From Acidobacteriales bacterium 13_2_20CM_55_8 (GTDB taxonomy: Bacteria > Acidobacteriota > Terriglobia > Terriglobales > Acidobacteriaceae), in the NCBI GenBank assembly GCA_001914815.1, contig MNDG01000003.1, positions 1,185-38,490 on the forward strand: a DNA stretch of 37,306 bases. The letters are read 5' to 3'. Made by a program: the position numbers and the translations under genes. The notes beneath the pieces were generated by a model. It ran no database searches and was not told the DNA's origin. It saw only the letters and a list, made by a program, of their open reading frames with translations. Of this stretch, positions 1 to 37,306 are shown piece after piece. Every line of letters begins with the position of its first letter. Within the stretch, counting starts at the first letter, position 1.

Positions 1-2
1 TC

Positions 3-335
3 CTGTTGACGGATGAGGTTTCCTACGTGCGCCGCGAGGCTAAGGGTTATCATGCCTGCGGGACTCCGTTTGCTGGTGAACTTGCCCGTGTGGGCACGAA
101 CTGTTCGGCGCCGGTCGCAACCTTGTTTCTGCTGGAGAAAGGGTCCGAGAACAAGATTGAGGTTGTAAGCACGGCGGAAGCTGTGCGATGCCTGCTGCGC
201 AATATTCTGTTCTTCGCGGAAGATGCGGAGCTGGTCGAAATGATTTTTCGTTCCACCTGTGATTTTGTGGACCGCGTGCCAGTGCGGCGGCTAACCTTCG
301 TCCCCGATGCGCGGGTTTGGGACCTTATCCGATGA
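3..335 (+). CDS. C-terminal part of HprK-like (PEP carboxykinase-fold) serine kinase-type protein, 5' truncated by window edge
   Basis: Open frame runs from the window edge (LLTDEVSYVRREAKGYHACGTPFAGELARVGTNCSAPVATLFLLEKG...VPVRRLTFVPDARVWDLIR). TPFAGE and the C-terminal VPVxxLxFxPD pattern recall HprK-like proteins found beside PqqD genes; stop overlaps the next start (ATGA). Confidence 0.6.
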   Translation: MLTDEVSYVRREAKGYHACGTPFAGELARVGTNCSAPVATLFLLEKGSENKIEVVSTAEAVRCLLRNILFFAEDAELVEMIFRSTCDFVDRVPVRRLTFVPDARVWDLIR

Positions 336-646
336 GTGAGAAATACATCGCGAGAAGCTCGCAGATAGCAGCGCGCATGCTGGGCGGGGAGATGATGGTG
401 ATGTCCTCGGTGGATTCCACATTCTTCACCCTGAATGAAGTGGCTACGGTGATTTGGCAGGCGGCGGACGGACACACTCCGCTTGCGGAAATCGTCGCCC
501 GAAACGTTTGCGATGAATTTGAAGTGGATATTGACATTGCGCGGCGCGATGCCGAACAGTTCGTGAATGAACTTTCCCATCACGGAATTCTGCTGGTCTC
601 CGATTGTCCCTTCGATATCTCTCCTGGCCCCGTGGAGGCGGCATGA
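332..646 (+). CDS. PqqD-family peptide chaperone (RRE-like)
   Basis: MSEKYIARSSQIAARMLGGEMMVMSSVDSTFFTLNEVATVIWQAADG...; PqqD-like 'xxLNxxaxxIWxxxdG' core; start in ATGA overlap with upstream gene, stop in ATGA overlap with downstream gene. Confidence 0.8.
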   Translation: MSEKYIARSSQIAARMLGGEMMVMSSVDSTFFTLNEVATVIWQAADGHTPLAEIVARNVCDEFEVDIDIARRDAEQFVNELSHHGILLVSDCPFDISPGPVEAA

Positions 647-1737
647 GCCTGATGCAGGAGATGAATGAGCGGGCCCTTGAACTGGGAGTTCCCCTTGGTG
701 TCCATCTCGACGTCACGTATCGGTGTAACGAACGCTGCGTTCATTGCTATCTGGATCACGATGATCACGGCGAGCTGACCACTGTCGAGATCAAAGATAT
801 TCTGCAACAACTGGCCGAGGCTGGGACTTTTTTCCTCACTCTCAGCGGCGGCGAGGTTCTGATGCGTCGCGACTTTTTCGAGATTCTGGAACACGCGCGT
901 GACCTCAAATTCAATGTCAGAATCAAGACCAATGGGGTGATGATCCGCAAATCGGAAGCCCGGCGGATGCGCGATTTGGGCGTGGAGCAGGTGCAAGTCA
1001 GTATTTATTCGCGTCGTCCTGAGATCCATGATGCGATCACCAAATTGCCCGGCTCCTTGAAACGCAGCATTGAAGCAATTCGGTTGCTGAAATCGCAAGG
1101 GCTGAAAGTTGCAATCGCGAATGTGCTGATGACGGTGAACATGGGCGAGCATGCGGGAGTACAGGCGTTGGCTCAGGAACTGGGCGTGGTCTACACCCTG
1201 GATCCGACGATCACTCCGAAGATCGATGGCGATACTTCCATCTTGAATTTGCGAATTCCGGGTTCGGAGCTGAAGGCGGTCTTCCACAACAAAGATTTGG
1301 TGGGAAATGTCGAAGAGTTTTGTGCGCCTCCGCCAAAGCCGGGCGAAGACGTCATGGAAGGTTATCCTTGCAGCGCCGGACATACGGCGGCTTACATCAC
1401 TCCGTATGGCGATGTTTTCCCCTGTGTGCAATTCCCGCTGCCGAGTGGCAATGTGCGGCGGCAGAAGTTTATGTATATCTGGCGCAATTCGCCGGAACTG
1501 AATGAAGTTCGCTCCATCCGAGCAAAGGATCTGCCAGTCTGCTCGACATGCAGCCATGTGGGAACGTGCACTCGCTGTCCCGGCTTGGCATACCTGGAGG
1601 GCAGCATGCGTGGGCCTTCGACCGCGGATTGTGAGAAGTCGTTTCAGCGGACGGGAATTCTCTCCGCGAACATGCTGCGAAAAGCTCATGCCCATTCTCA
1701 TGGGCCGCTGATTCAGATCCAGCCATTTGCCGCGTGA
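643..1737 (+). CDS. Radical SAM/SPASM protein, PqqE-like peptide maturase
   Basis: CNERCVHC (CxxxCxxC) 4Fe-4S motif, LSGGEVLMR, and a Cys-rich SPASM-like C-terminus (PCSAGHTAAYITPYGDVFPCVQFP...CSTCSHVGTCTRCPG). Confidence 0.9.
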   Translation: MSLMQEMNERALELGVPLGVHLDVTYRCNERCVHCYLDHDDHGELTTVEIKDILQQLAEAGTFFLTLSGGEVLMRRDFFEILEHARDLKFNVRIKTNGVMIRKSEARRMRDLGVEQVQVSIYSRRPEIHDAITKLPGSLKRSIEAIRLLKSQGLKVAIANVLMTVNMGEHAGVQALAQELGVVYTLDPTITPKIDGDTSILNLRIPGSELKAVFHNKDLVGNVEEFCAPPPKPGEDVMEGYPCSAGHTAAYITPYGDVFPCVQFPLPSGNVRRQKFMYIWRNSPELNEVRSIRAKDLPVCSTCSHVGTCTRCPGLAYLEGSMRGPSTADCEKSFQRTGILSANMLRKAHAHSHGPLIQIQPFAA

Positions 1738-1864
1738 CCTGGTGCATCGAGATTCCGGCAGAATTCCAATTTCATCCTTACATTGGTTACTTTGGTGCGC
1801 TTTGATCAGGCGGAGAAGTAAACACTGGCTGACTTCGGACGTAGAATTTTAGATAACCACAAAT

Positions 1865-2314
1865 ATGGAATCGACAGTGAGTTCCCAGCACACCGGGCAG
1901 CGCAGCACCCGAATCCGGGCGCAGATTCCGCTGCGTCTTACTCGCCTGGATACTGCCGGTCAAACCTCTGAACGTTGCCATACTTTAGTGGTGAATCCGC
2001 AAGGCTGCGGAGTACGGCTCTCAAAACCATTGGAGCCGGGAGTGCCAGTTCAACTGGACGAGCTGCCGGGCGGGAAAAGTGTTACGGCCCGGGTTGCGAA
2101 TTGTGTCCAACTGGGCACGGAGGGCAAGTATTGGCTGGTGGGTCTGGCCCTCGATCAGCCGGGAAACGTCTGGTGTATCCATCCCGAACCGGCGGACTGG
2201 GGAAGCAAACCAAAAGTTGCGGTTGCAGTGGTGGAAGCCGCTCCCGCCAAGAAGAATGAGTGGCCCTATTCGCAGTTTTCTGAAAAAGGGGAATTCCACC
2301 CCGGGCGGAAGTAG
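1865..2314 (+). CDS. PilZ-like domain protein with degenerate c-di-GMP motifs
   Basis: RSTRIRAQIPLRL...TLVVNPQGCGVRLSKPLEPGVPVQL; PilZ-like layout but NPQGCG in place of (D/N)xSxxG. Confidence 0.6.
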   Translation: MESTVSSQHTGQRSTRIRAQIPLRLTRLDTAGQTSERCHTLVVNPQGCGVRLSKPLEPGVPVQLDELPGGKSVTARVANCVQLGTEGKYWLVGLALDQPGNVWCIHPEPADWGSKPKVAVAVVEAAPAKKNEWPYSQFSEKGEFHPGRK

Positions 2315-2317
2315 GAC

Positions 2318-3124
2318 CTACTTACTTCCCGCAGCCGCTGCGAAACGCGGTACCACTGGAAGAGCGCGAATAAGATCGCGCGTGTAGGCATGCGCGGGTT
2401 CGCGGAATATTTCGGCAGTACTCCGGCACTCAACAATCTCTCCCTGATGCATGACTGCCACTCGATGGCTAATGGTGGCTACGGAAAGCAGATCATGCGA
2501 GATATAGAGAATGCTCATCCCGAATTTTCGGTTGAGAGCAGCGAACAATTGCAGGATTTCAGCTTGCGTAATCAGGTCCAGGGCGCTGGTGGGCTCATCG
2601 GCAATCAGCAGCAGCGGGCGATGGAGAACGGCCATCGCGATTAGAACTCGCTGGGCCTGGCCGACACTTAGTTGCGAAGGATATCGTTTCAGAAAACCTT
2701 CTTCCGCGGGCAGGCTGACATTCTCCAAGGTTTCCATTAGAGCTTTCCGGCATTCCTGGCGACTGCCCTGCCGGTGGACGTTCCAGGCTTCTCCGAGCTG
2801 TCTGCCGATGCGCAGCGCAGGATTCAGCGCGGACATGGGACTTTGCAGCACCAGGCCAATTTCACGGCCGCGAAGAGCTCTCATGTCGCGCTCTTTGAGG
2901 GTCATCAGGTCGCGTCCATTGAGATGGATTGAACCTTCTGCAGCGCCGCCTCTTAAGTAAAGGAGCTTTAAGATCGCGAGGGCAAGTGTGCTTTTGCCGC
3001 ATCCACTCTGGCCTACCAAGCCCAAGACTTCTGCCTGGGATATTTCCAAAGAAAGGTCGCGGAGCACACCGCGTTTACCGGGATAGTCGACGGACAGACG
3101 AAGTGACAGGAGCGAGTCGCTCAT
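2318..3124 (-). CDS. ABC transporter ATP-binding protein, oligopeptide/dipeptide (OppD/DppD-like)
   Basis: Walker A GQSGCGKST, signature LSVGQAQRV, Walker B LLIADEPTSALD, H-loop YISHDL. Confidence 0.9.
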   Translation of the reverse strand: MSDSLLSLRLSVDYPGKRGVLRDLSLEISQAEVLGLVGQSGCGKSTLALAILKLLYLRGGAAEGSIHLNGRDLMTLKERDMRALRGREIGLVLQSPMSALNPALRIGRQLGEAWNVHRQGSRQECRKALMETLENVSLPAEEGFLKRYPSQLSVGQAQRVLIAMAVLHRPLLLIADEPTSALDLITQAEILQLFAALNRKFGMSILYISHDLLSVATISHRVAVMHQGEIVECRSTAEIFREPAHAYTRDLIRALPVVPRFAAAAGSK

Positions 3125-4752
3125 CGGTTCCTTGCTACCTCGGCGCCTAGCGAGAGCTGATCGATATTCCAGTAGACCTGAGGGCGCAACACCACCGGGT
3201 GCGCGTTGTGCAACGCGGGCGATACAGCCGAGAGCGCGTTTTTGTTTACCAGATAGATGAACGGTTCTTGGTCCCAGGCGATCTGCTGGACTTTGTCGAC
3301 GAATTCTTTGCGCTTGGCCGAGTTCAGGGTGGAGGCTTGTGCGCGCATTAATTTATCGATCTCAGCTTCCCACGCGGTGGCGGGAGTTTTCTGGCTGGGG
3401 TTCCATTGATGGTTTTCGGCGGAGCTGAGCCATACGTTCATTTGTGAGTTGGGATCGAGTTCGTTATTCACCAGGCCCAACAGGCAGCCCTCGTAGTCAA
3501 AGGTGCGGGTCATGCGTTCAATGAGCGAGGGGAAGTCCAGTGTGACTACATTCAGCTTGATGCCGATGCCTGTCAGGTCTTGCTGGATCATGGTGGCCAT
3601 ACGTTCGCGATATTTGTTGCCGGAGTTTGTGATGACGGAGAATTCGACGGCGTGTCCTTCGCGGTCGCGCAGCACGCCGTTCTGGAGGTGGAATCCGTCA
3701 AGGCTGAGACGTTGCAATGCGGACTTCTGGTCAAAGGGATGCGGTTGTAGTTTGGAATTGAACCAGAATTTGTTCGCCGGGGAAATCGGACCTACGGCAG
3801 GTCGAGCGCGTCCACGAAAAGCGATTCGGGACAGGTCCTCGCGGTTGATGGCTTCCGAAATGGCGCGGCGGAAATTCGTGGAAGTAAACCACGTCTTCTT
3901 GTACGACGGCAGCGGAGATCCGGGGACTTGATTGAACCACATGAACTCTGCGTCGAGCGAGGCGCCGGCGTCGTGCCCCATGGACGGATTTTCCGACATC
4001 ACTTTGTCGAAGTACTCGGCATCCACAGAGTTGATGAAGTCGATCTCGCCACGTACCAGACGGAGCATCTCGATGTCACGGTTCTGTTGAATGTCGAGGC
4101 GGATGGAATCAATGTAGGGTAACGCCCTGCCGGCGGCGTCATGCTTCCAGTAATTGGAGTTTCTTTTCAATATCAGGTAAGCGCCGGCTTTGTTTTCGGC
4201 TACGAAGTATGGTCCGAGGACAGCCATTTCTTTCTGCGGAGATTTTGCGGACATGATGGCTACCTGATCGAATAGCTTGTCTAGGCCCGCAATGGGAGCG
4301 GGGAAAGTAATCGCGATGCGATTCTTTGACAGCAACTGTGTTTGCACTTTGCCTTCGCCAGAGCGGAATGCGTCTCCGGTCGGCGAGTGTAGGGCAGGAT
4401 CCATGAGTTGCTGAACGGTGTAGGCCACATCGTCGGCTGAGAAGGTGGTTCCATCGGAGAAGCGGAGGTTGTCACGCAACTTGAAAGTGATGGTTTTTCC
4501 TGCGTCGGCTACTTTCCAGGAGGTCGCCAGTTCGGGTTCGAGTTCCTGGGTGAGGCGGTTTACGCGCATGAGGACACCGCCGGTCAGATACCGGATGGTC
4601 TCAGAAGAATCGTCAGACATTAGGAGCGGATTCAAGGTTTTCGGTTCGGAGCGTAGGCAGAAGCGCAATTCTCCGCCGGATTGTGCGAGCGCGCCGCTCG
4701 CCAAAAGAGCGACGAAAATTAGCAGAACAACATTAGCGATACGTTTTCTCAT
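3121..4752 (-). CDS. ABC transporter substrate-binding protein, family 5 (OppA/DppA-like)
   Basis: Signal peptide ...LLASGALAQ; LRSEPKTLNPL, LATSWKVADAGKTITFKLRDNLRFSDGTTFSADDVAYT typical of SBP_bac_5. Confidence 0.9.
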   Translation of the reverse strand: MRKRIANVVLLIFVALLASGALAQSGGELRFCLRSEPKTLNPLLMSDDSSETIRYLTGGVLMRVNRLTQELEPELATSWKVADAGKTITFKLRDNLRFSDGTTFSADDVAYTVQQLMDPALHSPTGDAFRSGEGKVQTQLLSKNRIAITFPAPIAGLDKLFDQVAIMSAKSPQKEMAVLGPYFVAENKAGAYLILKRNSNYWKHDAAGRALPYIDSIRLDIQQNRDIEMLRLVRGEIDFINSVDAEYFDKVMSENPSMGHDAGASLDAEFMWFNQVPGSPLPSYKKTWFTSTNFRRAISEAINREDLSRIAFRGRARPAVGPISPANKFWFNSKLQPHPFDQKSALQRLSLDGFHLQNGVLRDREGHAVEFSVITNSGNKYRERMATMIQQDLTGIGIKLNVVTLDFPSLIERMTRTFDYEGCLLGLVNNELDPNSQMNVWLSSAENHQWNPSQKTPATAWEAEIDKLMRAQASTLNSAKRKEFVDKVQQIAWDQEPFIYLVNKNALSAVSPALHNAHPVVLRPQVYWNIDQLSLGAEVARNR

Positions 4753-5555
4753 GCTGCCAACTCCTCTTTGGTCAGGACCAGATGGAAGCTGCTGACGGTT
4801 GCGATGAACAACAGAAGTGGGACAAACTGCCAGGCTTGGGGGGAAATGGTGGAAAAGCTCTCCAGTTCACGTAACAGACTTCCCCAAGACGGGAGAGGTT
4901 CAGCCACGCCGAGGCCGAGAATTCCTAGATTTGCTTCGGTGAGAATGAATACCGGCACGGAAATCCAGAACTGTGCGTAGAGGACCGGTTTGAGATTCGG
5001 CATCAAATGCCGCCACAGCAGGCGAAAGCCGCTGCTGCCGGAGGCCCTGGCCAGCAAAATAAAATCCGATTGCGATAAGGCTCGGGCGTCGGCGCAGATC
5101 ACACGAGCGGCGCCGGCCCAGCCCAGGCATCCCAGTAATGTGAAAGTTATCATTACTGAAACTTGCGGGGAGACGTTCAGGGGAAGCAGGGCGCGGACTG
5201 TAATCAGCAAGAACAGCCAAGGCAGCGACAAAAAAAGATCCGTAGCGGCCATGACACAGCGCTGCAGCCAACCGCCTCCAAAACCGGCGATACCGCCGAC
5301 CACCGCGGCCAGCAAAGTGGAGAACAAAGCGGCAGCCGGAGCCAATAACAGCGAGACGCGAGTTCCGTAGAGCACGCGGGAAAAGCGATCGCGTCCCAGG
5401 TCGTCGGTGCCGAGGAGATGTTGGTGCGAAGGGGCCGCCGCGGGAACGTCGCGAAACTGGCGAGCATAGGAAGCTGGAGCCACGAAGTCGGCCAGCAGAC
5501 ATGCGGTCGAGATGAGCACAAGAAAAACAATTGCGATGGAACGGGCCCACTTCAT
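4749..5555 (-). CDS. ABC transporter permease (OppC/DppC-like)
   Basis: HLLGTDDLGRDRFSRVLYGTRVSLLLA motif of OppC; the track ORF reaches 5807, but the internal MKWARSIAIVFLV start at 5555 forms an ATGA overlap with the upstream gene. Confidence 0.85.
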   Translation of the reverse strand: MKWARSIAIVFLVLISTACLLADFVAPASYARQFRDVPAAAPSHQHLLGTDDLGRDRFSRVLYGTRVSLLLAPAAALFSTLLAAVVGGIAGFGGGWLQRCVMAATDLFLSLPWLFLLITVRALLPLNVSPQVSVMITFTLLGCLGWAGAARVICADARALSQSDFILLARASGSSGFRLLWRHLMPNLKPVLYAQFWISVPVFILTEANLGILGLGVAEPLPSWGSLLRELESFSTISPQAWQFVPLLLFIATVSSFHLVLTKEELAA

Positions 5556-6424
5556 GCGGATGCTCGGTGAAAAGATTGACCTAGCAAGTCGGAAGCGGAG
5601 TTTGCCACCAGAGTGACCAGCGTGACAATCATGGTGAGATTGATCAGCAAGGCAATGTCGCGTCCCAGGGCGGCTTTCCAGGCAAGCTGTCCGATCCCGG
5701 GCAAGTCGCATAGAGCTTCGATTGGAATGGCTGCTGCGAACGCCATGCTCACCGATACTCCGGCAAGCGCGAGCAATTGAGGCGCGGCCGGCGGCAGAAT
5801 GTGCCAAACGAGCAGACGCATGTTGCCTAACCCTTTGGCTCTGGCGGTCAATACATGAGGGAGGGATGAACTTCGCGCCAGCAGATTTCGCGAGAAGCGA
5901 AAGATTTTGGGAAAGACAATAAGTCCGAGGACAAGACGTGCCGGCGCCTGTGCCAAGACAAACAGCAACGCCAATACCGCTGCAGGCAGGCAGAGCAGCG
6001 TTCCAGCCAACAGGCTGGCGCCGAGATCAAGATACCAGGCGCGGGACATCACGATTGCGATTGCCAAAGACAAACCTAATGTCCAAGCAAATGCCAGTCC
6101 TAGTCCGATTGACTTGAGAGTCTCCGGCATGCGCTCGGCGAGAAGCTGTGAGACTGGCCGCTGCAGGGTGCGAGAAGTGCCCAGATCACCATGGAGGACG
6201 CGGTTCAAATAATGAAAATAGAAAACGGCGAGGTTTTGATCAGTTGTTTGGGCTTGTCGCAGGGTTTGAATGCTTTCATTGCTAAGACGTACGTCCAGCT
6301 CTTCTTCATCGACACCAAAGCCCGGAGCTAGCCGCACCAGAGTTGCGCCCAGAAAACCGCCGAGCAGAACGACTGTCAGGATCTTGACCGCGAGTTTTGC
6401 CAATCCAGACAACTTGAGGTGCAT
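5552..6424 (-). CDS. ABC transporter permease (OppB/DppB-like)
   Basis: HYLNRVLHGDLGTSRTLQRPVSQLLAERMPETLKSIGL, multiple TM segments; translationally coupled to OppC. Confidence 0.85.
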   Translation of the reverse strand: MHLKLSGLAKLAVKILTVVLLGGFLGATLVRLAPGFGVDEEELDVRLSNESIQTLRQAQTTDQNLAVFYFHYLNRVLHGDLGTSRTLQRPVSQLLAERMPETLKSIGLGLAFAWTLGLSLAIAIVMSRAWYLDLGASLLAGTLLCLPAAVLALLFVLAQAPARLVLGLIVFPKIFRFSRNLLARSSSLPHVLTARAKGLGNMRLLVWHILPPAAPQLLALAGVSVSMAFAAAIPIEALCDLPGIGQLAWKAALGRDIALLINLTMIVTLVTLVANSASDLLGQSFHRASA

Positions 6425-6451
6425 CTCCCATTGGAATAAACGCTTGCCGAA

Positions 6452-9172
6452 TCAACGATTCAAAAGCTTACTGAGGTAGCGATTGTCGTAAAACTTCGTG
6501 CTGTTCTGAACGAATTCCAGGACGCGATGCATCTTGTCCCGCCCTTCACGATTCATATCGTTGAAGCGGACAGCGATACCGGATCCAGGATCGATACGCA
6601 CTACGCTGCCTTCGGCCTGCATCTTGCCATCATCGATAGAGAAAATCAGCTTGAGCTTGGAACCTGCGGGCATGATGGCGCTGGTTTCCACGAAGCAGCC
6701 TCCCAGACTCATGTCGGTTAAGTTGGCGAGCAGCGGGGCCTCCGAGCCATGCGGCTGCAACTCGATGGTGACGCGGCATTTCATGCGTGGATAGATCCTG
6801 CGGTTTTTGCGCGAGGGCTGTTGCTGCTTCTCGATGTACATGCGGCGATCGGCTTCGGCCAGCAGTTCCTCCGCATCCTGTCCATCCTTGGGATACAAAG
6901 CTTGTCCCACACTTAGCGAGAGAATGTCTTCGCCACAAACTTCGTGTCCAGCATGCTTGGCCAGTTCCCGCAGTTGGTCCGCTTTCTTGGCGACGGTTTC
7001 CGGCGGCAGGCCGGGAGCAACGACTACGAATTCGTCTCCACCCATACGGGCCACGTAGTCGTACTCTCGGCAGCTGTCTTTCAAAGCCACAGCAAAGAGG
7101 CGAAGGACGCGATTGCCCTCTAAATGGCCGAAGCGATCGTTAATCTGCTTGAACCCGTCCATATCGCAGACCATGACGGTGAGGGAGGACGTATCGCGCT
7201 TGCAGCGGGCTAATTCCCGGTCGAGTTGCAGGAATAACGAACGCGCGTTGGGCAGTCCGGTGAGATAGTCGGTGGTGGCTGAACTTTCCGCCTGTTCATA
7301 TTTCAGCGCGTTCTCCACTGCCAGCGCCATCTTAGAGCTGATAGCCAGCAGGATGCGCAAGTGATCGGAAGTGAACGCGTCTCGCTCTGCGTGATAAACC
7401 GCAAGCACGCCAACCACGCCGGCCAGACCTTCCAAAGGAATTGCCAGAGCGGAACGCAAGGTGCTGAACTTGGTTGGATCGTTCAAGTATCCTGGCTCCA
7501 CCGAAGGATTGCCATTGATGATGGGCTTTTTGTTTTGTGCCACCCACCCGGAAAGGCCCTGCCCTAGCGGAATGCGCAGCGACGCGAACAAACGGAAGTT
7601 GTCGCCATTGACGTACTCGGGGATCAGTTCGACATTTCGCTTGACGTAAATGGCAATCGCGTCGTAAGGAACTAGACGGCGCAATTTCAAGGAAAAGACG
7701 GACAGAGTTTCGCCCAGGCTCAGCGAAGCTCCCAAATCCTGGCTGAGCTCGAATAGAGTCTGCGCTTCCTGCCGCGCAGCCGCGATGGAGGAAAGGAAGT
7801 TGGCTTCCTGACCGGGTGCGTCTTTTACCGAGATGTCTTCAAATCCCGCGGCTGGGGCCAATCCCCGTTCGACCTTGACGTCGGTGGACAATTTGGACGC
7901 GACTTCATGTCCGAATTGATCTTCCACCAATTTTTCCAGGTGAAGGTAACGCTTCTGCAGGACGTCCACTACTTTTGGATCAAACGCTTTGGCCGATTCC
8001 GCCGACAATCGCTGGATCACTTCTTCCAGCGGCAAAGCCCTGCGATATTGGCGGTCCGAGGCCAGGGCGTCCAGATAATCCACCGCGGAGAGAATGCGCG
8101 CACCGATCGGGATTTCTTCACCTCTGAGTCCGAAGGGATATCCGGTGCCATCCCACTTCTCGTGGTGGGCCCGCACAATCGGTACAACCGGATAGGGGAA
8201 TCGCACCCGCTCCAAAATTTCAGCCCCGACGACGGGGTGAATTTTCATCTTCTCGAATTCTTCCGGCGTCAATCGCCCGGGTTTGGAGATGATGTGCTCC
8301 GGCACGGCCAGTTTGCCAATGTCGTGCAGGAGCGCGGCAGCGTGCAGGGCTTCCATTTCTCCGGGAGTCACATTCAACTCTTTAGCTACTTCAATGGCGT
8401 ACACCCGCACCCGCTGCAAGTGGTCGTGAGTAGTGTGATCCTTGGCTTCGATGGCCAAAGCCAGCGCCTCAATAGTTCGCAGGTGGAGGTTTGCCATCTC
8501 CTCGACGTGGCGCTTCTCGTCTTCCAGTTTGCCGAGGTAGAGACGGTAAGAACGGTAGATCAGGTAAATGACCGGCACTACCAGCAGCGACGCTTGCCAG
8601 CCAAATTTTCCATTCAACCAGCCCACCACGCCCGCGAGCCCGGCGCCGACCAGGTAATAAGGGAACGACCAGAAATAACACTCCACCCAGATTCGCCTTA
8701 GCGATTTGCCCTCAGTGAGCGAGATGACGGCGGCAATGGAACCGGTGTTGGCCACAAAGTACGTACTGGCGGCAACGATCAGCACCAGGGGGTGGGTGTG
8801 TGGGGGCCAGTGGCTGAAGGCTATGTGATACACGTCATAGGCCACGGCAATCGAGAAAGCGCTCGCGCAGATATTGAACGTCACCTGAATCGCGCTGGGG
8901 CGATCACGATAAAAACACTGCACCAAGATGGCGGCAGTGCCGAGGACGAGAGTCTCAGTAAAGCTCAGCTCCAAAATGCCCAAAAGGATGAAGAGGAAAT
9001 TGACGGACATGGTGCCGGTAATTCCCGGCAGGTTGACTTTGAGGCGTGACGCCAGAAGAGCGATTAACAGGTAACAAATGAACTGAGCCGTAACGACAAG
9101 GCTGATGAGCAGCTTGGCGCCCGGGGTCAAGTCTCTCCAATTCTGAGAGCGGTTAACCACGTCCCTCCGCAT
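6452..9172 (-). CDS. Multi-domain c-di-GMP protein: N-terminal TM region, HD-GYP, GAF, GGDEF, C-terminal PilZ
   Basis: LLHDIGKLAVPEHI and HHEKWDGTGYP (HD-GYP); GAF-like stretch; REYD-YVARM-GGDEF (I-site and A-site intact); RIYPR and DMSLGG (PilZ motifs). Confidence 0.92.
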   Translation of the reverse strand: MRRDVVNRSQNWRDLTPGAKLLISLVVTAQFICYLLIALLASRLKVNLPGITGTMSVNFLFILLGILELSFTETLVLGTAAILVQCFYRDRPSAIQVTFNICASAFSIAVAYDVYHIAFSHWPPHTHPLVLIVAASTYFVANTGSIAAVISLTEGKSLRRIWVECYFWSFPYYLVGAGLAGVVGWLNGKFGWQASLLVVPVIYLIYRSYRLYLGKLEDEKRHVEEMANLHLRTIEALALAIEAKDHTTHDHLQRVRVYAIEVAKELNVTPGEMEALHAAALLHDIGKLAVPEHIISKPGRLTPEEFEKMKIHPVVGAEILERVRFPYPVVPIVRAHHEKWDGTGYPFGLRGEEIPIGARILSAVDYLDALASDRQYRRALPLEEVIQRLSAESAKAFDPKVVDVLQKRYLHLEKLVEDQFGHEVASKLSTDVKVERGLAPAAGFEDISVKDAPGQEANFLSSIAAARQEAQTLFELSQDLGASLSLGETLSVFSLKLRRLVPYDAIAIYVKRNVELIPEYVNGDNFRLFASLRIPLGQGLSGWVAQNKKPIINGNPSVEPGYLNDPTKFSTLRSALAIPLEGLAGVVGVLAVYHAERDAFTSDHLRILLAISSKMALAVENALKYEQAESSATTDYLTGLPNARSLFLQLDRELARCKRDTSSLTVMVCDMDGFKQINDRFGHLEGNRVLRLFAVALKDSCREYDYVARMGGDEFVVVAPGLPPETVAKKADQLRELAKHAGHEVCGEDILSLSVGQALYPKDGQDAEELLAEADRRMYIEKQQQPSRKNRRIYPRMKCRVTIELQPHGSEAPLLANLTDMSLGGCFVETSAIMPAGSKLKLIFSIDDGKMQAEGSVVRIDPGSGIAVRFNDMNREGRDKMHRVLEFVQNSTKFYDNRYLSKLLNR

Positions 9173-9402
9173 TCATGCTTGCTAACCTGATGTGGAGCTA
9201 TGTCATGTAAGTGATAGCAGCTAACCTACTTCCCGACAATGACTTACGCCGAAAAAGCGAAACTTTGGTAACCAATGGTTCTGGATCCCAAAAGACCAGC
9301 AAATCCGAATCGCGAGGCTGAGCGGACAATCCCAGAGTCAGTGGCCAGTTGCCAGTGAATTCTTTCGCGGGGCGCGGATACCTGACCACTGCACCCTCGG
9401 CC

Positions 9403-9417
9403 AGGACAAACTGTCCT
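9403..9417. promoter_or_regulatory. Dyad AGGACA-AAC-TGTCCT, copy 1 of GGACA-N3-TGTCC
   Basis: Perfect inverted repeat read directly from sequence. Confidence 0.45.
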
Positions 9418-9470
9418 CCTTGCGGACATCCTGATTAGATACGGTTGATTCAGCAGGTTGGCGTCTTTCA

Positions 9471-9486
9471 TGGCACAAGAGGGGCA
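9471..9486 (+). promoter_or_regulatory. Weak candidate sigma-54 (-24/-12) element upstream of the S8 protease
   Basis: TGGCACAAGAGGGGCA: TGGCAC block and GG-N10-GC spacing kept, but the -12 TT is GG. Confidence 0.25.
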
Positions 9487-9496
9487 CAGACCCTGG

Positions 9497-9511
9497 TGGA
9501 CAAGTTGTCCA
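9497..9511. promoter_or_regulatory. Dyad TGGACAA-G-TTGTCCA, copy 2 of GGACA-N3-TGTCC
   Basis: Perfect inverted repeat read directly from sequence; same 13-bp core as 9403..9417. Confidence 0.45.
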
Positions 9512-9649
9512 AGATCGTTGCCAGGCAATCGTTCGCAACCATCGTCAAATGAATGAGTTAGTGGAATCGGCGGGCTGGAATGAGACCTGCAACTGGAATA
9601 GCGACCAATCTTCTCGGAGTCGGCTGTCTTGCTGTGTGGAGAGTGAAAG

Positions 9650-11473
9650 ATGAAGCAAAAAAACCGAAACGAACGGAGCTTCACCGCCAACACCGTAGGC
9701 AGGTGGACCACGCTCACTGCAGTACTCGTGGTCCTTCTAGGAACGTCCAGTTTCGGATTTGGTCAGGGACATTCGCAGTCCACCCGAGAAAAGGGCAACT
9801 CAAGTGTACGCACCACGCTGTCACCGGAACTTTCTACAATCCTGGCTGGGCTTCAAAATCGGTCTTCGAACCAACGTTTAGACGTGATTGTGCAATTCAA
9901 GCATTCCCCATCCGATAGTCGGATTCAAACGGTGAAAGCTCTGGGCGGAGTTTCGCGCCATCGGCTGAATGTGATTCGCGGTGGCCTGTTTAATCTTACT
10001 GTGAACGGAATCAGGGCTCTGGCCAAGGATCCTGAAGTTGCTTACATCTCGCCCAATCGTTCATTGAATGGAGCGTCCGACTACACCGAAGCCACAGTGG
10101 GCGCGGACGTAGCCCAAAGTTATGGCTGGGACGGCGCCGGAGTGACAGTGGCGGTGATCGATAGTGGTATCAGCAATCACCCCGATCTGCGCGATCCAGT
10201 CTCAGGCCAATCGCGGGTGGTATACAGCGAGAGTTTTGTCCCCGGCACCGATGCCAGTGACCAATACGGCCACGGTACACACGTCGCCGGCATCCTCGCC
10301 GGCAATGGAACGCAATCAGGTGGTCCGAGCAATTCTTCAAGAATCTACGGCGTTGCTCCCAGCGTCAAGCTGGTTAACCTGAAGGTCCTGGACGTGAATG
10401 GACGAGGGCAGGATTCCTATGTCATCGCGGCCCTGCAACGCGCCGTAGTGCTTAAAGACACATACGGCATTCGTATCGTCAACTTGTCATTGGGACGACC
10501 AGTATTCGAAAGTTACACTCAGGATCCACTCTGCCAAGCAGTGGAAGCGGCTTGGCAAGCTGGATTGATCGTGATTGTGGCGGCTGGAAATGACGGCCGC
10601 AGAAATACTTACGGCATGCACGGCTACGGCACAGTTGCAGCTCCAGGCAATGATCCCTATGTAATTACTGTCGGTGCAATGAATGCCAAGAATACTGCTA
10701 ACCCGGCAGATGATGTCATCACCACTTACAGTTCGAAGGGGCCCACGATGTTGGATCACGTCGTGAAACCCGACCTGGTTGCTCCCGGCAACCGCATCGC
10801 CTCGCTGCTCGTGCCTAGAAGCACGCTGGATCTGAAGTTGCCGAGCAATGAAGTATCGCCGCCAAGTTACGGAGGCAATTTTTGGAGCCCGAAATCGTAC
10901 TTCATCCTGAGCGGCACGAGTATGGCGACACCAGTGGTAAGTGGAGCCGCCGCACTGATGCTAGAGCAGGACAGCAGTCTCACCCCGGATCTGGTGAAGG
11001 CCCGCCTGATGAAGACTGCCGATAAGGTCTTTCCCGTAAGCTCGAGACTTACCGTCGGAAGCATCACCGACGATTATCAATACGACATTTTCACGGTGGG
11101 CGCGGGTTATCTCGACATTCCTGGCGCCTTAGCGAATAACGACACGGTGACGGGTACCGCGCTCTCGCCGATCGCGGTACGCGATTCTTCCGGCACTGTC
11201 TCTCTTGTGGCCGATGCCTCTTCCGTCTGGAGTAACTCCGTGATCTGGGGTAACTCCGTGATCTGGGAAAGTTCAGTCATCTGGGGAAACGCTTTGGTTA
11301 GCGGAACCTCGGTGATCTGGGGGAATTCAGTAGTGTGGGGCAACGCCACACTGGATGGCTGCAGCGTAATCTGGGGCAGCTCGGTTATTTGGGGCTCTAC
11401 AGTCGGCGCAACCGACGCAGGAAATGATGCCCTGAGCATTGACGGGGGCGGAGACGACGACGAGTTACCATGA
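9650..11473 (+). CDS. Secreted S8 (subtilisin-like) serine protease with I9-like propeptide and C-terminal W-hexad repeat
   Basis: Catalytic triad contexts VAVIDSGI, YGHGTHVAGI, LSGTSMATPVVSGAAA; propeptide RLDVIVQFKH...LFNLTVNGIRALAKDPEVAYISPNR; hydrophobic N-terminus; tail SVIWGN repeats. Confidence 0.95.
   Translation: MKQKNRNERSFTANTVGRWTTLTAVLVVLLGTSSFGFGQGHSQSTREKGNSSVRTTLSPELSTILAGLQNRSSNQRLDVIVQFKHSPSDSRIQTVKALGGVSRHRLNVIRGGLFNLTVNGIRALAKDPEVAYISPNRSLNGASDYTEATVGADVAQSYGWDGAGVTVAVIDSGISNHPDLRDPVSGQSRVVYSESFVPGTDASDQYGHGTHVAGILAGNGTQSGGPSNSSRIYGVAPSVKLVNLKVLDVNGRGQDSYVIAALQRAVVLKDTYGIRIVNLSLGRPVFESYTQDPLCQAVEAAWQAGLIVIVAAGNDGRRNTYGMHGYGTVAAPGNDPYVITVGAMNAKNTANPADDVITTYSSKGPTMLDHVVKPDLVAPGNRIASLLVPRSTLDLKLPSNEVSPPSYGGNFWSPKSYFILSGTSMATPVVSGAAALMLEQDSSLTPDLVKARLMKTADKVFPVSSRLTVGSITDDYQYDIFTVGAGYLDIPGALANNDTVTGTALSPIAVRDSSGTVSLVADASSVWSNSVIWGNSVIWESSVIWGNALVSGTSVIWGNSVVWGNATLDGCSVIWGSSVIWGSTVGATDAGNDALSIDGGGDDDELP
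11219..11398 (+). repeat. Ten tandem hexads (protein level) in the protease tail
   Basis: SSVWSN SVIWGN SVIWES SVIWGN ALVSGT SVIWGN SVVWGN ATLDGC SVIWGS SVIWGS; codons vary between hexads. Confidence 0.9.
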
Positions 11474-11557
11474 CCGGTCGGCACGCCCGGTTGATGATTT
11501 GATGAAGCGATAACGACATAAAGACTTGAAGATTAACCGCAGGGTGAGGAGAAGGGC

Positions 11558-11659
11558 ATGAAAAACAGAATTAGCAAATTGGTCTACGGCTTACTGGTTC
11601 CGGCGATCGTCGCACTACTGGCAATCGCATGCAATGCCTCGGCGGTTTGGGGCAGCTAA
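11558..11659 (+). CDS. 33-aa micro-ORF 1: MKNRISKLVYGLLVPAIVALLAIACNASAVWGS
   Basis: Strong Shine-Dalgarno-like AGGAGAAGG upstream; positively charged N-terminus, hydrophobic core, ASA then VWGS stop. Not in supplied ORF track. Confidence 0.7.
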   Translation: MKNRISKLVYGLLVPAIVALLAIACNASAVWGS

Positions 11660-11662
11660 TTG

Positions 11663-11678
11663 CGGAGCATTGGCTCCG
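11663..11678 (+). other. Intercistronic hairpin CGGAGC-ATTG-GCTCCG
   Basis: Perfect 6-bp stem with 4-nt loop between the two micro-ORFs; no T-run. Confidence 0.45.
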
Positions 11679-11712
11679 TCAGAATGGAATAGAACACGGC
11701 AGTGGAGACACT

Positions 11713-11814
11713 ATGAACCGATTCAAGAAACCAGCAATTGCGATTCTTCTACTCACGACGGCGATATTGGCGCTCAGTCTGCTTTCGGCCGCATCGGCGG
11801 TATGGGGTAGCTAA
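11713..11814 (+). CDS. 33-aa micro-ORF 2: MNRFKKPAIAILLLTTAILALSLLSAASAVWGS
   Basis: Internal ATG of track ORF 11629..11814 with GGAG upstream; same length, same architecture and same ASAVWGS end as micro-ORF 1. Confidence 0.7.
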   Translation: MNRFKKPAIAILLLTTAILALSLLSAASAVWGS

Positions 11815-12047
11815 CAGATTGGGGTGGCTTGCACGATCCGGCCAGTCACCAGCCTGGCGGGCTCTGTCCGGCGACAGCTTACACTTGTTCGAACCTGCGT
11901 TCTAGTCCACGTTATCTCGCCTATCATCGAATCTGATTCGGACCCGGCCACACGGAAGTAACCTTTTCACGACCTTCAACAACATGCTAAAGAAGGTGCG
12001 GGGATTGGCGCGCCTCGGTGGGATAACTGCGCCTTTGTCTTCAACCC

Positions 12048-13379
12048 ATGAAACCGGCCGCCGAGATGCAACTCGTGGACGGGACCACTGCCGTGGTTCG
12101 CAGCGAAATCATGCGCAAGCTCATGGCCATGGTGGAACGTGTGGCCCAGCAGGACGCCGCGGTTTTGATTGTCGGTGAGACAGGCAGCGGCAAGGAAATG
12201 GTGGCCAAAGCCATCCATCAACATTCACTTCGTTGCGGCAAACCTTTTGTGGACGTAAATTGCGCTGCGCTTCCCGAACATCTGGTAGAAAGCGAATTGT
12301 TCGGGTACGAGAAGGGCGCTTTCAGCGGAGCTGACGTCACCAAGCCAGGGTTGTTTGAAATGTCGGACCAGGGAACGCTGTTGCTCGATGAAATTGGGGA
12401 ACTCGACGGCAAAGTTCAAGCAAAACTGCTTCGTGTGCTGGATGGAGTTGCCTACTATCGCCTAGGCGGCAGCCGGAAGGTTACGGTGAACGTACGCGTT
12501 ATCGCTGCCACGAATCGTGATCTGGAACAGGAAGTACAGGCCGGCAAATTCCGCCGTGATCTATACCATCGTCTCACCCAATTCCAGTTGCAGGTGCCAC
12601 CGTTACGAGAGCGTCTGGAGGATATCTCCGCCCTTGCGGAATTTTTTCTGCGCCAGCATGCTCCTTCGGCCAAATTCAGTGACGAAGCAATGCAAGCGCT
12701 TTTGCATTATCCCTGGCCGGGGAACGTGCGCGAACTGAAGAACGTGATTTTCAAAGCCGCCATGCATGCCAAGCCCGGCACCCGGGAGATCCGCGCCAGC
12801 GATCTTCCCGCCTCGGTTTGTGGCGCGCCGGAGATTTCTACCGCTGCCGCTTTTCAAGGGAATCTGGACGACATGGAAAAGCAAATGATCTTCCAGACTC
12901 TCGCTCGCACTGCAGGTAACCAGGCGAAAGCGGCCGAGCAACTGGGAATTTCCGGCCGTACCTTGCGGCGGAAATTAGCCAAGTACGAAAAACAGCAGAC
13001 AGCAGACGGCTCCCAAACGGCTTTGGGCACGCTCAGCGCTCCGCAGCAGCGTTATTTCCGCGTAACCCTGGACGTCCCAGTAATGCTTCAAGTGGACGGA
13101 GTACAGATAGAAGCCACTAGCGTCAACATCAGTTCTGGCGGACTCGCCATCAAGACACCGGCGCCTCTTTCCCATGGCAACATGATCGAAGTGTCTTTCA
13201 ATCTGCCGGGCACGTCTTCGCCCATTGAATTCAAAGGTAAACTAGCATGGGCCGCAACTGACGGCCTCACTGGTCTGAGCATCGTCGAGATTCATCCCGC
13301 ATTGCAACGCGAACTTCAACAGTGGCTGGTTGACAAAGCTAAGACGGAAGGCTGGGCGGAGGCGCAAGCTACGCATTAG
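12048..13379 (+). CDS. Sigma-54-type AAA+ regulator (bEBP-like) with Fis-type HTH and C-terminal PilZ domain
   Basis: GETGSGKE (Walker A), GAFSGA (variant of GAFTGA), LLLDEIGEL (Walker B), LGISGRTLRRKL HTH, then RYFRVTLDVPVML...NISSGG PilZ-like segment; no N-terminal sensory domain. Confidence 0.88.
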   Translation: MKPAAEMQLVDGTTAVVRSEIMRKLMAMVERVAQQDAAVLIVGETGSGKEMVAKAIHQHSLRCGKPFVDVNCAALPEHLVESELFGYEKGAFSGADVTKPGLFEMSDQGTLLLDEIGELDGKVQAKLLRVLDGVAYYRLGGSRKVTVNVRVIAATNRDLEQEVQAGKFRRDLYHRLTQFQLQVPPLRERLEDISALAEFFLRQHAPSAKFSDEAMQALLHYPWPGNVRELKNVIFKAAMHAKPGTREIRASDLPASVCGAPEISTAAAFQGNLDDMEKQMIFQTLARTAGNQAKAAEQLGISGRTLRRKLAKYEKQQTADGSQTALGTLSAPQQRYFRVTLDVPVMLQVDGVQIEATSVNISSGGLAIKTPAPLSHGNMIEVSFNLPGTSSPIEFKGKLAWAATDGLTGLSIVEIHPALQRELQQWLVDKAKTEGWAEAQATH

Positions 13380-13529
13380 TTCAGCATCTGCCGCTACTTC
13401 TTCTACGTAGCACATCCAAGCGTCGTGCCTACCCCACTTTAATGCAGAATTACAACCGGCCATCGCGAAAATGATGTCGCCCCAGACTGCGGGAATGTCA
13501 TCTAAGGAAAGCAGCCCAGGATCCAGCAC

Positions 13530-14453
13530 ATGATGAGTCTTCGAAATTTTTCGCGAGCAATTGGGAGGGCGGTCCGCGATGTAGATAGCAAACATCTGCT
13601 CGCTTTCTCAGGAAGTCTTGCCTACTACTATTTCCTGGCGTTGTTGCCTCTGCTGATCCTGCTGGCCAGCGCGCTGGCCTACGTTCCGATCCCCCATCTG
13701 TTCGATCAGGTGTTGCTATGGATGTCCTACTTCATTCCACCTGATTCGATGACCCTGGTCAGCAAAGTTTTTTCTGATCTCATGGCGACCCGGAATTCCG
13801 GTTTCTTATCGTTCGGAATCATAGGCACTATCTGGACTGCCTCGGGAGCTTCAGCCGCCATGATCGAAGCTCTGAACGTTGCCTACGGAGTCAACGAAGG
13901 GCGGCCGTTTTGGCATACACGCCTGCTGGCGGTCGGTCTGACATTCCTACTGGGGATATTGGTAGCCATTGTTTTAGCGGCGATGATCATGGGGCCCGTC
14001 CTGGGCGCGAAACTCGCCCAGCGCATGGGAATCCATCCGCTCTTCACCCAGTCCTGGTTCTACTTTCGATGGGTTCTCGCCATCTCGTTTTCCACGATTG
14101 CCATTGAGATGGTTTACTACCTGGCTCCGAACGTTGAGCAGCGGAAGTTTTTACGCACCGTGCCCGGTTCGTTCGTGGCCGTAGCAGCATGGATAGGCGC
14201 ATCCTATGCTTTCGGATTTTACGTGGAGCATGTGGGGATGTTGAGCAAGAGTTATGGAACCCTGGGCGCAGTCGCGGGTCTCTTGCTTTGGTTTTATTTG
14301 AGCAGCGCCGCGATTTTGATTGGAGCGGAAGTCAACGCCGAACTGCTCAAGGCTGCGCGCGAGCAGTTGCCCGTCAAAGAAGCTCCGAGTGCCAAGGATG
14401 CGGCCGAGCCGCCGGTTGGCGTGGCAGGACAAAGCACTCGAATCACGGGATAA
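13530..14453 (+). CDS. YihY/BrkB family membrane protein
   Basis: Multi-TM protein with SLAYYYFLALLPLLILLAS...YGTLGAVAGLLLWFYLSSAAILIGAEVNAEL, hallmark of YihY/virulence factor BrkB family. Confidence 0.9.
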   Translation: MMSLRNFSRAIGRAVRDVDSKHLLAFSGSLAYYYFLALLPLLILLASALAYVPIPHLFDQVLLWMSYFIPPDSMTLVSKVFSDLMATRNSGFLSFGIIGTIWTASGASAAMIEALNVAYGVNEGRPFWHTRLLAVGLTFLLGILVAIVLAAMIMGPVLGAKLAQRMGIHPLFTQSWFYFRWVLAISFSTIAIEMVYYLAPNVEQRKFLRTVPGSFVAVAAWIGASYAFGFYVEHVGMLSKSYGTLGAVAGLLLWFYLSSAAILIGAEVNAELLKAAREQLPVKEAPSAKDAAEPPVGVAGQSTRITG

Positions 14454-14458
14454 ATTTG

Positions 14459-14632
14459 TCAGCCGGTGAGTCCGTGAGTCTTCGGGGCTCTTGTTGGGGC
14501 GGGGAGTTCACACTCGAATTGCTCCAATTCCACCAGAGCATCTTCTTTCTTGAGGTGGTCGGAAGTGCGACCACACTTGGCGCAATACCATCCCTCGGTT
14601 TCCCGATTCCATCGAAGATCTGTGTGTTTCAT
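14459..14632 (-). CDS. Small 57-aa CxxC protein
   Basis: MKHTDLRWNRETEGWYCAKCGRTSDHLKKEDALVELEQFECELPAPTRAPKTHGLTG; below the ORF-track size cut; CxxC knuckle. Confidence 0.5.
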   Translation of the reverse strand: MKHTDLRWNRETEGWYCAKCGRTSDHLKKEDALVELEQFECELPAPTRAPKTHGLTG

Positions 14633-14657
14633 AGGCGGGTAGGTGCGGAGATCGGAT

Positions 14658-14774
14658 TTATCTCTTAGTAACTAAATAGCTCTCCCAGAAGAGGTAGGCA
14701 AAGCCCAGGACGGAAATCGCCAGCAGCAGGATCGATCCCGTGAACCACCATTCCAGTTTTGACCTGTCGGCCAT
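14658..14774 (-). CDS. Small 38-aa single-pass membrane protein
   Basis: MADRSKLEWWFTGSILLLAISVLGFAYLFWESYLVTKR; clear hydrophobic helix, below the ORF-track size cut; 25 nt upstream of the CxxC ORF on the same strand. Confidence 0.5.
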   Translation of the reverse strand: MADRSKLEWWFTGSILLLAISVLGFAYLFWESYLVTKR

Positions 14775-15036
14775 GGTCAAGAATGCTACCTTCTGCCTGC
14801 GGCATCGAACTAGGTCACGCTCGTAATAGGGGATTTGTCCGAAATCGAACCGGCAACGTGGAAGAGCGGCCCTTTCATGGCCCGCGTTACGAAGGAAACG
14901 ACGACGGGCTTCAGCCCATGGTGGTCGTTGTAAGAGGGAGAGAAGAGTGGCTTGCTGAGACCTGGGGACTCACGCTATTGTGGGACAACGCTGGAGACGC
15001 GAAACTCCAGCAATCCTGTGGCAGTTCCAACTTCCG

Positions 15037-15112
15037 GGGCCTGTAGCTCAACGGTTAGAGCAGCACACTCATAATGTGTTGGTTCTAGGTTCGAATCCTA
15101 GCAGGCCCACCA
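15037..15112 (+). tRNA. tRNA with CAU anticodon (elongator Met or Ile2; not resolvable by eye)
   Basis: Acceptor GGGCCTG/CAGGCCC, D-arm GCTC..GAGC, anticodon loop CTCATAA, T-arm CTAGG-TTCGAAT-CCTAG, encoded CCA. Confidence 0.95.
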
Positions 15113-15287
15113 ACATTTTCCGCTACTCTCAAAAACCGGCAACCTGTAATTCTTTCCACCACTTAGAGCAAAATCGCTCTACAAGAAGCCTCCCAGCAAC
15201 CTAAGGACAATACCGGATTCCACGGGCACCGTTACGACTCTAGACTCACGATGAGCAAAAAATCATCTCTCCGGAGGATTAGACATT

Positions 15288-16400
15288 ATGAAAGCAAGAG
15301 CAACTATTGTATCCGTAGTGCTCTTGGGAGCGAGCTGGGTCGTGGCCCAGAGCACATCCCCCAGCAGCACACCGCAGACAGGTTCTCCCAATAGCGCGAC
15401 GCAGGGCAGCCAGAGTTCCGTCTCAAACCAGAGCAGCCCAAACAGCTCCGCCGCTAGTCAGGCCGGATCCAATCAGGCCATGACCAATCAGAGCCCGATG
15501 CGAGGATGTTTAGGCGGCTCTCCCACGAGTGGCGAATACACGCTCACCGATCCGCAGACCGGGACCGTGTATCACCTAACGGGCAATACTGCTGACCTGC
15601 GTATGCATATTGGAGAACAAGTAGAAGTCATGGGTCAGCCGATGAGGAGCAACTCCGCGGACGTCGGATCTCCTAGCGCGTCATCCGGATCTTCGAATTC
15701 AGGATCCGCGAACGCCGGATCTGCTAGCGCGAGCACGAATGCCAGCACGGGCACAATCAGTAGTTCTCAGACTGGAAATGCCGGAAGCATGGTGACTGGC
15801 AATACTGGCTATGGTTCCAGCGGCGCCGCGAACGCATTCAAGGTAAGCGGCGTAACCAAAGTAGCGGATCATTGCGGAACCTCGAAGACGGGGCCAACTG
15901 CTTCCATGCAGGGTTCGACGGAAGTAGCGCAGACGGCAACTGCTTCCGGACAGACTGCAGGTTCCAGCAGCACGTCGGGCACAACTGCAGGACAAAAGCC
16001 GAGCAGCAGCACAACTCCCAATGCGAATCCGGGCGCGGCAATAAAAACATCTTCCACCACTACAGCGCCGAGCACGCAATCGCCGGGCAGCACCGCGACT
16101 CCAACTCCGCAAACTGCTTCTCCTATGCCGCAGACGGCCTCACCGACGCCGGCTACTGCTTCTCCGACTCCGAATGCAACCCCGACTCCGGGCGCACCGC
16201 CAGGGACGACTGTCAACCCGTGCGTGACGCCGGGTACAAGCGGTACCGCGTCCAGTTCGACGACCGTAACTCCTGGATCGCAACCTCCGGCAAGCTCCAG
16301 CACCCCGGGAACTACGACTGCTCAGCCAGGGACCACGGCGGGAACCGCGAACCCTTGTCCGACGACACCGCCGATTACGAATCCACAGACTCCGAAATGA
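15288..16400 (+). CDS. Secreted Ser/Thr/Pro-rich low-complexity protein
   Basis: Signal peptide MKARATIVSVVLLGASWVVAQ; one ordered segment GEYTLTDPQTGTVYHLTGNTADLRMHIGEQVEVMGQP; remainder S/T/P/G repeats. Confidence 0.75.
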   Translation: MKARATIVSVVLLGASWVVAQSTSPSSTPQTGSPNSATQGSQSSVSNQSSPNSSAASQAGSNQAMTNQSPMRGCLGGSPTSGEYTLTDPQTGTVYHLTGNTADLRMHIGEQVEVMGQPMRSNSADVGSPSASSGSSNSGSANAGSASASTNASTGTISSSQTGNAGSMVTGNTGYGSSGAANAFKVSGVTKVADHCGTSKTGPTASMQGSTEVAQTATASGQTAGSSSTSGTTAGQKPSSSTTPNANPGAAIKTSSTTTAPSTQSPGSTATPTPQTASPMPQTASPTPATASPTPNATPTPGAPPGTTVNPCVTPGTSGTASSSTTVTPGSQPPASSSTPGTTTAQPGTTAGTANPCPTTPPITNPQTPK

Positions 16401-16422
16401 ATTTATGAATATTCGAAATGGG

Positions 16423-16448
16423 AAGGCCCACTTTGGTGGGCCTTTTTT
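16423..16448 (+). terminator. Rho-independent terminator
   Basis: AAGGCCCAC-TTTG-GTGGGCCTT followed by T-run. Confidence 0.9.
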
Positions 16449-16707
16449 GTTGCGGGTAATGGCGGAGGATCGAGTGGAATGGAGCTAGTTTCTGTCGCCC
16501 ATTCGGGCTTTGTCCCCGGTTTGCGTCACCACCCACGACTGGCGCCGTGGGGCTGGGGGCTCAGAGAGGGTGGCGTTGCAGAATCCAGTTAAAAAAATCA
16601 CTATGCCCACAATCTCGTACCGGGCATAGGGATTCCTCAGCGGCTAGGCTGCCGCTCGGAATGACAGCTCATGAGATAATTTAGTTTCACCAGTTGTGAG
16701 GAATGCA

Positions 16708-16986
16708 ATGGCAGAGCACACGGTCTTCTGCGTCAAACTGAAGAAAGAGCTTCCTGGCCTCGATGAACCCCCGTTCGACACCGAACTGGGAAAGAAAGTC
16801 TACGAAAATGTTTCGCGCGACGCCTGGCACTCGTGGATGGAATTCTGCAAGATGTTGCTCAACGAATACCGCCTGAATCCGGCGCGCAAGGAGGATCAGG
16901 AAGTAATCGTCAAGCAGATGGAACAATATTTTTTTGGTGAAGGTTCCGCTTTACCCGCCCAGTACGTGCCGCCTGCGCAGAAATAG
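16708..16986 (+). CDS. YggX-like Fe(II)-trafficking / oxidative damage protection protein
   Basis: VFCVKLKKELPGLDEPPF...YENVSRDAWHSWMEFCKMLLNEYRLNPARKEDQEVIVKQMEQYFFGEG; YggX-like layout. Confidence 0.85.
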   Translation: MAEHTVFCVKLKKELPGLDEPPFDTELGKKVYENVSRDAWHSWMEFCKMLLNEYRLNPARKEDQEVIVKQMEQYFFGEGSALPAQYVPPAQK

Positions 16987-17002
16987 CTCCCGGAACCTGC
17001 TC

Positions 17003-17566
17003 TCAGAAGTGCAACACAATTCCCGTCGACAACCGTAAGTTATTCTGCTTGTCGCTGAAGAAACTAGTGTGCAACAGGTCAGCCTGGAAACGCCAGTTCA
17101 CCAGCGGAACCAGGTGATAATCCAGCCCGCCACCGTAGGCGCTGGCAAAGGATGTGTCCGAGGTGGAAAATCCTGATTTGTTTCCTGTGATATGCGCCAC
17201 GCCAAATAATGCCTGAGCAAAAGGCGTGACCTTCCCCACGGAAACAGAAACCCGCGGGCCGAGCACAACACTGTACATCTTGGCATCCAGAGTAGGCGAG
17301 CAGGAAACGGCTCCGGGGGGAACGGGACAAAATATAGGGAATTGCGCTGTCCCGTAATGGCCACTAAGGTCAGCAACGATCCCAATCCAGGGAAGGAACT
17401 TTCCTTCCAACGAACCATTCCAGCCATTCAAATTGCTGCTTGTACTGGAAGTCAGACCAGCCCTGAGATAGGAATATCCGAAGAAAACATTTCCTTTGGG
17501 AATTTGAGCGGTGGCAAGAGTTGCGAATGTGAAAATGGTGAGTGCGATGACAGTGATTCTGGACAC
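17003..17566 (-). CDS. Outer-membrane beta-barrel protein (OMP_b-brl-like)
   Basis: Signal peptide ...ATLATAQIPKGNVFFGYSYLRAG; alternating beta pattern, FAQALFGVAH, ends in LSTGIVLHF. Confidence 0.75.
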   Translation of the reverse strand: MSRITVIALTIFTFATLATAQIPKGNVFFGYSYLRAGLTSSTSSNLNGWNGSLEGKFLPWIGIVADLSGHYGTAQFPIFCPVPPGAVSCSPTLDAKMYSVVLGPRVSVSVGKVTPFAQALFGVAHITGNKSGFSTSDTSFASAYGGGLDYHLVPLVNWRFQADLLHTSFFSDKQNNLRLSTGIVLHF

Positions 17567-17732
17567 AGAAATGTCCTCCTGCCTGCAAACTTGCGGAATT
17601 CGAATCGAATATTGGTTGGATGCCTGACGAATGAACTTGGATATGAAAATTTTCGATAGGCGGACTCAAATAATTACACAAATTTTTACACTTCCGAAAC
17701 CTATCCACAATCGTCCAACTAGTAGGATATAG

Positions 17733-18164
17733 GTGAATCTTATGAGCGAATCATTAGCCTGCAACTTGTGGCAGCGAGTGCCACCCATTTGGGCACAGGA
17801 TAAGGAGCCAATGCAGAAGTTGAGTCTGGAAATCCGCGTAAGCGACGATGTGACCGTAGTCTATTGCCGGGGACGCATTGTCTACGACGAAGCGGCTACG
17901 TTGTCCGAGAAGCTGGCGGAACTTTTACCGCACAGCCGCCAAGTGGTTCTCGAACTCAGCGCCGTGAAAATGATGGACGGCGCAGGACTGGGAGAACTGG
18001 TGCTCCTATTGATGTGGGCCCAAGCCAATCAAGGTACAATCATGCTCGCTGCACCCAACCCACGAGTTCACGAATTGTTGAAGCTTACCCGGCTGGCTTC
18101 GGTTTTCGAAATTCATCCCAGGGTGGAGGATGCGATCCTGGCGTTGCGCGGACAACTAGCTTGA
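17733..18164 (+). CDS. STAS domain protein (anti-sigma factor antagonist-like)
   Basis: VTVVYCRGRIVYDEAATLSEKLAELLPHSRQVVLELSAVKMMDGAGLGELVLLL; STAS layout. Start may be an internal ATG, e.g. 17811. Confidence 0.8.
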   Translation: MNLMSESLACNLWQRVPPIWAQDKEPMQKLSLEIRVSDDVTVVYCRGRIVYDEAATLSEKLAELLPHSRQVVLELSAVKMMDGAGLGELVLLLMWAQANQGTIMLAAPNPRVHELLKLTRLASVFEIHPRVEDAILALRGQLA

Positions 18165-18194
18165 AATCCTTGGAAGATTGCGAGGAAGGGCGAG

Positions 18195-18258
18195 CAGGTC
18201 TCGGGTGTCAGGTCTCGGGTGTCAGGTCTCGGGTGTCAGGTCTCGGGTGTCAGGTCTC
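18195..18258. repeat. 14-bp tandem repeat CAGGTCTCGGGTGT, four complete copies plus partial
   Basis: Exact copies at 18195, 18209, 18223, 18237; partial from 18251. Confidence 0.95.
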
Positions 18259-18340
18259 AAATCTCAGTTCTCAGATCTCAGCTCACCCGGGACTGGAGAG
18301 CTAGACCTGACACCTGAGCCCGGCGCCGGCTGGAATGCTG

Positions 18341-19258
18341 CTAATGTTCCCGCTGGAAACGATAGCGTCCTTTGCGCTCCAGCGCGATAGTCTCTGCTAC
18401 TTTCAGAAAGGCCCGTGCCGCGTGCGAAAGGCTGGCGGACTTGCGATAGACCAGCCGAAGTTTGCGGTGCAAGCGAAGCTCACGCACCGCAATGCGCACC
18501 AGCTCTCCGCGGGCTAGTTCGTTTTCCACGCTGATCTCCGGCAGCAACGCTACTCCATTTCCCATGGCTACGAAGCGCTTGATGGCTTGCAGTGTGGGCA
18601 GTTCAATGTCCATGTGCAGGGGCGTCTTATGCCGTTTGAATGCCTGGATTACTTTTTCGCGGTATGGAGAAGAGACAATGTGGGCTACAAAAGATTCAGC
18701 GCCGAGTTGGCGTATGCTGACCTGTTGTACTCTGGCCAGCGGATGGCTCGGCGGGACGACAAATATCAATTCATCCAGATACACCACGGTGGAACACAAC
18801 TGCGGCTCCTGCGGATCATAAGTCAACACTCCAAGCTCGGAGTTATGGCGCAGCAGGTCATCGGGAATGTGGCTGCCCAGCGCGCGCTGTACCACGATCT
18901 TGATCATAGGATGCAGGCGCCGAAATTCGCCGAGCACCGGGAGCAGGTAAAGAGCAGTGAACTCATTGGCCGCGATCGCGAGTTTGCCTTTGTGCAGTTC
19001 CCGCAGTTCCACCAGAGCTTCCTGCGCGTCGTTTCTGAGATTTAATAAACGCTCGGCATATTCCTGAAGCACGCGGCCGGCGTCGGTGAGCAGGCCATCG
19101 CGGGAGGAACGGTCCAGCAGAGGTTCGCCGAGTTCTTGTTCCAGCTTGTGGATGGTTTGACTGACTGCCGACTGGGTGCGGAATAGTTTTTCCGCCGCGC
19201 GGGAGAAGCGTCCTTCACGGGCGACCGCCAGAAAGACCTCGAGTTGCGCCAAGTCCAT
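18341..19258 (-). CDS. LysR-family transcriptional regulator
   Basis: N-terminal MDLAQLEVFLAVAREGRFSRAAEKLFRTQSAVSQTIHKLEQELGEPLLDR wHTH; LysR substrate-binding domain follows. Confidence 0.93.
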   Translation of the reverse strand: MDLAQLEVFLAVAREGRFSRAAEKLFRTQSAVSQTIHKLEQELGEPLLDRSSRDGLLTDAGRVLQEYAERLLNLRNDAQEALVELRELHKGKLAIAANEFTALYLLPVLGEFRRLHPMIKIVVQRALGSHIPDDLLRHNSELGVLTYDPQEPQLCSTVVYLDELIFVVPPSHPLARVQQVSIRQLGAESFVAHIVSSPYREKVIQAFKRHKTPLHMDIELPTLQAIKRFVAMGNGVALLPEISVENELARGELVRIAVRELRLHRKLRLVYRKSASLSHAARAFLKVAETIALERKGRYRFQREH

Positions 19259-19290
19259 CGCGAATCCCTTTAGTTCAACTTAAGCAGGCA

Positions 19291-19322
19291 TTAGCTATGC
19301 TTATCATGTTAAGCGTTGCTAA
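19291..19322. promoter_or_regulatory. 32-bp nested dyad in the LysR/leuA divergent intergenic region
   Basis: TTAGC-TAT-GCTTA-TCATGT-TAAGC-GTT-GCTAA; nested inverted repeats with equal spacing; contains a T-N11-A type core. Confidence 0.65.
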
Positions 19323-19403
19323 TGATAATCACAGGATTATAAGCTTTGCTTTACATGGGTGTCTACGTAACATAGAGGTTACCTCTCAGGGAGGAACCTC
19401 GGC

Positions 19404-20750
19404 ATGGAATCAGCGCGTATCACGATATTCGACACCACTTTGCGGGACGGCGAACAGTCGCCCGGTTGTAGCATGAATGTGCAGGAAAAGCTGCGCATGG
19501 CGCATCAACTCGACCGCTTGGGCGTGGACGTGATTGAGGCTGGATTTCCCATCGCCTCTGAGGGTGACTTCGCCGCCGTGCAGGCCATTGCTGCGGTAGT
19601 TCGACGTCCTATCATCGCCGGCTTGGCTCGTGCTTGCCGTCCGGATATCGAACGCGCCTGGCAGGCATTGAAAGATGCCAGCCGTCCGCGAATTCATGTG
19701 TTCCTGGCAACGTCTGATATCCATTTGAAATACAAACTCCGGATTTCGCGCCAGCAATGTCTGGAGCAGGCCCGCGATGCGGTGCGTCTGGCAAAGTCAT
19801 TGTGCCAGGATGTTGAGTTTTCGCCGGAAGACGCCACGCGCACCGATCTCGAATTTCTATGTCAGATTGTGCAGGCTGTTGTCGAAGCTGGTGCCACCAC
19901 AGTGAACATTCCGGACACGGTTGGGTTCAGCATGCCGTCGGAATTCGGCGAGTTGATCCAAACTATCCGTCAGCGCGTGCAAGGAATTGAGAAAGTCACG
20001 ATCTCGGCGCACTGCCATAACGATTTGGGACTGGCCGTGGCAAACTCTCTTGCTGCCGTGGCCGCGGGCGCGCGACAGGTGGAATGCACCATCAACGGGA
20101 TCGGCGAGCGCGCTGGGAATGCTTCGCTGGAAGAGATCGTGATGGCGGCACGCGTCCGACCCGATCGCTACGCATATAAGACGGCAGTTGTGAGTGAGCA
20201 GCTTTTCCCGGCGAGCCAGATGCTGAGCGAGATCACTGGAGTTCCGGTACAGCCCAACAAAGCCATCATCGGACGCAATGCGTTTGCTCACGAAGCCGGT
20301 ATTCATCAGGATGGAATGCTCAAGAATCCATTGACCTACGAAATCATGACCCCGCGATCTGTGGGGGTGCCAGATTCGACATTAGTTTTGGGCAAACATT
20401 CGGGACGACATGCGCTGAATCTTCGTTGCGAACAGCTCGGGTATCAGTTCGAGCGCCGCGAGTTAGACGAAATTTACCGCAAGTTCGTGGTGCTGGCGGA
20501 CAAGATCAAGCATGTGGAAGATCACCATTTGATGGGATTGATCCGGGAAACTCATGCCGGTCGACGAATTCCGCCGGCCCATGTGGCGGATCTGCCGCTG
20601 GCGATCGCGGCGGCGGCCGGTAGCGGGCGCGACTATCCGCAGAAACCGCTTTCCTTTCCGTTACCCGCGGAGTTTAGTCCGTCAGGGCTGCCGTTGAATC
20701 CGATGGCGGAACATCATTCTGAGCAGGAAGATTATTTGTGGGGTGTGTAG
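19404..20750 (+). CDS. leuA: 2-isopropylmalate synthase-like, short form without C-terminal LeuA regulatory domain
   Basis: [71 protein letters not shown]; ends about 80 aa after KHSGRHAL. Confidence 0.88.
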
Positions 20751-20807
20751 ACGCCTATGGTTCAACAGAACCTCAGGGGCTAAAGCCCTCGGCACTCTAG
20801 TCCGTGC

Positions 20808-20827
20808 GGCACGACTAAACTCGTGCC
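20808..20827. repeat. Short palindrome GGCACGA-CTAAAC-TCGTGCC between leuA and leuB, next to GGGCT-AA-AGCCC (20777..20788)
   Basis: Perfect inverted repeats read directly. Confidence 0.6.
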
Positions 20828-20947
20828 CTTCCCAAATCATGCTCTTCCCATTGTCGTGGCGATGACATCCGAGCGCGCTCTAAGCCTGCACGTCGCGATG
20901 CGAATGGAGCCAGCGTGAATCGCCTGTCCGCATTAAAATAATCATCC

Positions 20948-22048
20948 ATGCTGCTTAAACTCACAATTCTTCCTGGGGACGGCATTGGACCAGAAGTGAC
21001 CGACGAAGCGCTACGGGTTCTGGAAAACGTCGCCCGCGGGTTCAACCATCAGATCAGCCTGGATCGGAAAGAGATCGGCGGCGCGGCGCTTCTGAGCAGT
21101 AACAACCCGCTCCCCGACGATACAATTCATAGTTGCCTGACGTCTGGCGCCGTGTTGTTGGGAGCGGTGGGCGGACCTTCTTTCGATAAGTTTCCCAAAC
21201 ATCTTCGTCCGGAGAGTGGGCTGTTACGGCTGCGCCGCGAACTCGGAGCATTTGCCAATTTGCGGCCCGCGGTTTGTTTTCCCGCGCTTGAAGACTGTTC
21301 ACCGCTTCGGCCGGAAATAGTTCGAGGCACGGATGTTCTGATCGTGCGTGAACTTTTGGGCGGCATTTACTTCGGGGAGCCTCGATCTACCCAAGGGGCT
21401 GCGGGCAACCGTGAAGCTCTCGACACCATGCGCTACACGGAACCGGAGATCGAACGCATTGCGCGAATGGCTTTCGAGCTGGCGCGAACTCGCCGGCGCA
21501 AGGTCACCTCGGTGGACAAAGCCAATGTGCTCGACTGTTCCCGGCTGTGGCGCGACGTGGTCACGCGCGTGGCGCAGGAATATCCTGACGTCACGCTGTC
21601 GCACATGTACGTTGATTCCGCCGCCATGCTGCTGGTGTCGCGTCCTGCCGACTTCGACGTTTTGCTAACGGAAAATATGTTTGGCGACATTCTCTCTGAT
21701 CAAGCTGGCGGAACCGTGGGCTCATTGGGGCTGCTGGCTTCCGCGAGTATCGGCGGGACGGTAGGTCTTTACGAACCGGTACATGGTTCGGCTCCAGACA
21801 TTGCCGGGCGGGGCATTGCCAATCCATTGGGCGCCATTCTTTCTGCCGCCATGTTGCTGCGATATTCCTTCAAACTGAAAAACGAGGCGGCTTCGATCGA
21901 AGGCGCGGTATCCAGCGTTCTGGCCGCCGGATATCGTACTCGCGACCTAGTCAGGCCCGGCCAGACGGGGCTAACCACGGCAGAGATGGGCAGGAAAGTC
22001 GCGGAGGCGGTTGTTCCACAGAGTAAACCGCAGATGGCGATTCGCTGA
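20948..22048 (+). CDS. leuB: 3-isopropylmalate dehydrogenase
   Basis: [90 protein letters not shown]. Confidence 0.95.
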
Positions 22049-22171
22049 AATGCCGATCTTTCGGCACCCGATTTCCACACTCTGCCGCTAAAAAAGCAGA
22101 TTAGAATTCTGCACCTCAGTAGTAAAATTTAGTTCTCCAAGAACTTTCTCCCGCCCTAGGGAACGGCGAAA

Positions 22172-22432
22172 ATGCTTTCGAAGTGCGCCAATCCGGGCTG
22201 CTCGGCTTCTTTTCTTTACCTGCATCAAGGCAAACTGTTTCGCCTAGAAACCAGCGGCAATGGCGACGATACCCGCATCGGTTTTGCAGACCCGCAAGGC
22301 AAGAACTCTTCCCGGCGTCTTGAATATTTCTGGTTGTGTGACGATTGTGCGTCGGTCATGACCGTGAGTCTCAAGAAGGGAGTCGGGGTTACGACCCGGC
22401 CTCTTTTTATGGCCCAAAAAGCAGCTTCGTAG
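22172..22432 (+). CDS. Small Cys-rich (zinc-ribbon-like) hypothetical protein
   Basis: MLSKCANPGCSASF...FWLCDDCASVMT: CxxxxC and CxxC pairs. Confidence 0.6.
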   Translation: MLSKCANPGCSASFLYLHQGKLFRLETSGNGDDTRIGFADPQGKNSSRRLEYFWLCDDCASVMTVSLKKGVGVTTRPLFMAQKAAS

Positions 22433-22441
22433 CAGCAAAGC

Positions 22442-23182
22442 TCAAGGTGGTGTCGGGGCGTATTTGCCGGTCAGTGCATTCCAGCGAATTTTCAACATCT
22501 CGACCACCATGCGGGTGCCGTCCCGCAACGGACTGATGCGCGTGCCCGTGCTGTGCGCCCAGGCCACCGGGACCTCCGCCACTTTGAATCCGTATTTTTT
22601 TGCCAGGTAAAGTAACTCCGGATCGAATCCCCAGCGTTCAATCTTCTGTTGCGGAAAAATTGCCTGGGCGGAGCGCCGGGTGAAAGCCTTGAATCCGCAC
22701 TGCGTATCCTTGAATTGCAGGCCCAGGATCAGGCGCAGCATTAGGTTAAAAATCCTTCCGAAGAATTGCCGGTAAAGCGGCTGTCGTTGTGTCTGCAACT
22801 CGCTTTGCATCCAGCGCGATCCAATCGCTATGTCGGCGCCTTCCGCAATCGCTCCCAGCAGCCTGGGAGCTTCTTCAATTGGGGAGGAGAGGTCGGCATC
22901 GCTGAATAGCAATACTTCGCCGCCTGCGTGCATCATTCCATTGCGCACGCTATAACCTTTACCGCGGTTGCCAGGATTTTCCAACAGCCGCAGCGTGGCA
23001 TTTCTCTGCATGTGGCTTTGAACGATCTCAACCGTGTTGTCACGGGATCCATCGTTCACCACAATGACTTCCGCGTCCCAACCATGTTGTGCCGCGTAGT
23101 GGAGAACTTTTTCCAGTGTGGCGTCGATCCGCGCCGCCTCGTTGTATGCGGGGATGATGATGCTGTAAGTGTGATGTTCCAA
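22442..23182 (-). CDS. Glycosyltransferase family 2 (dolichol-phosphate sugar transferase-like)
   Basis: YSIIIPAYNEAARIDATL, VIVVNDGSRDNT, LLFSDADLSSPIEE, FKDTQCGFKAF. Confidence 0.9.
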   Translation of the reverse strand: MEHHTYSIIIPAYNEAARIDATLEKVLHYAAQHGWDAEVIVVNDGSRDNTVEIVQSHMQRNATLRLLENPGNRGKGYSVRNGMMHAGGEVLLFSDADLSSPIEEAPRLLGAIAEGADIAIGSRWMQSELQTQRQPLYRQFFGRIFNLMLRLILGLQFKDTQCGFKAFTRRSAQAIFPQQKIERWGFDPELLYLAKKYGFKVAEVPVAWAHSTGTRISPLRDGTRMVVEMLKIRWNALTGKYAPTPP

Positions 23183-23241
23183 GGCAGGCCTCTGCTCTCA
23201 GTTGTCAGGTCTCAGTTTTAGTTGAGATACCAACTGATAGC

Positions 23242-24303
23242 TTAAGCTACTTGGCGCTTTTCCAGCATGGAGAAGAATTCAGCCACCAGTTCTTCGTCCC
23301 ACAATCCGGCGCGGGCCTCCTCGCGCATAGTGACGGCGGACTGATCATGACTTAAGGCGGGCTTGTAGGGGCGTGCTGTACGCAAGGCGTCATAAACATC
23401 CACCACTTGCAGGACTCGAGGCAGCAGGGGAATCTCACGTTTGAGCAGTCCATCGGGATAGCCGCTGCCATCGCTATGCTCGTGATGATGGCGGATGATC
23501 GGCAGGATGAGGCGCAGCGACTTCAAGGGGCGGCAAATATTTTCTCCGGTAATGGGATGCTGCTTCATCACTTCCCACTCTTCGAGGGTGAGGTTGGATC
23601 CCTTTTTGAGGATCTCGTCGGGCACCGCAATTTTGCCCAGATCGTGCAAATACCCGCCGCGCCGCAGGGCGACAATTGCTTCCTCGTCCAACCCCAGGTG
23701 ACGCCCGAGATTGCTGGCATTCTGAGCCAGACGGTCGCAATGTCCCTCGGTGTAGGGATCACGACTCTCGACGCTCAGACCCAGAGTACACAGCACTGAC
23801 TCAGCGCTCTCCAGTTCGTCAGTAAATTCCTTGAGTTTGAGCAGCGACTTGACCCGGGCAAACAATTCTTCCGCGAAAATTGGTTTGTTGAGGAAGTCGT
23901 CGGCGCCGGCTTCGATCCCGTGCAGCTTGTCTTCACGATCGCTAAGCCCCGTAATCAGCACGAATGGAATAAGACGGGTGGATGGATTCTCCTTCAGCTC
24001 ACGGCAGAACTCATAACCCGATTTTCCTGGCATCACCACATCGGAAAGAATCAGGTCGGGAAGCTGGCGCCGGATCTCGGCTTCCGCCTGACTTGCGTCG
24101 GGAACCGCTACTACGTCGTATCCGCGAATCTGGAGCAGTTCGCGCATCAGCATCATGGTGTCGGGATTGTCGTCCACTACCAGGATTCGCGCTGGACCCC
24201 GGTGCACAAGTAGCTCAACCATGTCTTTGTAAGACTTTGGGCGCGGCGAAAAAAGGGTTCGGAGCCTCTGAGGGAAATCCATCGCCGAAGAACCAAGGAT
24301 CAA
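23242..24303 (-). CDS. Response regulator receiver + HD-GYP phosphodiesterase
   Basis: ILVVDDNPDTMMLMREL, LILSDVVMPGKSGYE, VLITG..., YLHDLGKIAVPDEIL, HHHEHSDGSGYPDGL. Confidence 0.92.
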   Translation of the reverse strand: MILGSSAMDFPQRLRTLFSPRPKSYKDMVELLVHRGPARILVVDDNPDTMMLMRELLQIRGYDVVAVPDASQAEAEIRRQLPDLILSDVVMPGKSGYEFCRELKENPSTRLIPFVLITGLSDREDKLHGIEAGADDFLNKPIFAEELFARVKSLLKLKEFTDELESAESVLCTLGLSVESRDPYTEGHCDRLAQNASNLGRHLGLDEEAIVALRRGGYLHDLGKIAVPDEILKKGSNLTLEEWEVMKQHPITGENICRPLKSLRLILPIIRHHHEHSDGSGYPDGLLKREIPLLPRVLQVVDVYDALRTARPYKPALSHDQSAVTMREEARAGLWDEELVAEFFSMLEKRQVA

Positions 24304-24373
24304 AAATCTATTCTACAAGCATAGATGCGTCGATGTGCACTTCGGAAAAGAAAAGTTGTTCTTCTTACCTTGT

Positions 24374-24389
24374 ATGAAAATATTTTCAT
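24374..24389. promoter_or_regulatory. 16-bp perfect palindrome ATGAAAATATTTTCAT
   Basis: Read directly; AT-rich island in the intergenic region between 24303 (-) and 24470 (+). Confidence 0.5.
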
Positions 24390-24469
24390 TTCCCGTTTTG
24401 GAGACAGAAACAATTGGGATGTGTCATCTGCCCTTGTGCGGTAGGCAACACTTCACCTAGTGTCCTCTC

Positions 24470-25142
24470 ATGCGTCCTGCTCTATGCATGTTGAGCGCTA
24501 TTTTTCTTTTGCCGGGAATTGCCGGTGGAACGCCCAAGCCGCATGTCGTTAGCTTTGGCAAATGGACCACGGTCAAGTGGTTCGTCGGTCCCGGTCAGGA
24601 CAAGCCGCTCGATTTGAGAATACGCGCGTTGTACGTAGACCGCCGGTTGAAGGAATTTACGCTTGGGACTCCGCACGATGTCACTGACCGCTTGATCGTG
24701 GTGCGTCGGGCGTTTCGACTCAACGATGCTTTGCCGGAGGAATCGACCTCGGTTCCGAACTGGCGATGGCAACGCGGAGGATGGCTGCTCGTGGACCGCA
24801 TCACCGGTCGTGCCTCGCCGATCAATCTCCCGGAGTTCGATCCCTTTTACTCGAAAGCTGCCTGGTATCGCGACTACATTGCTTATTGCAGGCTCTCGGA
24901 CGATGGCAAGAATCTTTATGCGATGGTGGCACAACTCGGACGTCGCAAACCAATCCTAAAAAAAGGCTCTGGGAGACGCGCCCGCTGATGACGTGCCGGA
25001 TTCGGCTTGTGCCCGGCCCAGTTGGCAACGCCAGCCGGTGCGCGTCACCTTCTCTTCACCACTGGATCAGAAACTGACCTACTCGGTGCGCGGCCACGCT
25101 GTGGACGTAGTGAATGACGAAGAGGAGGAAGGCACGAAATAA
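24470..25142 (+). pseudogene. Secreted hypothetical protein with apparent +1 frameshift at an A7 run (24958..24964)
   Basis: Frame 0 stops at 24988; dropping one A gives ...LKKALGDAPADDVPDSACARPSWQRQPVRVTFSSPLDQKLTYSVRGHAVDVVNDEEEEGTK to a TAA at 25140..25142. Confidence 0.65.
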
Positions 25143-25154
25143 TTGTTTTCGGTT

Positions 25155-25565
25155 TCAGCGCCTCTCGCAGACGGAAGTTTGGAATACAAAGCGGTCGCTC
25201 ACCATAAAATTGGCCAGCGAACAGACAGCAATTGTTGCCAAATTGGCCAGCAGATAATTCATTCGTGCTAAGTCAACGAATACCGCCATCATCACAAGGT
25301 TCCCCAGAATAGAAAACGCGCCTGCCGTCAAATTGAATTTAAGTAACCGTACCGCGACATTCTTTGACTCGCGTTCCACCCAGGTGAAGCGCTCGTGCCA
25401 AACGAAGTTGTGGACGACCGCCGCCTCCACCGCTAGTGCAGTTGCCAGCAGATAATCGACATGCAGGCCGGATTTCAGCACAGTCAACACGATGAGTTGC
25501 ACGCCAATTCCCATTCCACCAACCGCATTGAACTTTAGCCAGTGAATCCAAGTAGCGCGGGTCAT
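25155..25565 (-). CDS. GtrA-like family membrane protein
   Basis: Four TM segments; FNAVGGMGIGVQLIVL, VVHNFVWHERFTW, NFMVSDRFVF typical of GtrA. Confidence 0.85.
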   Translation of the reverse strand: MTRATWIHWLKFNAVGGMGIGVQLIVLTVLKSGLHVDYLLATALAVEAAVVHNFVWHERFTWVERESKNVAVRLLKFNLTAGAFSILGNLVMMAVFVDLARMNYLLANLATIAVCSLANFMVSDRFVFQTSVCERR

Positions 25566-26290
25566 GACAGGCGTTCCTCCACGTACAGGCGGCGAGTATT
25601 CCGTGCGGTGAAGAAGAGCAGCATCACGGTCATGCCGGCTAGTCCAACAAGTCCCCCGACATCGAATAGCCGATAGCGCCCACCGAAGATCATGGGACGA
25701 TAGAACAACGCAATATTGCCGATGGCGAGCAGGATGCGAAGCTCAGTGGGTCCAAAACTCCAGAATGAGAGCTGAAATTCTCCCATGGTGTAGGTCGCCA
25801 GATACGACTGGATCGAAAGCAGCAGGAAGGCGAGCAGCAATCCAATGGCAAGGTAGGGATGCATATATCCCGATAGCGCAAGCCCGCCCATCAGAAAGAG
25901 GCCTCCGAGACTGTCGATCATGTGATCCACATAAAAACCGTACCGCGGACGCTGACGCTGCCGCACTCGCGCCAGCGTCCCGTCTAAGCTGTCCCCCAGC
26001 CAGTTCAACGCAAGAAAGCCGATGACGCCCACTAACCAGAGGCGATTCCCCCTGGCCAGCGCATAGGCGATCCCGGCCATCACCTGCGCTCCAAATCCCA
26101 GCAGGGTCAGGTGGTCAGGATTAACCCAACCGGGTGTGCGCTCTGCCAGCCAGACCAGCGCTCGCTTCTCCGCCGCAGCTACGAAGCTGTGCTGAATCCG
26201 CTTCGGATTCTTGAAGGTCTGTGCCTCGCGGGATTCACATAACACTTTGGGATTGGACTGCTCGCAGAAATCGATAAGCAGACTTGCCAT
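25562..26290 (-). CDS. CDP-alcohol phosphatidyltransferase family protein
   Basis: WVNPDHLTLLGF and DSLDGTLARVRQRQRPRYGFYVDHMID signature; multi-TM. Confidence 0.88.
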   Translation of the reverse strand: MASLLIDFCEQSNPKVLCESREAQTFKNPKRIQHSFVAAAEKRALVWLAERTPGWVNPDHLTLLGFGAQVMAGIAYALARGNRLWLVGVIGFLALNWLGDSLDGTLARVRQRQRPRYGFYVDHMIDSLGGLFLMGGLALSGYMHPYLAIGLLLAFLLLSIQSYLATYTMGEFQLSFWSFGPTELRILLAIGNIALFYRPMIFGGRYRLFDVGGLVGLAGMTVMLLFFTARNTRRLYVEERLS

Positions 26291-26422
26291 CGGACTTTCC
26301 TCCTCGTTTCAGGAGTCAATTTGCTCCCGAACCGTTGGAAGGACAATCCTTTGGTGATAAAGCCGGAATCAAGCGATTATTTATAGATAAATGAAAGAAA
26401 ACAGGCGGGATAACGGAAGACG

Positions 26423-27793
26423 TTAATTACGCCGAACGAGGTCCAGCCCAGCGGTTTCTTCGATGGAATCCCTCAACTGGTCAACCGCCCAATGGATCTG
26501 CTCGTCGATAATCACTGCCGGAGGGGCAATCAGCAGGTGATCGCCGGAGACGCCATCTACAGAACCTTGCATGGGATAGACCAGTAAGCCGCGTCTCATG
26601 GTAGCCTCGGCGACACGTGCGGCAAAGTTCAAACCGGGTGCGAATGGCTTTTTGCTTGGCTTGTCGGCGACGAATTCCACGCCCCATAACAAACCAATGC
26701 CTCGAACGTCGCCTACCGCCTCAAATTCCCGCAGGGTTTCAAGACTTTTTCGCAGCTCCGCCGCTGGAGTGTCGCCGCGAGCTGAATCCGCCGACTGCAC
26801 CAGCTTCAGTTTCTGCGAGTAGCGCAGAACTGCTCGTCCTGCGGCCAGCGAAATGGGATGCGAGTTGTAAGTAAATCCATGCAGAAACGATCCTGATCCG
26901 CATGAGATCGCATCAGACACTTTTTTGCTGACGAGCACGGCACCTAGCGGCGCATAACCACTCGACAATCCCTTGGCGGTAACCAGGACGTCTGGCGCTA
27001 CGCCCCAGCGTTCAACTGCGAAATTACGTCCGGTACGACCCATCCCGGTCATCACTTCATCGACGATGAACAGAACATCGTGGCGACGGCAGATCTCGGC
27101 CACCTGCCGGAGATAACCATCCGGCGGGACAGCTGCCCCCAGGGTCGCCCCACTCACCGGCTCGGAGATGAATGCCGCGGCTTCCCCGTTGGTCAGCTCG
27201 ATGGCGGTTTCCAGTTCCTCCGCATACTTCCGGGCGCATTCCTCGCAGTCGTATGCACAGCGATAGCAATATGGGAGCCCGATTTGCGCGAACTCCCGTA
27301 CCATCGGCAGATAAATCTCGCGCCGCCGTCTGTTTCCTGAAACCGCCAACGCTCCGAGCGTGGCCCCGTGATAACTCTGTGACCGGCTGAGCACCTGATA
27401 GCGTTTCGACTGCCCGATCTCTACCTGGTATTGACGCGCCAGCTTCAACGCGGTCTCGATGGCCTCCGAGCCGCCCGAAGTGAAGTAGACGCAACCGCCA
27501 CGGAAATTCACGCCGGCAAAATCCAGCAATTCCTGCGCGTACTCCTCCGCCACTGGGGTGGTGAACTGGCTGCTGTGAACGAATTCCAGATTTCTCGCTT
27601 GCGCCGCCATGGCGTCCGGAATCTCTTGCACTCCGTGTCCGATGAAGTTCACTGCGGCGGAACCTGAAAAATCCAGATAGCGTTTTCCGCGATCGTCCCA
27701 CAGATAGACGCCCTCCCCACGGACTGCGGGAGGAAACGCTTTGCGGAAGGAGCGTCGCAGTAGTGCCGAGGGAAATGGGACGGGATCGGCCAC
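26423..27793 (-). CDS. Class III aminotransferase, PLP-dependent
   Basis: YFTSGGSEAIETALKLARQY, SYHGATLGALAVSG, LFIVDEVMTGMGRTG, TAKGLSSGYAPLGAV. Confidence 0.9.
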   Translation of the reverse strand: MADPVPFPSALLRRSFRKAFPPAVRGEGVYLWDDRGKRYLDFSGSAAVNFIGHGVQEIPDAMAAQARNLEFVHSSQFTTPVAEEYAQELLDFAGVNFRGGCVYFTSGGSEAIETALKLARQYQVEIGQSKRYQVLSRSQSYHGATLGALAVSGNRRRREIYLPMVREFAQIGLPYCYRCAYDCEECARKYAEELETAIELTNGEAAAFISEPVSGATLGAAVPPDGYLRQVAEICRRHDVLFIVDEVMTGMGRTGRNFAVERWGVAPDVLVTAKGLSSGYAPLGAVLVSKKVSDAISCGSGSFLHGFTYNSHPISLAAGRAVLRYSQKLKLVQSADSARGDTPAAELRKSLETLREFEAVGDVRGIGLLWGVEFVADKPSKKPFAPGLNFAARVAEATMRRGLLVYPMQGSVDGVSGDHLLIAPPAVIIDEQIHWAVDQLRDSIEETAGLDLVRRN

Positions 27794-28009
27794 GTCTCGG
27801 ATTATGGGAGCGACGAAGCAAAGATGTCAAAGCGTGGGCGTCGGGGAGCAGAGTTGAGGATACCGTGATTTTCGGTGGGCTCAAGCAGTCAGCGTAAATG
27901 AAAGGATGAGACATGTAGCCAGCGTCCGACCGCCGCATAGTCCGGCGAGAATTTGAAGCTGTGAAGTTTTCTTGGGCCCCTTCGGGGCTGGCTCGGTTCC
28001 CGGCAATGA

Positions 28010-28029
28010 CCCACGGCTTACGCCGTGGG
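28010..28029. repeat. REP-like palindrome CCCACGGC-TTAC-GCCGTGGG; related ACGGC-TTGC-GCCGT at 28080..28093
   Basis: Perfect inverted repeats read directly. Confidence 0.75.
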
Positions 28030-28107
28030 CTTCAATCTAACGCCGCCTCCGGCTCGGTCTGGCTTGCACGACTCATCCAACGGCTTGCGCCGTAGGTGTT
28101 TGGGGGT

Positions 28108-30666
28108 TCACTTCAGTCCTTCTACTACATATAAGTCTGATAGGACGCGATAATAGGAATAGGCGTAGGACTTGCGGTCAACGCTGAAACGTATAAGGGG
28201 CAGAATCTGAATGCCCGCGGGGTCCGGCGGCGCGATATCTTTGAAATCCTGCTGGCGGCCGCTGATTAAGTCCAGGCGAACGATTTTTGCCGGTATTCCA
28301 CGCTTGGCTACCAACATGTCGTTCCCAGTCCATTGCACAACAAAATCACCTTCTTCCAGACCTGAGATCAAGCGCGGCTCTCCTCCTTGAAGGGGATACA
28401 ACAACCTCTGTCGATTGCGTATCGCCAAGACATACTTACCATCGGTCGATATTCTTGGGCCGCTGACTCCCTCGGGGGTGACAGGCGTAGATTTACCATC
28501 AGCCAGGTTAAGAACATAGATACGAGGAGCATGGTTCGGCTCCCTTCCTATGAAAACGATACCCGTGCCATCGGGCAGCCAAGCCATGCGGTTGTGATCC
28601 AGTTGGTCGTGAGTCAGCATTTTGGGTTCACCGGCGCCGGTGGGCAACAGTTGGATTTGTGCCGGCGAGGTGTTGGTAATCGCTGCCACCCATTTACCGT
28701 CGGGCGAAAGCGCAGCAAAGGGGCCGTCTCCGAGGCGGACAGCGGCGGACCCATCGGTCTTGCGGGAGAAGACACCGGCATGAGATCCCACCGCTTCCCC
28801 GGTTTCGCTGAATACCATGGTTCGCCCGTCTGGGGAAAGATCACCTATCAGGGTCCAGTCAAACCAGGACAGATTTCGTTCACGAGTTTCTCCGGGTGGG
28901 AGCGCCGACAAACCCATTTGCGCGTTGTCTTCGCAAAGCAAAACACGACCGTCACGGCTGATGTCCTGCAGGGTCATAGTTCCGGGAACACGCAAGACCA
29001 GACGTTCTTTGCCTGCGAGATTCATCGCGTACAAAGCGCGTGCTGCCCCGGCGGGAGCCGCGGTAAACCACACTTCCTTCCCATTCGCGGCCCAAGAGAG
29101 GCCTTGGATGGTGTTATAAAAGCTGGAGGCGGCTTTTCTGTTTCCCTCGCGATCTATGATGATAATTCGGCCATCGTCTCCTGCCAGAACGTGGTCCGCG
29201 AATGCTATCTCGCCTCCTTTAGGCGAAACTCGCGCATGGCTAACCCAGGCATTTGGGGTATAGATCACTCTTCCAGGCGGATATTCCAACTGACTTCTTC
29301 CGAAACTATTGTTACGGACGATTACGAGCGTTTGTCCATCCCCAGTCCAATCGGCTGACGACACATTCTCTGTAATTTCGCGCGGAGCACCACCAGCCAG
29401 CGGCACCCGCGCCAACGTTCCTGAATTAACAAACGCTGCTACCGGACTTACGTCTCGAGCAACCGCCAATTCTCCGGTGGATGAGATGGACAACAGTTCG
29501 GTGTGGTCCAGGCCCAAGGGTCGCGAATCCGTGCTGTCGAAGCGCGTGGTAAACAACTCATCGGGTTTGCCGTCCCAGGCGGCGCCGTAGACGATGGTCT
29601 GACCGTCGGGCGCAAAACGCGCTGCCCAGATTGTTCCTCGTCGGAAGGTGAGCCGGTGGAAAGAAGGCGCGGAAATGTTGCGATTTCGTATCGCCGCAAA
29701 ATAAACTGCCACGTAAGAGGCGGCTACGACAAGACCGGCGATCGCAGGAATCAGCCAACGGCTCCGGGACGGCCCGGCGATGGCTCGGAGCCCACTTCGG
29801 CTGGTGGCGGAGATCTCAGTTAACGCTTCCAGGTTGAAAGCGACGTCGCTGGCAGATTGAAAACGTGCCACCGGATTTTTCTCCAAACAATGACGCACAA
29901 TCCGTTCCAGCGCCGGTGGCACGTTGCGCGCAGTTTCAGAAAGCTCGGGGGGATCCTCTTTCAGAATCGCGCTCATCGTGTCGGCCGGCGTTTCTCCATG
30001 AAATGCGCGCTTGCCGGAAAGCATTTCATACAGGATGGCGCCGAATGCGAATAGATCAGAACGCTGGTCCGCGGGTTTTCCTCTCACTTGCTCGGGAGAC
30101 ATGTAGCCAACCGTTCCCATCACTAGGCCAGGATCGGTAGCCACCTGCAAGGTGGGAGCCTCAGCCGAAGACGGTGTTCCTTCCGGACGAGTAAGTTTGG
30201 CCAGCCCGAAGTCGAGAATTTTTACCCGGCCGTCGGCGGTGATGAACAGGTTTTCGGGCTTAAGGTCGCGATGGACGATTCCTTTATCGTGCGCTGCCGC
30301 CAATCCGCGCGCGATCTGCAATGCATAGTCGGTCGCGCGCCGTGTGCCCAGTGCACCGGCACGCAGGCGCTCACGCAGAGTTTCACCTTCCAGCAATTCG
30401 GAAACTACATACGGCGCGCCTTTGCTTTCGCCGATGTCATAGATCGCCAGAATATTGGGATGGTTCAAGGCCGCGGCTGCGCGGGCTTCCTGAGCAAAGC
30501 GCTGCAAGCGGTCGGGATCGGCGGAAAAAGAAGCGGGCAATACCTTGATGGCTACGTCGCGTCCCAGCCGCGGATCTCGCGCCCGGTAAACTTCGCCCAT
30601 GCCACCGGCGCCAATCTGCGCGGTGATTTCGTATGGTCCGATCATTTGTCCGGCGAGCACGGCCAT
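28108..30666 (-). CDS. Ser/Thr protein kinase (PknB-like) with C-terminal TolB/WD40-like propeller
   Basis: IGAGGMGEVYRARD, VAIKVLP, IVHRDLKPENLF, KILDFGLAKL, GTVGYMSPEQVRG; TM; repeated 'SPDGxxxxF' blades. Confidence 0.92.
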   Translation of the reverse strand: MAVLAGQMIGPYEITAQIGAGGMGEVYRARDPRLGRDVAIKVLPASFSADPDRLQRFAQEARAAAALNHPNILAIYDIGESKGAPYVVSELLEGETLRERLRAGALGTRRATDYALQIARGLAAAHDKGIVHRDLKPENLFITADGRVKILDFGLAKLTRPEGTPSSAEAPTLQVATDPGLVMGTVGYMSPEQVRGKPADQRSDLFAFGAILYEMLSGKRAFHGETPADTMSAILKEDPPELSETARNVPPALERIVRHCLEKNPVARFQSASDVAFNLEALTEISATSRSGLRAIAGPSRSRWLIPAIAGLVVAASYVAVYFAAIRNRNISAPSFHRLTFRRGTIWAARFAPDGQTIVYGAAWDGKPDELFTTRFDSTDSRPLGLDHTELLSISSTGELAVARDVSPVAAFVNSGTLARVPLAGGAPREITENVSSADWTGDGQTLVIVRNNSFGRSQLEYPPGRVIYTPNAWVSHARVSPKGGEIAFADHVLAGDDGRIIIIDREGNRKAASSFYNTIQGLSWAANGKEVWFTAAPAGAARALYAMNLAGKERLVLRVPGTMTLQDISRDGRVLLCEDNAQMGLSALPPGETRERNLSWFDWTLIGDLSPDGRTMVFSETGEAVGSHAGVFSRKTDGSAAVRLGDGPFAALSPDGKWVAAITNTSPAQIQLLPTGAGEPKMLTHDQLDHNRMAWLPDGTGIVFIGREPNHAPRIYVLNLADGKSTPVTPEGVSGPRISTDGKYVLAIRNRQRLLYPLQGGEPRLISGLEEGDFVVQWTGNDMLVAKRGIPAKIVRLDLISGRQQDFKDIAPPDPAGIQILPLIRFSVDRKSYAYSYYRVLSDLYVVEGLK

Positions 30667-30763
30667 GGCGGTGAAATTATAGCCGCTGTGCCGATTACTG
30701 TGTTTATCCGTGTGAACCCCAAAAAGCCTGGGCTGGTGGTGTTCGTGGGTTAATCTGCAGTGA

Positions 30764-32380
30764 GTGAAGCTTCTGCGCTTTTTCCGGCCGTCACATCAGC
30801 ACAGCGCCTACTCGGCCACCTTGCTGCTGATGACAGCGATCATGCTCTCCCGTGTGATCGGGTACGTTCGCGAGGCATATATCGCGTGGGCGTTTGGCGC
30901 TGGGCCTCAGACCGATGCCTATGTTGCCGGCTTCACTATTCCCGACTGGCTGAACTACATCGTGGCTGGTGGGACGGCGTCCATCACCTTTGTATCTATC
31001 TACACTCGCTTCCTCGCAGAAAAGAGGGAGGAAGACGCACAAAAGACTTTTTCGGTCATCATCACGGTGATGACGGCGGTGCTGGGCGTCGGCGTGATTC
31101 TGGCGGAGATCTTCACTCCTGAGATCTCGCGACATTTATTCAAAGGCTTCGCCCCGGAACAGCTGGAGTTGTGCGTTCACCTCACCCGGATTCTGCTGCC
31201 GGCGCAGATTTTCTTTTATGTCGGAGGCGTGGTTTCGGCAGTGCTGCTCTCCCGGCGCCTGTTTCTGTTTCCCGCTTTCGGACCGCTGATCTATAACGTG
31301 TTCATCATCCTGGGCGGAATTGCTTTGTCACACCGGCTGGGGATTTCGTCTCTCGCCTATGGAGCGTTGCTAGGAAGTTTTCTGGGACCGTTCCTGATCA
31401 ATGCGATCGGCGCGGCAGGCATCGGGACCGGCTATAAGATTTCTTTCAATGTGCGCAATCCGGCGTTTCGGGAATGGGTCCAGCTCTCGATCCCGCTGAT
31501 GCTCGGAGTGTCGCTGGTCACCGCCGACGACTGGATCCTGCGCTACTTTGCTTCCGGCGGCGTAGGCGATATCACGCGACTGAACTATGCCAAGCGCCTG
31601 TTCGCGGTTCCTATCGCTGTCCTGGGACAAGCCACCAGCCAGGCGTCGCTCCCATTTTTTGCGCGCCTGTTTGGAGAAAAACGGATGCACGAATTCGCCG
31701 ATACGGTGAACGGATCCATTTACCGCATTGTTGCCACGTCGCTACTCTTTACCAGTTTCATGATGGCCGCGGCGTTGCCTTTGATCGACCTGGTCTATCG
31801 ACGCGGACACTTCCTGTTTTCTGACTCGCAGCAGACCGCGGTTTATTTCTTTTGGTTCTCGCTGTCATTGGCCTTCTGGTCGGCGCAAGGCCTATATTCG
31901 CGGGCTTTCTATGCGGCCGGCAACACGCTCACGCCGATGATTGCCAGCAGCGTGATTACGCTGGTCTCACTCCCCCTGTACTCCGTGCTCTACCGGACAT
32001 TTTCTACCGCGGGGCTGGCAGTTGCATCCGACCTTGGAATTGTCGCCAACACTCTTGCGCTGGCCATCCTGCTGCATCGGCGCAAGCTGGTTCCGGCGGA
32101 TCAGTTGCCATGGGGGGAATTGGGGAAAGCTGGAATTACCGCGGCTGTGGCCGGCTTGCTGAGTTATCAGGTGGCTCGCATGGTTACTGTAAGCGGCAAC
32201 CGTATCGCCGATCTGGAAGCGCTGGGTTTGATTGCGATCACATGGGGAGCAGCAGTCGCAGCTGGATTGTGGCTCACGCGATCGACGTTGCCCGGTCACT
32301 TGCGCCGCCGGAAAGCAACGCCATATCCACGCGTTGCGGAGGCACAAGCGGAAGAGTTGAGTGCGGGAATCGAACCATAG
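30764..32380 (+). CDS. murJ: Lipid II flippase MurJ (MviN-like)
   Basis: MLSRVIGYVREAYIAWAFGAGPQTDAYVAGFTIPDWLNYIVAGGTASITFVSIYT plus 12+ TM segments; GTG start. Confidence 0.88.
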   Translation: MKLLRFFRPSHQHSAYSATLLLMTAIMLSRVIGYVREAYIAWAFGAGPQTDAYVAGFTIPDWLNYIVAGGTASITFVSIYTRFLAEKREEDAQKTFSVIITVMTAVLGVGVILAEIFTPEISRHLFKGFAPEQLELCVHLTRILLPAQIFFYVGGVVSAVLLSRRLFLFPAFGPLIYNVFIILGGIALSHRLGISSLAYGALLGSFLGPFLINAIGAAGIGTGYKISFNVRNPAFREWVQLSIPLMLGVSLVTADDWILRYFASGGVGDITRLNYAKRLFAVPIAVLGQATSQASLPFFARLFGEKRMHEFADTVNGSIYRIVATSLLFTSFMMAAALPLIDLVYRRGHFLFSDSQQTAVYFFWFSLSLAFWSAQGLYSRAFYAAGNTLTPMIASSVITLVSLPLYSVLYRTFSTAGLAVASDLGIVANTLALAILLHRRKLVPADQLPWGELGKAGITAAVAGLLSYQVARMVTVSGNRIADLEALGLIAITWGAAVAAGLWLTRSTLPGHLRRRKATPYPRVAEAQAEELSAGIEP

Positions 32381-32419
32381 GGCTACCGCTCCCCCTGTCA
32401 CACAAGAGGCCGAAAACAA

Positions 32420-33202
32420 CTATCGAACTCCCATGCCTTCGTGAAAATGTTGCAAGGCCCGATAGCACTCACAAGCTGCATCTTCCAGATCTTTGCGATT
32501 CAGAATTTTCACTGCGCCGCGCACGTTTTCGATAGTCCCCGCGCGCTGCAGGACCCCAGCTGCCAAGCTGACGCTGGGACGGCCCGTACCCAACATCTGT
32601 GCCAGAAATTCATGAGTAACTGGCAGCAGATCGGAGTCGACACGGTCCTGACACATAAGCAGCCAGCGGGCCAGCCGCTGCTCAATCTCATGCAGCCGAT
32701 TGCAGGCGGCGATCTGCGCAACCTGTAAGCCTTGGATCAACACATAACGGCTCAATATGACGCGTAACTCCGAAGCGGAGAGAAGAGTTTCTGTAAGCAC
32801 ATCCGACTTCACTCGTAATCCCTCGCCGGATATCTGCATGATGGCGCGATACGGGCCGCGATCCAGGCCGACAGCCAAGGGAGTGCCTACCATACCTTCC
32901 TTGCCGACGACGGCGACTTCAACACTTCTGCCGTCACTGGTAATTACGACGAGTGACGCGAGACCCTGATTCAAGAAATGGGCGAACTCGATGCGCTCGC
33001 CGGCTTCGTGCAGAATGCGATGATGAGGAAGGTCCACGTACTCGAGATAAGGTCGAAGCTGATCGAATTCGCGATCAGGAAGCGACAGCAGGATTACATT
33101 TTTGATCGGCTTGCCCGTGATATCCGTTCGCATGCCCGCCCGCAGCGTGCTTGGTTTATCGAGCTTGCGTGTTTTTCGCAAACGGATGTCTTGCTCGGCC
33201 AC
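32420..33202 (-). CDS. Crp/Fnr-family transcriptional regulator, paralog A
   Basis: cNMP-binding-like N-terminus and HTH LAQMLGTGRPSVSLAAGVLQRAG. Confidence 0.88.
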   Translation of the reverse strand: MAEQDIRLRKTRKLDKPSTLRAGMRTDITGKPIKNVILLSLPDREFDQLRPYLEYVDLPHHRILHEAGERIEFAHFLNQGLASLVVITSDGRSVEVAVVGKEGMVGTPLAVGLDRGPYRAIMQISGEGLRVKSDVLTETLLSASELRVILSRYVLIQGLQVAQIAACNRLHEIEQRLARWLLMCQDRVDSDLLPVTHEFLAQMLGTGRPSVSLAAGVLQRAGTIENVRGAVKILNRKDLEDAACECYRALQHFHEGMGVR

Positions 33203-33299
33203 TATGTTCCCTTGGAATCTCTCCCGTTTGGTAAGTGCGTAGGCTAGTGATCGCGCGCCGGCTTGTCAGTTCTGCACCGAACTGAGAATTGGAGGAGGG

Positions 33300-34082
33300 C
33301 TATTTCAGGCCAAGTCCGCCGTTGAAGTGCTGGATAACTCCGTAGCACTCGCAGGCTGCACCTTCGAGGCTCTTGCGATTTAGGATTTTCACCGTGCCAC
33401 GCGAGTTTTGGATCAGGCCGGCACGCTGCAGGATACCCGCCGCCAGGCTGACGGTCGGACGTCCGGTGCCCAGCATCTGCGCCATAAAGTCCTGGGTCAA
33501 AGGCAGAAATTGCGAATCCACCCGGTCCTGGCACATCAAGAGCCAGCGCGCCAGGCGCTGCTCGATTTCATGCAGCCGGTTGCAGGCTGCGATTTGCGTT
33601 ACCTGTAATCCCTGCATCAGGGCGTAACGGCTAAGCGCCATTTGCAGCGTGGGTGCTGCCAGTAAAATGTCTTCCAACACTCCTGCTTTAATCCTGACCC
33701 CGGTTCCCGGGATTTGCATAATCGCACGATACGGACCGCGTTGCAGTCCGACCGCCAAAGGGGTTCCGACTACTCCTTCCCGGCCGACAATACCAACTTC
33801 GACACTCCTTCCATCGCTGACCAATACCACCAGCGACGTCATACCTTCGTTCAAAAAATAACCATGTTCGATCTTCTCTCCCGGTTCGTGCATGATCCGG
33901 TGGTGCGGCAGTTCCACAAATTCCAGGTGGGGGCGAAGCAAACTGAATTCATCGTCGGGGAGGGACAACAGAATAACGTTCTTTATTTGCCGGCCGCTGA
34001 CATCGGTCCGCATGCCCGGAACGATGGGGATAACGTTCGACGCTTGCGGCCTCTCGCCGACAACGATGTTAGTAACCGCCAC
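33300..34082 (-). CDS. Crp/Fnr-family transcriptional regulator, paralog B
   Basis: Same length (260 aa) and near-identical core to paralog A; HTH MAQMLGTGRPTVSLAAGILQRAG. Confidence 0.88.
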   Translation of the reverse strand: MAVTNIVVGERPQASNVIPIVPGMRTDVSGRQIKNVILLSLPDDEFSLLRPHLEFVELPHHRIMHEPGEKIEHGYFLNEGMTSLVVLVSDGRSVEVGIVGREGVVGTPLAVGLQRGPYRAIMQIPGTGVRIKAGVLEDILLAAPTLQMALSRYALMQGLQVTQIAACNRLHEIEQRLARWLLMCQDRVDSQFLPLTQDFMAQMLGTGRPTVSLAAGILQRAGLIQNSRGTVKILNRKSLEGAACECYGVIQHFNGGLGLK

Positions 34083-34200
34083 TGATTCTGCCTCCGAATT
34101 TTTGATGCAGAGAGGCCGCGCCGGTTGTCAAGCAGCACTAAACTTACGACTGTAATTGGAGGGATTTATTCGGGTATGGGACGGGGAACAGGGGAGCAGA

Positions 34201-34239
34201 AATAGAAACGGGCCTGCCCGGGAAACCACGGGAGGCCCG
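34201..34239 (-). terminator. Likely rho-independent terminator of the bactofilin gene
   Basis: On minus strand CGGGCCT...AGGCCCG stem followed by TTTCTATTTC. Confidence 0.55.
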
Positions 34240-34252
34240 CAGTGGAGAGAAA

Positions 34253-34789
34253 TTACGCGCGCGCTGCGGTCGCCACTTCGCCCGAGGGAGTCATCGTCTT
34301 CGGCAATTCTTCCCCATTGGGTTTCTGGCCGGCCTTGCGGATATCGATTCCGCCCTTGAAAAACGCGCCATCTTCAATCGAGATGCGCGCCGCCACTACG
34401 TCGCCGGTGAGGGAGCCATCGCTGCGAATATCTACCCGGTCGCTTGCGGTCAAATTGCCGCGCACCTTGCCGAGTACAACGATCTCACGCGCATTGATAT
34501 TTGCCGAGACCACGCCATTGCGGCCCACGGTCACGCGGTTGCCTGAAAGATTGATGGAACCTTCCACCCGCCCGTCAATATACAAGGATTCGGAACCGGT
34601 CACTTCGCCCTTGATCACCAGCGATTTGCCGATCGTAGCCTGGTCCGCGGTCGTGGTGGTGGTGCTGGTTACCGGACGCGATACCGTGGGAGCATCGCTC
34701 ACGGCAGAGCTCGTCGGTGTAGGCATGGCGGGACGCTCCGGCTCACCCGGCCGGGTTGGAGTCATGGGCTGATTTGTGGGCTTCCACAT
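34253..34789 (-). CDS. Bactofilin-family cytoskeletal protein
   Basis: IGKSLVIKGEVTGSESLYIDGRVEGSINLSGNRVTVGRNGVVSANINAREIVVLGKVRGNL. Confidence 0.92.
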   Translation of the reverse strand: MWKPTNQPMTPTRPGEPERPAMPTPTSSAVSDAPTVSRPVTSTTTTTADQATIGKSLVIKGEVTGSESLYIDGRVEGSINLSGNRVTVGRNGVVSANINAREIVVLGKVRGNLTASDRVDIRSDGSLTGDVVAARISIEDGAFFKGGIDIRKAGQKPNGEELPKTMTPSGEVATAARA

Positions 34790-35111
34790 GTGGCAAAAGG
34801 TCCTTTCCTGATGATGGATTCGGGGTCAAACTCGCATTTCGGTGACCAAATCGAATTGTACTCCGCTAATTCGTATTTCTGACTGTGGAAATTCTGGTTT
34901 TCATTGATGTCATTGAGGTTGATGGGGAACAGGGTTGCAAAATCACTAATTAGCCGTCCACTTGTGCCGGCTTCGGCCTATTACTACAATGTAAATTCCG
35001 CTTGAATCGGCAGTTCTTATCCACCAAACGCGACCGGCGACGGTGTTTACTGAAAGGGTACATCCCGTAATCAGCCAAGATCCTCGCAGTTCCGTATCCG
35101 GAAAGTGCCCC

Positions 35112-37306
35112 ATGATCTCCGACTCTGCCATTCTCAAGAAGATCGAACACCAGCCTAAGCGCACTGCTGGATTCAAACAGTTAGTGCGCGAAATGGGAAT
35201 CCACGGTGAAGCTCGGCGCGAACTTTCCGAACGACTGAAGCATTTAGTAAGCAGCAAACAACTGGTCCAGGTGGATTCCGATCGCTATGCAATTCCTCAA
35301 GCCGCCGCCGGCAAGAACCTGATCGTGGGCCAGCTGAGCATGCACCGCGACGGCTTTGGCTTTGTGGTACCCGATGCCAGCTCGCTCGATGAACGCCTGA
35401 AAGCCCGGCTCAGCGGAGATATTTTCATTCCTCCGCCTGCGGTTGGTTCGGCCATGCACGGCGATCGCGTGCTGGTCGAGATCACCGCTATTCGTCCCGA
35501 CGGACGCGCTGAGGGTCGCATCGTGCGCCCGCTTCATCGCGCCCATTCCACCGTGGTTGGCCTCTTCCATTATGGCAATCGCCACAACTATGTGACGCCG
35601 ATTGATCAGAAAATCTCGCAGGAGATCGTTATCCCGCCGGGACTCGAGCTTCCGGAAAAGGGCAGCGATGACGGCACATCTTCTGGAAAGGAAGACAAGA
35701 GAAAAAAGACTAAGAAGAGCGTGCATCGTGTGTTCGGTGAAGAAGCAAGGCGGACCCGGCCGGACGATCTGGAAAACGTTGTGGTGGACGTCGAGATCAC
35801 GGACTGGCCTACCGCCACCCAGAACCCGCGCGGACGTGTAGTTGAGATTCTGGGCTACGAAGACGATTTCGGCGTGGATGTTGAAATCATGATCCGCAAG
35901 CACCACTTGCCACATCGCTTTCCGCCGGAAGTTCTCGCGGAAGCGCAGGGGGCGGAGCCGCTCATTCCAGCGCGTGAATTGCAAAAGCGGCGCGATTTCC
36001 GGGCTTTGCCGATCGTCACTATTGATGGCGAGACGGCGCGCGATTTCGATGATGCGGTTACTGTGCGACGTTTGAAAAACGGGAACTTCGAGTTGCAAGT
36101 GCACATCGCCGATGTAGCTCAATACGTCACTCCTGATTCCGCAATTGATCAGGAAGCACGCTTGCGCGGCACCAGCATTTATTTTCCCGACCGCGCCGTA
36201 CCTATGCTTCCGCTCGAGCTCTCGACTGATATTTGCAGCCTGCGTCCGCAGGTGGATCGATTAGTCATGTCGTGCGTGATGGAAATCGATCATCGCGGAG
36301 AAATTCTTGGCTGCGAATTGTGTCCGGGCGTGATTCGCTCCGCCGAGCGCATGACTTACACCGATGTGAAGGCGGTGCTCGAGGGCGATGCCGTTCTTCG
36401 CAAGCGCTACGCCGGCCTGGTGGACCTGTTTGAGACCATGCGCGAGCTCGCCATGATCCTGAATCGCAAACGCGAGCGGCGGGGTTCGATCGATTTCGAC
36501 CTGCCCGAACCGGTGATTGAGTTCGATGAACATGGCCTGATGAAGAGCATTACCCGCTCGGAACGCAATATTGCTAACCGCATCATTGAAGAATTCATGC
36601 TCTCCGCCAATGAGAGCGTCGCCGGATACCTGGAAAATAAGCGCGTCGGTTCGCTTTATCGGATTCACGAGAAGCCTGACGCCAAGCGTGTTTACGACTT
36701 TGAAATCATTGCCGCAACTTTTGGGTATTCGCTGGGAGTGGGGCCGCTACCGATTCAACGGATACAGCCTAAGACCGATCGTCGCGCCAGTTATGGTACT
36801 GGCAAGCGCGCACGGGAAATTGAAATCCCGAGAGAAGTGCACATCACACCGCGAATGTACCAGAAGCTGACTGAAAAAATTGCGGGCAAGCCGGAAGAAC
36901 GAATTCTTTCCTATCTGATGTTGCGTTCGCTGAAACAGGCGCGTTATTCGGAGGAAAACCTCGGCCACTTCGCGCTGGCGGCCCCGACGTATACCCATTT
37001 CACGTCGCCGATACGCCGTTATCCGGATCTCATCATTCACAGAATCTTGAAGGATGTTCTGCTCGACTCAGCGGAAATGCGGGATGGAGAAGTATTGATC
37101 GGAGTTTCCGGGAGACAGGCCTCCAGAGACGAAAGCGAGACTCAACAGGCAGCCTCCAGCAAACCATCGCCCTGGTCCAAGCGTCGCGACCATGCTGCCC
37201 ATCAGCAATCGCTAAAGGCTGTTGGTGGGCCGATTCCTTTAGAAGAACTTCACGACATCGCCGACGAATCCAGTCAATCCGAGCGCCGCGCGGATGACGC
37301 TGAACG
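35112..37306 (+). CDS. rnr: Ribonuclease R, 3' truncated by window edge
   Basis: Frame open from ATG 35112 to window end; TIDGETARDFDDAV, LQVHIADVAQYV, YTHFTSPIRRYPDLIIHR RNB motifs. Confidence 0.93.
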   Translation, partial: MISDSAILKKIEHQPKRTAGFKQLVREMGIHGEARRELSERLKHLVSSKQLVQVDSDRYAIPQAAAGKNLIVGQLSMHRDGFGFVVPDASSLDERLKARLSGDIFIPPPAVGSAMHGDRVLVEITAIRPDGRAEGRIVRPLHRAHSTVVGLFHYGNRHNYVTPIDQKISQEIVIPPGLELPEKGSDDGTSSGKEDKRKKTKKSVHRVFGEEARRTRPDDLENVVVDVEITDWPTATQNPRGRVVEILGYEDDFGVDVEIMIRKHHLPHRFPPEVLAEAQGAEPLIPARELQKRRDFRALPIVTIDGETARDFDDAVTVRRLKNGNFELQVHIADVAQYVTPDSAIDQEARLRGTSIYFPDRAVPMLPLELSTDICSLRPQVDRLVMSCVMEIDHRGEILGCELCPGVIRSAERMTYTDVKAVLEGDAVLRKRYAGLVDLFETMRELAMILNRKRERRGSIDFDLPEPVIEFDEHGLMKSITRSERNIANRIIEEFMLSANESVAGYLENKRVGSLYRIHEKPDAKRVYDFEIIAATFGYSLGVGPLPIQRIQPKTDRRASYGTGKRAREIEIPREVHITPRMYQKLTEKIAGKPEERILSYLMLRSLKQARYSEENLGHFALAAPTYTHFTSPIRRYPDLIIHRILKDVLLDSAEMRDGEVLIGVSGRQASRDESETQQAASSKPSPWSKRRDHAAHQQSLKAVGGPIPLEELHDIADESSQSERRADDAE

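Follow-up and report, generated by a model that had tools for sequence, protein, structure and literature searches.

Two consecutive minigenes in the DNA that we analysed, a 37,306-nucleotide stretch from Acidobacteriales bacterium 13_2_20CM_55_8 (hereafter the window), encode 33-residue micropeptides whose extreme C-terminus reads as one repeat unit of the tail of the adjacent S8 protease. Peptides of this kind recur beside related proteases in other genomes, and their best explanation, which we hold at somewhat under even confidence, would be a protease-linked peptide signal that leaves the cell, may be taken up again and feeds into control through c-di-GMP or sigma54.

Signalling by linear peptides that are re-imported is known chiefly from Bacillota. 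For the Acidobacteriota, which rank among the soil bacteria that are both most abundant and least understood, the open-access papers searched contained no report of such signalling. Should the micropeptides prove to be signals, their exact sequences are available now and could be ordered for testing. If they are not, minigenes that match the tail in a widespread family of proteases nevertheless point to an unknown tail-binding partner. Gene callers are likely to overlook genes of this size.

Twin minigenes and the tail of the neighbouring protease

The original prediction, made from the letters of the window, described twin 33-codon open reading frames (ORFs) with a common ASAVWGS end, three silent differences and Shine-Dalgarno-like sites, all of which are present as described (Table 1). 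Each ORF comprises 33 codons followed by TAA, and over the last eight codons, counting the stop, A and B are distinguished by three third-position differences, all silent. Judged by their sequence, both products have a basic N-terminus, a hydrophobic core and the residues A-S-A. A longer upstream opening is possible for ORF B (61 aa from 11629), the conserved part being the one from 11713 only.

Table 1. Positions of the minigenes, the protease and their neighbours in the window
Feature	Position	Strand	Basis and remarks
Oligopeptide importer ATPase	2318..3124	-	PF00005 2.7e-27; oligo_HPY 3.4e-5, below gathering cut-off
Oligopeptide-binding protein, SBP family 5	3121..4752	-	PF00496 1.4e-63; linkage conserved
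Oligopeptide ABC importer permease	4749..5807	-	PF00528 2.8e-15; linkage conserved; first part overlaps the neighbouring gene (5552..6424), true start probably later
Oligopeptide ABC importer permease	5552..6424	-	PF00528 1e-14; linkage conserved
MASE9-like membrane domain with HD, GAF, GGDEF and PilZ (c-di-GMP sensor/effector)	6452..9172	-	Pfam; divergent from the S8 gene
Secreted S8 subtilase with WG-repeat tail	9650..11473	+	Hydrophobic N-terminus; PF00082 8.5e-55, residues 162-460
C-terminal repeat tail of the S8 protease	11220..11401	+	SVIWGN/SVVWGN/SVIWGS-type units; predicted disordered
Shine-Dalgarno-like GAGGAG, gene A	11546..11551	+	Sequence
Micropeptide gene A	11558..11659	+	MKNRISKLVYGLLVPAIVALLAIACNASAVWGS; signal-peptide-like; C-terminal single WG unit SAVWGS
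Shine-Dalgarno-like GGAG, gene B	11704..11707	+	Sequence
Micropeptide gene B	11713..11814	+	MNRFKKPAIAILLLTTAILALSLLSAASAVWGS; signal-peptide-like; C-terminal single WG unit SAVWGS
Sigma54-activator AAA+ / Fis HTH / PilZ regulator	12048..13379	+	Pfam; downstream of the micropeptide genes

Both ORFs are thus genuine minigenes and more than chance. The window contains exactly one pair of short ORFs with common last seven residues within 1 kb, and no such pair no more than 1 kb apart occurred in 300 first-order Markov windows of equal length, which were richer in short ORFs than the real window (906 vs 653). Within the 2.77-Mb genome the pattern AVWGS/T-TAR matched these two sites only, and its reversed control was absent. 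A consensus scan around the window minigenes returned no promoter or terminator, and the RNA 3' of them showed no unusual structure. The lipobox L-[ASTVI]-[GAS]-C is lacking in both products, gene B having no cysteine and gene A reading AIAC without the canonical leucine at -3, and no enzymes of RiPP maturation (radical SAM, YcaO, Lan) were present among the window genes scanned.

The protease carries the GTSMA serine motif, and the fold of its AlphaFold model matches PDB entries 3afg and 9ues. The catalytic part folds well in this model, which rests on a thin alignment of 29 sequences, and pLDDT is about 25 over most of residues 522-607, such that a folded repeat domain for the tail is unsupported with this alignment. 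The tail holds about seven motif repeats (SVIWGN), reading SVIWGNSVIWESSVIWGN...SVIWGSSVIWGS. Across 71 tails of acidobacterial S8 proteases of this type (WG-S8), the number of units ranges from 3 to 13 with a median of 8, and a tryptophan-to-tryptophan spacing of six residues dominates (325 intervals). At micropeptide-bearing loci the units are mostly S-[VA]-[IV]-W-G-[NS] (69 units), and the residue before [IV]WG is valine in 53 of these versus an invariant alanine in the micropeptides, a difference that fits a signal peptidase constraint on the latter. Codon use differs between minigene and tail units, which argues against recent DNA copying between the two.

Records titled Acidobacteriales, Terriglobia and Bryobacterales, most of them metagenome-assembled genomes (MAGs), contain the relatives of this protease. 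Genes for WG-tail S8 proteases often lie in two or three neighbouring copies, some with differing tail units (L006, L007, L008, L010, L013, L014, L076, L077 and L168). The S8 frame is split in G346 (L163 5253-7047) and G307 (L165 6318-7571), where the micropeptide ORFs are intact; an assembly or sequencing error, or decay, may account for the split. Most WG-S8 loci have no detectable micropeptide, and the micropeptide is thus an accessory and not an essential part.

Conservation of the micropeptides and their match to the tails

A family profile HMM built from the first five micropeptides was searched in 250 genomes of the family and returned matches in five genera (two genomes each in g1, g19, g116 and g123, one in g149), the weakest accepted match (G360, E 0.001) being kept because of its ending SAASAVWGN and an adjoining WG-tail S8 gene. 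All family micropeptides found, among them MKRFKKVSLVVLLLSAMVAGLSLLSAASAVWGN, MKSTKKAAIVAFLITAAVVAFSILSAASAVWGS, MKSSTKKLVLTLLVMAAVFGLAVTCSASAVWGG and MKEGLKKLKALGHILLAGAVVTVLALACSASAVWGS, end in ASAVWG[SNG] with ASAVWG invariant and variable N-terminal parts, and hence all contain the A-S-A site of the AxA type that had been predicted for the window pair. Their ORFs lie about 40-220 bp from a WG-tail S8 gene, down- or upstream of it: 3' of the protease in the window, L163, L164, L165 and L169, 5' in L166 and L167, and between two protease genes in L168. With minigenes on either side of the protease, the link is no positional accident of one lineage. In L004, the nearest relative, three Acido-Lenti-1 RNA matches (9787-9832, 11253-11298 and 11829-11874) lie at most 2.1 kb downstream of the S8/micropeptide region; none was reported in the window.

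Comparison of the last eight codons in four orthologue or family pairs revealed 2, 3, 6 and 4 silent changes and no amino-acid change, and gene A has no nonsynonymous change over these codons relative to its orthologue in G346/L004. A fifth pair, window B versus G251, has five silent changes and one S-to-N change at the last residue. Since changes at the end are silent only in these four pairs and the codons upstream of the last eight do contain amino-acid changes between relatives, purifying selection acts, on this codon pattern, on the micropeptide C-terminus as protein. The original prediction had proposed such selection from the twin copies, and these pairs bear it out. The prediction had also named what would speak against it, namely no conserved short ORFs in related genomes, or a shared ending eroded from a longer gene with non-silent changes. 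Both were looked for, and what was found are conserved short ORFs beside S8 genes in the five genera, with silent changes at their ends.

A class-wide search with an AVWG[NDSG]-stop DNA pattern gave matches that were mostly chance, about equal in number to those of the reversed control (the TRR of the pattern also took TGG); survivors of inspection were L125 and the L113 twin only. The candidate MKMFGLRSSAATAGLDSAAVWGS (L083/L114, G015) was rejected, its genome having no S8 relative at E 1e-20. A phylum-wide search for very short WG-ending genes yielded no convincing new case. ORFs ending in N[AV]LWG, sought as counterparts of the common NALWGS tails, matched twice in 300 family genomes, which provide no evidence of a minigene for this tail type.

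A second class of peptides is encoded in another family of the class by 16-codon genes of the form MK[VI][KR]SNVKAG plus six residues (cited form MKVKSNVKAG), located at L113 9860-10190 and in L176, L233, L234 and L238. These genes have strong ribosome-binding sites, most are followed by a hairpin and T-run, and some also have a hairpin upstream of the ribosome-binding site. They stand alone, apparently away from matching proteases (neighbours inspected by eye), and their products have no export signal or signal-peptide-like region recognisable by sequence. The peptides of L235 and L237 share a leader-like start, MKTKTNVKAG, and have unrelated C-termini (MKTKTNVKAGGIAVPERR; MKTKTNVKAGRKAGVDFNENETSGLRVQTSLKAGRRAN), which suggests a wider leader family.

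The C-terminal hexapeptides of the 16-residue class resemble the S8 tails of their own genomes: MAVWGD (twice) and MAVWGDMAVWGD in G243, TGLWGD and NGLWGD in G498, QCIWAS and QSIWAS/QCIWAA in G181, and KGLWGA and RSVWGA/RGVWGA in G201. The second hexapeptide of G201, ASNWGD, is unmatched among the tails recovered there, one S8 gene of that genome being cut off before the tail. In L009 and L012, which lie outside the window's family, an ORF ending in NAVWGD lies a short way 5' of an S8 gene whose tail units read SVVWGD. When micropeptide units were scored against own-genome tails over eight entries, with the window's family collapsed to one and in statistics that ignore phylogeny, the true pairing reached 266 (mean 202), a score that none of the 40,320 pairings exceeded and that only the swap of the identical L009/L012 units equalled (fraction 5e-5). 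The covariation of unit and tail between families thus appears strong, though not final. Within the window's family there is none (0.80 of shuffles reach the observed score); SAVWG is constant in the micropeptides there and does not follow the differences between tails. Taken on the sequences, the relationship between micropeptide and tail is well supported.

Gene neighbourhood and candidate functions

The minigenes and the protease are flanked in the window by genes for an oligopeptide importer, a MASE9-like membrane protein and a sigma54-Fis-PilZ regulator, the last of which also neighbours L125, L163, L164, L165 and L168. The MASE9-like copy of the window is below the PF20972 (MASE9) threshold and homologous to its relatives by phmmer; the cut-off is passed by the stand-alone homologue of L009 and by the fused homologues of L009 and L012. 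At S8 loci picked by similarity to the window's protease, a MASE9-like gene was present in 45/63 (40 within 600 bp), the importer in 16/68 and the sigma54 regulator in 18/68 versus 0/24 control loci in each case, fractions that are rough because the controls are chance-pattern-hit loci (250 kb vs 833 kb) and flanks are limited. In L009 the importer genes, the NAVWGD micropeptide ORF, the S8 gene and the MASE9 gene follow one another on one strand, with the sigma54 regulator divergent.

In Chloroflexi, c-di-GMP-I-GGC riboswitch aptamers lie directly 5' of S8 genes with SVNWG-repeat tails (L076 3336-3421 and L077 5667-5751), a second sign of c-di-GMP control. L077 has a short ORF ending in SSVNWG between the riboswitch and the S8 gene. 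It makes a weak case for a minigene, as L076, a near relative, has SENWG there and lacks a start codon.

Given the importer, membrane sensor and regulator genes around them, a peptide signal appears to be the likeliest use of the micropeptides. From the genes, their conservation, the match of unit and tail and the gene neighbourhood, all of which are observed, we infer a path of export, cleavage, release, import, sensing and output. The 33-residue precursor would enter the Sec pathway via its hydrophobic N-terminus; signal peptidase would cut at A-S-A to leave VWGS, or two residues earlier to leave the full unit SAVWGS, the two peptides being equally possible on the sequence. The WG-tail protease could release, trim or bind the motif, with its tail as multi-copy source or competitor. 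The peptide might then be sensed by the MASE9-HD-GAF-GGDEF-PilZ membrane protein, or the neighbouring oligopeptide importer might take it up for sensing in the cytoplasm. The candidate output is the sigma54-Fis-PilZ protein. A more elaborate form of this signal, a protease-borne pheromone system in which tandem units in the secreted tail and single units from minigenes are matched by lineage-wise coevolution and feed c-di-GMP control in a Gram-negative phylum, is doubtful at present.

Our confidence in a signal stays below even mainly because the 16-residue class has no known export route, its peptides lacking a recognisable export signal; this is the weakest point. The ASNWGD unit of G201 without a tail match, the many WG-S8 loci without a detectable micropeptide, the restriction of importer and sigma54 linkage to a subset of loci, and the failure of the unit to track tails inside the window's family also count against it. 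In a rather unlikely alternative, tail units dock a partner in the envelope (anchor, chaperone or sorting factor), and the micropeptide, as a free single unit, competes with this docking or regulates it, with no signal between cells. In favour of it, the tail is predicted to be disordered and made of linear motifs, the micropeptide unit matches it, and most acidobacterial WG-S8 genes retain their WG tails (71 tails, with a median of 8 units) without a micropeptide. Such docking leaves the importer and sigma54 regulator beside the minigenes unexplained, and we know of no docking partner of the WG tail. That every micropeptide ends at a repeat boundary, together with the dominant spacing of six and the tight gene linkage in the window's family, could also mean that the S8 protease cuts after WG[SND], that its tail is self-cleaved to units and that the micropeptide sits in the active site, either as an inhibitor of the product type or as a dedicated substrate. 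We consider this improbable, as the 16-residue peptides are encoded away from matching proteases and have no export signal, and how they would encounter an exported protease is not obvious.

For the 33-residue class, length, basic N-terminus and hydrophobic core would equally suit a membrane-tethered peptide whose hydrophobic segment stays uncleaved and displays ASAVWGS on the periplasmic side. The invariance of A-S-A, with alanine where tails mostly have valine, fits the requirement of signal peptidase instead and makes tethering quite improbable, and neither a generic membrane-tethered tag nor a protease inhibitor explains the other genes of the locus. ORFs that act as leader peptides or in attenuation and regulate only a neighbouring gene would be expected where the ORF is directly upstream of the S8 gene, as it is in G388/G404, L009 and L012; since the window and several other genomes have the ORF 3' of the S8 gene, and since the 16-residue genes stand alone and mostly have a T-run hairpin directly 3', this reading is very improbable. 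Finally, small size and a motif common to the tail are what chance ORFs or eroded remains of an S8 tail would share with the minigenes, an origin to which we give next to no credence: it is refuted by retention across genera with silent-only changes in the last codons, by the differing codons of minigene and tail, and by the 0/300 simulated windows.

Comparison with known peptide systems

In its catalytic domain and overall fold the window protease resembles S8 subtilases (Tk-SP, 3afg; subtilisin). Unlike the solved S8 structures it has a WG-repeat tail, which has no counterpart there, as sequence matches end before the tail. To our knowledge the relationship between minigene and protease tail likewise has no known counterpart.

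Among peptide signals, ComS/XIP and SHP of Streptococcus are made as very short precursors, the signal being their C-terminal residues, which Opp imports. The 16-residue peptides described here resemble ComS in their size and in a tryptophan near the C-terminus; no Rgg/ComR receptor was seen among the neighbours. How ComS/XIP and SHP pheromones are exported has been treated elsewhere (PMC5167397).

The Phr peptides of Bacillus come from small precursors exported by Sec, in which the active peptide typically forms the C-terminus; they are matured by extracellular proteases, S8 subtilases among them, and imported by the oligopeptide permease, and some propeptides carry tandem pheromone copies (PMC11343458). 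The set of parts here, a short and probably exported precursor with the candidate peptide at its C-terminus, a subtilase, an oligopeptide importer and regulator genes, is that of such Phr-Rap systems (RRNPP). By contrast, the phylum is Acidobacteriota, it is the tail of the protease itself that carries the tandem copies, and c-di-GMP and sigma54 proteins are the candidates for output. In Pfam scans, the neighbouring genes included no RRNPP/TPR receptor, and for this reason we claim a Phr-like working and not RRNPP membership.

The PipR system of Pseudomonas sp. GM79 is, like the locus described here, Gram-negative, with importer, peptidase and regulator genes clustered; it differs in its LuxR-type regulator and in aminopeptidases rather than a subtilase, and we know of no self-encoded peptide for it. 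Its cluster encodes a peptide ABC importer, peptidases and the regulator, and an importer mutant loses the peptide response (PMC4981722). PipR is a Gram-negative precedent for a peptide response that depends on an importer.
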